Assembly: GCA_003050565.1 (NCBI GenBank)
Contig: PEBW01000003.1
Span: 1-64,000 of the forward strand
Direction: 5' to 3'
Length of the DNA: 64,000 nucleotides
Source: Brockia lithotrophica
GTDB lineage: Bacteria; Bacillota; Bacilli; Thermicanales; DSM-22653
The notes under the pieces were generated by a model. The model had not been told where the DNA came from, ran no database searches, and saw nothing but the letters and a program-made list of their open reading frames with translations. This document shows, in pieces, positions 1 to 64,000 of the stretch. The position numbers and the translations under genes are program-made. The number at the start of each line of letters is the position of its first letter. The first letter of the stretch is position 1.

Positions 1-214
1 GCTCCGGCACGTTATGGCCGTGAACGTTCAGCCAGAGCGAACTGTACCCATCCCAGTACGCGCGGCCGTCGACGTCAAAGAGCTTGACCCCCTCGCCGCG
101 TTCGATGATGACCGGATCTTCTTCCAGGTAATTTTTCATCGGCGTAAACGGATTCCAGAGGTGATCCCGGTTCCAGGCGAGCAACACGTCTCGCGGCGGT
201 ACCCAGCGCGGCAT
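1..214 (-). CDS. bioA: BioA, 7,8-diaminopelargonate synthase (N-terminal part)
   Basis: The N-terminal 71 residues of adenosylmethionine-8-amino-7-oxononanoate aminotransferase, a PLP enzyme that makes 7,8-diaminopelargonate in biotin synthesis. The gene runs off the left edge of the window. The visible part matches the BioA start: HLWNPFTPMKNY, then the beta hairpin VKLFDVDGRAYWDGYSSLW with the conserved GYSSLW turn near the active site. The ATG at 214 is the only good start. It lies 19 bp after ecfT and is the last visible gene of the bioB-bioY-ecfAA-ecfT-bioA operon. The PLP lysine is outside the window. Family identity is fairly certain; whether the gene is intact cannot be seen. Confidence 0.85.
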   Translation of the reverse strand, partial: MPRWVPPRDVLLAWNRDHLWNPFTPMKNYLEEDPVIIERGEGVKLFDVDGRAYWDGYSSLWLNVHGHNVPE

Positions 215-233
215 CTTCCACACCCCCTATTCC

Positions 234-995
234 CTACCCCATCACCCACGCGGCAAGAACGCACAAGGCGGGGAACAGGAGAGGACGAACGTGCGTCTCG
301 CCCTTCTCCTCCCACATCGGTACGGGCACTTCCCCCGAAAACCCGCGCAGCGCGAGGGCGACGGCGGTTTCTTCGGCGCGCAGAAAGACGTGGCGAAACC
401 AGGCGGAGAAAAAGAGTCCCAGTCGACGCAGCCGTTCGACGGGACGTTTCCCGAAGGTGAGGCCGCGCGCCTCCAGCGCGAGGCGGAGGCGTTCCCCTTC
501 CTCGAGGAAAAAGGGAAAAAGCGTGAGCACGAGCGAGAGGGCGAAGGCCACGGCATCCACGGGCACGCCGAGCCGCTTCAACGGGTGCAAGAGGCGGACA
601 AAAGCCGCCACTTGCTCCGTGGCCGAAGTCGTGAGCGTGTAGAGAAGGGTCAACCAAAAGACGAAGAGGAGGCGAAACCCCACGGCCGAAGCGGCCGCTA
701 CCGCCGCAGAGATGCCCTGCCCCCAGGCGCCCCATGCGGAAAAAACCGCAAACACCCCGATCCACATGCCTGCAGACAGGAGGCTCCGGGCGAGGAAGAG
801 CGGGGAAAGGCGCGCCGATCGGCTGAGGAGGAAGGCGGCGCAGGCGAGAAGGAGAAAGCCGAAGGGAGTTCGCGCCCGGAGGGCGGCCGCCGAAGCGAGG
901 AAGGAAAAGAGGAGCTTCCAGACGGCCGGCACCCGGTGCAAGGGCGTCTCCTCCGGAAGGGTGCGCCCGAAGGGAAACGCGGTGCTTCCGTTCAT
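234..995 (-). CDS. ecfT: EcfT, energy-coupling factor transporter membrane subunit
   Basis: A 253-residue membrane protein that couples the ATPase subunits to the substrate-binding protein BioY. It has hydrophobic segments at about residues 25-60, 65-95, 100-130 and at the C-terminus. Two cytoplasmic coupling motifs of the A-R-G type are visible, EARGLTFG and ALRGFSGE, as expected for EcfT. Its ATG overlaps the stop of the ATPase gene by four bases (ATGA, 992-995), so translation is probably coupled. Position directly after bioY and the ATPase, and before bioA, points to a biotin transporter, although EcfT modules can be shared among substrate proteins. Confidence 0.9.
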   Translation of the reverse strand: MNGSTAFPFGRTLPEETPLHRVPAVWKLLFSFLASAAALRARTPFGFLLLACAAFLLSRSARLSPLFLARSLLSAGMWIGVFAVFSAWGAWGQGISAAVAAASAVGFRLLFVFWLTLLYTLTTSATEQVAAFVRLLHPLKRLGVPVDAVAFALSLVLTLFPFFLEEGERLRLALEARGLTFGKRPVERLRRLGLFFSAWFRHVFLRAEETAVALALRGFSGEVPVPMWEEKGETHVRPLLFPALCVLAAWVMG

Positions 996-2551
996 CGTTC
1001 ACCTCGGCGAACGGGGGCGAGGTTCCGAACGAGATCCCCCGTCCCACCTCCGCACCATCCCGGTTGGCCTTGGAGAAAGAGGCGAAGGGCATCCGGAGGA
1101 CCGTCGAAGAGGATCTCCGTCCCTTCGTCGCCTTTACGCCCGAGAAAGAGGACACGCGTCGCGAGGCGAAAGGCAACTTCCCGGTCGTGGGTCACGAAGA
1201 CGAGGAGGCGCGAGGAAGCGGGGAGGGCGTACGCCGACAAAAGATCGAGAAGGAGCGCGCGACCGGAAGCGTCGAGGCCGATGGTCGGCTCGTCGAGAAA
1301 GACGACCTCCGGCTCCCCGGCAAAGATCGCCGCGAGGACCGTGCGCCGCCGTTCTCCGGTACTCAGATGCCGGGGCGAGCGGTCCCAGAGCTCTTCGCCG
1401 ATGCCCCAGGCGAGCAGGTGCTCCTTGGCGCGCCTTTCGGCTTCGTCCGGGGGAACTCCCCGCTCCCTGAGCCCGATCGCCACTTCGTCCAGGACCGCGG
1501 ACGTGAGAAAGAGGTCTTCGGGAAACTGCGGGACGTAGGCGATCTTGCGCCGCAGCTCCTCGGGGAACCCCCGCGGGTGGGAAACGCCGTCCCAGAGAAG
1601 TTCTCCTCCCGAAGGCTTTAGAAGCCCTGCCGCGAGGCGGGCGAAGGTGCTCTTCCCCGCCCCCGAGGGCCCGAGCACGGCCACGACTTCTCCCGGCCAA
1701 AGGCGCAGGCTGAGCCGGGAAAAGACGCGGCGGACAAAGGGCGTCCCCGCGGCGAAGGCGAATTCGACGTCGCGAAACTCGATCCGCGGACGTGTGGGAA
1801 CCCTGGAAAAATCGGCCTCCGATCGGGCGATACGCGGAAGCGAGGCTCTCCCGTGCGGAAGTCCGCGCTCCTCGAGTGCCTTCCGCGATGCCGGTGCGAC
1901 CTGCCCCTCCCGGAGAACGAGTACCTGCCGGACGCTACGGGCGAGGTCGGCGTCGTGCGTCACCCACACGGCCGCGGCCCCGGAAGCCACTTCTCGACGG
2001 ACGAACTCCACGAGTTCTTTGCGGGATGGCGGGTCGAGAAAGGACGTCGCCTCGTCGAGGATGTAGAGGACCGGGGCGCCGACGGCCGCCGCGGCGAGGA
2101 CGAGGCGCATGCGCTCTCCCCCGGACAGGCGGGCAGGAGGCGTCTTGCGGAGGGAGGAGAGGCGGAAGCGGGAGAGCACCGCCTCCGTGCGGGCGCGCAT
2201 CTCCGCAGGAGAAAACCCGCGTCTGGTGAGAGAGTAGGCGACGTCTTCCTCTACCGTGGGCCCGACGATCTGAAGTTCGGGGTTGGGAAAGACGTAGGCG
2301 ACCCGACGGCGCAGGCGAGCCCGCTCCCCTTCTTTCAGGTCGGCGAGGGGCTGTCCCAGAAGGCGCACCGTGCCGCGCTCGGGCAGGTACAGTCCGGCGA
2401 GGAGTCGGGCGAGCGTCGTCTTGCCGGAACCGTTTGCCCCGATCAAGGCGACCTCGTCGCCGGGAAAGAGGCGTAGGGAAACTCCCTTGAGGACCCAACG
2501 GCCCCCACGGTAGCGAAACCAGACGTCCTCGAGTTCCACGAGGGGCTTCAC
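992..2551 (-). CDS. Fused two-domain ECF transporter ATPase (EcfA-EcfA')
   Basis: A 519-residue protein holding two ABC ATPase domains in tandem, where most ECF systems use two separate genes. Domain 1 (about residues 3-240) has Walker A GANGSGKTT, signature LSGGE and Walker B YILDEATSFLD. Domain 2 (about 270-500) has Walker A GPSGAGKST, a changed signature LSTGE and Walker B VFLDEPTIGLD. Both keep the switch histidine in a THD motif. The GTG start at 2551 overlaps the bioY stop (GTGA) and has a purine-rich ribosome site. It should supply ATP hydrolysis for BioY-EcfT. The LSTGE signature suggests the two sites are not equal. A relative such as YkoD (thiamine-precursor system) has the same fused layout, but context favours biotin. 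Confidence 0.88.
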   Translation of the reverse strand: MKPLVELEDVWFRYRGGRWVLKGVSLRLFPGDEVALIGANGSGKTTLARLLAGLYLPERGTVRLLGQPLADLKEGERARLRRRVAYVFPNPELQIVGPTVEEDVAYSLTRRGFSPAEMRARTEAVLSRFRLSSLRKTPPARLSGGERMRLVLAAAAVGAPVLYILDEATSFLDPPSRKELVEFVRREVASGAAAVWVTHDADLARSVRQVLVLREGQVAPASRKALEERGLPHGRASLPRIARSEADFSRVPTRPRIEFRDVEFAFAAGTPFVRRVFSRLSLRLWPGEVVAVLGPSGAGKSTFARLAAGLLKPSGGELLWDGVSHPRGFPEELRRKIAYVPQFPEDLFLTSAVLDEVAIGLRERGVPPDEAERRAKEHLLAWGIGEELWDRSPRHLSTGERRRTVLAAIFAGEPEVVFLDEPTIGLDASGRALLLDLLSAYALPASSRLLVFVTHDREVAFRLATRVLFLGRKGDEGTEILFDGPPDALRLFLQGQPGWCGGGTGDLVRNLAPVRRGER

Positions 2552-3219
2552 GCCTTCTCTCCGTCCCTTCGGTCGTCCGTCGTCCAGATCTCCTGCGTCG
2601 GCGAGAACGCCGCACGGCGGTAGGCGTCGCGGAGCGGGAGGAAGGCGAGCCCGAGCACGGCGTTTTGCAAGACGTCTTTGACGAAGAAGACCCCCATCCC
2701 CGCCGCTATCGCCCAAAGGCTTGCGGGTTTGCCGGTTACGAAATTCAAGATCCCCCACATGTAGACAATGCCCGTACCGTAGAGGGGTAGGAGGGCTGCC
2801 TCCAGGGCGAGAAAGTAGGCGAAGGAGGCGGCGCGATCCCGCGAGGTCCCGCGGGTACCTCCTCGGCCAGACCTGTCTCCCGTTTGCCCAAGCGCTTCGT
2901 AGATCCAACCGGACGTAAGGGCGGCGAGGACGTAGCCGAGAATGTAGCCGAACGTGGGGGCGAGGACGTAGGCGAATCCCCCGGAACCCCCGGCAAAGAC
3001 GGGAAAACCGAGAAGCCCCAACAAGAGGTAGAGACCCATCGCCAAGGCGCCGTTCCGCGCCCCGAGGAAGACGCCGGCGAAAGCGGCGAGAAAAGGCATG
3101 AAGCTGATGGGTACGTGTACCCCCGCCACGGGAAGCCCCGGAAGCAGGCGAGCGAGGTACACGGAAGCTACGGCGACGGCGGTGTAGGTCGCCACGAAGG
3201 CAATCGTCCTGGGGTTCAC
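2548..3219 (-). CDS. bioY: BioY, biotin-binding membrane subunit of ECF transporter
   Basis: A 223-residue integral membrane protein that binds biotin and gives the ECF transporter its specificity. It shows about six hydrophobic segments and the family signature GFPVFAGGSGGFAYVLAPT, which forms the biotin site. The C-terminal extension after about residue 205 is hydrophilic (TTDDRRDGEKA), and the loop around residues 115-130 is rich in G and R. The GTG start at 3219 follows an AGGAGG ribosome site. A 132-bp spacer separates it from bioB upstream, and it overlaps the ATPase gene by four bases downstream. With EcfAA and EcfT it completes a biotin importer. Confidence 0.92.
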   Translation of the reverse strand: MNPRTIAFVATYTAVAVASVYLARLLPGLPVAGVHVPISFMPFLAAFAGVFLGARNGALAMGLYLLLGLLGFPVFAGGSGGFAYVLAPTFGYILGYVLAALTSGWIYEALGQTGDRSGRGGTRGTSRDRAASFAYFLALEAALLPLYGTGIVYMWGILNFVTGKPASLWAIAAGMGVFFVKDVLQNAVLGLAFLPLRDAYRRAAFSPTQEIWTTDDRRDGEKA

Positions 3220-3351
3220 GGGCTGCGCCTCCTTGGAAAAGACGTGGGGGAATGCGCGACTTTTGCGCGTTATGCGCGGTCGGGCGGCGAGGCCCTTTCC
3301 CGAGGTGGCGGATGCGCAAGGCCGGAGTTTACCCGCGAGTCCCTTTCCGGT

Positions 3352-4365
3352 TCACGAAGGGGCGCGCGTGGCCCCTTCTTCGGGCCAGACCGGAGCGGGA
3401 ACGGGCCAACCGAGGTCGCGGAGGAGGCGGACATCTTCCCGGGGAGGTTGTCCCTTGGTCGTCAGGTAGTCGCCGACGAAGATGCTCGTGGCCAGGAGGA
3501 GAGCGAGGGGCTGAAGGGAGCGTAGGGAAAGTTCCCTTCCTCCCGCCACGCGGAGCGGCGTTCGGGGAAAGCGGTAGCGCAGGAAGGCGAGCACGGCGAG
3601 GGCGCGCAGGGGAGAAAGCGGGGTACGATGGTCGAGCGGAGTCCCGGGGATCGGGATGAGGAAGTTCACGGGGATTTCGTCCACTTCGGCGCGCGCAAGG
3701 TCTTCGGCGAGCGCGAGGATGTCCGAAGCTTCCTCCCCCATGCCGAAAATCGCCCCGGAAATCACGCGAAGCCCTGCTTCGCGAACGACCCGAAGCGTCT
3801 TCAGGCGATCGTCGTAGGTGTGCGTGGTGGCGATACGGGAATACATGCGCCGCGAGGTGTTCAGGTTGTGGTTGTAGCCGTCCAGGCCGCTCTCCCGCAA
3901 GAGCTGGGCGCCCTCCCGCTCGAGCAGCCCAAAGCTCCCGTACACCTTGAGCGCGGGAAACCTCGTTTTGATCCGGCGCACGGCTTCGGCCAGACGCTCG
4001 AGCTCGCCCGGTGTAGGGGCTCGTCCGCTCGTTACGACGCAGTACACCCTTGCCCCGAGGGCTACTGCTTGCTTTGCGCCGCGGACGATTTCCTCTTCGG
4101 CGAGAAGGGGGTAGCGCGGCACCACCGCCCGGGAGCGCGAGGACTGCGAGCAATAGGCGCAGTCTTCGGGGCAGAGACCGCTCTTCGCGTTGATGAGCGT
4201 CGCAAACTCCACCTCTTCCCCAAACGCGGCCCGACGAAGAAGGTGGGCACCCGCGAGGATGGGAAGAAGTTCCGCCCAACGTTCCACGGCAAGGATGCGC
4301 ATCCCTTCTTCGGGAGTGAGCGGCTCACCTGCGAGAATGCGTTGCGCTTTATCCACCCAATCCAA
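3352..4365 (-). CDS. bioB: BioB, biotin synthase
   Basis: A 337-residue radical-SAM enzyme that inserts sulfur into dethiobiotin. The [4Fe-4S] motif CPEDCAYC is present, followed by the Q/S-rich SQSS stretch, and later YNHNLNTS carries the conserved Asn residues. The YFGAMGE-like region reads ISGAIFGMGE. I place the start at a TTG (4365) because it follows GGGGGGAGGG, and because a good promoter (TTGACA, 17 bp, TACGAT) lies so close upstream that the ATG codons at 4389 and 4422 would be in or before the -10 box. It is the first gene of the biotin operon. Upstream ATG starts would add 8 or 19 residues. Confidence 0.93.
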   Translation of the reverse strand: MDWVDKAQRILAGEPLTPEEGMRILAVERWAELLPILAGAHLLRRAAFGEEVEFATLINAKSGLCPEDCAYCSQSSRSRAVVPRYPLLAEEEIVRGAKQAVALGARVYCVVTSGRAPTPGELERLAEAVRRIKTRFPALKVYGSFGLLEREGAQLLRESGLDGYNHNLNTSRRMYSRIATTHTYDDRLKTLRVVREAGLRVISGAIFGMGEEASDILALAEDLARAEVDEIPVNFLIPIPGTPLDHRTPLSPLRALAVLAFLRYRFPRTPLRVAGGRELSLRSLQPLALLLATSIFVGDYLTTKGQPPREDVRLLRDLGWPVPAPVWPEEGATRAPS

Positions 4366-4387
4366 TGCCCTCCCCCCTTCTGCCCTC

Positions 4388-4472
4388 ATCGTACGGAGGA
4401 AGAACCCGAATGTCAACCCCATTTGGTTAACAATTTGGAGACATCCGGTTGACAAAAGAGTTGAGTTGACAT
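4388..4472 (-). promoter_or_regulatory. bioB promoter with candidate BirA operator
   Basis: On the minus strand TTGACA (4416-4411), 17 bp, then TACGAT (4393-4388) form a sigma-A-type promoter. Upstream and around it are several GTTAAC/GTTGAC boxes: plus-strand GGTTAACAA at 4425-4433, GGTTGACAA at 4447-4455 and AGTTGACAT at 4464-4472, plus GTCAAC at 4412-4417. The Firmicute BirA operator is built from TTGTTAACC/GGTTAACAA arms about 15 bp apart, so these are plausible BirA half-sites, although here the arms read mostly as direct repeats. birA is encoded at 45.1-46.3 kb and has the DNA-binding domain needed to repress. Confidence 0.6.
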
Positions 4473-4530
4473 AAGACGTGCAAAAGAGGACGTGCGAAGG
4501 ATGGGGACGCGGGCGGCCCAAGGCGCGGGG

Positions 4531-4565
4531 AAAAAAATACCCCCGGGACCAAATGACCCCGGGGG
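4531..4565 (-). terminator. Rho-independent terminator after ppdK
   Basis: Inverted repeat CCCCCGGG / CCCGGGGG around an ACCAAATGAC loop, followed on the minus strand by a run of seven T (plus 4531-4537). It lies 79 bp after the ppdK stop and separates ppdK from the biotin promoter. Confidence 0.85.
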
Positions 4566-4643
4566 CGACAAAGCGTACGAACCTCCCGCTTCGGCGCGGC
4601 CGAAACGCGGGGGCTTTCGCATCGCATCGTGACGGGGCGAGCC

Positions 4644-7337
4644 CTATACGTCGGCGCGCACGAGACCTCGACCCGTCTTTTCCCGGATGGCCGCCTGCGC
4701 AGCCGCGAGACGGGCGACGGGGACGCGGTAGGGAGAGGCGCTCACGTAGTCGAGGCCGATCGTGTGGCAGAATTCCACGGAGGACGGATCTCCGCCGTGC
4801 TCGCCGCAGATCCCGAGCTTGAGTTGGGGCCGCGCGCTCCGTCCTTTCTCCACGGCGATGCGCATGAGGGCGCCGACGCCGTCTCGGTCGAGGACGATGA
4901 AGGGGTTGTCCTTGAGGATCTTCTTTTCGAGGTAGGTCTGGAGGAACTTCCCTTCTGCGTCGTCGCGGCTGAAGCCGAAGGTCGTCTGCGTGAGGTCGTT
5001 CGTCCCGAAGGAGAAGAACTCGGCCACGCGGGCGATCTCGTCGGCGGTGACGCAGGCCCGCGGAATTTCGATCATCGTGCCCACGAGGTAGGGAAGGTCG
5101 AAGCCGAACTCCTCCCGCACCTCCTCGTAGACGCGCTCGACGACCTCCCGCATGAGCTCGAGCTCGCGGACGTGGCCGACGAGGGGGATCATGATCTCCG
5201 GTCGCGGGTCGTAGCCTTCGCGCTTCAGGCGGAAGGCGGCGCGGAAGATGGCGCGGGCCTGCATGGCGTAGATCTCCGGGTGGGTGATCCCCAGGCGGGT
5301 TCCCCGGTGGCCGAGCATCGGGTTCGCCTCCCGGAGGGCGCGGACCTTGCGGAGGAGCGTCTCCTTTTCCCGAAGCTCGGCGGCGCGGGCGGGATCGTGG
5401 CGGAGCTCTTCCACTTCGAGGAGGAGCTCTTCGTAGTTCGGGAGGAATTCGTGGAGCGGCGGGTCGAGGAGGCGTACGGTCACCGGCAACCCGTCCATCG
5501 CCCGGAAGATCTCGGTAAAGTCCCCTTCCTGCATGGGAAGGAGCTTTTCCAGGGCGGCGGCGCGCTCTTCTTCCGTCTCCGCGAGGATCATTTCCTGGAC
5601 GATGGGGATCCGCTCCGGCGCAAAGAACATGTGCTCCGTACGGGCGAGCCCGATCCCTTCCGCGCCGAACTCCCGCGCACGGCGCGCGTCCTCGGGCGTA
5701 TCCGCGTTGGCCCGCACGCCGAGGCGGCGCACCTCGTCCGCCCATCCGAGGAGGGTGCGGAAGTGTTCGCCCAGCGTAGGCTCGACGAGGGGGGCTTCTC
5801 CCAGGTAGACGTACCCCGTACCGCCGTCGAGGGAGATGACGTCGCCCTTCCGGATCACGACGTCTCCGACGTACGCCTCGCCCTTGGCTTCGTCGATCCG
5901 GAGCGCCTCGGCGCCTACGACGGCGGGCTTGCCCATCCCGCGGGCGACGACGGCGGCGTGGCTCGTCATCCCGCCGCGGCTCGTGAGGATCCCCTGGGCC
6001 ACGGCCATCCCGTGGATGTCGTCGGGGGTCGTCTCCGCCCGGACGAGGATCACCTTCTCCCCTTCCTTCGCCCAGGCCTCCGCCTCGTCGGCGTCGAAGA
6101 CGACACGCCCGCTCCCCGCTCCCGGAGAAGCCGGCAGGCCTTTGACGATCGGCGTGAGCTTGGCGTTTTCGTCGATCCGGCGGTGAAGGAGCTTGACGAC
6201 GACCTCCGGATCGACACGGAGGAGAGCCGTCTCCTTGTCGATGAGTCCCTCTTCGACCATCTCCACGGCGATGCGGACGGCCGCCTGCGGCGTGCGCTTC
6301 CCGGTGCGCGTCTGAAGGAAGTAGAGCTTGCCGCGTTCTACGGTGAACTCGATGTCCTGCATGTCCTTGTAGTGCCGCTCCAGAAGCTCGACGGTGCGGG
6401 TGAACTCCTCGTAGACGCCGGGAAGACGTTCCTTGAGTCGCTCGATCGGCTCCGGCGTGCGGATCCCCGCGACGACGTCCTCCCCCTGAGCGTTCGTGAG
6501 GAATTCCCCGTAGAGGACCTTTTCTCCCGTGGAGGGGTTGCGGGAAAAGGCGACACCCGTGCCCGAATCGTCTCCCATGTTTCCGAAGACCATCGCCTGT
6601 ACGTTTACGGCCGTCCCGAGGGTGTCGGGGATCTTGTGGAGCTTCCGATAGACGATCGCCCGATGGTTGTTCCAGGAATCGAACACCGCGCGCACGGCAC
6701 CGTAGAGTTGTTCGTAGGGATCTTGGGGGAACGGAGAACCGGTGGCCTTGAGGACGAGCTCCTTGTAGCGGCGGACGACTTCTTCCCAACCCGCGGCGGA
6801 GACTTCGGGGTCGCTCGCGACGCCTTCCTTGGCGCGAATCTCTTCGATGATCTCTTCGAAGCGAGCGTGCGGGATCCCGAGGACGACGTCTCCGTACATC
6901 TGGATGAAGCGGCGGTAGGCGTCAAAGGCGAACCGGCGGTCGCCCGTGAGCCGCGCGAGCCCTTCCACGGTCTCGTCGTTGAGGCCGAGGTTGAGAATCG
7001 TGTCCATCATCCCCGGCATGGAGACGGGGGCTCCGGAACGGACGGAGACGAGGAGCGGGTTTTCCGGGTCGCCGAAGCGCTTCCCGAGTTTTTGCTCGAG
7101 CGCCCGCAACGCTTCCTTTGTCTGAGCCCAGACTTCGTCGGGGATCTTGCGGCCGTTTTCGTAAAAGGCGGTGCACGCCTCCGTCGTGATCGTGAAGCCC
7201 GGAGGAACGGGGAGGCCGATGCGCGTCATCTCCGCCAGGTTGGCCCCCTTGCCTCCCAAGAGGTCGCGCATGCCCTGATGCCCTTCCTCAAAGGCGTACA
7301 CCCACTTCTTGGTCGCGCGTACGTTTGCCTCGCTCAT
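4644..7337 (-). CDS. ppdK: PpdK, pyruvate, phosphate dikinase
   Basis: An 897-residue cytosolic enzyme that interconverts pyruvate + ATP + Pi with PEP + AMP + PPi. The order of domains is as in the family: N-terminal nucleotide-binding part with GGKGANLAEM and VPPGFTITTE, RSGAPVSMPGMMDTILNLG, the swivelling phosphohistidine domain with GGMTSHAAVVARGMGKPAV (catalytic His, with the regulatory Thr two residues before), and the C-terminal PEP domain with GTRLGI and the catalytic Cys in GICGEHGG. The length fits PPDK. The ATG at 7337 has an AGGAGG site and overlaps the ppsR stop (ATGA). Its position behind ccpN and ppsR says it is controlled both by transcription and by reversible phosphorylation. 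Confidence 0.97.
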   Translation of the reverse strand: MSEANVRATKKWVYAFEEGHQGMRDLLGGKGANLAEMTRIGLPVPPGFTITTEACTAFYENGRKIPDEVWAQTKEALRALEQKLGKRFGDPENPLLVSVRSGAPVSMPGMMDTILNLGLNDETVEGLARLTGDRRFAFDAYRRFIQMYGDVVLGIPHARFEEIIEEIRAKEGVASDPEVSAAGWEEVVRRYKELVLKATGSPFPQDPYEQLYGAVRAVFDSWNNHRAIVYRKLHKIPDTLGTAVNVQAMVFGNMGDDSGTGVAFSRNPSTGEKVLYGEFLTNAQGEDVVAGIRTPEPIERLKERLPGVYEEFTRTVELLERHYKDMQDIEFTVERGKLYFLQTRTGKRTPQAAVRIAVEMVEEGLIDKETALLRVDPEVVVKLLHRRIDENAKLTPIVKGLPASPGAGSGRVVFDADEAEAWAKEGEKVILVRAETTPDDIHGMAVAQGILTSRGGMTSHAAVVARGMGKPAVVGAEALRIDEAKGEAYVGDVVIRKGDVISLDGGTGYVYLGEAPLVEPTLGEHFRTLLGWADEVRRLGVRANADTPEDARRAREFGAEGIGLARTEHMFFAPERIPIVQEMILAETEEERAAALEKLLPMQEGDFTEIFRAMDGLPVTVRLLDPPLHEFLPNYEELLLEVEELRHDPARAAELREKETLLRKVRALREANPMLGHRGTRLGITHPEIYAMQARAIFRAAFRLKREGYDPRPEIMIPLVGHVRELELMREVVERVYEEVREEFGFDLPYLVGTMIEIPRACVTADEIARVAEFFSFGTNDLTQTTFGFSRDDAEGKFLQTYLEKKILKDNPFIVLDRDGVGALMRIAVEKGRSARPQLKLGICGEHGGDPSSVEFCHTIGLDYVSASPYRVPVARLAAAQAAIREKTGRGLVRADV

Positions 7338-8164
7338 GGACGGATTCGCCCTCCTTTGATGAGTTCGAGGATGATCGCCGCCGTCTCCTCGACGGCCTTG
7401 TTCGTCACGTCGATCACCGGACACCCGATCCGGCGGAAGACCTCGTGCGCGAAGTTGAGTTCCTCGAGAATCCGCTCCATTCGAGCATAGGAGGCGTCCG
7501 GAGGTAGCCCCAGGGCCTTGAGGCGTGCCGTGCGGATCTTGTGGAGCGTCTCGGGCTGGAGGGTGAGTCCGACCACCTTGCTCGCCGGGATTTGAAAGAG
7601 CTCTTCCGGCACGGGAACCTCGGGCACGAGGGGAACGTTGGCCACCTTGTACAGGCGGTGGGCGAGGTACATGGACAGAGGCGTCTTGGACGTGCGGGAC
7701 ACGCCGACGAGGACGATGTCCGCCTTGTAGAGGCCGCGGGGATCCTTGCCGTCGTCGTACTTCACCGCAAATTCGATGGCTTCCACGCGACGGAAGTACG
7801 ACTCGTCGAGCTTGTGCACGAGGCCGGGGATGAGCTTGGGCGTCTGTCCGAGCATCTCGCCGATCGCCCCGAGGAGCGGCGTGAGGATGTCGTGGCAGCG
7901 AAGGCCGCGGTTCCGACACGCTTCTTCGAGCGCGTGCCTGATCTCGGGAACGACGACCGTGTAGACGATCATCGCCCCCAGCTCGCGGGCGGAAGCCGCG
8001 ATCTCCTCCACCGTGCTCGGATCGTCGACGAAGGAAAACCTCCGAATCTCCACCTCTTCGTAGTTGAACTGGCTCACCGCGGCGCGCACGACGTACTCCG
8101 CCGTGTCTCCTAGGGAATCGGAAACGACGTAGATCGTTCGTCCGCCCGCTTCGCGCTCGCTCAC
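7334..8164 (-). CDS. ppsR: PPDK regulatory protein (bifunctional kinase/phosphorylase, YqfL/DUF299 family)
   Basis: A 276-residue protein of the family that inactivates PPDK or PEP synthase by ADP-dependent threonine phosphorylation and reactivates it by Pi-dependent removal. The N-terminal segment IYVVSDSLGDTAEYV and the P-loop-like LVGVSRTSKTPLSMYLA (about residues 150-165) are the family marks. I chose the GTG at 8164 because it gives the family length and overlaps the ccpN stop by four bases (GTGA). The ribosome site is about 15 bp upstream, which is wide. It also overlaps ppdK downstream (ATGA). The target Thr is present in PpdK (GGMTSHA). Known family function, strongly supported here by adjacency to its substrate. 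Confidence 0.93.
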   Translation of the reverse strand: MSEREAGGRTIYVVSDSLGDTAEYVVRAAVSQFNYEEVEIRRFSFVDDPSTVEEIAASARELGAMIVYTVVVPEIRHALEEACRNRGLRCHDILTPLLGAIGEMLGQTPKLIPGLVHKLDESYFRRVEAIEFAVKYDDGKDPRGLYKADIVLVGVSRTSKTPLSMYLAHRLYKVANVPLVPEVPVPEELFQIPASKVVGLTLQPETLHKIRTARLKALGLPPDASYARMERILEELNFAHEVFRRIGCPVIDVTNKAVEETAAIILELIKGGRIRP

Positions 8165-8895
8165 CTCGGCGATCGTCCATCCCTCCTCTCGCGGTCCGTC
8201 GTTTCTCCGCGTTCTCGTGCTTCTCCGGATTCCTTGGTTCCGGGAAGCACGACGTCCTCCTCCTCCACAAGGGCGAGAAACGCCCGCGTGACCGTGGTCT
8301 TCGTGAAGCGCCCCACGACCTCCCATCCGCCGACCCATCCGCTACGCGGCACGACGACGGGCAGGGAATCCACCTCGTGCACGATGAGCTTCTTGGCCGC
8401 GTCGTAGATGCTTTCCTCCGGGGTCGTCGTGTAGATGTGCGGCATGCGCGTCATGATCACGCCCACGGGGATCTTCGTGAGGTCCTTGTTCCCCAGAGCC
8501 GCCCGAAGGAGGTCCTTGCGCGAGACCACGCCGGCGAGGAGGCGGTCCTTGTCGAGGATGTACAGCGTCCCCACGTCCTCCAGGAAGAGGCGGACGATGG
8601 CCTCGTAGACGCTCTCGCTCTCGAAGATCACGATGGGAGGAGCGTGGAAATCCTTGACCTTGAAACTCCGAATACGCTCCAAAAGGATGCGGTTTTCCCC
8701 GCGCCCCGCGTAGAAGTACCCCACCCGAGGGCGCGCCTCCAAGTACCCCGCCATCGTGAGGATGGCGAGGTCTGGCCGGAGCGTCGCCCGCGTAAGGCCG
8801 AGGAGTTCGGCGATCTTCTCCCCGGTGATGGGGCCCTGCTCCTTCACGATGCGCAAGATCTCCCGCTGCCGCGGCGTAAGTTCGATCGAGATCAC
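8161..8895 (-). CDS. ccpN: CcpN-like transcriptional repressor (HTH plus two CBS domains)
   Basis: A 244-residue regulator. Residues 1-60 are a helix-turn-helix close to Bacillus CcpN (IELTPRQREILRIVKEQG, then LLGLTRATLRPDLAILTM), followed by two CBS domains (about 75-135 and 140-205) that in CcpN sense nucleotides. In Bacillus CcpN represses gluconeogenic genes such as gapB and pckA, and it sits next to yqfL, as here. The GTG start at 8895 matches the family N-terminus and has a GGCAG-type site. The C-terminal 35 residues are charged (E/R-rich) and extra. With ppsR and ppdK it forms a three-gene unit linked by four-base overlaps, so PPDK is probably part of its control circuit (inference). 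Confidence 0.92.
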   Translation of the reverse strand: MISIELTPRQREILRIVKEQGPITGEKIAELLGLTRATLRPDLAILTMAGYLEARPRVGYFYAGRGENRILLERIRSFKVKDFHAPPIVIFESESVYEAIVRLFLEDVGTLYILDKDRLLAGVVSRKDLLRAALGNKDLTKIPVGVIMTRMPHIYTTTPEESIYDAAKKLIVHEVDSLPVVVPRSGWVGGWEVVGRFTKTTVTRAFLALVEEEDVVLPGTKESGEARERGETTDRERRDGRSPR

Positions 8896-8979
8896 CTGCC
8901 TTTCTTTCCTGCCCCGGCGGACCGTTCGGGGAGGAGCCAATGTGACACGCTAAATGAGAAACTAGCATGACATATTCAT

Positions 8980-9008
8980 ATCCTACCGCAGGCGCCCGCG
9001 CCGTGCAA
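8980..9008 (-). promoter_or_regulatory. Promoter of ccpN-ppsR-ppdK
   Basis: Minus-strand TTGCAC (9008-9003), 17-bp spacer, TAGGAT (8985-8980), about 85 bp before the ccpN start. Good spacing; no mapped start. Confidence 0.55.
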
Positions 9009-9101
9009 GGTCTTGAAGGGCGGGCACGATCGGAGTCACCATGACCACAGATGTTACTACATCGTTCTTGAGCCCCCCATCGCGGCCGGTAAATTTTTGA
9101 A

Positions 9102-9145
9102 TTTTGAAAACAAAACGAAGCTAAGGCGGGGGTACGCCCCCCGCC
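9102..9145 (-). terminator. Terminator after the lipoprotein gene
   Basis: GGCGGGGG (9125-9132) pairs with CCCCCGCC (9138-9145) around a five-base loop. On the minus strand the stem is followed by TTAGCTTCGTTTTGTTTTC. It begins five bases after the lipoprotein stop. Confidence 0.75.
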
Positions 9146-9150
9146 GAATG

Positions 9151-9894
9151 TTATTCAGGTTTCTCGTTGAGAAGTGCTTCAAGCTCCCCATAATATTTCT
9201 CCCCGCGGTAAGGAGTGTGCGTAAACTCCTTACCTTCGACAAGAGTTTTGAAAATGTCGTTTACGAGGGGACGGAAACTATCGCGGATGTACACATACTC
9301 GTCATAGATGGCCTTTACAGCCCTGTGGTTGTTCTCATAAGCTTTCTGCTTGTCGTACGCCTCCGAACGAGGGCTTTCGGGACTGGAAAGCCCGAGCCAG
9401 TTATAGGAAGCATATCCTTCTTTAGACTTTTTCGTAAGGTCTAGGAGTTCATCCAACGCTCGGGTCAAATTCTCCCTATCCACTCCCTGAACTTCATTGG
9501 GGATTCGATTCTTCAAATCTTCAATTGCTGTAATACGCTCGTCGTAGATGGAAACGAACCTGTTCGTACCCTCTTTGACAGCCTGGCAAAGAGATGTACT
9601 GTCTCCCTTTTCGTCGAATTGTTTGTGTTCATTTCTACACTTGACGAGGTTATCGTCAAGATACTTTTCCACATCTTTTAGCTCGTTTTCTGTCTTCGCA
9701 TAGACTTCGTTTAACTTATCCAACCATTCCGCAGGAGTATAAGGAGGGGCCTTTGTTTCCTCTTTCGGAGATTCTCCGGTAGGAGAAGGCGAAGAATCGG
9801 ATGCCGAAGAGGCGGGTTCGGACTTCGCACACCCACCCACAACCATGCCGAAAACCACAAGCAGGGCAAGAAGGGCGAGGAAAAACTTGCGCAT
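9151..9894 (-). CDS. Orphan lipoprotein, function unknown
   Basis: A 247-residue predicted lipoprotein that I do not recognise. The signal peptide MRKFFLALLALLVVFGMVV ends in the lipobox VGGC, so Cys at about residue 22 should be lipid-modified and the protein anchored outside the membrane. A Ser/Pro/Glu linker (about 25-50) follows, then a charged, mostly helical body rich in E, K, D and Y (TENELKDVEKYLDDNL, LTRALDELLDLTKKSK). The ATG at 9894 has an AAGGAGG site; an extended -10 promoter lies 32 bp upstream. Base composition is visibly more AT-rich than the surrounding operons. It stands alone between its own promoter and terminator, next to the AT-rich island. No enzyme motif is visible. 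Confidence 0.75.
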   Translation of the reverse strand: MRKFFLALLALLVVFGMVVGGCAKSEPASSASDSSPSPTGESPKEETKAPPYTPAEWLDKLNEVYAKTENELKDVEKYLDDNLVKCRNEHKQFDEKGDSTSLCQAVKEGTNRFVSIYDERITAIEDLKNRIPNEVQGVDRENLTRALDELLDLTKKSKEGYASYNWLGLSSPESPRSEAYDKQKAYENNHRAVKAIYDEYVYIRDSFRPLVNDIFKTLVEGKEFTHTPYRGEKYYGELEALLNEKPE

Positions 9895-9925
9895 GGAAAA
9901 ACCTCCTTTTTGTTGTTCTAGAATC

Positions 9926-9934
9926 ATTATATCA
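9926..9934 (-). promoter_or_regulatory. Extended -10 promoter of the lipoprotein gene
   Basis: Minus-strand TGATATAAT (9934-9926): a perfect TATAAT preceded by the TGn extension. No convincing -35 box. It ends 31 bp before the start codon. Confidence 0.6.
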
Positions 9935-10654
9935 TAAAATCAAGTCCCGTTTCGATAAACAATATATGCCACAAGCGCGACGGCGAAAACGAGATTGAAT
10001 AGGGATTCTACATTAAAACATTACAAAAATAAATTTGAATAGTACTCGGTACTAATCATATAAAATAAAATATAAGCCGGCATTTCCACACATTTTCTTT
10101 GTATCAAAAAAACATCGGGACACTTTTTACGATTTTTTCGTTCGTTCAAAATAGTATTTAATTAAATTTTGAAATCGAGTAATATATGTCCATTTTATTG
10201 ATATAAAATATTTTTTTGTTTTTTAAAAATAAATATCCGTATTATCGTCAATTTTTCAAGAATACGTAAAAAAATTTTGTTTTTACAATAATCAAAATTT
10301 ATCGACACGATATGTTCTTTTTTGCAGGAACGTCGCTAAGTTTTATGGGCATTTTCTTGGCTTCAGATTTAAAAAACTCTTTTGCTTTTTCGTTGAATAT
10401 CAGATCGATAAAAAAGTGCACTTCGGATAAAAGCGTATACTCTATCGGTAATTACAGTTTTTATATCGATACGACTATTAAGCACATGTACAATATTCCT
10501 TGAATATCAGCGAAATTGAGATGAATTAAATTGAACGTAGGAATGTTAAATAAGAGAAAAAATTGTGTTTCTTAAAAAAATAACTTCTTGTTTTGTTGCA
10601 GGTGGAGACTTAACGGATATGAGAAAAACTCCCCTTTGAGTATCATTTTTTAAT
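9935..10654. other. AT-rich, mostly non-coding island next to tmRNA
   Basis: About 720 bp with very low GC in a GC-rich genome (for example 10141-10300 is dominated by A/T runs). It extends from the lipoprotein promoter to the last base of tmRNA. I see no full-length gene. A 63-codon plus-strand frame (10312-10503) has no ribosome site and is the mirror of a more protein-like minus-strand reading. A short dyad AGTAC-TCG-GTACT is at 10031-10043. The change of composition is abrupt at the tmRNA end. The 3' ends of ssrA genes are common phage/island integration sites, so this may be a scar (inference). Confidence 0.6.
10299..10451 (-). pseudogene. Possible coding remnant inside the AT-rich island
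   Basis: A minus-strand reading of 50 codons between stops. Its last part translates to a lysine/glutamate-rich, helical-looking sequence (IFNEKAKEFFKSEAKK, then MPIKLSDVPAKKNISCR and a stop), which is how AT-rich genes usually look. There is no ATG near the beginning and no ribosome site; the only starts are a GTG in the middle and a late ATG. It may be the tail of a decayed gene from an element inserted at ssrA. I do not recognise a family, and it may also be chance. Confidence 0.25.
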
Positions 10655-11013
10655 TGGTGGAAGGTAGAGGCGGGGGAACTCGAACCCCCGTCCGAAAGCC
10701 TCACCACGGCCGCTTCTCCGAGCGCAGTCCGGGTTTTCGTCTCGCGCTCGGGTCTCCCCCGGACGAGATCCCCAAACGCCAGCCCTCCTTTGTGTCGCCC
10801 CTCCCCGGAGGGCGAAGAAAGAGGCCAAGCCCGCTCAGATGTCCCCTATGCCGCCCTGCGGACACGGGCGACACAGAGGCTGACCGCGCTAATTAGGCAG
10901 CCAGGGCAAGTTCGCGTTCGTTCGCACTTCTTGAGTTTTGCGTTTTTGCGAGGACGCAACCCCTCGGCTCGCTACGACCGCTTCGAGACCCCCGTCGAAA
11001 CCAAGGCGCACCC
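10655..11013 (-). ncRNA. ssrA: tmRNA (transfer-messenger RNA)
   Basis: About 359 nt. The 5' part reads GGGTGCG, then GGTTTCGACGGGGG, which matches the conserved GGATTCGACAGGG of tmRNAs. The 3' part holds the T-arm GGGGGTTCGAGTTCCCC. The internal reading frame, 10893-10949 on the minus strand, encodes the proteolysis tag AKTQNSRSANERELALAA and ends in TAA; the resume codon is GCA and the tag ends in the usual ALAA. The tag is a little longer than that of Bacillus subtilis. The 3' end is odd: the expected discriminator and CCA read ACC followed by TTCCACCA, and the acceptor stem pairs imperfectly with the 5' GGGTGCG. The exact mature ends are uncertain. A weak ACTC/GAGT hairpin followed by TTTT lies just downstream. 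It rescues stalled ribosomes together with SmpB. Confidence 0.93.
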
Positions 11014-11029
11014 AAATGCGATTTTTTAA

Positions 11030-11059
11030 ATTGTACATCGAAGTGGAAAGCGTGCGCAA
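11030..11059 (-). promoter_or_regulatory. tmRNA promoter
   Basis: Minus-strand TTGCGC (11059-11054), 18-bp spacer, TACAAT (11035-11030), placed 16 bp before the tmRNA 5' end, which leaves a short leader for RNase P to remove. Confidence 0.6.
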
Positions 11060-11190
11060 GGGGCGCGCAAAACCGCAAAGCTCCCGCGAACAAGCCGGCG
11101 GTCGTCCTCTTGGGAGAAGCTTCGGAAACTTTTTCTTTATATTATATACTATCTACAATACACAATCAAACGACAAACCCTTTCCAAAAT

Positions 11191-11220
11191 AAAAAAACCC
11201 CGGGCGCGAGTGCCCGGGAA
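11191..11220 (-). terminator. Terminator after the 552-residue anchored protein gene
   Basis: CCCGGGC-GCGAGT-GCCCGGG stem-loop; on the minus strand it is followed by GGTTTTTTTATTTT. It starts directly after the stop codon at 11227. Confidence 0.9.
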
Positions 11221-11226
11221 ATTCGT

Positions 11227-12885
11227 TTAGTGTAATTCGCCGATGCCAAGAGCCCCCCATCCCCACTGCTTGCGGTCTTGAACGGTCGGGTGCTTCTTCC
11301 AGAAGAGGGGCGTCTGCAACTGACCCCGCAACTCCGGATGGTACTTGTCGAGTTCGTGTACTCCGAGGAAGACTTCCGGAAGGGTCGGGTACGGCGTATC
11401 GGAATTTGCGAGAGGGTACCATCCCGTTACGAACTCGAAATCTCCCCCGCGGGCGGTGACAAGGATGTTGTCGGGAGCGTAGGCTTTGTAGTCGAAGAAG
11501 AACACCATCTTGCTCGGGTCTTGTTCGAGAACGAACACTTGTCCGTTGAAATACTCCCCAAACGGGATCAAATCAATTCCCACGGGGATTCTGTACTGTA
11601 CGAGCGTGCGGAGGAGGTCTTCGTGATCTTTGTCCGCGAATTCGAACGAAATCGTATCCTTCGCGAGATCCTTGGGCCCGCGCCATTCGAAAGATTTTAC
11701 GACGCTTCCTACGGGATTTTCGATGTCGATGCGGTAGAGGGCGCGCGTCCCGATCGGGCGGAAGGTGAAGGAGTTGAGCTTGCCGTTCTCGTCGAAGGAG
11801 TAGTCGACGAGGATGAAGTCAGGACGGCTATCTTCTCCCGCTGAAATGTACGAAGGGGCGGAGAAAAAACCGAGAATATGCCACGGCTCGCGCTTAACCC
11901 ATTCGTCGGCGTACAAGAACTTCTTTTCAGACAATTCTTCGGAAACAAGAGTTTCGAGATCCTTCGCATCGATCTCGTCCAGAGAAACTTTGGGCTCCTT
12001 GTAGTATTTGTCCATCGCCTGCATGAGATCATTCACATCCGAGTTGAAGAGGTGGTCGTATTCCAACATCAGAAGCTCTGCCGTAGACTCCGGCACCTCT
12101 CGGGGGTATGCGTAGAACCCCAAAAATGTAACCGAGTAGCGGGAGAGGCGCTCCTTCCACGCATCCAGGAGGGACTTCGGAAATCCCTCGGGGTGAGGCT
12201 TTTGATACTCCGGATCTTCGGGCTTGAAACGACCGAGCCGCCCGATGGCTTCCGGATCTCCTTGCTTTGCCCGCTCGAAGAGGGAGAGAAATTCTTCCTG
12301 CTGCTTTTGGAGTTCTTCTTCGGTTCTCTGCAAATTCTTCATCCAGATATACACCGGATGCGGATAATCGTCAAACAGGTTGTAAATATCCTTTTCTTCC
12401 TGTGTCGCATCTCCCGTAAGAAGAACGCGGTTGATAATTTTCTCCTCTTCCTCCCGCGTCTTCGGAAGCTTGTTCAAAATCTCCAACGCCTCGTCCGTAA
12501 GCAAGTTCAGCCAGTATTCCTTGACAAAGGGCGTAGAAGCTCCCTCTACGGGAGGCACCGCCTGGGGAGCCTTAGACTTGAGATGTTCGGGCACTTCCCA
12601 CCCTTCGGGAACGGGAAGCTTTACGGCGAGGCAACAGTTTTCGGCGGCGGAGGTTTCGTGTTTGTTGGAGGAAGTTTGAAGTCCTTCTGGAGTGGCTTCT
12701 GCGGGGGTGGCAGGGGCGGAGGAGAGGGATTTGGAGTGGTTGAGTAGAAAAGTTCCGACAGTCCCTAAAATGGCGATTACGGTAAAGATGGCAATGGCGA
12801 CGGCTAATTTGGGGGTTTTTTGAAGATAAATCTTAAGACGGGTGAATAGAGACGGAGAGTCGTTTGGACTTTGCGGATTGGTCAT
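11227..12885 (-). CDS. Membrane-anchored extracellular protein, function unknown
   Basis: A 552-residue protein that I do not recognise. A cytoplasmic N-terminal tail of about 25 residues (MTNPQSPNDS) is followed by one membrane segment (AVAIAIFTVIAILGTVGTFLL, about 26-46), a Ser/Thr/Pro linker, then a large outside domain. That domain is rich in E, D, P, W and Y. It has a predicted helical part (about 130-330, with EEELQKQQEEFLSLFE) and a C-terminal beta-rich part (RPDFILVDYSFDENGKLNSF, then GVHELDKYHPEL). Two adjacent Cys occur near residue 83. The ATG at 12885 has a strong GAGGAGG site that can be hidden in a hairpin. GC is lower than in the conserved operons. It has its own terminator and candidate operator and stands alone beside tmRNA. 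Confidence 0.8.
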   Translation of the reverse strand: MTNPQSPNDSPSLFTRLKIYLQKTPKLAVAIAIFTVIAILGTVGTFLLNHSKSLSSAPATPAEATPEGLQTSSNKHETSAAENCCLAVKLPVPEGWEVPEHLKSKAPQAVPPVEGASTPFVKEYWLNLLTDEALEILNKLPKTREEEEKIINRVLLTGDATQEEKDIYNLFDDYPHPVYIWMKNLQRTEEELQKQQEEFLSLFERAKQGDPEAIGRLGRFKPEDPEYQKPHPEGFPKSLLDAWKERLSRYSVTFLGFYAYPREVPESTAELLMLEYDHLFNSDVNDLMQAMDKYYKEPKVSLDEIDAKDLETLVSEELSEKKFLYADEWVKREPWHILGFFSAPSYISAGEDSRPDFILVDYSFDENGKLNSFTFRPIGTRALYRIDIENPVGSVVKSFEWRGPKDLAKDTISFEFADKDHEDLLRTLVQYRIPVGIDLIPFGEYFNGQVFVLEQDPSKMVFFFDYKAYAPDNILVTARGGDFEFVTGWYPLANSDTPYPTLPEVFLGVHELDKYHPELRGQLQTPLFWKKHPTVQDRKQWGWGALGIGELH

Positions 12886-12893
12886 AAGCAACA

Positions 12894-12930
12894 CCTCCTC
12901 GGTCAAAGGTATCAAAACCTTCAACCGAGG
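12894..12930 (-). promoter_or_regulatory. Hairpin covering the ribosome site of the 552-residue protein gene
   Basis: CCTCGGT (plus 12897-12903) pairs with ACCGAGG (12924-12930), and AAGGT with ACCTT inside, leaving the loop ATCAAA. In the transcript the 3' arm ACCGAGG runs straight into AGG, so part of the Shine-Dalgarno sequence is paired. This could make translation depend on temperature or on a ligand; that is inference. Confidence 0.45.
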
Positions 12931-12992
12931 ACAAGTCTTCTTTCTAAATTCCCCCAGTCTTTCCTATCCCTTCCTAGTCCTATACGGGGATG

Positions 12993-13023
12993 CTCGTCGA
13001 CGAGTCCACCCCTCGTCGACGAG
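12993..13023. repeat. Two tandem copies of the palindrome CTCGTCGACGAG
   Basis: Perfect 12-bp palindromes at 12993-13004 and 13012-13023, within a 19-bp tandem repeat (CTCGTCGACGAG plus TCCACCC or TTCACCC). They lie about 110-140 bp upstream of the 552-residue gene, next to a weak TGGACT-18-TATAGG promoter candidate on the minus strand. The shape suggests a repressor operator. Confidence 0.6.
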
Positions 13024-13155
13024 TTCACCCTCTGCTAAAGACCCCATCTCTACACGCGGCACTCTCCGAAAAACTTGAGTGGCAGCCAACACACCCCTTG
13101 CTTAGGTGACGCGCAACAAGTTTTTCGGGGCGATCACCGTTGCACCCCATCGCCA

Positions 13156-13935
13156 TCAGATACCGGGATCCTCCAGGCCAGCAGCGTCGAGGACGTCGCT
13201 GCGGCGAAAAAGTTCAGAAGGCGCGCCTTGGAAGAGAACCTCGCCCTCAGAAAGCACCACCACGTCTTCCGCCCACCGGGCGACGAAGCGCATGTCGTGC
13301 GTGGCGACGACGAGGTCTACGCCGGAGGCATAGAGCTCCTCGAGGATGGCCAAGAGAAGGCATCGACCCCGCGGGTCGAGGAAGGCCATGGGTTCGTCGA
13401 GGAGGAGGACTTCGGGCTCGGCGGCGAGGAGGCCCGCAAGGGCGACGAGCTTCTTTTGACCGAAAGAGAGTTCCCGCGGCGCGCGGTCGGCGAGAAATTC
13501 GATGCCCAGCCGCGCCAGAGCAGATCGGGCCTTTTGTTCCGCCTCCTCCCAGGGAAGGCCTTGGTGCAGGGGCGTAAAGGCTACGTCCTCGAGCACCGTG
13601 AGGGAGACGAGCATGTCGTCGGGGTCTTGAAAGAGAATCCCAATGCTTCGGAGGAGCTTCTCCCGCTCCTGCGCCGGGAGCTCAGGTGCGGGGTAGACTT
13701 CCGTGCCCCGAAACGCGACGCGCCCCTCTTCCGGCGAAAAAAGGCCACGGAGGACGAAAAATGTCGTCGTCTTGCCCGAGCCGTTGGCTCCGACGAAGGC
13801 GATGCGCCGTCGTCGCCGGAGAACGAAGTCCACACCGCGAAGAGCCCAAGGTGCGCCTTCGCGGTAACGAAAGCGCACGCCCTCTACGCGAAAGAGTTCT
13901 TCGGAAGCCGAAACCGGGTGCTCCACGAAGGACAT
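13156..13935 (-). CDS. cbiO: CbiO, ATPase of cobalt/nickel ECF transporter
   Basis: A 259-residue ABC ATPase. Walker A GANGSGKTT, Q-loop LFQDPDDML, signature LSFGQ, Walker B LLLLDEPMAFLD and switch THD are all present. The signature LSFGQ is typical of CbiO. The ATG at 13935 with a GGGAGG site is preferred over an upstream frame. It is the last gene of the cbiM-cbiN-cbiQ-cbiO operon, 121 bp after cbiQ. A single ATPase gene suggests a homodimer, unlike the fused EcfAA of the biotin system in the same window. Confidence 0.93.
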   Translation of the reverse strand: MSFVEHPVSASEELFRVEGVRFRYREGAPWALRGVDFVLRRRRRIAFVGANGSGKTTTFFVLRGLFSPEEGRVAFRGTEVYPAPELPAQEREKLLRSIGILFQDPDDMLVSLTVLEDVAFTPLHQGLPWEEAEQKARSALARLGIEFLADRAPRELSFGQKKLVALAGLLAAEPEVLLLDEPMAFLDPRGRCLLLAILEELYASGVDLVVATHDMRFVARWAEDVVVLSEGEVLFQGAPSELFRRSDVLDAAGLEDPGI

Positions 13936-14056
13936 CGATTGCCTCCCTTTCCAGGACGGGTGACTTACCTTCTCTACCTCCAAAGCGCTCTCGACCGAAA
14001 AAACTTCCTTACCCTAACAAGGTAGTCGCGCAAAGATCGTCCTCCGAAATCATCGA

Positions 14057-14797
14057 TCAACGCCGCCAAAGCGCAAGGACGGAAGAACCTGCGTAATCCC
14101 ACAAAACGACCGCAAGCACCAGAGCGACGAAGAAGACGAGGCGCAAAGCTTCTCCGGGACGTGGAGGAGGAAAGGGGCGCCCGAGAAAGCGACCGGAAAA
14201 CCCCCGGGCCCGAAGGGCCAACGCCGTCCTCCGACTGCGCGCCTCCGTACGCCAGTAGAGGGCGCCGAGAAGGCGGGCGAGGGTACGGGTGGCGCGTACG
14301 GTAAAGAACCGCCCTTCGCGGAACCCCCGAGCGCGAAGGGCGAGGCGCATGCGCGCCGCTTCCTCCGCCAGATGTTCCCCGTAGCGCACGGTGTAGGCGA
14401 GGAGGAGGACGAAGACGTCCGGGACGCGCCACGAGGACAATACGCGAAAGAGCTCGTCGAGGGACGTTCGGGCGAAAAACCACGCGAGAAGGAGCGCGAC
14501 AAAGGCGAGGCGCGTCCCGTACAGCGCCGCCTGCGCCAGCCCGGCCGCGGGCGTGGCGGCGAGAAGCGGGAAAAAGGCAAAGAAAAAAAGGATCCAAGGC
14601 AAGACTACCGCGAGGCGGCGCGCGCTTTGCAGGATACCCCTTCGTCCCACCTCCGCGAAAAGAAGAAAGGCCGCGCCGACGTCCAACGCGGCCCCCGCGA
14701 CGGGGGTGCGGACGCTCACCCCGAGAAAGGCGGCGAAAAGGACCAAGGCGACGCGGTACGGAGGATGGCGGAGGACGCCTCGGCCTTCCCGGATCAC
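14057..14797 (-). CDS. cbiQ: CbiQ, membrane coupling subunit of cobalt/nickel transporter
   Basis: A 246-residue T-component. It has hydrophobic segments at about 15-55, 60-110 and 215-240, and two coupling motifs, ALRARGFREG and ALRARGFSGR, that dock on the ATPases. The start is a GTG (14797) overlapping the stop of the preceding small gene by four bases (GTGA). It couples CbiO to CbiM. Confidence 0.92.
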   Translation of the reverse strand: MIREGRGVLRHPPYRVALVLFAAFLGVSVRTPVAGAALDVGAAFLLFAEVGRRGILQSARRLAVVLPWILFFFAFFPLLAATPAAGLAQAALYGTRLAFVALLLAWFFARTSLDELFRVLSSWRVPDVFVLLLAYTVRYGEHLAEEAARMRLALRARGFREGRFFTVRATRTLARLLGALYWRTEARSRRTALALRARGFSGRFLGRPFPPPRPGEALRLVFFVALVLAVVLWDYAGSSVLALWRR

Positions 14798-15120
14798 GGT
14801 TCCTCGGAGCTCCTCCCGCCCGAGGCGAAGCGCTCGCCCGCATCCGAGCCCGAACGCGGGGTGAGGACCCGGCCCACGCCGACAAAGAGGCCGAACGCGA
14901 GGAGGACGCCCAACACCCCCGCCGCGGCCGTGGATGCCCCTTCGGGGAGGCCGGGGATCTGGTACTCCGCAAAGGGAGCGCGAAAGAGCTCGCGCGCCCG
15001 CTCCATGTACCCGAGCTGTTCCCCGGCGGTCTCAAATCCGTCGGGGTAGTTGGAAGAGACGAGGGACAAAAGGCCGCCGACGACGAGGGCGAAGACGAGC
15101 CACCACACCCACCGCTTCAC
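14794..15120 (-). CDS. cbiN: CbiN-like PDGLE-domain membrane protein
   Basis: A 108-residue protein with two membrane helices (about 4-22 and 70-92) and an outside loop. Right after the first helix it has NYPDGFE, the mark of the PDGLE domain found in CbiN/NikN accessory subunits of cobalt and nickel transporters. GTG start at 15120 overlaps the cbiM stop (GTGA); its own stop overlaps cbiQ (GTGA). The family partner is CbiM, and the position between cbiM and cbiQ is the standard one. Too short and variable for a firm Co versus Ni assignment. Confidence 0.85.
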   Translation of the reverse strand: MKRWVWWLVFALVVGGLLSLVSSNYPDGFETAGEQLGYMERARELFRAPFAEYQIPGLPEGASTAAAGVLGVLLAFGLFVGVGRVLTPRSGSDAGERFASGGRSSEEP

Positions 15121-15749
15121 GGCCGCATCCCCCCCGCGTACCCCGTCGCGCCGAAGTGCGTGCGAAAGGCGAAGGGAAGGAGGACCGCCGTGATCAAACC
15201 CTCCCCGATGCCGATGAGGGCGTGCCAGTAGAGGAGCGCCTGAAAGGCGAGGGCGTAGGAGACGACGCCCGAAAGCCCCAGACCCAGTGCTGCGGTCGCC
15301 GCCGCCGCCACGGCACTCGTCCACCCAGCCGCGAATCCCTTGATCGGGACGGAAATCCGCCCCAGGGCGTCGTACACGAGCCGGCCGACGAGCGGGGCCA
15401 CGATCGCCAAGTCGAGAATGTTCATCCCGAGGGCGGTGATCCCCCCGTCCTGAAAGAGCAGCGCCTGAAGGACGAGCACCGTGGACATGATGAGCGTCGC
15501 AGGCCAAAAGCCAAAGACGATCGCCGCAAAGGCGCCACCCAAGAGGTGGCCGGAAGTCGCCGCTCCGAGGAGCGGAAAGTTCACCATCTGCGCCGCGAAG
15601 ATGAAGGCCGCCGTCGCCCCCATCGCCGGGAGGCGTTCGGCGTCGAGCTCCCGCCCCACCTTGCGCGCCGCAACGGCGAGTACACCTAAAGAAAGCGCTC
15701 CCGCGCCGAGGAGTACCGGAGGCGAAAGGATCCCGTCGGGGATGTGCAC
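15117..15749 (-). CDS. cbiM: CbiM, metal-binding membrane subunit of cobalt/nickel transporter
   Basis: A 210-residue membrane protein that begins MHIPDGIL. The N-terminal Met-His is the metal ligand of the family, which confirms the GTG start at 15749. Later motifs are FAAQMVNFP, SGHLLGGAFAAI and the final GIGEGLITA, with about six hydrophobic segments. It binds Co(II) or Ni(II) and passes it to the CbiN-Q-O complex. No cobalamin or NiCo riboswitch is recognisable upstream, so the metal cannot be named from regulation. No cobalamin-synthesis or urease/hydrogenase gene lies beside it. Confidence 0.93.
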   Translation of the reverse strand: MHIPDGILSPPVLLGAGALSLGVLAVAARKVGRELDAERLPAMGATAAFIFAAQMVNFPLLGAATSGHLLGGAFAAIVFGFWPATLIMSTVLVLQALLFQDGGITALGMNILDLAIVAPLVGRLVYDALGRISVPIKGFAAGWTSAVAAAATAALGLGLSGVVSYALAFQALLYWHALIGIGEGLITAVLLPFAFRTHFGATGYAGGMRP

Positions 15750-15938
15750 GACACATCCCTCCCGTCACAAAAAGTTCTCATTCCTTCCACCTCCAAGTCT
15801 ATCCCTTTCGTGGCACGAATGCAAGGCGCGAGGTGCTTCTCGTGTACAGGATATCCTGCAGTCGTAACCCGACGGACACGCAAAAACCTGGTTTTCCCGA
15901 AATTCCGTTTGGGCGGGCTGGATGCTTTTTCGGCAGAG
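15750..15938. promoter_or_regulatory. cbiM upstream region with a 12-bp palindrome
   Basis: The leader of the cbi operon. It contains the perfect palindrome CAGGATATCCTG at 15847-15858. A near copy, CAGGATGTCCTG, is found at 43251-43262 in the SPFH locus. I see no B12-box or other riboswitch core and no clear promoter boxes. Confidence 0.35.
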
Positions 15939-16169
15939 TTACCTAATCGGTTTGGGAAGGCACAGTTTTGTTTTGAACACGAGCAAATCGTTTGAGGAAC
16001 GTGAGGACTTCCTTTGGGCGACTTCCCGAAGTTCCGACGCTGCGGATACGACGGCGCGAACGGGTGCGGGGGCTTTCGGTTGCGCAGGCTGTGCGGGCTG
16101 GGCAGGCGCGGCAAGGGCCACGGGCGTGCCCGAAACCAGACTTGCTGCGATGAAAACTAAGACCGGCAA
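15939..16169 (-). pseudogene. Signal-peptide-bearing fragment, possibly a decayed exported gene
   Basis: A 76-residue frame starting at a TTG. It begins with a hydrophobic signal-like stretch (LPVLVFIAASLVSGTPVALA, then a likely cleavage site AA|PAQ), followed by a PAQ repeat and a basic tail. There is no ribosome site, since the T-run of the terminator at 16191 lies just upstream. It therefore looks like the front of an exported protein left after a deletion, or a chance frame. I do not recognise a family. Confidence 0.3.
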
Positions 16170-16190
16170 GTTTCTGACGCGAAAGAGACG

Positions 16191-16232
16191 AAAAAAAAAA
16201 GGCGGGTGGCCGCAAGGGATCGCGCCACCCGC
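16191..16232 (-). terminator. Strong terminator after the large exported protein gene
   Basis: GCGGGTGGC (16202-16210) pairs with GCCACCCGC (16224-16232); on the minus strand ten T follow (plus 16191-16200). It lies 64 bp after the stop of the 1627-residue gene. Confidence 0.93.
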
Positions 16233-16295
16233 AGGAAAGCGGGCGAAAGCGTATTGCGCAAAGCGATCTCTCCCTTCACCTCAGGCGGAAGAAGT

Positions 16296-19200
16296 TCATG
16301 GGGTTCGCAAAAAACTCCGGGGAATGCAGCCGATGGGCTCGGGGGAACCTTCAGCGGAGGACGTGCGGCTCCCCTCCCAAACGAAGGGATGTGACGCAAA
16401 CGGCCAGTTACTTTCCGGATTTCTCCCGGGGGAACTAGAGGGAAAGGAGCCAGACTGTGGGGATGTGGAAGGCAGTGCCGGGTTGAGAGGGTTGAGAGGA
16501 GAGAACGGGGGCGCTGCGCTCCCGGGCAGTTTGGGCAAAGTGGGAGGTACCACAGGAGGCACGGGGTTCACTTGCGGGACCTTGGGCAAAGTGGGGGGCA
16601 CCACGGGCGGCACGGGGTTCACCGGCGGCACCTCGGGCATACCGGCGAACGGGGTTACCGCAACGGGAAGGACGGCTTCCACGCCTTCCAGCCCTTCCAC
16701 GCCTACGCGAACCCGTGTCTTGCCCGTCCGGTGGGCGGTTACGACACCACCCTCCACCGTCGCGACTTGGGGATCGAAGCTTTCTGCGAAGAGCGCGTAC
16801 TCCCCTAGCGGGAGGCGGTTACCCTGTTCGTCGTAGAGGGAGACGTGGAGGGGCTGAGAGGTTCCCGGGAGGAGTTCGAGTGTCGACGGCTGGACTTCGA
16901 TGCGCGCCGGTCGCGGCTTGGCCTTGACGGTAACCTCGGCCGCCGCCTCCTTCCCTTGGAAGGTGGCGACGACGCGCCCGCGGACGTCCTCCCAGCGTCG
17001 TTCGGGGAAGAGGACGCCGTCTCGGATCGCCCCCAGGTCGCCTTCGAGGCGCCACTCCGCCCAGCGGGAGTCGACGGCGAACGCATTTTCGTGGGCGTCG
17101 ATCGCCGTGAGTTGGAAGGCGAGGGGATTCCCGCCGACTTCCACCGTCTCCGGCGCGATTCGCAAGAGGAGCGGCCGCACGGAAGCCGGATCGACGACGC
17201 GGACGCGGAAGGTCGTGCTCGTGTTGGCCACGCGCGCCGTGATCTCCGCCGTACCCTCCCGCTTCGCCCGCAGCGTGCCGGAGGCGTCGACCTCGGCGAC
17301 TTCCGGATCGGACGAGGACCAGCGCACCTCGACGTGCGACTCAAAGGGGTTCACGGCGTTGGGGACGTTGAGGGGGAGGATGTAGTTCGAGGTGAGGAGG
17401 GAGAAGTCCCCGTACAGCCGGAGGCGGCGCTCCGCCCCCGCCGGGATCTTCATCTCACCCCGGAGGAGGGCTTCGTCGACGACGGAGATCCGCCTCACGA
17501 GGGGGACGAAGGCGAAGTCGAAGTCGTTCCCCGAGATGTGGAGCTTCGTGTATGCAAGAATGCCGCCCCACTCGGGCCATACGTAGCGCTTCAGCGCTCC
17601 GTCTCCGTTGATGATGTAGCGCACGCCGTCCTTTTCCCACGTTTGGGCGGCGTGGAGGTGGCCGAACACGGCGGTAACCGCCTTTTCCGGGTGGGCGCGC
17701 TTGAACTCTCCCAGGATCTTTTCCAGATGCACGGCGTCGGCGTAGAGCATCTCGTGTTTCGTGCCGAAGGTGTCCCACGTCGGGTTATGGGTAAAGAGGA
17801 TCACCTGCTCCACGTCGTCCGCCGTAGCTTCTCCCTGCAGCACGCGCTCCAGGTAGTCGAACTGCGTCGGATCGGAGGCGGTGATGCTCTGGCCGAAGGC
17901 CGTATTCAGGGAGATGAGGAGGGCGTTCCCGTAGCGGAGGGTGTAGATGGCGGGACCGAAGCGGCGGTAGTAGTTCGTGAGGCTCCCCGTGTTCATCGCC
18001 TCGTGGTTGCCGGGGCTAAAGATCTGCGGCTTCTGGATCATGGCCGCGTGCGCATCGCCGATCGCCCACTGGGCAGGCGTATCCAGGTCCACGAGGTCTC
18101 CGTTTTGGATCACCAGTTCGGACTCGTCGCGGTTGATGAGGTGGGCGAAGTACGGCCCGAACCCCGTGGCGTGCGTGTCGGACCAGAGGGAAATCGTGTA
18201 GTGGCGAGGATCCCGGGGCTGCGGGACCGCCTGCACCGTAAAGCGCACCTCGGGAACCCGGTCTTCCGGAACCTCGAGGCCGTTTCGGCTCCGCGCGGAC
18301 ACGCGCAGCGTGTGTTCCCCGTCGGCCAGGGGCTCCGGCGGGATGAGGTAGGCGATACCCGAAGCTTCGTCGTAGGACGTGGGGGCGTACCGCACGCCGT
18401 CGAGGATGAAGGCGATGCCCTCCCGGTCCACCCCGCTCTTCCGCTGCACGACCCGAGCCGAAAGGCGCGGCGTCGGGGTGCGCACGACACTCCCGTCCAC
18501 GGGTAGGAGCTGGGAGATCTCGGGCGGGTCGACGTCCGGCGAGAGGTCCACGGCGAAGACCTTTTCGTAGGCGGGGTTCATCGCGTTCCCCGCCGTATCC
18601 CGGGCGGAGAGGTATACCGTGTGCCTCCCCTCGGCGAGTCCCGCGGCGCTCGCCCGTACGGCGACCGCGAACCCGCGTTCTTCTACGACTTCAAACGGAA
18701 GATCCCGCCCGTCGAGCCGAAAGACGATGCTTTCCTTGTCCACGGGCGCGCAGGCGCCGGCGATCCGCACCTCAAAGGTCACTTCGCCCGTGTACAGCGT
18801 ACCCGCGCTTGGAGAAAACGACGTGACGCTTGGTGGCTTCACGCACTCTTCGTCGTCCTCGGCGTAGACGAACTGGAGGTCGTCGAAGTAGACGGTACTC
18901 CGCACGTTGGGGGCGTTTTTGTTCGTCTCCACCATGTAGATGTAGTCGAAGGTGATCGGCAAGGGTACGTCCTCGGGGATGGCCACATCCACGTACTTCC
19001 ACCCGGTCCAGTCGATCCGCGAAGCCAGGTCGTACGTGCGAATTTGCCCGAGACCGTCTTTGAGACGCACCCTGAGCCACGGCGCTTTCCCGTCGCCGTA
19101 CACCCAGAGGGCGAACTTCTTGGGGCGGATGTGCGTCGTGTACGCCTCCGCGTGCCGCCACTCGCCTTGCGGGACGAGGTTGATCGTGCCGTTGTATACC

Positions 19201-21179
19201 CGCGTCCAGCGCGAGTAGTCGTAGGTGATCTTCATGCTGCGGCTTCCGCCCTTCGCCTGTTCCTCGGAGATCTCGCCCACGCCGCCGACGAACCCGGAAA
19301 CCGCCCAGCGGGAGTTGTCGCCGTGCTCGAAGTCCTCAAAGACCATGCGCTTCCGTCCGACGACGACTTCGACCGCCGCTTCCCGCTCGCCCACGCGGGC
19401 GACCACGCGGCCGCGGCGTTCCCCGTCCGTCCGAGCCGTGAAGACGCCCTCGCCGTCGACGCTTCCGATCTCCCCTTCCACGCGCCACGCGGCCGCCGCA
19501 TTTCCGATGACTACGGGACGGCCGGCGTCGTCAAACGCCTCGAGGTGAAAGGTCTTGCGCGCGCCGTTTTCTACGGCAATAGGTCCCTGTTCGCGGATGC
19601 GGAGCTCGGCCACCCGATCCACGACCCTCACCCGGGCCCGTCCTTCCGCGCCTTCGATCCGGGCGACGACCTCTCCCTCCCCCGGCCGCGCGCCGGCGTG
19701 AAAGACGCCGGCTTCGTCGACCCTGCCGACGTCACCTTCCGTGCGCCACTGCACGCGAAAGAGGTCGGGACGCAGAGGGTGTCCTACGGCGTCCGCGACC
19801 TTCACGTCAAACCTCTGCTCGGAACCGGTGTAGAGGACGACCTCCTTCGGATCGAGGACCACGCGGCCGACGTCCGGCGCGCGCTCTGCCAGCGTGACGA
19901 AGAGGATGCTGTTGGCGTTGGCCCTCTCGGAGCCGTCGCCCGGGCGGTTGACCACCGTGACTTCGGAAGAGCCGAAGCGGCGGGCGGCCATCGTCGTCGA
20001 CCCACCGCCGTCGAGGTTGACCGCCACCACCGCCCCGAGGCGCTGCATCGCCTTTGCGAATTCCTCCAGGTTCATCCCGTCGCTGATCCCGTACGAAGGA
20101 GCATCGCCGTCTACGGTGAGGGCGATCACCTTGCCGTCGGCGGTGAGGCCGATTCCCGTCCGCGGCCGGCGCGGGTGCGTGTGTCCGCCGGTTTCGTAGA
20201 CCATGGAGGAGACCTGTCCGTCCTCCACGAGCATCGTAAAGTAGCCGGCAATTCCTTCGCGCAGGTGGCGTTCGCGGCCTGCCGCTTCGTCACGTACGCC
20301 GAAGGTGAGGCGCACCGCGTCCCCCGGCGCGAGCGAGGCGAGTAGCGTCGCCTTTTCTCCCCGCGCGGCGAGGACGAGCTGCCCGTTCGTGAACGTCAGG
20401 GACTTCGTTCCGGAGCCCGAACGCACCTCGCGGACGCGACCTTCGAGCGCCGCACCGAGCTGCGCCCTGTCTCCGGCGCCTTCTACCAAGACGAGTACCG
20501 CGTCGGATTGGGAGGTTTGGACGGTTTCGAGTTCGTTGTACTGGTTCGTGAGTACGAGAAGGGCGTTGGAGTAGGCATCGACGTCGCGGTTTACGCCGTC
20601 GACGTCGAGACCGAAAGGCTCTCGTGCTGCCGTCGCCTGGCCTTCGGATGCCGGACGCACCTCCATCCGGCCCCAGAAACGCACCTGTCGGCTGATGAAG
20701 GGGCGGCCGTCTTCTTCGACGCCGAAAAACATCCACGTCGGCGCGAAGTACCCCGTGACGATGGCACCGTCCTTCACCTGCGGCCCCAGGCTGTAGAGGG
20801 CCCCGCCGATGTAAAACCCGTCGCCGTTGATCCCCCCGACGACGTGCTCTCCTTTGAAGATCTCCCGCTGGATCTGTCGCGAGAGCGTCTCGTTGTACCG
20901 CACCTTGTCCTTGGCGTGGGCCGTGATGATCCGCACGTCCGAGCGCTGCACGTCGGCGTACAGGGCGTGCAAGACGTTCTTCGTTTCGCCGTCTTGAACA
21001 CGGATTTCGCGATAGGCAATACCGGGCGCGACAACTTCGTCGGCGAGAACCTCTACTACGGCTTCGTCCGACCAGGCGTGGGCGTTTAAAGGAATGCCCA
21101 GTCCCTCGAGGAGGAAGACGAGCGCAAGCAGGACAATACCCAACCGCTTTCGCACAAGAGAAGCTGACCGCTTCGACAC
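16296..21179 (-). CDS. Large exported phosphodiester-glycosidase / metallophosphoesterase protein
   Basis: A 1627-residue exported protein. From the GTG at 21179 (GGGAGG site eight bases upstream) the signal peptide ends LNAHA before WSDE. About residues 60-390 form a phosphodiester-glycosidase (NAGPA) domain: GGINGDGFYIGG, RTGIGLTADG, VNLDGGGSTTM. Ig-like/bacterial Big-type repeats and a carbohydrate-binding-like segment (DFEHGDNSRW, about 625-790) follow. About 1000-1240 is a calcineurin-like phosphoesterase: WSDTHATG, NGDLVD, PGNHE, FTHNPTW, FGHLHAAQ. More Big-type domains and a Pro-rich tail with 17-residue repeats end it. Probably acts on cell-wall or extracellular phosphodiester glycans (inference). 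No LPXTG or SLH anchor is seen; the Pro-rich tail may span the wall. Single-gene unit with its own terminator. An ATG at 21239 would add 20 residues but hides the signal peptide. Confidence 0.88.
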   Translation of the reverse strand: MSKRSASLVRKRLGIVLLALVFLLEGLGIPLNAHAWSDEAVVEVLADEVVAPGIAYREIRVQDGETKNVLHALYADVQRSDVRIITAHAKDKVRYNETLSRQIQREIFKGEHVVGGINGDGFYIGGALYSLGPQVKDGAIVTGYFAPTWMFFGVEEDGRPFISRQVRFWGRMEVRPASEGQATAAREPFGLDVDGVNRDVDAYSNALLVLTNQYNELETVQTSQSDAVLVLVEGAGDRAQLGAALEGRVREVRSGSGTKSLTFTNGQLVLAARGEKATLLASLAPGDAVRLTFGVRDEAAGRERHLREGIAGYFTMLVEDGQVSSMVYETGGHTHPRRPRTGIGLTADGKVIALTVDGDAPSYGISDGMNLEEFAKAMQRLGAVVAVNLDGGGSTTMAARRFGSSEVTVVNRPGDGSERANANSILFVTLAERAPDVGRVVLDPKEVVLYTGSEQRFDVKVADAVGHPLRPDLFRVQWRTEGDVGRVDEAGVFHAGARPGEGEVVARIEGAEGRARVRVVDRVAELRIREQGPIAVENGARKTFHLEAFDDAGRPVVIGNAAAAWRVEGEIGSVDGEGVFTARTDGERRGRVVARVGEREAAVEVVVGRKRMVFEDFEHGDNSRWAVSGFVGGVGEISEEQAKGGSRSMKITYDYSRWTRVYNGTINLVPQGEWRHAEAYTTHIRPKKFALWVYGDGKAPWLRVRLKDGLGQIRTYDLASRIDWTGWKYVDVAIPEDVPLPITFDYIYMVETNKNAPNVRSTVYFDDLQFVYAEDDEECVKPPSVTSFSPSAGTLYTGEVTFEVRIAGACAPVDKESIVFRLDGRDLPFEVVEERGFAVAVRASAAGLAEGRHTVYLSARDTAGNAMNPAYEKVFAVDLSPDVDPPEISQLLPVDGSVVRTPTPRLSARVVQRKSGVDREGIAFILDGVRYAPTSYDEASGIAYLIPPEPLADGEHTLRVSARSRNGLEVPEDRVPEVRFTVQAVPQPRDPRHYTISLWSDTHATGFGPYFAHLINRDESELVIQNGDLVDLDTPAQWAIGDAHAAMIQKPQIFSPGNHEAMNTGSLTNYYRRFGPAIYTLRYGNALLISLNTAFGQSITASDPTQFDYLERVLQGEATADDVEQVILFTHNPTWDTFGTKHEMLYADAVHLEKILGEFKRAHPEKAVTAVFGHLHAAQTWEKDGVRYIINGDGALKRYVWPEWGGILAYTKLHISGNDFDFAFVPLVRRISVVDEALLRGEMKIPAGAERRLRLYGDFSLLTSNYILPLNVPNAVNPFESHVEVRWSSSDPEVAEVDASGTLRAKREGTAEITARVANTSTTFRVRVVDPASVRPLLLRIAPETVEVGGNPLAFQLTAIDAHENAFAVDSRWAEWRLEGDLGAIRDGVLFPERRWEDVRGRVVATFQGKEAAAEVTVKAKPRPARIEVQPSTLELLPGTSQPLHVSLYDEQGNRLPLGEYALFAESFDPQVATVEGGVVTAHRTGKTRVRVGVEGLEGVEAVLPVAVTPFAGMPEVPPVNPVPPVVPPTLPKVPQVNPVPPVVPPTLPKLPGSAAPPFSPLNPLNPALPSTSPQSGSFPSSSPGRNPESNWPFASHPFVWEGSRTSSAEGSPEPIGCIPRSFLRTP
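16531..16632. repeat. Two 51-bp tandem repeats in the Pro-rich tail
   Basis: Two copies, starting at 16531 and 16582, encode the 17-residue unit VNPVPPVVPPTLPKVPQ on the minus strand. Copy number is likely to vary between strains. Confidence 0.85.
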
Positions 21180-21197
21180 CTCCCCCACCTCCCGGAC

Positions 21198-21294
21198 GTA
21201 TTCGCATATTCCGGCTAGGAGAGATCTTATCGAATACATGTTGAGGGGAGGTAAAAATCAAGTAAATATTTCGTAAACGAGATCTAGGTATTCG
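21198..21294 (-). promoter_or_regulatory. Promoter region of the large exported protein with three GTATTCG boxes
   Basis: Minus-strand TTGATT (21261-21256), 17 bp, TGTATT (21238-21233) is a possible promoter. The heptamer GTATTCG or its complement occurs three times (21198-21204, 21231-21237, 21288-21294), and AGATCT twice nearby. The middle box overlaps the -10. An operator for an unknown regulator is plausible. Confidence 0.4.
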
Positions 21295-21527
21295 ACTCTG
21301 CCGTACGCTCGATAAACGTGAGCCCGAAATTCCCTTCGCTCCCGCCAAAACGAGAAAGCTCGGGCCTTGTGGACCCGAGCTCGGGTTGACCCTTCTTGAG
21401 CTGTCTTTCCGGTGGCCTTCTTTCGTGGCCGGTGGACTTCTTTCGTGGCGGCCCCTGCAGAAATAAACAGAGAATTGTCTCCCGGCCCAGGGGGCTTCCT
21501 CGAGCAAACTCGGCGTACTGGGCAAAA
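21295..21527 (-). terminator. Terminator downstream of emrB, and intergenic space
   Basis: AGCTCGGG (21357-21364) pairs with CCCGAGCT (21374-21381); on the minus strand the stem is followed by TTCTCGTTTT. The stem lies about 145 bp after the emrB stop. The rest of this space (21382-21527) holds no gene that I can see. Confidence 0.6.
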
Positions 21528-23096
21528 TCACGGGGAAAGCTCCGCGGGCGGAACCTCCGGGCGCGCGCGGCGCGGGAGGAAGAACGTGAGGAAGAGCGGC
21601 ACGAAGAGGATCCAAAAGGAAATGCGAAAGGCGTCGTTGATTCCGGCGACGAAGGCCGCCTTTTGCACCGTGCCGAGGACCTGAAGACCCAGCACGTTTT
21701 GCGCGAGCGGTACGGGCACCCCCAAGTTCGCCATCCCGTGGACGACCTGGGCGAAGATTTCCGAACGCGCGGGACCGGAAAACGCGTCTACGGAGGTGCC
21801 GAGATGGGTATTGGTCGCCTGGGACATCACCGTGACAAGAAAGGACGTCCCTACGGAACCCGCGACCATGCGGATCGTGTTTTGCATCGCCGTACCGTGG
21901 CTCTGGAGGGACTGCGGGAGGTAGTTCATCCCCACGGCCATGAGCGGCATCATGTAAAACCCCAATCCGATCCCCCGGAGGGTGTAAAGCCAGATGAGCT
22001 CTTCGTACGTCGTCTCCAAGGTGAGGTGGGAAAAGGCGTACGTCGTGACGAGGGTGATGAGAAACCCGAAGAAGGCGAGGGGGCGCGGTCCAAAGCGATC
22101 GAAGAGTGCTCCGGCGACGGGAGAAAGGAGCCCCATGACGAGCGAACCCGGAAGGAGGAGGAGCCCCGCTTCCAGGGGCGTGAAACCGCGGATCGTCTGG
22201 AGGTAGATGGGCAAGAGCACCATTGCCGAATACATGGCAAAGGTGGCCAACGAGCCGATGAGAAGCCCGAGGGTGAACACGGGATAGCGGAAGACGCGGA
22301 ACTCGAGAAGCGGGGTGTCCTGCGTGAGGGAACGGAGGACGAAGAACCCCACGAAGATTCCCCCGAGGACGATGGTGGCGAGGACCTCCGCATCTCCCCA
22401 CCCCTTTGTGCCCGCCTCGCTCGTCCCGTAGAGAAGGGAGCCGAACCCCACGATGGCGAAAAACGCGCCGAGCGGATCCCACTTGGGGCGCGTGACGGGG
22501 ATGATGGGGCCGAGCCACAGCGCCGCAAGAAAGATGTCGACGAGGATGAAGGGCAGAAAGAGGAAAAAGAGCATCCGCCAGTGGGCGTACTCGACGATCC
22601 AGCCGGAGAGCGTGGGCCCCAGGGCAGGGGCGAGGATGAGGGCGAGACCCATGACGCCCATCGCCTTCCCGCGCTGCTCGGGCGGGAAGATCGTGAGAAA
22701 GACGGCCATCATGAGGGGCATCATGAGGCCGGCGCCCACCGCCTGAAGGATGCGTCCCGCGAGGAGCACGTGGAAGGTCGGGGAAAATCCGGCGACGAGG
22801 GAGCCGAGGAAGTAGGCCCCCATCGCCGTGAGGAAGAGCGTGCGCGTCGAGTACGTGTGCATGAGAAAGGCGCTGATCGGCACGAGGACGCCGTTTACGA
22901 GGAGGTAGGAGGTCACGAGCCACTGGGCAGTCGAAGCGGAGATGTCGAAGTCCTGCATGATGTGGGGAAGAGCGATGTTCAGGAGCGTCTGATTGAGAAA
23001 CTCGAAAAACGCCCCGAGGAGGAACACGAACATGATCTTCATCGGAGAAGCCGGAAGATCCCGCGGGCGCTCAAAGGCCTCCTGCATCGCTGTCAC
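21528..23096 (-). CDS. EmrB/QacA-family (DHA2) multidrug efflux permease
   Basis: A 522-residue major-facilitator transporter with about 14 membrane segments, which places it in the DHA2 drug:H+ antiporter group. Visible marks are LNIALPHIMQDF (motif in helix 1), WLVTSYLLVNGVLVP, the GRILQAVGAGLMMP stretch of motif B/C, and LAPALGPTLSGWIVEYAHWRMLF. GTG start at 23096 with GGGAGGGG site. It follows the EmrA-like gene by 97 bp and should work with it, under control of the MarR gene further upstream. Substrate unknown. Confidence 0.9.
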   Translation of the reverse strand: MTAMQEAFERPRDLPASPMKIMFVFLLGAFFEFLNQTLLNIALPHIMQDFDISASTAQWLVTSYLLVNGVLVPISAFLMHTYSTRTLFLTAMGAYFLGSLVAGFSPTFHVLLAGRILQAVGAGLMMPLMMAVFLTIFPPEQRGKAMGVMGLALILAPALGPTLSGWIVEYAHWRMLFFLFLPFILVDIFLAALWLGPIIPVTRPKWDPLGAFFAIVGFGSLLYGTSEAGTKGWGDAEVLATIVLGGIFVGFFVLRSLTQDTPLLEFRVFRYPVFTLGLLIGSLATFAMYSAMVLLPIYLQTIRGFTPLEAGLLLLPGSLVMGLLSPVAGALFDRFGPRPLAFFGFLITLVTTYAFSHLTLETTYEELIWLYTLRGIGLGFYMMPLMAVGMNYLPQSLQSHGTAMQNTIRMVAGSVGTSFLVTVMSQATNTHLGTSVDAFSGPARSEIFAQVVHGMANLGVPVPLAQNVLGLQVLGTVQKAAFVAGINDAFRISFWILFVPLFLTFFLPRRARPEVPPAELSP

Positions 23097-23193
23097 GCCA
23101 ACCCCTCCCTTCCCGTTCCCGACGCGGATCCGAAGCGAGAGACGAGCACCCGCCGCCGACCGTTTGCACGCGCAAGGCCCCCGCGGTCGATCC

Positions 23194-24000
23194 TCAGCGG
23201 CTGCGCGCGATCTTCACCGTCGCCGAAAGCCCGGGGACGAGCTGCACGTCCTGGGGCACCGAAGTGAGCTCGATCCGTACGGGAAGCTTTTCCGACGTCT
23301 CGCCGGTCCCGGGAAGCACGGGAAGGAGGGAAAACATTCCTTCCGTGTACAGGCCCTTCTCCACGACCTTCCCCTGGAGCTTCGTGCCGGGGTATGCCGT
23401 GAGCCAGACGTCGACGTCGCTCCCTACCGCCACGTCGGGGTAATCCGCCTCGGATACGAGGGCGCGCACGTAGAGCTTCGAGAGGTTAAAGGCGTAGGCG
23501 AGAGGCGTCCCGGCTCCCACGAGCGATCCCTCTTCTTGGGAGCGTAGGACGATCGTTCCGTCTTGGGGCATCGTTACGGGGACGCGCACGCACAAAGCCT
23601 CGCCCGCAGCCTGCTCCGAAGCCTGAGGAGCGCCGGATTGCGCCCCGCCGGAAGCCGTACCCGCGGGGGTCTGTGCCCCTCCGGCCTCCGGCACGCCAGA
23701 CTGGGCCGCACCTGGAGTTCCGGCCGTTCCCGTCCCGACGACCGGTTGGGGAACACACACGTACCCGAGCACGTCGCCTGCCTTGTAGGCCTTCCCCACC
23801 TCTGCCGTGAACTCGACGAGTTTCCCGTTTTGCGGCGCGGAAATCGCGATCTTCGCCCCGTCCACCTTGGCGTCGTTCACCTGGACGTAGGTACTCCGCT
23901 CCTGGTACAGGTGGATCCCGTAGTACGCCCCGATCACCGCCGCCGCAAGCGTGAGAAGGACCGCCACCGTCCACGCCACTTTCGCCCCCGACTTCGACAT
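23194..24000 (-). CDS. EmrA/HlyD-like membrane fusion protein
   Basis: A 268-residue adaptor with one N-terminal membrane segment (AWTVAVLLTLAAAVIGAYYG). The biotinyl-lipoyl-like half-motif AKISAPQNGKLVEFTAEVGKAYKAGDVL, here AKIAISAPQNGKL, is followed by the second half PQDGTIVLRSQEEGSLVGAGTPL. Between them, where longer family members carry a coiled-coil hairpin, there is a low-complexity Gly/Ala/Thr/Pro/Gln segment (about 90-140). The C-terminal beta barrel ends VQLVPGLSATVKIARSR. Start ATG at 24000 with GGGAGGG site. In a single-membrane bacterium these adaptors assist EmrB-type permeases. The missing coiled coil is typical of short Gram-positive versions. Confidence 0.88.
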   Translation of the reverse strand: MSKSGAKVAWTVAVLLTLAAAVIGAYYGIHLYQERSTYVQVNDAKVDGAKIAISAPQNGKLVEFTAEVGKAYKAGDVLGYVCVPQPVVGTGTAGTPGAAQSGVPEAGGAQTPAGTASGGAQSGAPQASEQAAGEALCVRVPVTMPQDGTIVLRSQEEGSLVGAGTPLAYAFNLSKLYVRALVSEADYPDVAVGSDVDVWLTAYPGTKLQGKVVEKGLYTEGMFSLLPVLPGTGETSEKLPVRIELTSVPQDVQLVPGLSATVKIARSR

Positions 24001-24017
24001 CGTACACCCTCCCTTGC

Positions 24018-24109
24018 AGGTTCAATGCGTGCATGGAAATCCTCAGAGAGAGCTCAGAGTCCCCGGGCCCACACGAGGTTTACAGGTTCATCGTGTGCAC
24101 GGAAATCCT
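24018..24109. repeat. 26-bp imperfect direct repeat between marR and emrA
   Basis: 24018-24043 and 24084-24109 match at 22 of 26 positions (AGGTTCA, GTGCA and GGAAATCCT are identical). They lie directly upstream of the emrA start, where a second operator or a duplicated ribosome-site segment could be. Confidence 0.65.
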
Positions 24110-24130
24110 TCCCTTCTTCGGATCCACGGT

Positions 24131-24592
24131 TCAAAACCCGCGCTCCGCGTCCGAAGTGCCCGGCCCCAGGGCTTCGTCGAGAACCCTGAGACCGCGGACG
24201 CAGTTTTCGAGGAGGTCCTCTCCCATCTTTTCCAAAATCTCCGCGAAGCGCGCGGCAATCCGCCGTTCGGTGTCCCGGTAGAAGCTCTCCCCTTCCGGCG
24301 TCGCCCGAAGGCGGACGACGCGGCGGTCGCCCGGATCGACCTCCTTTTCTACGTACCCCCTACGCACGAGCCCTTCCGCCGTAGCCGTGACGAAACTCTT
24401 GCTCACGGAAAACCCCTGAGCCAGACTCCCCACGGAAACCGGCCCGTGCTCCAGCACGTACCGGAGAAGGGCTAGCTCGGCAAACGATACCTCCTGGACT
24501 TCGCGGGCCACTTCCTGCTTGACCCGGTGCCCGACTTTGCGGAGCAGGTGGTAGAACTCTGCCAGGTGCTCTTGCCTCCGCCTGTCCACCAC
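24131..24592 (-). CDS. MarR-family transcriptional regulator
   Basis: A 153-residue winged-helix regulator. The family core is clear: AELALLRYVLEHGPVSVGSLA, then recognition helix FSVSKSFVTATAEGLVRRGYV, and the wing DPGDRRVVRLRATPEG. The GTG at 24592 follows a GGGGAGG site; a second GTG is the next codon. It heads the cassette marR-emrA-emrB and probably represses it, as MarR proteins do for adjacent efflux pumps. A perfect inverted repeat at 24619-24635 upstream is the likely autoregulatory operator. Confidence 0.93.
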   Translation of the reverse strand: MVDRRRQEHLAEFYHLLRKVGHRVKQEVAREVQEVSFAELALLRYVLEHGPVSVGSLAQGFSVSKSFVTATAEGLVRRGYVEKEVDPGDRRVVRLRATPEGESFYRDTERRIAARFAEILEKMGEDLLENCVRGLRVLDEALGPGTSDAERGF

Positions 24593-24618
24593 CTCCCCCT
24601 CCCCTCGCGGACATATCG

Positions 24619-24635
24619 TTCGTTAACTAAACGAA
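24619..24635. promoter_or_regulatory. Candidate MarR operator
   Basis: Perfect inverted repeat TTCGTT-AACTA-AACGAA, 27 bp before the marR start. Size and symmetry are those of MarR operators. Confidence 0.65.
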
Positions 24636-24684
24636 TGAACCGAACGCCCACTATTATGCCCCGCCCTCCGGTGGTTGTCAAGGG

Positions 24685-24720
24685 AAAAAGGCGACCGGCG
24701 GAGGCTGGCGCCTCCGCCGG
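24685..24720 (-). terminator. Terminator after glyS
   Basis: CCGGCGGAGGC (24695-24705) pairs with GCCTCCGCCGG (24710-24720); minus-strand TCGCCTTTTTCCC follows. It ends the long conserved operon, 82 bp after the glyS stop. Confidence 0.85.
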
Positions 24721-24801
24721 AAGGGTTCCCCGCACGCCTCGATTTCGTGGGCGGACAAAACCGCTGTTTTTACCTCCCCGGCGCTAGGCCGGCCAACAAG
24801 C

Positions 24802-26931
24802 TCACCCGCCGACGACGAGGCGCTCGGGGTCGGCGAAGCGGCGAATGAGGTCGGCCACGCCGGCCACGAGGGCGAGGCGGTTGCGGCGGAGGGCGGCGTC
24901 GGGGTCCATGACGAGGACGTCCGCGAAGAACCGGTCGATGGCTTCGGCGAGGCCGCGGAGGCGCGCAAGGCGGTCTTCCCAGCCCCGGGACTCCCAACCT
25001 TCCCGCAGGTCCTGCCACCGGGCGTAGAGATCCGCCTCCGCCTCCTGGCGGAAGAGGGAGGGATCGGGTTGAGGCGAACCCGCGAGGTGCCCTTCCTCGC
25101 GACCTTTACGCGCCATGCGCGTCGTCCGCACCCACTGCTCGATCGTCCACTTGGCGTCCTCTTCGCCCTTGAAGCGCGCGAGAAGGTGCGCGCGTTCCTC
25201 GACCTCGTGGACGAGGAGACCGCCTTCGCCGGCGTCCGCCTCGAGGGACGCCTGGACGACGTCGTAGGGAAGCCCCTCCTCTTCCAGGGCGGCGCGCACG
25301 CGCTGCGCGAGAAAGCCGTAGACTTCGTCGAGCACCGCGTCCGTCACCGTATGGCCGAAGGCGGCATACGCCGAGGCGGCGGACCTGAGAAGGACGTAAA
25401 GCCCCGGAACGGGCTGCCCTTCGCGCCCGATCCGCCGGAGGATCTGGACGACGCCGTTTGCCGCCCTCCGAAGGGCAAAGGGGTCTTCGGAACCCCGGGG
25501 AACGATCCCCACGGAAAAGAAACCCACGAGCGTATCCAGGCGGTCGAACACGGCGAGCCACCGGCCCGCGGGTGTCGCGGGGAGTTCGTCTTCCGCGCCC
25601 CGGGGGAGGCGGTGCTCGAAAATCGCCCGCGCGACCTCCTCCGGTTCGCCGTGGTGGCGGGCGTAAATTTCTCCCATCCGGCCTTCGAGTTCCGGATACT
25701 CGTTTACGAGCTGGGTGGCGAGGTCGAACTTCGCCAGAGACGCCGCCCGGCGCAGGACGGCCGCCCCTTCGGGAGAAAACCCGAGGGATGCGGCGAGCCC
25801 TTCCGCAAGGCGGACGAGGCGGCGTACTTTGTCTCCCACGCTCCCGAGGCGTTCGTGAAAGACGATGCCCTCAAGGTGCGGAAGGTACGCCTCCGGCGGG
25901 CGCCTGAGGTCGCTTTCGTAGAAAAAGCGGGCGTCCGAAAGGCGCGCGCGGATCACACGTTCAAACCCCCGACGCACGACGTCCTCCCCGCGGCCGGCAC
26001 CGTTGCGCACGGCGATGAAGTACGGGGCGAGGCGGCTGCCTGAGGTGCGCACGGCGAAGACGCGCACGTGCTCGCGCATCGTCGTCTCGAGGACGACGTC
26101 GGGAACGGCGAGAAAAGAAGGGTCGAATCGCCCGACGAGGGCCGAAGGCCACTCCACGAGATTCGTCACTTCCGCGAGGAGGTCGGGATCGCGGACGACG
26201 TCCGCCGCCTGCTCCGCCCCGACGGCTTCCGCAAGGGTACGGAGGGCGCGGGCGATTTCGCCTTCCACCGCCTCCCGTCGTTCGCGGGGATCGGCGAGAA
26301 CGAAGAGCTCCCGGAGGACGTCCGCGTAGGCGTCCGCCGCGGGAATCTCCCCCTCCCCACCGAGGACGCGGTGCCCCCGGGTCGTCCGACCCGCGCAGAT
26401 GGGTCCGAGGCACAGAGGTAGCACCTCCGTGCCGTAGAGGGCGACGACCCAGCGGATCGGGCGGAGAAAACGAATGGGCGTTTCCGTCCAACGCATCGCC
26501 CTGGGGAAGGGAAGGCCGAGGACGACCTCGCCTACGGCGGCGAGGAGCTCCTGGGCCGGGCGCCCGGCTTCCCGACGCACGCCGAAGACGTAGGCCGCCC
26601 CTCCCTGTTCGGCGATGTACAGGTCTTCCGGAGCGATGCCGCGGGAGGCGGCAAACTTGCGCGCCGCCTCGCTCCAAGACCCGTCTTGGGCGAGCGCCGC
26701 CTCCCGCCGCGGTCCGCGGAGCACCTCCTCGCGCGGCAGAGAAAATTCGGACACGTCCGTCACCTGTACGGCGAGGCGGCGGGGGGTCGAGTACGCCCGC
26801 GCTTCACCGTACGGCAGGTGCACTTCGTCGAGGTACGCGAGGATGCGCCTGAGGAGTTCTTCGCGCGTGGCGTCGATCAGGCGAGCGGGAAGTTCCTCTA
26901 CACCGATCTCCAGAAGAAAGGTCCTGCCCAC
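24802..26931 (-). CDS. glyS: Glycyl-tRNA synthetase, beta subunit
   Basis: A 709-residue beta subunit of the bacterial alpha2beta2 glycyl-tRNA synthetase, which recognises tRNA-Gly. The start FLLEIGVEELPARLI and AYSTPRRLAVQV are family marks; the central part holds an HD-like fold region (AKFDLATQLVNEYPELEGRMG, ARHHGE), and the C-terminal part is the anticodon-binding, arginyl-tRNA-synthetase-like domain. Length is normal. It follows glyQ by 135 bp with a large potential hairpin between. Confidence 0.96.
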   Translation of the reverse strand: MGRTFLLEIGVEELPARLIDATREELLRRILAYLDEVHLPYGEARAYSTPRRLAVQVTDVSEFSLPREEVLRGPRREAALAQDGSWSEAARKFAASRGIAPEDLYIAEQGGAAYVFGVRREAGRPAQELLAAVGEVVLGLPFPRAMRWTETPIRFLRPIRWVVALYGTEVLPLCLGPICAGRTTRGHRVLGGEGEIPAADAYADVLRELFVLADPRERREAVEGEIARALRTLAEAVGAEQAADVVRDPDLLAEVTNLVEWPSALVGRFDPSFLAVPDVVLETTMREHVRVFAVRTSGSRLAPYFIAVRNGAGRGEDVVRRGFERVIRARLSDARFFYESDLRRPPEAYLPHLEGIVFHERLGSVGDKVRRLVRLAEGLAASLGFSPEGAAVLRRAASLAKFDLATQLVNEYPELEGRMGEIYARHHGEPEEVARAIFEHRLPRGAEDELPATPAGRWLAVFDRLDTLVGFFSVGIVPRGSEDPFALRRAANGVVQILRRIGREGQPVPGLYVLLRSAASAYAAFGHTVTDAVLDEVYGFLAQRVRAALEEEGLPYDVVQASLEADAGEGGLLVHEVEERAHLLARFKGEEDAKWTIEQWVRTTRMARKGREEGHLAGSPQPDPSLFRQEAEADLYARWQDLREGWESRGWEDRLARLRGLAEAIDRFFADVLVMDPDAALRRNRLALVAGVADLIRRFADPERLVVGG

Positions 26932-26987
26932 CGGTTGCCAGCTCCTTCTTCGAATGCCTTACGAGCCGTCAAAGTCGAGATCGACCC

Positions 26988-27063
26988 GATGCGGAGACGA
27001 GTCGGGCTCGGGCATAGGTCGAGCGCGCTTCGCGTTTGCCCGCATCGGTATGCCCGTCTCCGC
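26988..27063 (-). other. Long inverted repeat between glyQ and glyS
   Basis: GCGGAGACG (26991-26999) can pair with CGTCTCCGC (27055-27063); GGGCATA inside pairs with TATGCCC. An alternative pairing uses GATGCGG with CCGCATC. There is no T-run, so an mRNA-processing or attenuation structure is more likely than a terminator. Confidence 0.5.
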
Positions 27064-27066
27064 ACC

Positions 27067-27957
27067 TCACGCGCCCTTCGCTTCCGCCCGGAGAAGCGGA
27101 TAGCCGAGGGCTTCTCTTTGGGCCACGTACGCGCGGGCCACCTCGTTGGCGAGGCGGCGTACGCGTGCGATGAGCCCCGCCCGTTCGCTCACGGAAACCG
27201 CTCCCCGCGCGTCAAGCACGTTGAAGGTGTGGGACATGCGGAGGACGTAGTCGTACGCCGGCAGGACGAGCCCCTCGGCCAGTGCGCGCCGCGCCTCCCG
27301 TTCGTACGCCGCAAAGAGGTCGCCCAAAAGTCCGACGTCCGCCACCTCGAAGGAGTACTTCGAGTGTTCGTACTCCGCCGTGCGGAAGATCTCGCCGTAC
27401 GATACGCCGGCGCCGTATTCTACGGAAAACACGTCGTCCTTGCCCTGCAGGTACGCGGCGATCCGCTCGAGCCCGTAGGTGATCTCCACGGCAATCGGGT
27501 TGAGTTCGAGCCCGCCGACCTGCTGGAAGTACGTGAACTGCGTGATCTCCATGCCGTCGAGCCAGATCTCCCACCCGAGGCCCCACGCGCCCAACGTCGG
27601 CGCCTCCCAGTTGTCCTCCACGAGGCGTACGTCGTGTTCACCGAGGTCGAGCCCGAGGGCGCGGAGGCTGTCCAGGTAGACGTCCACGACGTCTTCCGGC
27701 GCAGGTTTGAGGATCACCTGGTATTGGTGGTGCTGGTAGAGGCGATTGGGGTTTTCGCCGTAGCGGGCATCTGCCGGGCGCCGGGACGGTTCCACGTACG
27801 CCACGCGCCACGGTTCCGGCCCGAGCACGCGGAGAAAGGTCATCGGGTTCATCGTCCCCGCCCCGACCTCTACGTCGTAGGGCTGGACGAGGAGGCACCC
27901 TTGTCCGGCCCAAAAGCGGTGCAAGGCGAGGACGATTTCCTGAAACGAAGGACCCAT
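27067..27957 (-). CDS. glyQ: Glycyl-tRNA synthetase, alpha subunit
   Basis: A 296-residue catalytic subunit that activates glycine. Clear class-II motifs: [16 protein letters not shown] at the start, motif 2 region [24 protein letters not shown], and [14 protein letters not shown] near motif 3. ATG at 27957 with a GGGGAGG site. It follows recO by 49 bp. In Bacillus glyQS is preceded by a T-box leader; this short spacer has no room for one, so expression probably depends on upstream promoters of the era-recO block. Confidence 0.97.
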
Positions 27958-28006
27958 GGGAAAGCCTCCCCGTCTCTGTGCGTCTCGGCGCAACCTGCGC
28001 CTCCGT

Positions 28007-28795
28007 CTATGTCTCTTTCGCCGTCTCGCTTCCGGGTTCCTCTCCCGCCGCAAGGAGCGGGCGGGAAATTTCCCGCGCCACGCGCTTCGCGTAAAGGGGA
28101 GCCGGCCAGTGATGGGCCAAAAAGGCGTCCATGTGGCGGGCGACCTCGCCTATCGTGTCCGGCTTCGCCGTCAAGCGGCCGATGCGCCCCGGAGGAAGTT
28201 GGACGAAGGCGCGCAGAAAGTACAGGGCCGCCGAAGAGAGGGAATAGGCGTCCGTCAAGCGGGGGACGCAGTCGGCGCACACCGCCCCGCCGGCTCCGGG
28301 AGAAAAGGCGACGAGGGGAACGTCCCCTCGGCCGCAGCGGGCGCAGCGGTGGAGCTCCGGTGCGAGCCCCTGAACCCGCAGCGTCGCAAGCTCGAGGTAC
28401 GCCGCAACCAGCTCGGGCGGATCGCTCCCCGACAGACGGCGCAAGTACCACAGGAATACGTCGTACAGCGACCGCGCGTCCCGGTCTTCGCCGACGTGCT
28501 CGAGGAGTTCCGCGCCGTACGCCGCCCACGCGAAGCGCACCGGGTCTTCCTCCAGGGGAGGAAAGCGTTCGAGGAGTTCTGCCTGCGCCACCGTACCCAC
28601 TTCCCTCGTCTTCCGGTAGCGGACCTCGACGACGCGAAAGGGCTGAAGGACGGCACGCACCCGCGACCCGAGCTTGCGCCCGCCGCGGGCGACGAGCGGA
28701 AGACGACCTTCGATCTCGCCGAAGAGCACGACGAGGAGATCCCGCTCCCCGTACGCGCGAACGCGGAGGACGATGGCCTGCTCCCCCTCCTTCAT
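28007..28795 (-). CDS. recO: RecO, recombination mediator
   Basis: A 262-residue protein with an N-terminal OB fold (about 1-80: [31 protein letters not shown]) and a C-terminal helical part with a zinc site (CARCGRGD, then CADC). It anneals SSB-coated DNA and loads RecA with RecR. The ATG at 28795 has a GAAGGAG site and removes an unlikely basic extension. Order era-yqzL-recO-glyQ is that of Bacillus. Confidence 0.95.
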
Positions 28796-28867
28796 CTCCT
28801 TCGCTCCCTTCCCCGGGCGCGCTGGCGCGGCGCGCACCCGCTTCCGCCGCACCGGCCGAACGACCCG

Positions 28868-29098
28868 TCAGGCGTCCGACGCATCCGGCGGCGAAAGCTC
28901 CGTCCGCCCTTCCGGCCGATCCGCACGCCCTGCCCCTTGTTTTGGCCGGGCGAACTCTTCTCCGAATTCCGCAAACTCCCGCCGGGCACCTTCGCCCGCC
29001 TTCGAGGCAAGCTTTGCCGTGCGGCCGGCGTACTTGTACAGTAGGTACGACTCCACGAGACCCGTCCGCTCGAAGAGACGCCAATACGGATTGGACAC
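28868..29098 (-). CDS. yqzL: YqzL-family small protein with an extended tail
   Basis: A 76-residue protein. The first 24 residues (NPYWRLFERTGLVESYLLYK) match the YqzL family, which sits between era and recO in Bacillus and has about 47 residues. The remaining 50 residues are charged and look disordered, so the gene is longer than usual. GTG start at 29098 after GGAGGGG. Function unknown. Confidence 0.7.
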   Translation of the reverse strand: MSNPYWRLFERTGLVESYLLYKYAGRTAKLASKAGEGARREFAEFGEEFARPKQGAGRADRPEGRTELSPPDASDA

Positions 29099-29367
29099 GG
29101 TCGTTCACCCCTCCTCGGCTCCGGAGGAACCTTCTGTACGTGCCCTTCCTCCCCGTCTAGGTTTCCCACGGCGGTCCGACGGCACTTTGCCAACTCGTAC
29201 CGCCCCGGTTACGCCGTGTCCCTCCGCCCTCCTCTCCGCGTTTCGGCGCCGGGCGGGGCTACCTCCGCCGACTTTCCGGCTTCTCGCCCGTGCCGCGTCG
29301 GTGTCTCTCGGAAAAGGCAAGCACCTCGCGCCTCCCGCCGCGAATCGGACCTGTGGGGTTCTCCGCC

Positions 29368-30273
29368 CTATGTGTCGCGGTAGCCGAACTCGCGGAGGAG
29401 CGTCGGGCGGTCGCGCCAGCGCTCGCGCACGCGCACCCAAAGCTTGAGGAAGACCTTTCTGCCGAAGCGTTCCTCGAGTTCGCGGCGCGCCGCCGTGCCG
29501 ATTTCCTTGAGCTTCGATCCGCCCCGGCCGATGAGAATCGCCTTTTGCCCCTCCCGTTCGACGGTGACGACCGCCGCAAGGGAGAGAAGCCCTTCCGTCT
29601 CTTCCCAGCTCTCGATCTGCACGTCTACGGCGTGCGGCACCTCCTCTTCCGTAAAGAGGAGGATCTTCTCGCGGATGATCTCCGCCGCGTGAAAGGCTTC
29701 GGGGCGATCGGACAAAACGTCGGGAGGGAAAAAGTACGGCCCCTCCGGCAGGTACGCGAAAATCAGGTCCACGAGACGGTCGAGCCCGTCCCCGCGCAGG
29801 GCGGATACGGGTACGATCTCGCGGAACTCTCCGGCGTCCTTCACGCGCTCGATGAGCGGAAGGACGAGGGCGCGGTTGGTGAGGGCGTCGATCTTGTTGA
29901 GGACGGCGATGACGGGAACCGCCGAAGGAAAAAGTTCCTCGGCGATGCGCGCGTCGCCTTCCGTCCAGCCCCGGGCGGCGTCGATCACGAAGAGGACGAG
30001 GTCGACGTCGCGCAGGACGCGCCGCGCGCTTTCGTTCATCCACTCTCCGAGCTTGCTCCTGGGACGGTGAATCCCCGGCGTATCCACGAAGACGATCTGC
30101 CCGCGCGCCTCCGTGTAGACACCGCGGACGTTGTGGCGCGTCGTCTGAGGTTTGGGCGTGACGATCGCGACTTTCGAACCTACGACGGCGTTCACGAGGG
30201 TGGACTTGCCCACGTTGGGGCGCCCGACAACGGCCGCAAAGCCGGAACGCCGCTTCGTCTCCGGGGCGTTCAC
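29368..30273 (-). CDS. era: Era, ribosome-maturation GTPase
   Basis: A 301-residue GTPase. G1 GRPNVGKS, G2 region PQTTRHNVRG, G3 DTPGIH and G4 NKID are visible, followed by the C-terminal KH domain (AILIGRGGSKLKEIG) that binds the 3' end of 16S rRNA. The GTG at 30273 has a GAGGAGGG site and overlaps the cdd stop (GTGA). The 270-bp space before yqzL holds no gene that I can see. Confidence 0.97.
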   Translation of the reverse strand: MNAPETKRRSGFAAVVGRPNVGKSTLVNAVVGSKVAIVTPKPQTTRHNVRGVYTEARGQIVFVDTPGIHRPRSKLGEWMNESARRVLRDVDLVLFVIDAARGWTEGDARIAEELFPSAVPVIAVLNKIDALTNRALVLPLIERVKDAGEFREIVPVSALRGDGLDRLVDLIFAYLPEGPYFFPPDVLSDRPEAFHAAEIIREKILLFTEEEVPHAVDVQIESWEETEGLLSLAAVVTVEREGQKAILIGRGGSKLKEIGTAARRELEERFGRKVFLKLWVRVRERWRDRPTLLREFGYRDT

Positions 30274-30767
30274 GCCCTTCCCTCCTCTCCCGCGCGCCAC
30301 AGGCCTTCCCCGGTTCCGAGAGGTCCGCTCTCCCCTTCCTCCCGCAGGAGGTCGTCCGGGGCGAAGGAAAAGGGGAGAAGTTCTTCGACGGTGGTGAGGA
30401 GCACCTCCCCGCGGAGGTTGGCGAGGATCACGGGCATCGTAGGGGGACAGAGCTCCGCCATCACCTGCCGACAGGCACCGCACGGCGGAACGGGGCGCGG
30501 CGCGTCGGCCACGACGTACAGCGCGCGAAAGCCGCGTTCGCCCTCCGCATACGCCCGATACAGGGCGACCCGTTCTGCGCACATGGAAAGGGGGTAGGCC
30601 GCATTTTCGATGTTGAAGCCCTGGACGTACGCGCCGGAACCCGTGCGCGCGGCCGCACCCACGGCAAAGCGCGAGTACGGGACGTAGGCGTTCTCGCGCG
30701 CCTCTACGGCCCGGCGAAGCCCTTCGCGATGTTCCGGCGAAAGCGCTTCCCACGTCGTCTGTTCCAC
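30270..30767 (-). CDS. cdd: Cytidine deaminase
   Basis: A 165-residue zinc enzyme that converts cytidine to uridine. The zinc and proton-transfer residues are in MCAERVALY (C-A-E) and PCGACRQV (two Cys); YVPYSRFAVGAA and FNIENAAYP complete the site. GTG start at 30767 after AGGGGG. About 30 extra residues follow the usual family end, rich in E and G. Overlaps era by four bases. Confidence 0.95.
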   Translation of the reverse strand: MEQTTWEALSPEHREGLRRAVEARENAYVPYSRFAVGAAARTGSGAYVQGFNIENAAYPLSMCAERVALYRAYAEGERGFRALYVVADAPRPVPPCGACRQVMAELCPPTMPVILANLRGEVLLTTVEELLPFSFAPDDLLREEGESGPLGTGEGLWRAGEEGRA

Positions 30768-30808
30768 GATTCGACCCCCTGATCCGGCTTCCCGAGCCCC
30801 GGGAAGGA

Positions 30809-31537
30809 CTACATCCGCCCAAGAGCCCCCATGCCCAGCCACACGGCAAACCAGAGAAAGACGTGGAGCGGACGCCGAGGGCCGGAAAAGGCGAACACGT
30901 AGGCAAGCGGAGGCAGAACACATGCTACCACAGGAAGGAGAAAAAAGGAAGCGCGCCAATAAAGCAGGGCGAAAAAGACGTCCGCGCCCAGGGCCAAGAA
31001 ATCCCCCGGGAGGAGGGAAAGGGAAGCCGCGGCGGAGGGCCGCCGCCCGGCCGAAGGGAGGCGATCCCTCGCTCGCCGCCCCAAGACGAGTCCCAAGGCG
31101 AGTCCCGAGGCGACGAGCGAACCCAGAACGAGGGCACCGGTCGGCACGTGGTCGCGGAGCTCTACGGCGCGGGCGGCAAACGGCGGGAGGAGGACGAAGA
31201 CGCCGACCGCGAGGGCGAAGGAAGCGGCGAGGAGCACCGCCGCCGCGGACAAGTCCTTGGCCGCCTTGGCGAGGGGGTGAACTTCGGCCGTGACGAGGTC
31301 TACGACGCGCTCGACGGCGGAATTCCCGAGCTCCGCCCCCAACACGATCCCTATGGCCAGAAGGACCCAGAGCCATTCCTCCCGCGAGAGCCCGCCGACC
31401 CACCCCGCGAGGACGGCGTAGCCGGCGAGCCAAAGGTGCACGCGAAAGTTCGCTTCCCGGCGGTACGCCTCGCCGAGCCCTTCCCCCGCAAAGCGAATCG
31501 TCCTGAAAATCCTCCGCCACTCCCCCACCGCCGTCAC
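30809..31537 (-). CDS. dgkA: DgkA-family undecaprenol/diacylglycerol kinase with a C-terminal membrane extension
   Basis: A 242-residue membrane protein. Residues 1-115 are a prokaryotic DgkA domain: FAGEGLGEAYRREANFRVHLW, the catalytic-region AELGNSAVERVVDLV (E-x-x-N-x-A-x-E) and HPLAKAAKDLSAAAVL. In Gram-positives this enzyme phosphorylates undecaprenol. Residues 120-242 add about four further membrane segments. Some relatives are fused to a PAP2 phosphatase, but I cannot find the PAP2 motifs here, so the extension is unassigned. GTG start overlaps ybeY (GTGA). Confidence 0.88.
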   Translation of the reverse strand: MTAVGEWRRIFRTIRFAGEGLGEAYRREANFRVHLWLAGYAVLAGWVGGLSREEWLWVLLAIGIVLGAELGNSAVERVVDLVTAEVHPLAKAAKDLSAAAVLLAASFALAVGVFVLLPPFAARAVELRDHVPTGALVLGSLVASGLALGLVLGRRARDRLPSAGRRPSAAASLSLLPGDFLALGADVFFALLYWRASFFLLPVVACVLPPLAYVFAFSGPRRPLHVFLWFAVWLGMGALGRM

Positions 31538-31968
31538 CTCGTAATGCCAAAGGCCGCGAGGAGTTCCTCCTGCCGCCGGAACATCTCCGCCTCGGCTTCC
31601 TCCGTGTCGTGGTCGTACCCGAGGAGGTGGTAGAAGCCGTGAACGATCAGGAAAAAGATTTCGCGGCGAAGGGAGTGCCCGTACGCTTCCGCCTGCCGGC
31701 GGGCCGTGGGCACGGATACGACGATGTCACCGAGGACGGGGTCGTCGTCGAGGGGAAAGGTGAGGACGTCCGTCGGCGCGTCCACGCCCCGGTAACGGCC
31801 GTTGAGTTCACGGATTTCCTCGTCGCCTACGAACGAGAGGGAGATCTCCGCTGCCGGAACCCCTTCCCGCCGAAGCCCCTCTTCGAGCATGCGAGCGAGG
31901 AGGTCCTCTTCTTCCTCGCTCAGGCGAAAGTCACGGGCGGCGTACCGGATGTCGAGTTCGAGAGCCAC
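31534..31968 (-). CDS. ybeY: YbeY, rRNA maturation endoribonuclease
   Basis: A 144-residue zinc endoribonuclease acting in 16S rRNA 3'-end maturation and ribosome quality control. The metal motif HGFYHLLGYDHD is intact, and the GVDAPTDVLTFPL segment is typical. The GTG at 31968 is preceded by GGAGGAGG at good spacing, which decides against an in-frame ATG upstream. Normal length, normal position between pgpH and dgkA. Confidence 0.96.
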   Translation of the reverse strand: MALELDIRYAARDFRLSEEEEDLLARMLEEGLRREGVPAAEISLSFVGDEEIRELNGRYRGVDAPTDVLTFPLDDDPVLGDIVVSVPTARRQAEAYGHSLRREIFFLIVHGFYHLLGYDHDTEEAEAEMFRRQEELLAAFGITR

Positions 31969-32062
31969 GGAAATTCCTCCTCCGTCGGACATCAGGAGAG
32001 CCGGCGGATCCGGAGCGCCCGATCGGCGCTCCTCGGCAAAGGCGCGGACGAAGGGACAGCGC

Positions 32063-34249
32063 TTACGGCGAGGGGGAGGACGACGGTTCGGTGCCGGAAG
32101 CGGGAGGCGCACCTTCCCCGCCCGACGAATCCCGAGAAGTCTCCGAGTCGCTCCCCCCGCCTTCCCGGAAGAGGCCGGTGGAGGGGAGCTTGGGGTATTC
32201 GATGCGCCGGTGGAAGATCCCCGCAAGCGTCTCCAGGAACGCACGGCGGATGAGCTCGATCTCGCGCATCGTGAGGTCGCACTCCCCGAGCTGCCCGTCT
32301 TCGATCTTTTCGTGGATCACCTCGCTCACCGCGGCTTCGACTTCCTGGGGGGTCGGCTGCTTCAACGAGCGCACCGTCGCCTCCACGCTGTCCGCAAGCA
32401 TCACGATCGCCGCCTCTTTGAACTGCGGCTTGGGACCGGGGTAGCGGAACGCCTCTACGCGCGCGTCGGGGTCGTGTTCGCGTGCGCGCGCGTAAAAGTA
32501 CCGGAGGACGCTCGTCCCGTGGTGCTGTGCGGCGATGTCCACGATGGCCTTGGGAAAGCGGTGTTCCTCGAGGATGCGTACCCCGTCCGCGACGTGCGCG
32601 AAGATGATGTCCCGGCTCACGAAGGGCGAAAGGTGCTCGTGGGGGCTAGGGCCGCCCATCTCGTTTTCCACGAAGTACGCCGGACGCACCGTCTTCCCCA
32701 CGTCGTGGTAGTACGCCCCCACGCGGCAGAGAAGCCCGTCCGCGTCTATGGCTTCGGCGGCCGCCTCCGCGAGGTTGGCCACCATGAGGCTGTGGTGGTA
32801 CGTCCCCGGAGCTTCAAGGAGGATCTTGCGGAGGAGGGGGTGATTGGGGTTGGCGAGCTCGAGGAGCGTCATGGGTGAGAGGATCCCGAAGGAAGCTTCG
32901 AAGGCGGGGAGGACGCCGGCCGCGAGCACCATGGCGAGCGGGGCGGAGAGAAACGCCGGAACGAAACGCTGCAGCGCGTCGGGAAACGCGAGGGGCTCGT
33001 TGGCGAGCAGCGCGTACAGGAAAAAGGCAAACGCCCCGGCGCTCCCGGACCAGAGCGAGGCCCCCACGAGGTCGCGCCGCGTCTCCGCGCGCCCCAGGCG
33101 GTACAACCCCACGCCCACCGTCAGAAGGGCCTCGAGGAATACCGGAACGTCGAAGATCTGCCCAACACGCTCCTTAAAAAAGAAGGCCGCCACGAGCGCG
33201 TGGTGCGCCCCGAGGACGAGTCCCGCCGAAGTCCCGAGGATGAGCGCGGCGAGAAAAGAGGACATCGCAAAGGGCGCGAGGTAGATGAAGTTCCGACCCG
33301 TTGCCTCGGAGAGCCAGAAAAAGGCGTCCATCGCCAGAAGGCCGAGGAGGGCGGAAAAGCCGGCCACGACGTGCGCCGTGTCCTGGGGAATCCCCGAGCG
33401 AAAGGGAATCCGGCGGAAGGACACGTGGAGGGCTCCGAGGTTGACCAAGGCGAAGAGGGCCGTCCCGGCAAGGGGCTTGATGGGAAACGGGTCCACGAGC
33501 CCGAGAAGTTTGAGCTTCCGCAGGACTTCGCTGTTGATCACCTGACCTTCGTCGACGATCGTGTCTCCCTCGTAGATGTACACGGGAGAAACGGAATCCG
33601 CCGCCTTTTTGCGGGCGGCCTCCGTAGCCTCTTTGTCCAACGTGACGTTGGGCACGATGGCCCTTCGCCCGATCTCCTGGACGGTCGTGCGCGCCGCGGG
33701 GCTCAGGTCCGACACGATCATCCGCTCGTCCACGAGTCCCCGGGCGCGCTCGAGCTCCTCTTCCCGAACGCCCGCGCGGAGGATCTGCTCCACGAGGTAC
33801 AAGGTCACGTTCTCCATCGCCATGAGCGTCTCCACGGGGACGCCGGCCAGCGTGCGGTAGGCATCGTCCGGAAGAGAGAAGGGACTGAGTTCGTCCTTGA
33901 TCTTCTTGATGCGATCCGCGTACGGCGGTTCCGGCTCCTGGCCGCGGAAGGCGATGACGTCGTCGTAAAAGCGGCGCACGAGGTTGAGCTGCACTTGCGT
34001 GATCGCGTCGTTCACCGTGTACACGGGCTCTACCTTGTTAGCCGCCTCTTCGCGCAGGCGCTGCGTAGCCTCGGCGTCGTACACCGTCCGGGGGGCAACG
34101 ATGCGCTCCCTCGCCCGCGAACCGAGTTCGATCGTCGCCTGGTTTACGCGCACAGCTTGCGCCAGAAGGAAAAAGAGGACGAGGCCGTAGAGGACCCAGA
34201 CGAACGGCCGAAAAAGGCGCGGCACGAGGCGACGAAACGAGGCCAGCAC
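32063..34249 (-). CDS. pgpH: PgpH (YqfF), HD-domain c-di-AMP phosphodiesterase
   Basis: A 728-residue membrane protein. Order: N-terminal membrane helix (about 12-34), extracellular 7TMR-HDED domain (about 40-270), seven membrane helices (about 275-480), and a cytosolic HD domain (about 490-690) with YHHSLMVANLAEAAA, YYHDVGKTVRP and AAQHHGTS. In Bacillus and Listeria it degrades c-di-AMP. The tail is Pro/Ser-rich. Start GTG at 34249 with AGGAGGGG. Position between phoH and ybeY is conserved. Confidence 0.95.
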   Translation of the reverse strand: MLASFRRLVPRLFRPFVWVLYGLVLFFLLAQAVRVNQATIELGSRARERIVAPRTVYDAEATQRLREEAANKVEPVYTVNDAITQVQLNLVRRFYDDVIAFRGQEPEPPYADRIKKIKDELSPFSLPDDAYRTLAGVPVETLMAMENVTLYLVEQILRAGVREEELERARGLVDERMIVSDLSPAARTTVQEIGRRAIVPNVTLDKEATEAARKKAADSVSPVYIYEGDTIVDEGQVINSEVLRKLKLLGLVDPFPIKPLAGTALFALVNLGALHVSFRRIPFRSGIPQDTAHVVAGFSALLGLLAMDAFFWLSEATGRNFIYLAPFAMSSFLAALILGTSAGLVLGAHHALVAAFFFKERVGQIFDVPVFLEALLTVGVGLYRLGRAETRRDLVGASLWSGSAGAFAFFLYALLANEPLAFPDALQRFVPAFLSAPLAMVLAAGVLPAFEASFGILSPMTLLELANPNHPLLRKILLEAPGTYHHSLMVANLAEAAAEAIDADGLLCRVGAYYHDVGKTVRPAYFVENEMGGPSPHEHLSPFVSRDIIFAHVADGVRILEEHRFPKAIVDIAAQHHGTSVLRYFYARAREHDPDARVEAFRYPGPKPQFKEAAIVMLADSVEATVRSLKQPTPQEVEAAVSEVIHEKIEDGQLGECDLTMREIELIRRAFLETLAGIFHRRIEYPKLPSTGLFREGGGSDSETSRDSSGGEGAPPASGTEPSSSPSP

Positions 34250-34364
34250 ATCCCCCCCTCCTTTCCCGAAAAGGACGGAACGCCTGACGTCTACAAATAC
34301 CCGAGCCGTTGTCCCGAGATTCGGGGGACGATTCGGGACCGACCGAAAGTGGAGGGGTTCGCCC

Positions 34365-35387
34365 TCACGTGCTGCGCTCTCCCTCGTACGCCCGGACGAT
34401 CTTTTCGACCAAGGGATGGCGCACGACGTCCGCCTCGTGAAGGGTGACGATCCCGATCTCGGGGATGTCCTTGAGCCGACCCAGCGCGTCCTCGAGGCCG
34501 GAGACTTCCCCGCGCGCGAGGTCGACCTGCGTGAGGTCGCCCGTGATCACCATGCGCGACCCCGCCCCGAGGCGGGTGAGGAACATCTTCATCTGCGCGG
34601 GGGTCGTGTTCTGCGCCTCGTCGAGGATCACGAAGGCCTCGTCCAACGTGCGCCCGCGCATGTACGCGAGCGGGGCGATCTCGATCGTCCCCCGCTCGAT
34701 GGCCTTGGCGACGACGTCGGCACCCAGGAGATCGTACAGGGCGTCGTAGAGCGGACGGAGGTACGGATCGACCTTTTCCTGCAGGTCCCCAGGGAGAAAC
34801 CCGAGGCGCTCGCCCGCCTCCACCGCGGGACGTGTGAGGACGATCCGCCGAACTTCGTGACTTCGAAGGGCCTTTACGGCAAAGACGACGGCGAGGTACG
34901 TCTTCCCCGTGCCGGCGGGGCCTACGGCGAAGACGATGTCGCGCCGACGGAGTTCCTGGACGTAGTAGAGTTGCCCGAGGGTGAGAGCGCGCACGGGACG
35001 GCCGCGCACCGTGCGCGTGAGCTCTTCTTCAAAAAGGACGAAAAGTCGCCGGGGATCTCCTTCTTCGGTAAGGCGAATGGCGTAGAGGACGTCGTGCTCC
35101 GAAAGCGCGTGTCCCCGGCGGACGAGCGCCACGAGCACTTCGAGAAGGGACCCGACGACACGAACGGTATCTTCATCGCCCAAGAGCTGGACTTCGTCGC
35201 CCCGGAGAACCACCCTCACGGGAAACGCCTCTTCGATGCGCCGAAGGTACCGGTCGTGTGGTCCGAAGAGGGAGAGGCCTTCTCCCGGATGAAGGAGCCG
35301 GATGGGCTTCACCGCCGCACCCATGTACGCCGTCCATCGCTCCTTTTTGCCTCCGCCGGCCGTCTTGCGGCGGCCGCGGACGCGCAT
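34365..35387 (-). CDS. phoH: PhoH-family ATPase
   Basis: A 340-residue protein. It has a KH-like N-terminal part (about 40-100) and an ATPase domain with Walker A GPAGTGKTYLA, RPAVEAGERLGFLPGD and Walker B FVILDEAQN. PhoH/PhoL ATPases are linked to RNA metabolism next to YbeY; the exact activity is not settled. ATG at 35387 after GGTGGAGGG. Follows yqfD by 54 bp. Confidence 0.95.
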   Translation of the reverse strand: MRVRGRRKTAGGGKKERWTAYMGAAVKPIRLLHPGEGLSLFGPHDRYLRRIEEAFPVRVVLRGDEVQLLGDEDTVRVVGSLLEVLVALVRRGHALSEHDVLYAIRLTEEGDPRRLFVLFEEELTRTVRGRPVRALTLGQLYYVQELRRRDIVFAVGPAGTGKTYLAVVFAVKALRSHEVRRIVLTRPAVEAGERLGFLPGDLQEKVDPYLRPLYDALYDLLGADVVAKAIERGTIEIAPLAYMRGRTLDEAFVILDEAQNTTPAQMKMFLTRLGAGSRMVITGDLTQVDLARGEVSGLEDALGRLKDIPEIGIVTLHEADVVRHPLVEKIVRAYEGERST

Positions 35388-35441
35388 TGTCTCCCTCCAC
35401 CCCGTCGGGCTTCTCCCGTCCGCGACCGCCCGGGGGAGCGC

Positions 35442-36701
35442 CTACGCCCCGGGCTGCGCCTCCGGGCCATCCCCTCTCCCGGAGACGGGCTCCGGGCGGG
35501 CGATGTTCTCGACGGTGGCGATGTGGAGTCTCAAAGTAACTTTATCATGGCCGACCTCGCGGTGCAAAACGAGCGCGCGCGCGACGCGGCCTTCGTGCGC
35601 CTGCGCGAGCACCTCGCGGCGGGCGAGGTCCTTGGCGAGCTCTTCGGCTTCTTCGGCGCTCAAGGTCCTTACCGCCGGGACGAGCTCCCTCCGTTCCCCC
35701 ACCTCGATGCCGAGCGGCCAAGGAAGGGGAAGGGCATAGCGGCGGGTGGACTCCGTCCACTCGCCGGAAAGGGAGGCGCCGCGGTGAAAGATCTCTTTCC
35801 GGGTGTTCCCCGCGAAAAGGGACAAGAACCTCTGGCTCCTCGCGCCCAAGACGAGCTCGCGCTGCTCGCGCGGCACGCTCACCTCGACCTCGTACCACAC
35901 CTCGCCGAAGACGCGCCCGCGGGCGGGGACGAGCTTCGCCTCCCCCCCTTCCTGTCCCAAAACGCCGGAGATGAGGATCTCGCCCGGCTCGACGCTGTCG
36001 CCCGGCCGCACGCGCAGCTTCCCCGCAGCCAGTTCGTACCCCACGACAACCGCGCGCTTGGCTGCGACGAGGTGCTGCGGAACCCCGGGCGGGGGCGTGG
36101 GGTCGCCGATTTTCGGAACCACGACGACGCGTGCCACGACCCCGTCGACGGAAAAACCTACCCACCCGAGCTCGGGGTGAAGTTCCCGGAGGTGGGCGGA
36201 GATCGCCTCCGGCGGAGGGAGGTTCCCCTTCCACGTCCCCGGACGTACGCCCAGACGACCGAGATCCTCGCGAACGGCGGCGGCGAGCCGAGAATCAAAT
36301 CCCCGGGCAGAGGGGCGATCCCCTCCCGTTTCCGAAGCCGGGGGAACGTAAGCGCCTTCGGTCTCCACACGCACGACCCAGATAAACCCGCTCCAAACCC
36401 AGAGGAGAAGGAGGAACGCGGTGAAGCCGGCAATCCCCCCGGGGTGCGCGCGCAGCGACCTCAGCCATGCGTAAAGGCCGCGCCGTTCCCCAAAGCGAAC
36501 CTTGCCCGCACCGCGGAGGACGTTACGCAAGGTGCGAACGTCTTCGACGCGGACCGTGAATTCCACGCGGTCGGAAGCGGCGTAGACCACGTCTCGCACG
36601 GCGACGCCGTGGGCGGCCAGACGGCTCAGCCCCTCCGCGGGCGGATGGCCCGCACGGGGAAACCAGTGCACGCGCACGTACCCCCGGACAAACTTCGGCA
36701 C
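35442..36701 (-). CDS. yqfD: YqfD, sporulation protein
   Basis: A 419-residue protein of the YqfD family, needed for engulfment-stage sporulation. The family start FVRGYVRVHW is followed by a soluble part, one membrane segment (GIAGFTAFLLLLWVWSGFIWVV, about 88-110) and a large outside domain (GLASELRRA-like folds, VVVPKIGDPTPPPG). GTG start at 36701. It lies three bases after yqfC and before phoH as in Bacillus. Together the two indicate a spore former. Confidence 0.93.
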   Translation of the reverse strand: MPKFVRGYVRVHWFPRAGHPPAEGLSRLAAHGVAVRDVVYAASDRVEFTVRVEDVRTLRNVLRGAGKVRFGERRGLYAWLRSLRAHPGGIAGFTAFLLLLWVWSGFIWVVRVETEGAYVPPASETGGDRPSARGFDSRLAAAVREDLGRLGVRPGTWKGNLPPPEAISAHLRELHPELGWVGFSVDGVVARVVVVPKIGDPTPPPGVPQHLVAAKRAVVVGYELAAGKLRVRPGDSVEPGEILISGVLGQEGGEAKLVPARGRVFGEVWYEVEVSVPREQRELVLGARSQRFLSLFAGNTRKEIFHRGASLSGEWTESTRRYALPLPWPLGIEVGERRELVPAVRTLSAEEAEELAKDLARREVLAQAHEGRVARALVLHREVGHDKVTLRLHIATVENIARPEPVSGRGDGPEAQPGA

Positions 36702-36704
36702 CGC

Positions 36705-36986
36705 CTATCCCCCCTCTCCCCGCCGCAGCACTCGAACGGAGGCGATGTCGCCTTCGAGCGTGAGCCCTTCCGCGTCGTACTTCCGGACGACGAGGGAACG
36801 CCCCCGGATGTACGCCTCGCCGTCGGGCAGGCGGACGTCGACCCCGTCCGGAGAAAACGCGAGGAGTTCGCTGCGCCCTTCGATGCGGACGCGAGCGTAC
36901 CCGGAGAGGGTGATCTCCGGCGTGAGCGTCGACTCCGGCGGCAGGTCGAGGGCGTCGAAAAGGCGAACCAACCACGGCCTTTGCAT
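36705..36986 (-). CDS. yqfC: YqfC, sporulation protein
   Basis: A 93-residue protein, equal in length to Bacillus YqfC. It has the family pattern LDLPPESTLTPEITLSGYARVRIEG, then EAYIRGRSLVVRKYDAEGLTLEGDI. ATG at 36986 follows GGGGGACGGAG. It belongs to the mother-cell sporulation set with YqfD, with which it is probably co-translated. Confidence 0.93.
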   Translation of the reverse strand: MQRPWLVRLFDALDLPPESTLTPEITLSGYARVRIEGRSELLAFSPDGVDVRLPDGEAYIRGRSLVVRKYDAEGLTLEGDIASVRVLRRGEGG

Positions 36987-37037
36987 CTCCGTCCCCCGAG
37001 AAACCATACGCGGGGGGAAAGAGGGGATATACGCACA

Positions 37038-37064
37038 GAGACGGCGGGCTTTACCCGCCGTCTC
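37038..37064. other. Strong stem-loop between rpsU and yqfC
   Basis: GAGACGGCGGG-CTTTA-CCCGCCGTCTC, an 11-bp perfect stem. No T-run follows on either strand (minus: TGTGCGTATAT). It may be a partial terminator or mRNA stabiliser that keeps rpsU high and the sporulation genes low. Confidence 0.65.
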
Positions 37065-37130
37065 CGGAATTTGCGCTCCCACCCACGAGGCCACACGATC
37101 TACCCAACGGGAGGAAGAGGGTTCGGACCG

Positions 37131-37304
37131 TCAGCGGCGCTTGCCGCGGCGACCGGCCGCCTTCTTCCGCTTGCGCACGCCGGGTTTCTCGTAGTGCTCC
37201 CGCTTCCGGATCTCGCGCATGACGCCCTCGCGCGAGAGCTCGCGCTTGAACTTCCGAAGCGCGCTGTCGAGCGAGTCGAAATCGCCGACGCGAATCGTCG
37301 CCAC
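37131..37304 (-). CDS. rpsU: Ribosomal protein S21
   Basis: A 57-residue small-subunit protein: [20 protein letters not shown], then [18 protein letters not shown] and a basic tail, a full S21. GTG start at 37304 with GGGAGAGGA. First gene of the conserved block. GatB-like yqeY and the yqfA/yqfB genes that follow rpsU in Bacillus are absent here. Confidence 0.97.
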
Positions 37305-37351
37305 GTCCTCTCCCCCCTCCCCGCCGGGCCGTGGCCCGTCCATGCGTGACC

Positions 37352-37381
37352 ATCTTACACGAAGGAAAGGGGGAAAGTAAA
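37352..37381 (-). promoter_or_regulatory. rpsU promoter
   Basis: Minus-strand TTTACT (37381-37376), 18 bp, TAAGAT (37357-37352), 48 bp before the rpsU start. Confidence 0.5.
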
Positions 37382-37391
37382 GGCGCAAGTT

Positions 37392-37868
37392 TCACTCCCG
37401 TACGAGCCGCTTTTCGACTTCCACTCCCCGCAGCGTATCCGACACGGGGCACCGCTCGAAGGCGAAGTGCGCCAGGCGCTCGACGTCGCGCTCGTCCCCT
37501 TCTGCGTCGAGGCGAAGGTCGAGGCGTACGCGAGAAAATCCGTAGCGGACGTCGGCGAGGCCTTGGAATCCCCGGGGATCGAAGTCCCCCTCGATCGTCG
37601 CGCGCGCGTCGCGGACCTTTACGCGGAACTTCGGGGCAAAGGCAACGCACATGAGCGTCACGCACGCACCGAGGGCCCCCAGGAGGAGCTCCATGGGGTT
37701 CATGGCCGTATCTTCGCCCCCGAGTTCGGACGGCTCGTCTACGGAGATCTCGTGCCCCCGAGAAGCAACGCGAACCTTCATTCCTCCCGCCCACCGAGCT
37801 TCCGCCCGCAGCGCCACGCCTTCCGCCTGGGCTCGTTTTTCGGTGCGGGCGTCCCCCTCCATCGACAT
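37392..37868 (-). CDS. OsmC-family peroxide reductase
   Basis: A 158-residue OsmC/Ohr-superfamily protein. The two reactive Cys are in LLGALGACVTL and FERCPVSDTL, and NPMELLLGALG is the family centre; it is closer to the YhfA/YlaE-type OsmC branch than to Ohr. These proteins reduce organic hydroperoxides. I chose the ATG at 37868 (GGAGGG six bases upstream); two ATGs just before it are too close to the ribosome site. It has its own promoter, flanked by TTGTGAA-type repeats. Confidence 0.88.
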   Translation of the reverse strand: MSMEGDARTEKRAQAEGVALRAEARWAGGMKVRVASRGHEISVDEPSELGGEDTAMNPMELLLGALGACVTLMCVAFAPKFRVKVRDARATIEGDFDPRGFQGLADVRYGFSRVRLDLRLDAEGDERDVERLAHFAFERCPVSDTLRGVEVEKRLVRE

Positions 37869-37978
37869 GTCCATCCCTCCAGACGGTGGAATTGTCCTCG
37901 CCTCCTCAGGATGCCCAAACCCGTGCACACGCCCTTCCCGCCGCCTGCGACCGGGGCGTTCGGCTACCCGTGCGGTCG

Positions 37979-38064
37979 TTTTGTGAATGATACTTCTTTC
38001 ACATCATGTCTGCGCCCAGTATACCCGAAGTCCCCCTTCTTGTCTACACCGATCGTTCACAAAA
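37979..38064 (-). promoter_or_regulatory. osmC promoter with TTGTGAA-type half-sites
   Basis: Minus-strand TAGACA (38046-38041), 17 bp, TATACT (38023-38018). TTTTGTGAA at 37979-37987 and its exact complement TTCACAAAA at 38056-38064 flank it, and TTCACA recurs at 37998-38003. TTGTGAA/TTCACAA is the half-site of redox-sensing Rex and relatives. The rest of the 37869-38229 gap has no visible gene. Confidence 0.5.
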
Positions 38065-38229
38065 GCGCGCGGCCGACACGACGCGATCGGCCGCCAGACC
38101 AATGGGACGTCCTCGCCCCCTCAGATCCGGAGGTGCAAACGCGGGCAAGATGGGCGTCTCTTCCGCGTAAAAGGTACTCCGAGGAGACGAGTCGGGTGGG
38201 CAGAGCCCGGAGAGAAAAGGGGGAAAGGC

Positions 38230-39174
38230 GTGGCGGACCTTCTCTGGGGGCTTCTCCTCTTCCTCATCGCCCTCTTTGCCATGCGCCGGGGACTTCAAGG
38301 CATGTGGGGGGAAAAAGGCGGGGAAGTCGGGCTCCTCCAACGCCTCCCCCGAGGGCGCACGTCCGGCTTTCTCGTAGGCTTGCTCGGGTCCGCCCTCGTC
38401 CACTCGTCGAGCGCGTTCCTCATCGCCGCCGTTGCCTTGGCGGAAACGGGGGTCCTTGCGGGGGAAACGCTCGTCGCCCTCGTCCTCGGGGCAAACGTGG
38501 GAACTACGGCCACGCTCTTCGCCCTATCCCTGCCCCGGCTCCCGGGACCACAGGCGATGTACCTCGCAGGTGCCGCCCTCGTCGCCGCAGGAACTTTCCT
38601 CGACCGGATGGGGAGACGCGGGGACGGGCGCGCCTTGGCGTGGGGGGGCGTGGCAGTCTTCGCCTTCGGCCTCCTCCTCGAGGCGCTGGAACTCCTCGCC
38701 CGCGGCGCGGAGGCGGCCGGGGCCTCCCCCATCGCCCGCCGCCTCCTCCACGGCTCTGCCCGCGGCCCGTGGTCCGCGACGGCCGTCGGGGTCCTCCTCG
38801 CGGCCACCCTGCAGTCGAGCACGGCGACGACCGCCCTCGCGGCGGCACTTGTCGAGGAAGGGCTTCTCCCCCTAGAGGCGGCGGTGGGAATCGCCCTCGG
38901 AACGAACGTCGGAACCGTGGCGGACACGCTCGTCGCAGGCGCGCTGGCGGGCCGCGCGGGGCGGCAGGTGGCGTATGCCCACCTCTTGGTGAACGCCCTC
39001 GGCGTCCTCCTCGCCGTACCCCTCGTTCCCGTTGCCGCGCAGTGGCTGGCATCCGAAGGGGGAACCGCCCTGGGGAAGCTCGCCCTCGTCCAGGGCGCGT
39101 TCAACTTCACGAGCGCCGCGGCGTTCCTCCCCTTGGCGACCCCGATCGCCCGCGTCGTCGCCCGACTCCCTTAG
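38230..39174 (+). CDS. Na/Pi cotransporter family protein (YjbB/NptA-like)
   Basis: A 314-residue membrane protein with about eight segments and the inverted-repeat signature of type II Na/Pi cotransporters: HSSSAFLIAAVALAETG with GANVGTTATLFAL in the first half, and QSSTATTALAAALVEEG with GTNVGTVADTL in the second. It lacks the PhoU-like C-terminal domain of many homologues. GTG start at 38230 after AGGGGGAAAGG. It is one of few plus-strand genes; its end overlaps the convergent deoC stop by four bases. Probably moves phosphate (family); unproven. Confidence 0.88.
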   Translation: MADLLWGLLLFLIALFAMRRGLQGMWGEKGGEVGLLQRLPRGRTSGFLVGLLGSALVHSSSAFLIAAVALAETGVLAGETLVALVLGANVGTTATLFALSLPRLPGPQAMYLAGAALVAAGTFLDRMGRRGDGRALAWGGVAVFAFGLLLEALELLARGAEAAGASPIARRLLHGSARGPWSATAVGVLLAATLQSSTATTALAAALVEEGLLPLEAAVGIALGTNVGTVADTLVAGALAGRAGRQVAYAHLLVNALGVLLAVPLVPVAAQWLASEGGTALGKLALVQGAFNFTSAAAFLPLATPIARVVARLP

Positions 39175-39932
39175 CCCTCCGTCGGTTCTTCGAACTCTAC
39201 CCCCTGCTCAAGACCGTCCGAACCCCGACGACGCTCCTCTTCTTCCGCTTCTTTGACGATGGCCACACCGGAACTCGTGCCGAGACGATCTGCCCCCGCG
39301 GCGAGGAGGCGGCGGGCCGTGCGCGCATCGCGAATCCCCCCCGATGCCTTGACGCGAAGGCCGTACAAATGCGCGAGGGCGGCAAGCTCCCGCACGTCCT
39401 CTTCCGTCGCAGGTTTCCCGGGAGGAAAACCCGTCCCCGTCTTCACGTACGTCGCGCCCGCCAAGGCGGCGGCTTCCACGGCCCGAGCCCGTTCTTCGGC
39501 GGTGAGGAGGGCGGTTTCGAGGATCACCTTGACGGGTCGGCCCGCCGCGGCCTCTACGACGGCGGCGATGTCCGCGCGCACGCGCTCCATCCGCAAGTCC
39601 TTGAGGTCGCCCAGGGAGAGGACCATGTCGAGTTCGTCCGCTCCCGCCCGCACGGCTTCCGCCGCTTCAAACGCCTTTGCGGCGGAGGTAGTCGTTCCGT
39701 GCGGAAAGCCGACGACCACGGCAAGGCGAACCTCGCCTCCCACTCCCAATTCCTCGAGGCGCCCGCGCACGCGCGCTGCCCAGCGCGGCGCCACGCACAC
39801 GGCGGCAAATCCGTACTGCGCGGCTTCGTCCGGGAGCCTGAGGATCTCCGCTTCTCGAGCGTCCGGGCGAAGGAGCGTGTGATCGATCACGCGGGCGAGC
39901 TCCCGCGCCCCCGAAAGTTTACCCTCGCCCAC
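39171..39932 (-). CDS. deoC: Deoxyribose-phosphate aldolase
   Basis: A 253-residue class I aldolase that splits deoxyribose 5-phosphate into glyceraldehyde 3-phosphate and acetaldehyde. The Schiff-base Lys is in YVKTGTGFPPG, with the second Lys in RVKASGGIRD and Asp in ELDMVL. GTG start at 39932. It overlaps the Nudix gene upstream by 14 bp. The C-terminal 20 residues (EEEERRRGSDG) are extra. Fits nucleoside salvage with cdd elsewhere in the window. Confidence 0.95.
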   Translation of the reverse strand: MGEGKLSGARELARVIDHTLLRPDAREAEILRLPDEAAQYGFAAVCVAPRWAARVRGRLEELGVGGEVRLAVVVGFPHGTTTSAAKAFEAAEAVRAGADELDMVLSLGDLKDLRMERVRADIAAVVEAAAGRPVKVILETALLTAEERARAVEAAALAGATYVKTGTGFPPGKPATEEDVRELAALAHLYGLRVKASGGIRDARTARRLLAAGADRLGTSSGVAIVKEAEEEERRRGSDGLEQGVEFEEPTEG

Positions 39933-40368
39933 CGCGGGACACCCCCCTGGATTCCCGGGCGAGGCGACGCACCGCTTCCCGGAAGACCTCGGCGTTGTTC
40001 ACGTACCCACGCGTTTCCTGAAGTTCCAGAGCGTGCGCCGGGGACACCCAGTAGGCGTCGACAATTTCCTCATACTGCGGAGAGAGTTCGCCCTCGAGGG
40101 CGCGAATGAGGTAGACGTCCACGACCTTTTCCTGAGGCGAACCGCCCGGGAGGACGTAGCGGTAGGATACCCGACCGAGGTACCCCTCGATCGTACCGCG
40201 AATCCCCGTCTCCTCCTCCACCTCACGCAAGGCGGCCTGCTCCGGCGTCTCACCCGCCTCCAGGTGGCCCTTGGGGTAAGCGATGCGTCCGAAGCGATCT
40301 TCGATCACGAGGATCTCCGGCCCGCGTGCGCCTCTCCGGTACACGATCCCTCCTGCAGAAACTTCCAC
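39919..40368 (-). CDS. Nudix hydrolase
   Basis: A 149-residue hydrolase. The complete Nudix box reads GHLEAGETPEQAALREVEEETGI (Gx5Ex7REUxEExGU). The context KGHLE and the SYRYVLPGG strand resemble diadenosine polyphosphate or nucleotide-cleaning enzymes; the substrate cannot be read. GTG at 40368 after AGGAGGG. Co-transcribed with deoC. Confidence 0.92.
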   Translation of the reverse strand: MEVSAGGIVYRRGARGPEILVIEDRFGRIAYPKGHLEAGETPEQAALREVEEETGIRGTIEGYLGRVSYRYVLPGGSPQEKVVDVYLIRALEGELSPQYEEIVDAYWVSPAHALELQETRGYVNNAEVFREAVRRLARESRGVSRGGRG

Positions 40369-40546
40369 GCGCTTCCCTCCTGTTCAGAACCCGTTCAGAA
40401 AAAGAGACGACCGGCTCCTGTCCCGGCAATCCGGCGGGGTGACCGGCACCGCCTCCGCCTCCGCGATCCTGCGGGCACGAAAGGAGCGCTCCCTTCGTCT
40501 CCGTGCCGCGACGACCGGGAGTGCCGAAGGGGCGCCGGCCGGAACC

Positions 40547-41998
40547 CTATGCGAGTTCTACCTTTTCCCGGCTTCCCTCGAGGACGCGCAGGGGGAATCC
40601 CCAAAGGACTTCCCCCACCTCTCGCTCGATCCGAACCCTCATCGGCACACCGAGGAGCCTCGACGAAGAGGGAACGAGGACGCGAAGGTATTCGCCGCTC
40701 GTCCCCTCCAGCACGGTCGGCGCCCCTTCTCCCTTGCCGACGCCTGCTTCGCGCACGGCGGGGTGGGTCGGCGGGAGAACGACTTCGGGCAACACGTCCA
40801 CGGCACGACCGAGGAAGCGGCGGCGAAAGCGCCTTCGGAGCTCGCGGTCCAGGTCGAGCAGTTCGGCGACGCGCAGGCGCTTTTCCGCTTCGGAAACCGC
40901 GTCGGCGAACTTCGCGGCCGCAGTACCCGCGCGCGGCGAGTACGGGAAGACGTGGAGCTGGGCGAAGCCGACCTCCTCAAGAAACGCCCGCGTGCGCGCA
41001 AAGCTCGACTCCGTCTCCCCGGGAAAGCCGACGATCACGTCCGTCGTGACCGCCGCCTCCGGAAAGTACGCGCGGAGGCGCTCGATCGCCTCGCGGTACT
41101 CGCGGGTGGTGTAGCGGCGGCGCATGCGGGCGAGGACGGCGTCGTCGCCGGACTGCAGGGGGACGTGGAAGTGGGGGGCGACCTTCCCCGCCGCCGCCAA
41201 GGTCCGGACAAAGCGGGCGTCGAGTTGTCCGACCTCCACCGAACTCAGACGGATTCGCCACAGTCCGGGGATCTCCGCGAGGCGCAGGACGAGGTAGGCG
41301 AGGGGACCGCCCGCCGCCTGCACCTCCCCTTCGTCCACGCCGGAAAGCGCCGCCTCCCCGTCCTCCCCGTAGGCGCCCAGATGCGTCCCCGTGAGGACGA
41401 TCTCCCGGTAGCCCCGGGCGACGAGTTCCTCCGCCTCCCGCAAGGCGTCGGCGATGCGCCGGCTGCGCACGGGCCCTTTCGCCCGCGGGATGGTGCAAAA
41501 GGTGCAGTGGTTGCCGCACCCTTCCTCGACTTTGAGGTAGGCGCGGGTGTGTTCGAAGCTTCCGAGGGCGGGAAGTTCCTCGTACTCCCGGACGCGCAAG
41601 ATCTCCCCGACCGCGACCACGGGTTCGCGAACCCCCGCGCCACGGCGCACCCGCGCCCGGCGGACGAGCTCCCCCAGGTTGCCCCGTCCGGAAGTTCCCA
41701 CGACGACGTCCACCCCCGGAATGCGGGCGAAGGTCTCCGGCGCGAGCTGCGCGGCGCACCCCGTCACGACGACGATCGCCCGCGGGTAGAGGCGAACCGC
41801 GCGGCGGACGAGCTGGCGGCTCTTTTTTTCCGCTGCGTGGGTCACGGCGCACGTGTTTACGACGACAAGTTCCACGTCCTCCTCCCCCTCGCCGAAGGGG
41901 ACGCGCGCGTATCCTTCTTCGGCGAAGAGGCGGGCGATCGCTTCGGTCTCGTAGGCGTTGACCTTGCACCCGAGGGTGGCATACGCCGCCTTGGGCAC
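40547..41998 (-). CDS. mtaB: MtaB, tRNA t6A37 methylthiotransferase
   Basis: A 483-residue radical-SAM enzyme that adds a methylthio group to t6A37 of tRNAs reading ANN codons. The N-terminal UPF0004 domain (about 1-115) shows ATLGCKVNAYE, NTCAVTHAAEKK and VTGCAAQ with three Cys; the radical-SAM part has CGNHCTFCTIP; a TRAM domain ends the protein. LGCKVN rather than LGCPKN or TFGCQMN sets MtaB apart from RimO and MiaB. GTG at 41998 after AGGAGGG. About 30 residues longer than usual at the C-terminus. Confidence 0.94.
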   Translation of the reverse strand: MPKAAYATLGCKVNAYETEAIARLFAEEGYARVPFGEGEEDVELVVVNTCAVTHAAEKKSRQLVRRAVRLYPRAIVVVTGCAAQLAPETFARIPGVDVVVGTSGRGNLGELVRRARVRRGAGVREPVVAVGEILRVREYEELPALGSFEHTRAYLKVEEGCGNHCTFCTIPRAKGPVRSRRIADALREAEELVARGYREIVLTGTHLGAYGEDGEAALSGVDEGEVQAAGGPLAYLVLRLAEIPGLWRIRLSSVEVGQLDARFVRTLAAAGKVAPHFHVPLQSGDDAVLARMRRRYTTREYREAIERLRAYFPEAAVTTDVIVGFPGETESSFARTRAFLEEVGFAQLHVFPYSPRAGTAAAKFADAVSEAEKRLRVAELLDLDRELRRRFRRRFLGRAVDVLPEVVLPPTHPAVREAGVGKGEGAPTVLEGTSGEYLRVLVPSSSRLLGVPMRVRIEREVGEVLWGFPLRVLEGSREKVELA

Positions 41999-42110
41999 GT
42001 CCTTCCCTCCTTTCCCCGTCCCATGCGCCACCAAACGATTTCCGCTCCCCCGGCCGCAGAAACCCAAAGCCGGAAAATGGGGTGTGCCCGCCCAACGAGT
42101 GCATACACGT

Positions 42111-42116
42111 ATTATA
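42111..42116 (-). promoter_or_regulatory. -10 box upstream of mtaB
   Basis: Perfect TATAAT on the minus strand, 112 bp before the mtaB start. No clear -35 at the right distance. Confidence 0.4.
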
Positions 42117-42169
42117 CCGGACATCGCACCTCGCGGCTTCCCGCGGAGCGCAATTCGCGGGTCCCTGTT

Positions 42170-42248
42170 GGGGGCAAGGCGTCGCCCCACACCTACTCCT
42201 CGCGCATCCACGCCCTTGCGGGCCTCAGGGGGGCAAGGCAATGCCCTC
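42170..42248. repeat. Two GGGGGCAAGGC hairpin repeats
   Basis: GGGGGCAAGGC at 42170-42180 and 42229-42239, each followed within three bases by an inverted GCCCC or GCCCT so that it can fold on itself; CCTTGC at 42214 also pairs with GCAAGG. Located between mtaB and the SPFH gene. Could be a degenerate mobile-element end or REP-like unit. Confidence 0.5.
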
Positions 42249-42267
42249 GATTTGAGGGTTGGTTTGA

Positions 42268-43125
42268 CTACAGCGTGCCCGCATTGAGTACCGGTTGCAC
42301 ACCCCGCTCCGAGACGATGGCGACCATGAGGTTGTTCACCATACCGGCTTTGTGCTCGTCGTTCAGCTCCACGATCCCCTGCGCCTCCAGCTGACGGATC
42401 GCCATCTGCACCATGCCGACGGCGCCTTCCACGATCTTCTGCCGCGCGGCCAGAATGACCGACGCCTGCTGCCGTTGCAGCATGGCCGCGGCGATCTCCG
42501 GCGCATAGGCCAGGTGCGTGAGCCGCGCATCCATCACTTCCACGCCGGCGACGGCGAGCCTCTGCTGCAAATCCTTCTTCAGTTCGGCGGCGATCTCCTC
42601 CGTATTGCCCCGGAGCGTAGGCCCTTCCGCCTCGAAAAGGTCATACGGATACAAACTTGCAATGTGCCGGATGGCCGCCTCGCTCTGAATCTCGACGAAT
42701 TGCTCGTAGTTGTCCACTTCAAACAGCGCTTTCGCCGAATCGACCACCCGAAAGACGATTACGCCGGCAATCTCGATGGGATTTCCCTGCTGATCGTTCA
42801 CTTTGAGCTTCGCGCTGTTGAAGTTGCGCACCCTTAAGGTGACCGTTTTGCGGACGGTGAACGGGATGCTCAGGTGAAAACCTGGCTCTCGCACACTGCC
42901 GACGTATTTCCCGAAAAAGACGAGCGCGACGGCATTGTTCGGCTGGACGACGAACAGGCCGCAGGAGAGAACAAGGCCGACGGCGATCAGGAAGACCCCC
43001 GTCACAATGCTTGAAGGAGACAAAGGAATCCCCCGATTCAAAAACCACGCCCCGCCGGCGAAAAGCGCCAGCACGACCAGGAGCCCTGTAAAGCCGTTCG
43101 CTCTCCACGCACGCTTCTCCTGCAT
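42268..43125 (-). CDS. SPFH/stomatin-like membrane protein
   Basis: A 285-residue protein. Two membrane segments at about 12-32 and 40-62 are followed by an SPFH (band 7) domain at about 63-230: [33 protein letters not shown], and the repeat-rich end [25 protein letters not shown]. It resembles the bacterial SPFH proteins with an N-terminal hairpin rather than HflC. ATG at 43125 with GGAGGG. The 42 kb SPFH gene and the prohibitin-like gene at 44 kb point in opposite directions. SPFH proteins form membrane ring scaffolds; the client is unknown here. Confidence 0.88.
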
Positions 43126-43164
43126 CGCCAATCCCTCCAGCTCACACATCCGTTTTCGTTCGCC

Positions 43165-43334
43165 CTGAATTGATCTTCAGGAAGGGACCCCGCCGAACCA
43201 AGCCCTCATATCTTAAAATCCCCCCCTGAAGGGGAACGGCTTCCTGGCGGCAGGATGTCCTGCCGAGTTACACCGGAGGCTTTTTGCCTTCCGAAGGGTC
43301 CCAACAACGTCAGGTACCGGGCTTACGCCCCGTG
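43165..43334. other. Hairpin-rich spacer in the SPFH locus
   Basis: Four dyads in 170 bp: CCTGAA-TTGATC-TTCAGG; CCCC-CTGAA-GGGG; CGGCAGGA-TG-TCCTGCCG (43249-43264); and CGGAGGC-TTTTT-GCCTTCCG. Then GGGCTTACGCCCCG and a second TTACGCCCCG. Density of dyads is like the ends of IS200/IS605-type elements. No gene seen. Confidence 0.45.
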
Positions 43335-43697
43335 TCAGGCACCTGGATTACGCCCCGACCCTTGACGATACGTGCACAAAGCGGTTATGCCGCCCGTCCC
43401 AGCGCCAGTGCAGGATCGTGTGGAAAGGCACCGGTCCGGGAACATCGACGACGTTTCCGATGAAAGGCCGGTCAGATCGCCGAGGACACTGACGGCGATG
43501 CCTTCTTTACGGTGGAGTTCGGCCAGCGCTTTCGTCATGGCGTGCTCCATGTGCCGGATTCGGCGATCGAGCTTCTCCAGGATCCGGCCTTTGGCCGCCT
43601 GCATGATCGGTTCGAACTCCGGCAGGCGGTCGGCTCCGATCGGAAACTGCCGGATGAGAAGCAGCCGATCGGGACGGGAGGCGGAACTCCAGGCCAT
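43335..43697 (-). pseudogene. Small gene or transposase remnant (weakly TnpB-like)
   Basis: A 120-codon frame with a very strong start, AAGGAGGTGAAAAGC ATG at 43697. The middle (LEKLDRRIRHMEHAMTKALA, then LHRKEGIAVSVLGDLTGL) resembles the helix and following strand around the second RuvC residue in TnpB transposon nucleases (H-x-x-T-x-x-L...V-x-x-GDLTG). After GDLTGL the resemblance stops and the reading becomes S/T/G/C-rich. The N-terminal wedge/REC part and the zinc ribbon of TnpB are missing. It may be a decayed insertion element; a real small gene cannot be excluded. Confidence 0.35.
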
Positions 43698-43905
43698 GCT
43701 TTTCACCTCCTTTAAGTCGAGAATATCTAAATTCGCACAAATTTTCAAGCACCGCCTTTCCTCTCGCCCTCTGAAGGAGGTGGGTCTTCCCGCGGCGTAA
43801 TATAATAAACCCAACACGGCGGCTTCTTTTCACGTCCCTATGCGCCCGAGATGGGAAAAGGGATTCCCGTGTTCGCTCCCTCCGACACCGCCGCCCGAGG
43901 AGAGC

Positions 43906-43998
43906 GTGAATAGCTACCTCGCAAAACTTCGTGAGTCCGCACGAGAGCAAAAGGTCGCAAATTTCATGGACCCAAACATTAAGGAGGAAAGAGCATGA
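43906..43998 (+). CDS. 30-residue small protein or leader peptide upstream of the prohibitin-like gene
   Basis: GTG at 43906 with a GAGGAGAG site directly upstream. It encodes MNSYLAKLRESAREQ, then KVANFMDPNIKEERA. The stop TGA overlaps the ATG of the next gene (ATGA), and the ribosome site of that gene (AAGGAGGAA) lies inside its last codons. This layout is usual for translational coupling. Amphipathic and charged, no membrane segment. May be a real micro-protein or only a coupling device. Confidence 0.45.
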   Translation: MNSYLAKLRESAREQKVANFMDPNIKEERA

Positions 43999-44963
43999 GC
44001 GACGAAACGCGACCCCAATCTTCGGGGTGGGAACGACCAAAAAACGAGAAAACTCCGTTGGAGCCGGAACAGTCTCAGTCAAGAGGAGATAAGCAAGAGA
44101 AGCAAGAAGACCATAAAAACGAGAAAAAAGTCCCCTCGGAAAAGGTATCGAAACGTAATGTCCTATCGGCGATTACCTTCTTGGCGGTCTTGTCCTTCCT
44201 CCTGATCCTCTTCTTGAAAACCGTAGTTACTGTACCTGCCGGCCATAGGGGAGTGCTCCTCCAATTTGGCGCGGTGAAAGACGTGTGGGGTGAAGGTCTT
44301 CACTTCAAAATCCCGTTTGTGCAGAGCGTCGTGCTCCTGGACGTGCGCGTGCAAAAGAGCAGCACCGACGCGGCGGCGGCGAGCAAGGACCTCCAAGTCG
44401 TAAAGAGCACGGTCGTCCTCAACTTCCACGTCGATCCGTCCCGCGTAGCGGATGTGTACCAAAATCTAGGCACGGACTATGCGAGCAAAGTCATCGACCC
44501 CGCGGTACAGGAAGCCTTCAAGGCCATCACCGCGCGGTACACGGCGGAGGAGCTCATCACCATGCGCCAGAAGGTGAGCGAGGAAACGAAAGAGCTCTTG
44601 AGCGACCGTCTCAAGCCATACGGAATTCTCGTAGACGGCTACAACATCGTAAACTTCGACTTCAGCGAGGAATTCAACAAAGCCGTAGAAGCGAAGCTCA
44701 CGGCCGAACAGATGGCCCTCAAGGCGCAAAGGGACCTCGAACGCATTAAAATCGAGGCGCAGCAACGAATCGAACAGGCCAAAGCCGAAGCAGAAGCCTT
44801 GCGCTTGCAAAAAGATCAACTCACACCGGAGCTCTTGCGGCTTAGGGAGATCGAAGTGCAGAAAATGGCGGTGCAGAAGTGGGACGGGAAGCTGCCCAAC
44901 GTCACCGGCGGGGCGGTTCCCTTCATCGACATTCCGCAAAACACGCAAAATCCTGGTAAATAA
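43995..44963 (+). CDS. Prohibitin/HflC-like SPFH protein
   Basis: A 322-residue protein with a polar N-terminal tail (about 1-55, rich in Q, E, K, S), one membrane segment (AITFLAVLSFLLILFLKTVV, about 58-78), then an SPFH domain: VPAGHRGVLLQFGAVKDVWGEGLHFKIPFVQSV and KSTVVLNFHVDPSRVADVYQNLG. The end is a Glu/Gln/Lys coiled coil (about 235-290). Prohibitin-type rather than FtsH-regulatory HflC/K pair. ATG at 43995 with AAGGAGGAA. Lower GC and more Lys than neighbours. Own terminator; the SPFH gene on the other strand begins about 0.9 kb away. Confidence 0.9.
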   Translation: MSDETRPQSSGWERPKNEKTPLEPEQSQSRGDKQEKQEDHKNEKKVPSEKVSKRNVLSAITFLAVLSFLLILFLKTVVTVPAGHRGVLLQFGAVKDVWGEGLHFKIPFVQSVVLLDVRVQKSSTDAAAASKDLQVVKSTVVLNFHVDPSRVADVYQNLGTDYASKVIDPAVQEAFKAITARYTAEELITMRQKVSEETKELLSDRLKPYGILVDGYNIVNFDFSEEFNKAVEAKLTAEQMALKAQRDLERIKIEAQQRIEQAKAEAEALRLQKDQLTPELLRLREIEVQKMAVQKWDGKLPNVTGGAVPFIDIPQNTQNPGK

Positions 44964-44980
44964 AAAATCCACTCCCCATC

Positions 44981-45006
44981 GGCGCCCCCGTGGGCGCCTC
45001 TTTTGT
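44981..45006 (+). terminator. Terminator after the prohibitin-like gene
   Basis: GGCGCCC-CCGT-GGGCGCC stem followed by TCTTTTGTT on the plus strand, 17 bp after the stop. Confidence 0.85.
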
Positions 45007-45122
45007 TCCTCGCGTTGCCACAAAACGAAGCGACCGAGGAGAGAGGCAAAGGTAGAAGAGGCGAGGTTCGGGCGTTCGGGACGGCGTACGCGCAAATCGC
45101 ACGCGGAACGAGCGCCCCCGTT

Positions 45123-46268
45123 CTACACCTCTTCTAAAATTTCCGCCGCCGTAAGAACCAAAGGAGGGCCGCCGCTCCCTTCGGGGAGAAGGAGGAGCTC
45201 CCCCTGCGGCCCGATCCCCACCATGCGACCCGCAACTTCGCCGCGGGCCGTCTTTACGCGGACCGCACCGCGGAAGGGATGGGCAAACCTGAGAAACGCC
45301 TGCCGCGCAGGGGCAAAGCCCCTGCGCACGTACTCCTCCAGACGCACCTCAAGCCGCTCCAAAAGCACGGCGAGAAATTCCTCGCGCCCCGGGGGCGTCT
45401 TCCCGCGTGCGATGAGGTGCGCGGCGACGGAATGGGCGATAGGCCGGAGGTCTTCGGGAATTTCCTGGGAAATGTCGCCTACGTTCACCCCGATTCCGAG
45501 GAGGATCCAAGAAACCCTATCGGCCTCCCCCTCCACCATCACGAGGAGCCCGCCGGCCTTTCGTCCGTCCAGGACGAGGTCGTTGGGCCACTTGAGTGTG
45601 GGCGCGCCGCCAAAAGAGACGACCGCTTCTGCCATGGCCACCGCCGCCACGAGTCCGACCGGTAAAGTCTCCGCGAGCGAAAGCGGGTGGCGAAGGACGA
45701 GGGTAAAGGAAAGGGTACGGCCCGGAACTGTGACCCACCGCCTGCCGTGACGCCCGCGTCCCCGCGTCTGGGCGTCGGCCAGCACGAGCGCCCCGTGGGG
45801 CGCCCCTTCCCGCGCCCAACGCTTGGCCTCGTCCTGAGTGGAAGAAACTTCGGCAAAGACGCGCCGCACGCGGCCCAACGAGCGTGTCCGGAGGAGGGAG
45901 GCAAGTTTTGCCTCGGAGAAACTCGCGGTTTCCGAAGCGCGCCGTCCTGCAACACGGCCCGCCTCGGAAGCGCCGGCAAAGTCCCACTCCCCCGCTCCAC
46001 CGCCTGCGGGGCCCGCCGCGGACGGACGCTCGAAGAGGACGTATCCCCCGCGCGGGACGCCTTCGATCGGGAACCCCTCCCGGCGCAGGGTTTCTACGGC
46101 CTTCCATACGGCCGTGCGGCTCACCCCGAGGCGGCGGGCCAACTCCCCCCCGGAAACGCGCCGTCCTCCTGCGGCGCGGAGCGCCGCGAGGACCGCCGCG
46201 CGGAGTCCCGCGCCGCGTTCCCTTGCGGCGGGATTTCCCGTCTCTCTACGCCGCCCTTCGTCCACCAC
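45123..46268 (-). CDS. birA: BirA, biotin-protein ligase and repressor
   Basis: A 381-residue bifunctional protein. Residues 25-80 are a winged helix (VSGGELARRLGVSRTAVWKAVETLRREG), then a Gly/Ala-rich linker (about 85-125, longer than usual), the ligase domain with SSTQDEAKRW, the biotinyl-AMP loop GRGRHGRRW, KWPNDL and ILLGIGVNVG, and a C-terminal SH3-like domain. It attaches biotin to carboxylases and, when loaded, represses biotin genes; the bioB promoter in this window has matching sites. The GTG at 46268 with GGAGGAGG is preferred. Confidence 0.95.
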   Translation of the reverse strand: MVDEGRRRETGNPAARERGAGLRAAVLAALRAAGGRRVSGGELARRLGVSRTAVWKAVETLRREGFPIEGVPRGGYVLFERPSAAGPAGGGAGEWDFAGASEAGRVAGRRASETASFSEAKLASLLRTRSLGRVRRVFAEVSSTQDEAKRWAREGAPHGALVLADAQTRGRGRHGRRWVTVPGRTLSFTLVLRHPLSLAETLPVGLVAAVAMAEAVVSFGGAPTLKWPNDLVLDGRKAGGLLVMVEGEADRVSWILLGIGVNVGDISQEIPEDLRPIAHSVAAHLIARGKTPPGREEFLAVLLERLEVRLEEYVRRGFAPARQAFLRFAHPFRGAVRVKTARGEVAGRMVGIGPQGELLLLPEGSGGPPLVLTAAEILEEV

Positions 46269-46305
46269 GGCTTTCCTCCTCCTCTTTCTGGATTTCCCTC
46301 CGTCC

Positions 46306-47607
46306 CTACCGTTCGAGGCGCGCCGCAAGCCGCAGCGCTTCCGCCTCGAGGGCCGCAGGATCCGGAGGAAAAAGCCCCGCGTTCACGCTTCGGTAGAGCG
46401 CCTCCCGCAACTTTCGCACCCACGGCCCGGGCCTAAACCCGTGCCGCGCGAGGAAGTCCCCCACGTCGAGAGGGAGGTCGCGGTACGTCGGGACTGGGAG
46501 CGAGGCGAGACGCGTGCGCACGTCCGCCCACCGCCCCGGAAGCACGATCGGAAGAGAGTCCTCCCCCACGCCGTCCCGCGGCGCCGGGACGAGGAAATCC
46601 TCCGCCCCGGCCTCGCGGAAGAGGGAGAGGAGGGAAAAGAGCGCCGTGGCGCGGTCCTCGTCGCCTTCGGCCCAGGCGCGCACGAGCGGCCACGGAAGCC
46701 CCGCCAAGGGAGGGGAAGCGGAAAGCTCCGCCAGGTCCGCATCCAGGATCGCGGCGGCGCGGCGGAGGCGCCTCGGCCACGGGAGGCGGAAAAAGCCCTC
46801 GGGATATCCGGGCGGGTCCGCGAGAAACCTCTCCCACGTCCACACGAGTACGGCTCGGGGCAGCTCCGGCGAAAGGCGGGGGAAAAGGGCCTCGGCGACC
46901 GGACGACATTTCGGGCGGACGACGGCCAGAAGCCCGGCGGCGTCGAACAGGGCGAGACCGCGGCCGATTCCCTCGCGGCGAAAGAGCTTATCCACCTCTG
47001 CGAGGATCCGCTCGCGCGCGACGCGCACGAGCTCCAGGCGCAGGGCGACGAGGGCTTCCCACGTCTTTTCCTCGATGACAAAGGCGAAGCGCGCGGCAAA
47101 GCGTACGGCGCGCACCATGCGGAGCGGGTCTTCGCGAAAGCGCTCCGCCGCATCCCCGACGGCGCGCACGACCCCCCGCCGCAGGTCTTCGCGACCCCCG
47201 AAGGGGTCGACGATCTCGCCTTCCGGCCCCAAGGCCATGGCGTTGATCGTGAAGTCGCGCCGCGCGAGGTCCTCTCCGAGCGAGGTTCCGAAGGCGACGA
47301 CCGGGTGGCGGTCGGCGGTGGGGTACACCTCGCGGCGGAAGGTCGTCACCTCGTACGCCTTTCCCTCCCAGGGTACGGTGACCGTGCCGTACGCCGCGCC
47401 CGTAGGGACGGCTTCCGGGAAGAGGGCGAGCACCTCGGAGGGCGTAGCCGCGGTGGCGATGTCCGCTTCTTCCACGGGAAGGCCCAGAATGCGGTCGCGC
47501 ACGGCGCCGCCTACGACGTACGCCGCAAAACCTGCGGCGCGCAGGCGCCCGACGATCCGCCACGCCCCTTCCCAAATGTGCCCCTCCCCTCCTCCGTTCC
47601 CCGTCAC
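46306..47607 (-). CDS. cca: tRNA nucleotidyltransferase (CCA-adding)
   Basis: A 433-residue class II nucleotidyltransferase. It keeps YVVGGAVRD, RRDFTINAMA, the RFREDPLRMVRAVRFAARF helix and DPFGGREDLRRGVVR. The carboxylate pair usually written DxD in KDxDIAT reads EADIAT here, a conservative change of the first metal ligand. GTG at 47607 overlaps the dapB stop (GTGA). In Bacillus mgsA and the bacillithiol genes lie between dapB and cca; they are missing here. Confidence 0.92.
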   Translation of the reverse strand: MTGNGGGEGHIWEGAWRIVGRLRAAGFAAYVVGGAVRDRILGLPVEEADIATAATPSEVLALFPEAVPTGAAYGTVTVPWEGKAYEVTTFRREVYPTADRHPVVAFGTSLGEDLARRDFTINAMALGPEGEIVDPFGGREDLRRGVVRAVGDAAERFREDPLRMVRAVRFAARFAFVIEEKTWEALVALRLELVRVARERILAEVDKLFRREGIGRGLALFDAAGLLAVVRPKCRPVAEALFPRLSPELPRAVLVWTWERFLADPPGYPEGFFRLPWPRRLRRAAAILDADLAELSASPPLAGLPWPLVRAWAEGDEDRATALFSLLSLFREAGAEDFLVPAPRDGVGEDSLPIVLPGRWADVRTRLASLPVPTYRDLPLDVGDFLARHGFRPGPWVRKLREALYRSVNAGLFPPDPAALEAEALRLAARLER

Positions 47608-48485
47608 CCTCTCCCCTCCAGCAACTCCCGCTCGAGCAGGCGGTCCAGCCCGTAGACGAGCTCCTCGAGTTCGAGCACGCGCTCCACGGCGTAGCGAAGC
47701 CCCGGCATGAACGCCCGGCGCGTCACCGTATCCACGCGAAACGTGAGCCACTCCCCGTCGCCACCGAAGAGGAGTTCGTGGTGGGCGACGAAGCCGGGGA
47801 GCCGCACGCTGTGGACGGGCACGCCGAAGGCGAGGACGCCGCGCGCCGAAAGATCGGAGTACGGAGGCGAGACCCGAGGTGCGCCCGCCTCCCGCGCAGC
47901 GGCCGCCGCTTTCTCCCCTCCGCGGGCCTCCGCGACTGCCTCCGCGAGGAGGAGGGCCGTGCCAGACGGCGCATCCTTCTTCTGGTCGTGGTGCATCTCC
48001 ACGATCTCCACGTACGGAAAGAAGCGTGCCGCGAGGGCCGCGGCCCGGCGCAAGACGGCCGCTCCCAAGGAGAAATTCGGGGCGATCACCGCCCCCAGCC
48101 GCTTGCTCCGGGCGAGGGCGGCGAGCTCTTCGATCTCCTCCCGCGCGAGCCCTGTCGTCCCGACCACCGGGCGTACGCCCGCTTCGAGGGCCGCCCGCGC
48201 GTGCTTGTACACGGCTTCCGGCGAGGTGAAGTCGATGTAGACGTCCGGCTGCACGGCGGAAAAGAGCTCGTCCACCGTAGAAAACGCGGGAACGCCTTCG
48301 AGGCTACGCCCGCGGCGGTCCACAGTTCCGACGAGGCGGAAGTGTTCCGTCGCGCGCACGAGCTCCACCGCCTCCTGCCCCATGCGTCCGAACGCCCCCC
48401 CTACGGCGACGCGCACGGGGGTGGGAACCACACCCGTCGCCTCTTCCCGCTTTTTCCGTACTCCCCACGACTCCCCTCCGTTCAT
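47604..48485 (-). CDS. dapB: 4-hydroxy-tetrahydrodipicolinate reductase
   Basis: A 293-residue NAD(P)H enzyme of lysine/diaminopimelate synthesis. The nucleotide-binding GAFGRMGQ, VYIDFTSPEAV, VVGTTGL, and the catalytic EIVEMHHDQKKDAPSGTA (His-His and Lys) are all present. An extra N-terminal 25 residues precede the Rossmann fold. ATG at 48485 with AGGAGGGG overlaps the ypjD stop (ATGA). Confidence 0.96.
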   Translation of the reverse strand: MNGGESWGVRKKREEATGVVPTPVRVAVGGAFGRMGQEAVELVRATEHFRLVGTVDRRGRSLEGVPAFSTVDELFSAVQPDVYIDFTSPEAVYKHARAALEAGVRPVVGTTGLAREEIEELAALARSKRLGAVIAPNFSLGAAVLRRAAALAARFFPYVEIVEMHHDQKKDAPSGTALLLAEAVAEARGGEKAAAAAREAGAPRVSPPYSDLSARGVLAFGVPVHSVRLPGFVAHHELLFGGDGEWLTFRVDTVTRRAFMPGLRYAVERVLELEELVYGLDRLLERELLEGRG

Positions 48486-48868
48486 CGAGAATCCCCTCCT
48501 TCGCGAACCGGATCTCGCCTCGGCCAGCGGTCGCGGTCGCGCGTCCGGTACTTCGCCATGACCGACTCGTATGCCGCCTCGAGGTCGATCCCCTGGGCGT
48601 TGGCAAAGCTTACGAGTACGAAAAAGACGTCGCCCAGCTCCTCCTCGAGGCTACCTTCCGGCTCCGTCGGCTTCTTGGGCTTCTCCCCGAAGCGGTGGTT
48701 CACCTCGCGGGCGAGCTCGCCCACCTCTTCCGCGAGGCGGGCGACCATCGTGAGCGGCGTAAAGTACCCGGCCGCATAGCCGGATATGAGTTCGTCTACC
48801 TCGCGCTGAATCTCGGGCAGGGTCTTGTGCGCCTTTGGCGTCGCTCCTTCGCGTACGGCTCCGGACAC
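48482..48868 (-). CDS. ypjD: YpjD, MazG-type nucleotide pyrophosphohydrolase
   Basis: A 128-residue all-helical NTP pyrophosphohydrolase. The metal-binding pattern is ARLAEEVGELAREVNHRFG (E-x-x-E) with EELGDVFFVLVSFAN (E-x-x-D). Located before dapB as in Bacillus. GTG at 48868 with GGAGGTGGG. The substrate is unknown; the family cleans non-standard nucleotides. Confidence 0.93.
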   Translation of the reverse strand: MSGAVREGATPKAHKTLPEIQREVDELISGYAAGYFTPLTMVARLAEEVGELAREVNHRFGEKPKKPTEPEGSLEEELGDVFFVLVSFANAQGIDLEAAYESVMAKYRTRDRDRWPRRDPVREGGDSR

Positions 48869-48916
48869 CTCGCCCCACCTCCTCGTCTCGTCTCTCGTCG
48901 AAACCTCGCGCGGCGC

Positions 48917-48945
48917 TTGGGCAAAGGGGAGCGCTTCGCTACAAT
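48917..48945 (+). promoter_or_regulatory. Promoter of the YitT-family gene
   Basis: TTGGGC (48917-48922), 17 bp, TACAAT (48940-48945), 27 bp before the ATG. Confidence 0.6.
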
Positions 48946-48972
48946 AAGGAAGCGGGCGAAAGGAGAAGCGTC

Positions 48973-49887
48973 ATGCCGAACGGCAAAATGCGCCTGAGCT
49001 CCCTCCTCTTCGACTACATGCTCCTCTTCGCGGGGAGCGCCATCTTCGCCGCCGGGCTGAACGCCTTCATCCTCGCGAACGGACTCGCCGAGGGCGGGGT
49101 GACGGGGATCGCCCTCATCCTGTACTATCGGGCACACTGGCCGCCGGGGTGGACGATCCTCGCCCTCAACCTCCCGCTTTTCCTCCTCGGTTGGCGCACG
49201 CTCGGGAGTGCCGCCCTCGTGCGCACGGTCTTCGCCACGGTGACGAGCTCGGTCTTCATCGAGTGGATGAAGCCCCTCCGCTCGGTTTCCACCCACGACC
49301 TCCTCCTCGCCGCCCTCTACGCCGGCGTGAGCATCGGCCTTGGGCTGGGCCTCATCATCCGAAGCGGCGGAACCACGGGAGGCTCCGACCTCGTGGCGCG
49401 GATCGTGCACAAGCTCACGGGGATGAACGTCGGGCGTGCGATGTTCTTCTTCGACGCGGGCGTGATCCTTCTCTCCATCGCCACGTACCTCGACCTCGAG
49501 CGGGCGATGTACACCCTCGTGGCCCTGTTCATCGGCGCCCGCGTCGTCGACCTCGTCCAAGAAACCGCCTACGCCGCCCGCGCCGTGCTCGTGATCTCCC
49601 CGCGCTCGCAGGCGATCGCCCGCCGCGTGCTTGCCGAGCTCGAGCGCGGGGCCACGTACATCCGGGGCATCGGGGCGTATTCGGGGACGGAGTACCCCCT
49701 TCTGTACGTCGTGGTTTCCCAGAGCGAGCTCGCCCGCCTCAAGCAGATCATCTTCGAAGAAGACCCGCGTGCCTTTTTCGTCGTCACGGAGGCCCACGAC
49801 GTCCACGGAGAAGGATTTACGTGGGAGAGTCCGGCGGAAGGGCCGAGGCCGTCCCCGGAGCCCCCGCCTTCCCGGGACGCCGTCTAA
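48973..49887 (+). CDS. YitT/YpjC-family membrane protein with DUF2179 domain
   Basis: A 304-residue protein with about five membrane helices (residues 10-175), including FILANGLAEGGVTGIALIL and IIRSGGTTGGSDLVARI, and a cytosolic DUF2179 domain (about 200-290: YIRGIGAYSGTEYPLLYVVVSQ and HDVHGEGF). In Bacillus the paralogue ypjC sits next to ypjD, as here, but on the same strand; here it is reversed. Function of the family is not established. ATG at 48973 with AAAGGAGAAG. Confidence 0.9.
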   Translation: MPNGKMRLSSLLFDYMLLFAGSAIFAAGLNAFILANGLAEGGVTGIALILYYRAHWPPGWTILALNLPLFLLGWRTLGSAALVRTVFATVTSSVFIEWMKPLRSVSTHDLLLAALYAGVSIGLGLGLIIRSGGTTGGSDLVARIVHKLTGMNVGRAMFFFDAGVILLSIATYLDLERAMYTLVALFIGARVVDLVQETAYAARAVLVISPRSQAIARRVLAELERGATYIRGIGAYSGTEYPLLYVVVSQSELARLKQIIFEEDPRAFFVVTEAHDVHGEGFTWESPAEGPRPSPEPPPSRDAV

Positions 49888-49905
49888 ACACAATCCTAGC
49901 GCAAG

Positions 49906-49934
49906 AAGCCCGCCGAACAAAAGCGGCGGGCTTT
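49906..49934. terminator. Bidirectional terminator between two convergent genes
   Basis: AAGCCCGCCG (49906-49915) pairs with CGGCGGGCTT (49924-49933). It serves the plus-strand YitT gene (TTT follows) and reaches into the stop codon of the minus-strand IDEAL gene. Confidence 0.75.
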
Positions 49935-50163
49935 ACGCGTGCTCCTCCGTCTCCTGCGACTCCTCGTGGAGAAGCCTTCGCAAAAGAAGGGTGAGTTCCT
50001 CGAACTTTTCCCGATCGCGCTCGTCGAGCGCGCGATCGATTTCTCGCCGCAGGCGCTCGACCGTGTAGGCGCGAACCGCCCGCTCGAGGACGATTTCCGC
50101 CACGATCGACGCCACGGGGTCGCCGGCTTGCGATCGCCGCTCAACCTGCCGCTCCATTCCCAC
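49933..50163 (-). CDS. Small IDEAL-domain protein
   Basis: A 76-residue protein. Residues 35-65 (RLRREIDRALDERDREKFEELTLLLRRLL) fit the IDEAL domain, named for a shared I-D-x-A-L pattern. In Bacillus the domain occurs at the end of YpiB in this genome position, so this may be a reduced YpiB without its UPF0302 part. GTG at 50163 after GGGAGGGAG. Likely an adaptor peptide; partner unknown. Confidence 0.65.
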   Translation of the reverse strand: MGMERQVERRSQAGDPVASIVAEIVLERAVRAYTVERLRREIDRALDERDREKFEELTLLLRRLLHEESQETEEHA

Positions 50164-50387
50164 GTCCGCTCCCTCCCCTCGTCCGGGGTCTCTCTTACCC
50201 GTTATTTCCCGGATGGGCAGGGCGTAACCCTCGATGCGGGGGAAAAATAGGAAAACGCAGCGGGTGCGGGAAAAAGCCGGCCGGCGCGGCGCTCAGCCGC
50301 GGAACGGCGCGCAAGAAAGCCTCGCGCGGCCGGAAAAAGGGCGCCGCCCGACGGAGGTTCGCGGGACATTCGATTCTTTGAATGATC

Positions 50388-51629
50388 TCAGAGAGAGACG
50401 AGGCGTCCGTGCGCCCAACGGCACGCCGCCCGCAAGTAGTAGCCGCGTCCCCACGGGGGGCCCCAGACGGCCAAGGGAGGAGCGGAGCGGGGGTGATCGC
50501 TTCCCCCGTCCCCCCCATCCCATCCGTGAGGAAGTGCGTCGGAAGATTCTCCGGAAGAACGCACGAGAAGGTGGGGGATTCCGTCGAGAAAGAGGACGCG
50601 CGGGGGACGCGTGCCCAGGCGGGGCGGAAAGAGGACGAAGTCGGCGGTCGCGCCGGGGGTGAGGCGGCCTCGCTCGGGGTAGAGTCCCAGAAGGCGGTAG
50701 AGGCGCCCTTGGAGCGTAGGCCTACCGAGCAGAGCCGTTTCCTCCGGCAAGTCGAGGGAGACGGGTCCCCTTCCGCGCGCGGAAACGGACGCGGGGCATT
50801 CCCAACGGGTGTTCGTACCCCCCTCGCTTGCGCGCGCGAGAAACTCGCCCAGCGTGCAAAGCACCCGAAGGAGGAACCCCGCCGGGCAAAACCCCGCCAC
50901 CACGACGCCCTCCTCGACGACGCGCACGGGCTCGTCGGGGAGGAGCACGAGAGGGGGATCCCCTTCCCCGCCGTCGCCTTCCTGCACCGCGGGGAAGTCC
51001 CGCGCCTCCGAGGCCGGCTCTCCCTCGCGCCTCCCCCGCGGGAGAGGTTCGGTGCGGGAGAAAGGGGCTCCACCGCCGCACACCGGCGACCAAGGGGTGT
51101 GTACGACGTGAAGCCCCGACCGGGAGGCGAATTCTACGGTCCCCCGTCGTCCGTACGGGTGCGGCCAACGTTCGCCGTGCACCCACACCGCCGCAATTCC
51201 CGCGCGCCGAAGTTCGCTCGCGAGTCCCGGGGTGAACTTGGAGAGCGGAAGTACGGGGATAAACGCGTAAGTCAGGGGAGAATCCGCGTACACGCGGTGT
51301 GCCCGCGCCCACACGAGGGAAAAGGGGAGCTTCCCGTCGTAGGGGAGGAGTTCTACCGCCGTTCCGACCCCGGCGTAGAACAGGCGCCGCCAAAGAGCGC
51401 GCCCGCGAGCAGGGTCTTCTTCCAGACGCGCGCGCACACTCCCCAACGCGATGAGGGCGCCCGCCGCCGGGCGCAAGATCCCGCCCTGCGCGTCGATATG
51501 CCAACGCGCCCTCCGCCCGCTGCCGCGTCCGCCGAGGTCGTACGCCCGACCGTCGCGGACGACGACGTCCCCCACTTCCCCGGCCGTGTCGATGCCGAAA
51601 CGGCGCGCGCGTTCGATCTTCCCCTCCAT
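50388..51629 (-). CDS. Divergent amidohydrolase-like protein without the usual metal ligands
   Basis: A 413-residue protein. The beginning (GDVVVRDGRAYDLGG, then IDAQGGILRPAAGALIALGS) and the end (ERGRLTPGATADFVLFPP) have the form of the small beta domain of dihydroorotase/adenine-deaminase-type amidohydrolases. GVGTAVELLPYD and ELRRAGIAAVWVHGE resemble the first barrel strands. But the H-x-H pair expected just after ILRPAAGA is absent (LIALGS). The carboxylated Lys and later His ligands are not evident either. It is probably not a classical metal hydrolase. Start ATG at 51629 is chosen by reading-frame quality; the ribosome site is weak. Not present at this place in Bacillus. Confidence 0.6.
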   Translation of the reverse strand: MEGKIERARRFGIDTAGEVGDVVVRDGRAYDLGGRGSGRRARWHIDAQGGILRPAAGALIALGSVRARLEEDPARGRALWRRLFYAGVGTAVELLPYDGKLPFSLVWARAHRVYADSPLTYAFIPVLPLSKFTPGLASELRRAGIAAVWVHGERWPHPYGRRGTVEFASRSGLHVVHTPWSPVCGGGAPFSRTEPLPRGRREGEPASEARDFPAVQEGDGGEGDPPLVLLPDEPVRVVEEGVVVAGFCPAGFLLRVLCTLGEFLARASEGGTNTRWECPASVSARGRGPVSLDLPEETALLGRPTLQGRLYRLLGLYPERGRLTPGATADFVLFPPRLGTRPPRVLFLDGIPHLLVRSSGESSDALPHGWDGGDGGSDHPRSAPPLAVWGPPWGRGYYLRAACRWAHGRLVSL

Positions 51630-51888
51630 CCTCGGCTCTGCCGCCCTTCCGTCCCAGGGTAAGGAAGGTGGCCTCCGCGCGTTCTCGCCTCCGCCGGGCG
51701 CGGAGGGCTTCCCGCGGGAGCAGGACCTTTCCCATGGGTACGGCGGCAGAGGCGGAAGTAGAACGGTCCGGAAAGGCGCCCGAAACGCCTTCCCGCCGAG
51801 TGTACGGCGCGATCCTCGGTACGGCGGGGCCCCCGATCGATGCCGAGACGGTAAGGGGAAGCCTTCTCTCCGATGCGAACGACGCGAA

Positions 51889-53241
51889 TCAGCCCTCCCG
51901 GGACTCAAGGGATTCCCAGAGGCGGAAAAACGACGGGAAGGAGACGGCAACGGCCTCGTACCCGCGGAGGAGGGAAGTCCCCTCGCGGACGAGGGCGGCC
52001 GCCACGGCAAAGGACATGGCGAGCCGGTGGTCGCCCGCCGCATCTCCCGAAGAGCCGCGGAGCGGCGTAGGTCCCTCGACGACGAAACCGTCCGGACGTT
52101 CGGAAATCTCGGCGCCCATGGGGCGGAGGAGGCGGACGATCTCCGCGATGCGGTCGGATTCCTTCACGCGGAGTTCGGATGCCCCTTCGACGACCGTACG
52201 GCCCTCCGCCTGCGTCGCGAGGACGGCGAGAAGCGGGAGTTCGTCGATGAGGCGGGGGACGTCCTCCGCGCCTACGGTCACCCCGTGCAGGCGGGAAGAC
52301 GCGACGCGCACGGAACCCACGGGCTCTCCCCAGAACTCTCCCTCTTCCGACACCTCGACCGTCGCGCCCATCTTTCGCAGGACGTCGAGAAAGCCGGTGC
52401 GCGTCGGGTTGAGGCCCACCTCGCGCACGACGACCTCCGCATCCGGGTGGGCGGCGGCGAGTCCGAGAAAAAACGCGGCGGAGGAGATGTCTCCGGGCAC
52501 GCGGATTCGATGGTCGCCCTCGGGGACAAACGGCCCCCGAAGCACGAGGCGCCTTACCCCGTCCCCACCTCCCGGTTCGACCGCGAGGGGCGCGCCGAGG
52601 GCGCGAAGGAGGCGCTCGGTGTGGTCGCGGCTCACGACGGGTTCCTCGACGACGTGCTCACCCTCCGTGCCGAGACCGGCGAAGAGAAGGGCGGACTTCA
52701 CCTGCGCGCTGGCCACGGGAAGGCGGACGGACAGCGGGCGAAGGTTTCCCCCGCGGACGGCCAGGGGGAGGTACTCGCCGTCGGCGCGGCCGAGTACCGC
52801 GGCCCCCGCCCGGCGAAGCGGATCGACGACGCGGCGCATGGGGCGGCGGGCGAGGGAGTCGTCGCCGTCGAACACGACGGCGATCGGATACGGCGCCACA
52901 AGGCCGAGGGCGAGGCGCAAGGTCGTCCCGGAGTTTCCCGCGTCGATCACGTGCCGGGGCTCATGCCAACGGCCGGGACCTAAGCTCGCGAGTCGGACCG
53001 CAAGGGCGTCGACGCCCGCGGTGTCGGGGACCACGGCGACGTCGACGCCCAGGGCCCGGACGAGGCGAAGGGTCGCCTCGACGTCCTGGGAGGCGAGGAC
53101 GCCGCGGGCCTCCACCTTCCCCCGGTTCAACGCGCCGAGCATGAGGATCCGATGGGAGAGGGACTTGTCCCCGGGCACGCGCCCGTCGAAGCGCACGCGC
53201 CGAATGGGGCGCAAAGGCAGGGCGGTCGACGGATCGGACAT
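51889..53241 (-). CDS. aroA: EPSP synthase (3-phosphoshikimate 1-carboxyvinyltransferase)
   Basis: A 450-residue enzyme of the shikimate pathway: transfers enolpyruvyl from PEP to shikimate 3-phosphate. Motifs: GDKSLSHRILML, AGNSGTTLRL, RRPMRRVVDPL, SAQVKSALLFAGL, VPGDISSAAFFL, and ELRVKESDRIAEI with DHRLAMSFAVAA. ATG at 53241 after GAGGGAGGG. Follows tyrA by 142 bp. Confidence 0.97.
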   Translation of the reverse strand: MSDPSTALPLRPIRRVRFDGRVPGDKSLSHRILMLGALNRGKVEARGVLASQDVEATLRLVRALGVDVAVVPDTAGVDALAVRLASLGPGRWHEPRHVIDAGNSGTTLRLALGLVAPYPIAVVFDGDDSLARRPMRRVVDPLRRAGAAVLGRADGEYLPLAVRGGNLRPLSVRLPVASAQVKSALLFAGLGTEGEHVVEEPVVSRDHTERLLRALGAPLAVEPGGGDGVRRLVLRGPFVPEGDHRIRVPGDISSAAFFLGLAAAHPDAEVVVREVGLNPTRTGFLDVLRKMGATVEVSEEGEFWGEPVGSVRVASSRLHGVTVGAEDVPRLIDELPLLAVLATQAEGRTVVEGASELRVKESDRIAEIVRLLRPMGAEISERPDGFVVEGPTPLRGSSGDAAGDHRLAMSFAVAAALVREGTSLLRGYEAVAVSFPSFFRLWESLESREG

Positions 53242-53383
53242 GGGCGCATTCCCTCCCTCGCGTCGTGGAGAGATTCCGGAAAAGGGGCGGACCGTAGGTC
53301 CCGAGGCGACGTCTCTGCGGAGGGCGCGGTGCGCATCCCCCCCCCGGGTGGAGGAGGCGGACCGTGGGCGACCCGACGGTGTC

Positions 53384-54550
53384 TCAGCGGGGAAATTCCA
53401 CGTCGTAGCCGGCTTCCCGCAGTACTTCGTGGGCGCGAAGGAGGTCGGTTTCGTTGCGAAACGCCAGGCGGAGGATCCCCCAGACGTCTTCCCGGAGTTC
53501 GAGGATCTCGAGGTTGGTGAGGTTGATCCCTTGCTCGCCCAGAAGCGTGGTGAGCCGCCCGATCTCCCCCGGGCGGTCCGCGATGCGCGCGTAAAGTTCG
53601 AACAAGGGGTGGATCGCCCCGCGCCGCTTTTCCGGAAGGGCGCGGCGATAGCGCGAAGCTTCGGAAAAAAACCGATACAAAAACTCGTCGACGTCCGCCG
53701 TCCCTTCGAGGTCCCGGTCGGGGTCTTCCGCTTCCCCGGAGACGTCGACGCTCCGGAGGAGCCGCGCGAGGGTTTCGGCGCGGCGGGCAATTTCTTCGAG
53801 GTACGCCCCCACCACCTCGCGATTCTCGAGGAGGATGTCCCGCCACATGGCCGGATCTCCCTCGGCGATGCGGGTGAGGTCTTTGAACCCTCCCGCCGCG
53901 AGGAAGTAGTACCAGTCGCTCTCGCTTCGCCGCTCGAGGACCATGTGCACGAGGAGGGCGGCGACCACGTGGGGGAGGTGACTCACGAGGCCTACGACGC
54001 GGTCGTGGACGTCCGGATCCATGGTCACGATCTTCGCGCGCGTCGGTGCGAGCACCTCGCGGACGAGCGCCAAGGCGCCCTCCGGCGTGCCCGCCGCGGG
54101 GCAGAGGACGTAGTACGCGTTTTCGAACAAATCCGCATGCGCCGCCTCCAGCCCCGCCTTGTGCGAACCCGCCATGGGGTGGCCGCCCACGAAGTACACG
54201 CCTCGGTCGCGAAAGACCTCCTCCGCAAGGCGCACGATTCCCGCCTTCGTGCTCCCCACGTCCGTGATCACCGCTCCCGGGCGCAGGCGCGCCGTGCGCA
54301 AGGATTCGAGCAAGGCGCGAATCGTCCGCACGGGCGTGGCGAGGACGATCACGTCGTACGCGGACGCGGCGCGCAGAAAATCGGGTTCTTCGCGGGAGAT
54401 GAAGCCTAGTTCACGGGCCCGGCGTATGCGCCCCGGAACGGCGTCCGTCCCCCCGACCTCCCAACCGCCGCGCGTGAGCGCAGCGGCGAGCGAACCGCCG
54501 ATGAGGCCGAGGCCGACGATGAGCACGCGTATCTCCACCGAAGTTCTCAC
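53384..54550 (-). CDS. tyrA: Prephenate dehydrogenase with ACT domain
   Basis: A 388-residue enzyme that makes 4-hydroxyphenylpyruvate for tyrosine. N-terminal NAD site VLIVGLGLIGGSLAAAL, active-site GGHPMAGSHKAGL and SHLPHVVAALL, and a C-terminal ACT domain (about 318-388: ARIADRPGEIGRLTTLLGEQGINLTNLEI) for feedback control. GTG at 54550 overlaps the hisC stop (GTGA). Confidence 0.96.
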   Translation of the reverse strand: MRTSVEIRVLIVGLGLIGGSLAAALTRGGWEVGGTDAVPGRIRRARELGFISREEPDFLRAASAYDVIVLATPVRTIRALLESLRTARLRPGAVITDVGSTKAGIVRLAEEVFRDRGVYFVGGHPMAGSHKAGLEAAHADLFENAYYVLCPAAGTPEGALALVREVLAPTRAKIVTMDPDVHDRVVGLVSHLPHVVAALLVHMVLERRSESDWYYFLAAGGFKDLTRIAEGDPAMWRDILLENREVVGAYLEEIARRAETLARLLRSVDVSGEAEDPDRDLEGTADVDEFLYRFFSEASRYRRALPEKRRGAIHPLFELYARIADRPGEIGRLTTLLGEQGINLTNLEILELREDVWGILRLAFRNETDLLRAHEVLREAGYDVEFPR

Positions 54551-55785
54551 CTCGACAGTTCGTCAGGGTGCCACCCCGCGGCGTACCTTTCCCGAAGGGC
54601 GCGGAAGGCCGCCACCGCGCGATCTATGTCGTCTTCCGTTCCCACGGAAATCCGAAGCCCGAGCGGCGGAAAGGGACGGACGATGACGCCCGCGCGCTTC
54701 AGGCGGGCGTGGGCCTCGCCTATAGAGATTTCCCCCGCCTCCCCGGGCAAGCTCCCCGCCGGGCAATCGGAAGACGCGAGCAGCCGACGGGCCTCTTCGG
54801 TCGCCCAGGGCACGAATACGAAGTTCGTTTCCGAGGGAAGCACGGGGTACCCGAGTTCCCGCAGTTCGCCGGCGAGGCGTTCCCGCGCCGCGCGCGTACG
54901 GCGGACGACCCGAAAGACGTGCTCCTCGTCCTCGAGCGCCGCTTCGGCAGCCCGCTGGGCAAGGGCAGAGAGGTTGAAGGGGCGCCGCGCCTCTTCCAAG
55001 AACTCTACGAGCTCGGGCCGCCCTACGGCGTAGCCCACGCGCAAGCCCGCGAGGCCGTAGGCCTTGGAAAACGTCCGAAGCGCCAGGACGTTCGGCTGCC
55101 GCCGTGCGAGTTCGACGCCCGACGGCGCCGCACCGGGCGCGACGTATTCGGCGTACGCCTCGTCGTAGACGAGGAGGACGTCGGGAGGAAGTTCGGCGAC
55201 GAAGGACTCCACGGCCGCGGGGTCCACGGCCGTGCCCAAGGGGTTGTCCGGCACGTCGAGCCACACGAGGCGCACGTCTTCCCGCCTGCGGACGCTCTCC
55301 GCCAGGGCCGCGAGGTCGTGCCGCCCCTCCCGCACGGGAACTTCCACGGCCTCCGCGCCGAAGAGGCGCGTGAGGATCGGGTACATGGCAAAGCTCGGCC
55401 GGCTCATCACGGCCGCCGCGCCGGGTTCCAGAAAGCGGGCGGCGATCGTCTGGAGGACGTCCTCGAGACCCGCGCCGACAAAGATCCAAGACGGATCGAC
55501 CCCGTGGCGGCGCGCAAGCGCCGCGCGCAGGGAGCGGGAGGCTCCGTCCGGGTAGCGGAGGAGGACCTCTGGGTCGCCTGCGGCTTCCCGTAACGCGGCG
55601 AGGACCTGCGGAGAAGGGCCGTAAGGGTTCTCGTTGGAGGAAAGCTTGGCGACGGCTGCAGGCGATAGGCCCGCTTCCCGCGCCACGTCCGCGGGAGATT
55701 CTCCGGGCACGTAGCGAACGAGGCCGCTGCGGTCGTTCGCGCGAATGCGAACCTCGCCGCCAAGCGGCTCAGAGGGCGAGGTCAC
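54547..55785 (-). CDS. hisC: Histidinol-phosphate aminotransferase
   Basis: A 412-residue PLP aminotransferase, family I. LSSNENPYGPSP, the PLP Lys in TFSKAYGLAGLRVGYAVG, and the C-terminal GLRISVGTEDDIDRAV are visible. In Bacilli the enzyme in this place also serves tyrosine and phenylalanine. GTG start at 55785 after GGGGGGAG, overlapping the asparagine-synthetase-like gene by 17 bp. An N-terminal extension of about 15 residues is present. Confidence 0.95.
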   Translation of the reverse strand: MTSPSEPLGGEVRIRANDRSGLVRYVPGESPADVAREAGLSPAAVAKLSSNENPYGPSPQVLAALREAAGDPEVLLRYPDGASRSLRAALARRHGVDPSWIFVGAGLEDVLQTIAARFLEPGAAAVMSRPSFAMYPILTRLFGAEAVEVPVREGRHDLAALAESVRRREDVRLVWLDVPDNPLGTAVDPAAVESFVAELPPDVLLVYDEAYAEYVAPGAAPSGVELARRQPNVLALRTFSKAYGLAGLRVGYAVGRPELVEFLEEARRPFNLSALAQRAAEAALEDEEHVFRVVRRTRAARERLAGELRELGYPVLPSETNFVFVPWATEEARRLLASSDCPAGSLPGEAGEISIGEAHARLKRAGVIVRPFPPLGLRISVGTEDDIDRAVAAFRALRERYAAGWHPDELSR

Positions 55786-57751
55786 GGGAGACTCCCCCCT
55801 TTTCCGAAGAGACGCCCGCGCGCGCCGCCGAGGAGAGGAAGACCTCCGACCACAAGGCGAGGGCGTAGAGGACGTAGAGCTTGCGGGCGTTGTCCCGCCT
55901 CCCCTCCACGTGCTCGCGGGCGAGCGAAGCGGCGTAGCCGACGTCGAGAAATGCGGCCGCCGGCGATTCGGCGATGCGGGCGACGACCCGATCGGCGTAC
56001 CCCTGGCGCAGCCAGTCGCGGAGCGGCACGGGAAAGCCGAGCTTCGGCCGGTCGACGACGTGCGGGGGAAGGATGTCGCGGAAGGCTTGGCGGACGATGT
56101 ACTTGCTCTGACCGCCCCGCACCTTGAACGACGAGGGCACACGCGAGGCGAGGCGGTAGACGTCGAAGTGCATGAAGGGCATACCCAGCTGCACGCCGTG
56201 CGCCGCCGTCGAGCGTTCTCCCTTTACGAGGATGTCGCCGGGGAGCCAGAGGTTGAGGTCGACGAGCTGCATGCGCGCGACGTCGTCCACGGCGGGAGGC
56301 AGGGAGGCGTAGACCTCCCTCGCCCACGAAAAGGCGTCGCGTGCCCCGCGGAGCACGTCGCGAATTTCCGGGCGAAAGGCCGCAAACCGGTCCTCGGTGA
56401 AGACCTTGGCGTTCCCCACGTAGCGCTCCTCCAAGGGGGTCACGGAGCGCAAGAGGTAGTTCTTTCCGTAAAATCCCGGGAGGCTGCGGAAGAACACGCG
56501 GAGCGCGCGGCGCACCGGCAGGGGGAGGTGGCCCGCCCAGGAGACGGCGGCCGGCTCCAGGTAGATGCGGTACCCGGCGAAGAACTCGTCGGCCCCCTCG
56601 CCGGACAGGACCTTGCGGACGTACTCCGCCGCGCGGCCCGCGAGGAGGTAGAGCCCCACGGCCGAAGGATCCCCGAGGGGTTCGTCGAAGGCAGAGGCGG
56701 CCTCCCCCGCCCGCCCGAAGTACTCGTCGGGCGTCACGGGCCAAAACCGGTGCTCCGTTCCCAAGAAGCGCGCCGTCGCCTCCGCCAGGGGACATTCGTC
56801 GTTCGGACCCCCGAAGCACACGGAAAACGTCCGCACGTCTCCGCGCCTCCGGGCGAGCGCCGCCAAGATCGAGGAATCGACCCCGCTGGAGAGAAGGACG
56901 CCGGTTTCGCCCGGAATCCACTCCGCGTCAAACGTTCGCTCCACCGTCGCGCGGATCGCCCGCTTCCAAAACTCCTCCGTCCGCTCCACGGGATCGACGG
57001 TCGGGGCGAAGTAACGCACTTCGTCCACACCCGCGGGTCGAAAGCGGAGGAAGTGGCCGGGGCGAAGGCGAAACACCTCGCGAAACGGCGTAAAGGGCCC
57101 GGGGACGTACTGCAAGGTGAGGTACATGAGCAAGGCTTCGAAGTTCACTTCGGGCAACCGCGAAAGGGCGGGCAGAAGGGCCTTGAGCTCGGAAGCGAAG
57201 GCCAGGTTTCCGTCTCCTGCGGAGTAGAACAGGGGGCGAACGCCAAAGGGATCGCGGACGAGGTACAGCGTTTCCGCTCCGGGGTCGTGGAGCACGAGGA
57301 CGAAGGCGCCGTGGAGGTACGAAAACGCGCCCTCCCCGAACCGGTCGTACAGGGCGAGGATCGCCCGTTCGGCCTCGCTCCCCACCACGTTCTCCGGAAG
57401 CCTTCCTCCGGAGAGGAGACGGGCATAGCGCAGAAGCCCGCGCGCGTTGGCCGGCCTTCCATCGAAGAGGGCGTAGCGCCCCGTTCGAAGGTCTACGGCG
57501 CCCCGGCGCACGCCGAGGGCCCTCACCTCCCCTTCCGGAAAATCACCATCCGAGGCGTCGGGAGATTTCCGGTCGAGCCAAACGCCGATCCCCACTTCTT
57601 CCCGCCGATAGGCGATCTCCGGCGAGCCTCGGTGCAACGCGCGCCCGGCCATCGCCTCGAGGACGCTGTCGCGAGAAAGGCTCGCCTCGTCGCCCTTTCC
57701 GCCCGCCGCACTCGGACGAACGAACCGCGCAACACCCCAAAGCCCGCTCAT
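55769..57751 (-). CDS. Asparagine-synthetase-like protein lacking the N-terminal cysteine
   Basis: A 660-residue AsnB/AsnO-type protein. The C-terminal synthetase half is well kept: LLSSGVDSSILAALA (PP-loop), the phosphate and Asp sites SGEGADEFFAGY and GERSTAAHGVQLGMPF, and GQSKYIVRQAFRDILPP. In the N-terminal half the fold is recognisable (HRG, LVRDPFGVRPLFYS), but the catalytic Cys of MCGxxG is Ser (MSGLWG) and the NGEIYN segment reads FDGRPAN. Glutamine hydrolysis is therefore unlikely; free ammonia or another amine may be used. ATG at 57751. It lies before hisC with overlapping ends. An upstream in-frame extension is not homologous. Confidence 0.85.
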   Translation of the reverse strand: MSGLWGVARFVRPSAAGGKGDEASLSRDSVLEAMAGRALHRGSPEIAYRREEVGIGVWLDRKSPDASDGDFPEGEVRALGVRRGAVDLRTGRYALFDGRPANARGLLRYARLLSGGRLPENVVGSEAERAILALYDRFGEGAFSYLHGAFVLVLHDPGAETLYLVRDPFGVRPLFYSAGDGNLAFASELKALLPALSRLPEVNFEALLMYLTLQYVPGPFTPFREVFRLRPGHFLRFRPAGVDEVRYFAPTVDPVERTEEFWKRAIRATVERTFDAEWIPGETGVLLSSGVDSSILAALARRRGDVRTFSVCFGGPNDECPLAEATARFLGTEHRFWPVTPDEYFGRAGEAASAFDEPLGDPSAVGLYLLAGRAAEYVRKVLSGEGADEFFAGYRIYLEPAAVSWAGHLPLPVRRALRVFFRSLPGFYGKNYLLRSVTPLEERYVGNAKVFTEDRFAAFRPEIRDVLRGARDAFSWAREVYASLPPAVDDVARMQLVDLNLWLPGDILVKGERSTAAHGVQLGMPFMHFDVYRLASRVPSSFKVRGGQSKYIVRQAFRDILPPHVVDRPKLGFPVPLRDWLRQGYADRVVARIAESPAAAFLDVGYAASLAREHVEGRRDNARKLYVLYALALWSEVFLSSAARAGVSSEKGGVSRDLAL

Positions 57752-57971
57752 CCCGCGCCATCTCCTTCGCCAAGAGCAATATCGTTTCACGAGCCACCGC
57801 ACGTTGCACCGCTTGTACGATCTTTTGTCTGAATTTCTCTCTCCCGTTTCGCCAAAGAAAAAATCGAAAATCGCCGGAGTCTCTGGAAAACCGGGAAAGG
57901 AGAAACCCCCAGAACACAACTATCTTACTCCCTAGCCCACGAAGGTGCAACGCGCATCGGGAAATCGGAGA

Positions 57972-57996
57972 CTTCCCCGCGTTCCGCGCGGGGAAG
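57972..57996. other. Perfect 10-bp stem-loop in the divergent region
   Basis: CTTCCCCGCG-TTCCG-CGCGGGGAAG, between the divergent asparagine-synthetase-like gene and the small exported protein. No T-run on either side. The 57752-58114 gap holds only this stem, the TTTCTAAGG repeats and the start site of each gene. Confidence 0.55.
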
Positions 57997-58017
57997 ATCC
58001 CCGTACAACTCGCACGC

Positions 58018-58037
58018 TTTCTAAGGAATTTCTAAGG
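58018..58037 (+). promoter_or_regulatory. Two TTTCTAAGG direct repeats, one helical turn apart
   Basis: TTTCTAAGG at 58018-58026 and 58029-58037, 11 bp between starts. Tandem repeats with this period are typical binding sites of OmpR/PhoP-type response regulators. They lie 78-97 bp before the GTG of the exported protein. Confidence 0.45.
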
Positions 58038-58114
58038 TTGGCGAGGTACGGTAAAGCCGGAGGCGGAAAAAGCCTCCTTCCCCACACCGACTTCGGAAGG
58101 AAGGAGGGAGACAC

Positions 58115-58675
58115 GTGCTCCTTTCGGGAAAGCGTCTGGGTGCCGCGCTCCTCGGGGTTGCCCTTCTCGGGGGCACCATGGCACACGTCGCCTCGGCGGA
58201 AAGCACGACCGCGAACCAAGCACCCGGACAAGGTACGGGGGAACCCCCGGGCATCTGCGCGCAGCAAGGTCAGGCGGCGCAAAAGGCGATGCACGGCGCC
58301 CGCAGCCTCGTCGCCCGCTTCGCCGAAGCTTTGGGGATGGACCGCATGGACCTCGCCACGGAGCTCCGGAACGGGAAGTCCGTCGCGGAAGTGGCGCAGG
58401 AAAAGGGCGTATCTCCGGACGCGCTCGTCGCCAAGGCGCTCGAAGGCGTCAAGGAACGCCTCGACAAGGCGGTGGAAAACGGCCGGATCACGGCCGAGGA
58501 ACGCGACAAGCGCCTCGAGGAAGCCAAGGTACGCATCCAAGAGCGCATCGAAGCCAAGGGGACGGATGCTAAGCTCCGTTCCCGCCTCCACCGGCCGGAC
58601 TCCGCACCCGTACCCGGTGAAGGAAAAGGTGCCGGAAACGGCGCCTCCCGCACCACCTCGGGCTCCAACGCCTGA
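58115..58675 (+). CDS. Small exported protein with a charged helical repeat
   Basis: A 186-residue protein. A signal peptide (GKRLGAALLGVALLGGTMAHVASA) is cleaved before ESTT. The body contains a pattern common in exported Firmicute proteins of unknown role: LGMDRMDLATELRNGKSVAEVAQEKGVS, then LVAKALEGVKERLDKAVENGRITAEERDKRLEEAK. The tail is Gly/Ser-rich. One Cys follows the signal. GTG at 58115 with AAGGAGGGAG. It is on the opposite strand to the amino-acid operons and has its own terminator and candidate operator. Possibly an envelope-stress or metal-binding protein; not proven. Confidence 0.75.
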   Translation: MLLSGKRLGAALLGVALLGGTMAHVASAESTTANQAPGQGTGEPPGICAQQGQAAQKAMHGARSLVARFAEALGMDRMDLATELRNGKSVAEVAQEKGVSPDALVAKALEGVKERLDKAVENGRITAEERDKRLEEAKVRIQERIEAKGTDAKLRSRLHRPDSAPVPGEGKGAGNGASRTTSGSNA

Positions 58676-58722
58676 GGATTCTTCCCTCCTTCGCGCAAGG
58701 GCATCGCACCGCACAACGATTG

Positions 58723-58755
58723 GCCCGGAAGGTCCACGCCTTCCGGGCTTTTTTT
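58723..58755 (+). terminator. Terminator after the small exported protein gene
   Basis: GCCCGGAAGG-TCCACG-CCTTCCGGGC stem followed by seven T on the plus strand. Confidence 0.95.
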
Positions 58756-58824
58756 GCGGACTCGAGCGGCGATCGCAAAGGCGAGGCGTTCCCGGCGGCG
58801 CGGGGGCGTTTGCCGCCTTTAGCC

Positions 58825-59631
58825 TCACCACACACCGGAAAAGAGCTCGCGCACGAACTCCTCTGCGCTTCCCCCCTCGGCCCAGAGGTGGGCGAGGGCG
58901 CTCCCGACGATGATCCCTTCCGCGTGGGGGGCGAGCATCTCCACCTGGTCCCGGCGGTGGATCCCGAAACCCACGGCCACGGGAAGAGAAGTCGCCGCGC
59001 GGATTTCCGCGAGAAAGGCGAGGAGTTCCTGCGGCAGCTGCTCCCGTACGCCCGTCGTGCCCAGAGAAGATACGGCGTAGACAAACCCCTCCCGCCCCGC
59101 AAGTCGCTCGGCGATTCGCCCGCGGCTCGTGAGGGCGACGAGGGGGATGAGGGGAATGCCGACCGCGCGCAGGAAGGGGAGGACGTCGCCCGACTCCTCG
59201 GGAGGGAGGTCGGGTACGAGCACGGCGTCGACGCCGGCCGCGAGCGCTTCGCGGGCAAAGCGTTCCGCGCCGAAACGCAAGAGGGGATTCGTGTAGGCGA
59301 AGAGGACGAGGGGGAGGGAAAAGCCTTCGTCCCGCACGGCGCGCACAAAGGCCAGGGCCTCTCCGACCCCGAGCCGGTGGCGGAGCGCCCGCACCGCCGC
59401 CTCCCGGAGAACCGGACCGTCGGCCAGGGGATCGGAGTAGGGGACGCCGAGTTCCACGATCCCCGCCCCCGCGCGGGCGAGTTCCCAAAGGCGTGAGCGC
59501 GTCACCTCAGGCGTCGGGTCTCCCAAGGTGAGGTAGGGGATGAAGAGGGGCCGCGGGCCTCTGCGGAAGGCCGCCTCGATCGCCGCCGCCCCCCGAAGGT
59601 CGCGGAGGTTGCCTTCGGAAGCCGCGCTCAT
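58825..59631 (-). CDS. trpA: Tryptophan synthase, alpha subunit
   Basis: A 268-residue TIM-barrel lyase that releases indole from indole-3-glycerol phosphate. [25 protein letters not shown] (catalytic Glu in the LGVPYSDP motif), [10 protein letters not shown]-like [11 protein letters not shown] and [13 protein letters not shown] are visible. ATG at 59631 overlaps trpB stop (ATGA). Last gene of the trp operon. Confidence 0.96.
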
Positions 59632-60899
59632 CCCCGGTCCACCTGCGCACCTGCGTCGCCGACGAACTTCACCCCGCGCGCTTCTAAGAGCTCGAAGACG
59701 TGTCCGAGGTCCTTGTCTCCCCGCCCGGAGAGGTTGATGAGGATTGGGCCGGGAAACTCTTTTGCCCAGCGCTTCGCGTAGGCAACGGCGTGGGCGCTTT
59801 CGAGCGCCGGAATGATCCCTTCGAGGCGTGTGAGGTCGAGAAACGCCTCGAGTGCCTCGTCGTCTGTCACCGTTTCGTAGCGCACGCGCCCGATTTCCTT
59901 GAAGTAGGCGTGTTCTGGACCGACGCCCGGATAGTCGAGACCTGCGGAAATCGAGTGCGCCGGCAGGACGTTGCCCAGCTCGTCCTGCAGGATGTAGGAC
60001 TTCGCCCCGTGGAGCACGCCCACTTCTCCGGCGGTGAGGGAAGCGGCGTGCTTTCCCGTGGAAATTCCCAGTCCCCCGGCCTCCACGCCGACGATCTCCA
60101 CGGGCTCGTCGAGAAAGGCGTAGAAGAAGCCGATGGCGTTGCTCCCCCCGCCGACGGAAGCCACGACGCCGCGGGGGAGTTCGCCGGTCATCTCGAGGAA
60201 CTGCGCCCGCGCCTCCTCCCCGATCACCCGCTGGAAGTCGCGGACGAGCGACGGGTACGGGTGCGGACCGACCGCGGAGCCGAGGAGGTAGTACGTGTCC
60301 TCCACGTGCTCCACCCAGTAGCGGATCGCCTCGCTCACGGCGTCCTGGAGCGTACGCGTGCCCGTAGTCACGGGGACGACCTGCGCGCCGAGGAGGCGCA
60401 TGCGCGCCACGTTGGGAGCCTGACGGCGCATGTCCTCCTCGCCCATGAAGATCACCGCCTCCATTCCGAAGCGCGCGGCTACGGTGGCCGTGGCCACGCC
60501 GTGCTGTCCCGCCCCCGTCTCCGCCACGAGGCGGCGCTTCCCCAAGCGTTCCGCGAGAAGCGCCTGGCCCAAGGCGTGGTTGATCTTGTGCGCCCCCGTG
60601 TGGTTCAAGTCCTCGCGCTTCAGGTAGATGGGGGCGCCGTACGCCTCGGACAGGCGCGGTACGAAGGTCACGGGCGTGGGGCGCCCGGCGTATTCGCGAA
60701 GGAGCCGCCGGTACTCGGCGAGGAAGTCTTCGTCCTTGAGGTAGGTGTGGTACGCCTCTTCGAGTTCCTCGAGGGCGCGCACGAGCGTTTCCGGCACGTA
60801 GCGGCCGCCGTACGGACCGAAGTAGCCGTCGCCCTCCCCGTAGGGACGGGCGAGCCTTTTGCTTTCTCCGTAGGATTCCGTGGGTACGCCGCGGACCAT
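59628..60899 (-). CDS. trpB: Tryptophan synthase, beta subunit
   Basis: A 423-residue PLP enzyme joining indole and serine. [32 protein letters not shown] (PLP Lys), [14 protein letters not shown] and VGGGSNAIG match TrpB1. ATG at 60899 after GAGGAGG. Follows trpF by 108 bp. Confidence 0.97.
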
Positions 60900-61007
60900 C
60901 GTGTCCGACCTCCTCGATGAAGATGAAACGGCTGGCCGAAAGAGAAGTTAAGAAAGGCAAGCGCCCGCCGCCTCGGCAGGCCGCTTCGGGCCTTGGGGAA
61001 GCTCAAC

Positions 61008-61793
61008 CTAATCCCCCGCCGCACCGCGCACCGCGCGGACGAAGGCGCGGATGCGCTCCGGGTCTTTCTGCCCGCCTCGCTCGACCCCCGAGGAAACGTC
61101 GACGCCGTCCGGACGGTAGGTGCGAAGGAGTTCGCCGACGTTTTCCGGCGTGAGACCCCCCGCAACCCAGAGGCGCGTCTCCAGCGCATCGGCGAGGGCG
61201 CGCCAGCGCGGGAGGACCTCCCAGGAAAACGCGCGGCCGGTACCCCCACCCGGCGAATCCACGAGGACGGCGTGAAGGGGGACGCGCACGCCCTGGACCA
61301 GGGAGAAGTCCTCGGGGCCCACGGCGAGGACGACGGGGATGCGGAAGGCGAAGTGGACGTCCTCCACTTCCCGCGCCTCGGCGACGCCGTGGAGCTGGAT
61401 GAGCCCGAGGGGGCCGCGGGTGAGGACGGCCTCGATCGCCCGCAGGCTGGGCCGCACAAACACCCCGACGCGCCTGGGGAGACGGCGCCTCTCGGACCCC
61501 TTCTCGGCCACGACGTCTACGCTCCCCGCTTCAGCGGCGCGTTCCCCTTCTTCCGAGGGGCTCGGCAGTCCCAGCCCCAAGGTAAGCGCCTCACGGCGCC
61601 GTACTTCCTGGGCGTACGCATGCAGAAGTTCGTGGTAGGAGGCGGGTGAGAGGTAGCGGCGGCTCCCGGGAACGAAAACGAACCCGGCGTACTCCACTTC
61701 TAGGTCCGTGAGGAGGAGGAGCGTGTCCACCCTCTGCACCCCGCAGACCTTGATCGTCGGGGCGGGTGCCCCCCGCGTCGCGGCAAGGTCCAC
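61008..61793 (-). CDS. trpF: Phosphoribosylanthranilate isomerase with an internal insertion
   Basis: A 261-residue isomerase; the family usually has about 205. The catalytic Cys is in IKVCGV and the Asp in VDSPGGGTGRAFSW; YAGFVFVPGSRRYLS and LWVAGGLTPENVGEL are normal. The extra 45 residues lie after the second strand (EALTLGLGLPSPSEEGERAAEAG). I prefer the GTG at 61793, eight bases after GAGAGGGG; another GTG at 61802 is too close to it. Confidence 0.9.
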   Translation of the reverse strand: MDLAATRGAPAPTIKVCGVQRVDTLLLLTDLEVEYAGFVFVPGSRRYLSPASYHELLHAYAQEVRRREALTLGLGLPSPSEEGERAAEAGSVDVVAEKGSERRRLPRRVGVFVRPSLRAIEAVLTRGPLGLIQLHGVAEAREVEDVHFAFRIPVVLAVGPEDFSLVQGVRVPLHAVLVDSPGGGTGRAFSWEVLPRWRALADALETRLWVAGGLTPENVGELLRTYRPDGVDVSSGVERGGQKDPERIRAFVRAVRGAAGD

Positions 61794-61923
61794 CCCATTC
61801 ACCCCCTCTCATCCCCCGGAGAGTACCACAGGAAAGGGCAGGGTGCACCGGAGCGCGACCCCGCGGCGACGAGAGGACCGGGTGCGCGACCTCGGTCGCA
61901 AAAGCGGCGGGGGCGAAAACGGC

Positions 61924-62763
61924 CTACGCCTTCGGCCCCACGAGGGAGCGCACGGCGGCGGCGATGTCCTCCTGGCGCATGAAGTGCTCGCCCACGAGCA
62001 CGGCGCGCACGCCCAGCCGGGCGAGGCGGACCACGTCTTCGGGGCGGGAAATCCCGCTCTCCGCCACGACGATCGTCCCGGAGGGGAGGAGCGGTACGAC
62101 GCGTTCGGAAACCCCGAGGTCGACGCGGAAGCTCACCAGGTCGCGGTGGTTGATCCCCACCAGGCGGGCCCCCGCGCGCAACGCCTTCTCCGCGTCGAAT
62201 TCGTCGTGCACCTCGACGAGGGCGTCGAGGGCGAGAGAGCGGGCGTGTTCGAGGAGAGCGGCCAAGGTCGCCTCGTCGAGGATGCGGGCGATGAGGAGGA
62301 CGGCGTCGGCGCCGAGGACACGGGCGAGGTCGATCTGCACGGGATCGAAGACGAAGTCCTTCCAGAGGACGGGACGCCCGACGGCACGGCGAAAGAAGGG
62401 GACGTACAGCGGGTCTCCGGCAAAGTGCGCGCGCTCCGCGAGGACGGAAAGGGCGTCGACATCGGCCTCCGCGTAGCCGCGGGCCACGGCGTAGATGTCC
62501 CACGGTTCGCGGATCGTCCCCCGGGACGGGCTCCGCCGCTTCACCTCGGCGATCACCGCCACGGGACGGGGAGAGGCGATGAGGGCCCGGGCAAAGGCGA
62601 AGGGGCCTTCCGGCGCTCCGGCGTCCGGCGAAAACGCCTCCGCCGCAAGCCGCCGGGCGAGGGACGCGAGGTCCGGTGCGCTCGGGCGCAGCTCTTCGAC
62701 CTCCCGTCTCTTGTCGGCGAGGATCTGCGCGAGAAAACTCGAGGAAGATTCCAACCCCTGCAC
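61924..62763 (-). CDS. trpC: Indole-3-glycerol phosphate synthase
   Basis: A 279-residue TIM-barrel enzyme. VIAEVKRRSPSRG, ADVDALSVLAERAHFAGD (usually LT-E), WKDFVFDPVQI, DALVEVHDEFDAEKAL, GINHRDL and VAESGIS are in order. The VLAER variant of the usual LTD/LTE is unusual. It lies between trpD and trpF, with a 120-130 bp space after it. Confidence 0.94.
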   Translation of the reverse strand: MQGLESSSSFLAQILADKRREVEELRPSAPDLASLARRLAAEAFSPDAGAPEGPFAFARALIASPRPVAVIAEVKRRSPSRGTIREPWDIYAVARGYAEADVDALSVLAERAHFAGDPLYVPFFRRAVGRPVLWKDFVFDPVQIDLARVLGADAVLLIARILDEATLAALLEHARSLALDALVEVHDEFDAEKALRAGARLVGINHRDLVSFRVDLGVSERVVPLLPSGTIVVAESGISRPEDVVRLARLGVRAVLVGEHFMRQEDIAAAVRSLVGPKA

Positions 62764-62817
62764 CTCCTTGGCGTCCGACGCCGCGGATTCGCGGGGAACG
62801 CGGACACACGCGCATCG

Positions 62818-63948
62818 CTAGCCGGCGGTGGGGGCCGCGTCGGGGACGTCGCCTTCCCGCCGCCTCAGCTCCGCGGCGCGCCGGAGGAGCCGCTCGAGGT
62901 AGGCGGAAGTCGTCTCGCCTTCCACGACCTCCCGCGCCCGGCGTACGCCTTCCGCGAGGCTCGGGACGAACCCGGCGACGTAGAGGACCGCACCCGCGTT
63001 GGCGTAGAGGAGAGCGCGGTCGGCCTCCGTAGGTGCCCCGCGCCCGGCCGCCCGCCGCCCGGAGGCGTGCCGCGCCCCATTCTCCTCCGCACCGGCGCCG
63101 AGGAGCGCCCGCAGGAACGCGCCGGCCGTCTCCGCCTCCACGCGCGTGACCTCTTCGCAGGCAAAGCGCGGAAGTCCGAGGTCCGCGGGATCGAGGACGT
63201 ACGTCTCCGTCCGATCGCCTCGAATTTCGGCGACGCGCGTCGGACCAAAGACGCTCACCTCGTCGAGCGCCCGGCCCACCTCCCCGCCGCACGCCCCGCT
63301 CACGACGAGGGCGTGTTCGACGCCGAGGCGGCGCAGGACTTCGGCGATGAACTCCAGGCGCTCCGGAGCGCTTACGCCGAGAACCTGGCGGCGCACGCCG
63401 GCAGGGTTCGTGAGCGGGCCCAGAAAGTTCATCACCGTGGGAATGCCGAGCTCGCGCCGGACGTCGCGGAGGCGCGCCATCGCCGGGTGGTAGAGGGGGG
63501 CGAAGAGAAAGGCGAAGCCGAGCTCTTCGGCGAGCCGCCTCTGCCCCTCCGCGGAAAGCTGCACGGGAAACCCGAGTCCTTCCAGCGCGTCCGCGCTCCC
63601 CGAACGGCCGGAAGCGGCGCGGTTTCCGTGCTTGATCACGGGAACGCCCGCCGACGCGGCGACGAGGGCCGCGGCGGTGGAGACGTTGTACGTGATCCCG
63701 CCGTCGCCTCCGGTCCCCGCCGTATCCACCGCCCCCGGAAAGGAGGGAAAGGGACGGGCGTACGCCCGAAGGGTTTCCACGAAGCCGAGGACCTCCTCTA
63801 CGTCTTCCCCCTTGGCGCGGAGAGCGGTGAGAAGGGCGGCCGCCTGCACCGGCGTAGCCTCTCCTTCGACGACCGCGGTGAGCGCCGCCCGCGCCTCTTC
63901 GCGCGTGAGGGAATTCCGCCGGACGAGACGTTCGAGGTATGCGCGCAC
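62818..63948 (-). CDS. trpD: Anthranilate phosphoribosyltransferase
   Basis: A 376-residue transferase that joins anthranilate to PRPP. VDTAGTGGDGGITYNVSTAAALVAA is the PRPP site; KHGNRAASGRSGSADALEGLG, FAPLYHPAM and FNFLGPLTNPA-type MNFLGPLTNPAGV follow. GTG at 63948 after GGAGGGAG. The C-terminal half has an Arg/Ala-rich insertion near 305-320. Confidence 0.96.
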   Translation of the reverse strand: MRAYLERLVRRNSLTREEARAALTAVVEGEATPVQAAALLTALRAKGEDVEEVLGFVETLRAYARPFPSFPGAVDTAGTGGDGGITYNVSTAAALVAASAGVPVIKHGNRAASGRSGSADALEGLGFPVQLSAEGQRRLAEELGFAFLFAPLYHPAMARLRDVRRELGIPTVMNFLGPLTNPAGVRRQVLGVSAPERLEFIAEVLRRLGVEHALVVSGACGGEVGRALDEVSVFGPTRVAEIRGDRTETYVLDPADLGLPRFACEEVTRVEAETAGAFLRALLGAGAEENGARHASGRRAAGRGAPTEADRALLYANAGAVLYVAGFVPSLAEGVRRAREVVEGETTSAYLERLLRRAAELRRREGDVPDAAPTAG

Positions 63949-63978
63949 TCGATCTCCCTCCGTTCTCTCGCTGCGATC

Positions 63979-64000
63979 TCATGCCCGTGGCGCCGGGCGT
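63979..64000 (-). CDS. C-terminal end of the gene upstream of trpD
   Basis: Only the last six codons (RPAPRA) and a TGA are inside the window, 30 bp before trpD. By trp operon order it should be anthranilate synthase (trpE or trpG), but the sequence alone cannot show this. Confidence 0.3.

Follow-up and report, generated by a model that had tools for sequence, protein, structure and literature searches.

Glutamine is regarded as the nearly universal source of nitrogen for making nucleotides, amino sugars, cofactors and amide-tRNAs, and Cys2 is the nucleophile of the class II glutamine amidotransferases. The beta-lactam and carbapenam synthetases are Cys-less relatives of AsnB with a silent Ntn domain. 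In Listeria, B. subtilis and others, meso-diaminopimelate (mDAP) is amidated by AsnB, and an E. coli Asn auxotroph can be complemented with any of B. subtilis AsnB, AsnO and AsnH (PMC8554201). In human ASNS, the lining of the ammonia tunnel includes Ala-404 and Leu-415, the Arg-142 gate, situated next to the glutaminase-site residues Asn-74 and Glu-76, interacts with Asp-405 and Glu-414, and Arg-403 contacts the carboxylate of beta-aspartyl-AMP (PMC11615228).

Here, we analyzed a 64,000-nucleotide stretch of Brockia lithotrophica DNA (the window), which encodes an AsnB-type protein. The best explanation, in which we have good confidence, is that this protein is an amide synthetase belonging to the AsnB clade of Firmicutes and would use NH3 directly instead of hydrolyzing glutamine, its glutaminase having decayed through the loss of GlnA in the family.

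Results

An AsnB-type protein lacking the glutaminase nucleophile

The gene and its motifs lie on the reverse strand of the window.

55769..57751 (-): gene running from ATG to TGA, for a Cys-less amide synthetase of the AsnB type with 660 aa
57734..57751 (-): N-terminus MSGLWG, with the catalytic Cys of MCG changed to Ser2
57446..57466 (-): FDGRPAN, where the glutaminase motif NGEIYN is expected
56870..56890 (-): ATP pyrophosphatase P-loop SSGVDSS, retained
56585..56605 (-): SGEGADE motif of the synthetase site, retained
56399..56449 (-): RSVTPLEERYVGNAKVF, a signature common to AsnB-clade proteins and missing from AsnO-type proteins
56180..56221 (-): GERSTAAHGVQLGM, aa 511-524, counterpart of the ammonia-tunnel/gate segment in human ASNS (404-417)
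56009..56044 (-): KLGFPVPLRDWL, a retained clade motif

The ATG at 57751 is preceded by AAGGAG and gives the N-terminus MSGLWG. The original prediction had pointed to Ser in place of Cys2, to FDGRPAN in place of NGEIYN and to a well-kept ATP-dependent half; the ORF and its start confirmed the first two, and the presence of SSGVDSS and SGEGADE, together with purifying selection on the synthetase half, bore out the third. The frame contains no alternative MCG start: it opens at TTG 57919 (MCSGGF...), which is not a glutaminase start, and Ser2 is repeated, behind the same start, in the same-genus ortholog (90% identity). MCG was found at all 77 readable N-termini among 80 AsnB-like relatives, collected by a scan of genome contigs from which the genome itself and its relatives were excluded, indicating that the loss of Cys2 is no common variant.

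Five genomes of the family were compared: that of the window (G000), one of the same genus (G001), and G002, G003 and G004. Window-type orthologs are present in four of them; besides the same-genus protein, one has Gly2 (L008, 55% identity to the window protein) and one is missing the front of the glutaminase domain (L010, 42-43% identity).

In the profile searches, Asn_synthase (PF00733) scored 253.9 bits over aa 282-635, above the gathering score of 21 bits, and the GATase domain was matched by Pfam only in its back part (aa 130-193). The score for TIGR01536, the glutamine-hydrolysing asparagine synthetase, was 249.6 bits, below the equivalog cut-off of 267.1, with nothing aligned before profile position 105; the N-terminal Cys nucleophile expected of such enzymes is missing, as are the Cys2 and intact class II glutaminase of the AsnB clade. 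An AlphaFold2 model (pLDDT 82.5, weak at aa 42-82) showed the AsnB fold, matching E. coli AsnB with Z 28.4 (rmsd 3.2 over 454 residues) and TsnB9 with Z 32.1 (rmsd 3.3 over 542); its input alignment included canonical sequences, making the model weak evidence on the decayed glutaminase part. Single-sequence folding reached a pLDDT of 37 and was set aside.

Loss of invariant residues and selection on the protein

Of the 53 invariants in the glutaminase half, 20 are gone in all four family members; the synthetase half has lost 16 of 114, counted as residues invariant in 22 canonical relatives. These latter losses are concentrated in aa 511-524, where 7 of 12 invariants are lost as against 9 of 102 in the rest of the half (Fisher p 1.5e-4, a descriptive value, since the segment was chosen after viewing the alignment and its 12 invariants were counted by eye). 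In the alignment to human ASNS, this segment falls on residues 404-417, with the tunnel-lining and gate-contacting positions described above. The clustering thus suggests that the residues tying both active sites together were released along with the glutaminase, and, as read from the alignment, it is the pattern expected once channelling is lost.

The dN/dS between the window gene and its same-genus ortholog was 0.14 overall, with 0.11 for the synthetase half and 0.32 and 0.07 for the front and back of the dead glutaminase, respectively. Such low values indicate a working protein. Roughly one in three invariants of the synthetase half is changed, as might be seen in a decaying gene en route to a pseudogene, but this reading is very improbable in view of the dN/dS of the synthetase half and the glutaminase back, and of the persistence of an intact gene in four genomes, at identities as low as 42%. 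By these comparisons, the glutaminase domain is no longer a glutaminase, yet it is not junk.

Glutamine-dependent enzymes in the window genome

We then considered the rest of the genome (1.69 Mb, 12 contigs, apparently a metagenome bin), where at 97% completeness a few absences could be gaps, whereas dead sites are positive evidence. Another, normal asnB, which the original prediction had proposed to look for, was not found: both other full-length AsnB-like proteins also lack Cys2, so that all three are Cys-less, and AsnA was not found either. PF13522 (GATase_6), with matches in 14 of 14 control genomes, detected only two degenerate AsnB-like proteins. One Cys-less AsnB paralog group, the third in the family, starts with PFWGVVG and occurs in two family genomes only, G000 and G001, being duplicated in the latter (L002, L129, L131).

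Other glutamine-fed enzymes are altered or missing as well. The PurF profile match is limited to positions 158-427. In CTP synthase, the nucleophilic Cys is gone (GICLGMQ to ALGYGFP), and class I GATase searches returned only this enzyme and one hydrolase-like protein; the match at C4:30597 was rejected as an amidotransferase, as by eye it resembles a gamma-glutamyl hydrolase (PuuD-like). In the pur operon, purL comes immediately after purC, with neither purS nor purQ in between, and PurQ was not found in the genome. The gene for TrpE lies upstream of the trp genes, and TrpG was not found. GlmS gave no match at all, and glucosamine-6-phosphate would then be made otherwise, perhaps by an ammonia-using deaminase in reverse. 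Glutamine synthetase (PF00120), present in 389 of 398 genomes of the class and in 14 of 14 controls, had no match in this genome.

The AsnRS profile gave only weak matches, well below the cut-off, which are most likely AspRS and LysRS paralogs, not identified individually. GatA and GatB scored above their NCBIfam cut-offs; together with the lack of AsnRS, this means that Asn- and Gln-tRNA are presumably made via transamidation and that free asparagine is not needed for translation. The Lys-Ser-Ser amidase triad of GatA, which in GatCAB normally frees ammonia from glutamine or asparagine, is kept, so the enzyme may still draw on either of these amide donors. Its feed may be asparagine from the Cys-less AsnO-type paralog, traces of glutamine, or ammonia.

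Parallel losses across the family

GlnA was found in none of G000, G002 and G003. The native CTP synthase has Gly in place of Cys in all five family genomes, each of which also carries a Cys-less AsnO-type paralog (L003). Of the native PurF copies, those of G000, G001 and G003 are dead, G004 retains only a 203-aa frame, and none was found in G002. Since dead native sites recur across the family, the loss is best placed in the family ancestor.

Among other Bacilli, G175, G258, G267, G285 (genus g73), G345 and G046 also had no glutamine synthetase match, and G374 (g73) had only a very weak one. G046 has no GlnA yet an intact AsnO with MCG, indicating that the absence of GlnA is not by itself enough to bring about the loss of a glutaminase.

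A glutamine island in two family members

The two remaining family genomes, G001 and G004, carry GlnA on a collinear island of ~48 kb that encodes at least 14 glutamine-dependent enzymes. Its DNA is ~84-94% identical across the two genera; the window-type AsnB proteins of G001 and G004 are ~55% identical. By NCBIfam and sequence, the island encodes GlnA, GltB, GlmS, GuaA, PurQ, PurL, PurF, CarA, CarB, PyrG, HisH, HisF, a TrpE-TrpG fusion, PabA, a PabB/TrpE-like protein, glutamine-dependent NadE, PdxT, MurT, GatD, an AsnO-type asparagine synthase, DapL and others, several of which (e.g. MurT and GatD) scored below the equivalog cut-offs and are named by best match. Both island copies of CTP synthase are intact, and in G001 Cys-bearing island copies stand alongside the native dead ones. 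Transposase-like frames occur in the island (L205/L206 and L207/L208 in G004; L200-L204 in G001). In G004, it extends over about 16.8 kb of contig C17 and 31 kb of C18, and is adjoined by genes that by eye are urea-transport-like and urease genes (L205/L206 18390-26890), a possible source of ammonia.

In G001, the left flank on C3 and the start of C5 match a site that is uninterrupted in G000. About 0.38 kb of this empty-site sequence lies on both flanks, like a long target duplication:

L214 16075-16458 (G000 C1:225,075-225,458): uninterrupted empty site
L200 ~15130-15516: empty-site copy
L234 ~1235-1640: empty-site copy

The ends of C1 and C6 are likewise in contact with the island, some of which may therefore be located in another part of G001. 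The composition of the island differs from that of native DNA in G001. Contamination was rejected as its source, because the island in G001 is flanked by native DNA that matches the window genome on either side of the empty site. These sequences are read most simply, and most probably, as the result of horizontal acquisition.

The difference in composition, the presence of the island in a genome of the same genus and the apparent origin of G000 as a metagenome bin would also fit an artefact, in which the strain has the island and glutamine synthetase but both fell outside the assembly bin. We regard this as unlikely: the G001 insertion site (C3/C5) is uninterrupted in G000 at C1:225,075-225,458, G002 and G003 are also without glutamine synthetase, and dead native glutaminase sites are shared by all the family genomes, with or without the island. 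Taken together, these genomes probably represent a free-living thermophilic family of Bacilli that abandoned glutamine as a nitrogen carrier, with loss of GlnA, parallel death of glutaminases and ammonia-run biosynthesis (GatCAB possibly being fed by asparagine), and in which two sister lineages would have regained a glutamine economy through one ~48-kb horizontal island serving at least 10 pathways.

Clade placement and the probable acceptor

A phylogeny placed the window-type proteins inside the AsnB super-clade, apart from AsnO: a 22-row AsnB group with support of 91/95 holds the four of them, and the AsnO rows, of which 12 extra paralog loci yielded four usable ones, fall outside. The super-clade includes the AsnB of Listeria, Geobacillus and Corynebacterium. 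The nearest relatives, to which the window type is sister, are uncharacterized AsnB proteins of Salipaludibacillus/Bacilli and Paenibacillus, not the Listeria/Geobacillus core. The motif TPLEERY(I/V)GNA is found in the window protein and not in AsnO-type proteins, and Lys510, at the position of human Arg-403, is also Lys in the clade and Arg in AsnO-type proteins. From this placement, mDAP in peptidoglycan has about an even chance of being the acceptor, and is not certain because the nearest relatives are uncharacterized and outside the core; aspartate is a weaker candidate, and other acceptors would account for the rest.

The name asparagine synthetase is therefore doubtful: the ATP-dependent amide-synthetase half stands, but the protein groups with the mDAP-amidating clade, and asparagine is dispensable for translation. 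It is conceivable, though we favor it much less, that the enzyme is an ammonia-dependent asparagine synthetase, with free asparagine serving as the GatCAB amide donor for both Gln-tRNA and Asn-tRNA. Neither AsnA, AsnRS nor glutamine synthetase was found, GatA/GatB are present with the GatA triad intact, and all three B. subtilis paralogs complement the Asn auxotroph (PMC8554201), in line with such a role. The acceptor region, however, is of the AsnB/mDAP type, including Lys510, and the Cys-less AsnO-type paralog (L003), conserved in all five family genomes, would be a better candidate.

Gene neighborhood

Downstream of the window gene, on the same strand, lie three further genes.

54547..55785 (-): hisC, GTG start at 55785 inside the 3' end of asnB; coupled translation
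53384..54550 (-): tyrA (prephenate dehydrogenase), GTG at 54550 overlapping the hisC stop
51889..53241 (-): aroA (EPSP synthase), identified by sequence

The gene had been described as fused into a hisC-tyrA-aroA transcript. There is no literal fusion, but the asnB/hisC and hisC/tyrA overlaps point to translational coupling. The asnB-hisC linkage is genus-specific, the gene being located elsewhere in G004 and G002. A small signal-peptide-like protein encoded on the opposite strand at 58115-58675 (+), between trpA and asnB, separates the trp genes from the asnB-hisC-tyrA-aroA run. There was no Rfam match in 52-64 kb up to E 1 and no sigma-70 promoter match, and the single terminator-like site is on the other strand.

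A specialized biosynthetic cluster was rejected, as the neighbors are trp, his, tyr and aro genes; the neighborhoods of the relatives were uninformative. The earlier suggestion of a different amide or a specialized product thus found no support, given this context, the orthologs in four of five family genomes and the AsnB-clade acceptor signatures. A synthetase in which another nucleophile attacks the acyl-AMP, in the style of beta-lactam synthetase or lasso-peptide cyclase, has precedent, in that both are Cys-less AsnB relatives and beta-lactam synthetase is a good fold match. We nevertheless consider it highly unlikely, because the protein falls far under the NCBIfam cut-offs for lasso-peptide and macrolactam cyclases (92.5 of 525 and 52.5 of 300 bits, respectively), the aromatic and histidine neighbors and the orthologs in four of five family genomes do not fit, and the loss of the glutaminase in paralogs and unrelated amidotransferases makes specialized chemistry unnecessary.

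Discussion

The suggestion that the enzyme may use ammonia is now well supported. Read from sequence, its catalytic and tunnel-coupling residues are lost, its synthetase half is kept under selection, the PurF and PyrG glutaminases are dead too, and no GlnA was found. We strongly infer that ammonia is the nitrogen donor, and also infer the acceptor, with moderate strength, and the order of events. In the proposed mechanism, ATP would adenylate the carboxylate of an acceptor, which is most likely mDAP in peptidoglycan precursors, at its epsilon-carboxyl, and less likely aspartate; NH3 would displace AMP from the adenylated acceptor at the synthetase site, and the glutaminase half would persist as a scaffold. 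The decay of the glutaminase would follow from the loss of glutamine synthetase in the family, after which glutamine-fed enzymes would have switched to free ammonia or vanished. B. lithotrophica is described as an obligately anaerobic chemolithoautotroph, a lifestyle in which glutamine import is no obvious way out.

A free-living lineage that apparently does not make glutamine would render ammonia-run pathways and the GatCAB feed directly testable, and the island offers a natural experiment in the bulk restoration of a glutamine economy. For annotation, it is a warning that genes called asnB, purF and pyrG may encode ammonia-only enzymes. A literature search of incomplete coverage found no report of coordinated glutaminase-site loss or of a comparable glutamine island.

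Among known enzymes, the AsnB of B. subtilis and L. monocytogenes (an mDAP amidotransferase) shares the super-clade, the acceptor-region signature and the two-domain architecture with the window protein, but has Cys2 and an intact glutaminase, whereas in the window protein Cys2 is replaced by Ser2, NGEIYN is missing and the tunnel residues are altered. E. coli AsnB and human ASNS share the fold and ATP site; the window protein differs in lacking the glutaminase and in having Lys for Arg at the human Arg-403 position. Beta-lactam and carbapenam synthetases use an intramolecular amine nucleophile in secondary metabolism, a context not seen at the window. Among organisms, Syntrophaceticus schinkii and Tepidanaerobacter acetatoxydans, in which glutamine synthetase is reported absent, resemble the family in this lack, but are reported to be adapted to high ammonium and amino-acid-rich surroundings (PMC5113046), whereas the window organism is a predicted autotroph with dead glutaminase sites. 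Blochmannia vafer is also a bacterium without glnA (PMC3017870), but, unlike the window organism, it is an obligate insect endosymbiont able to rely on its host.
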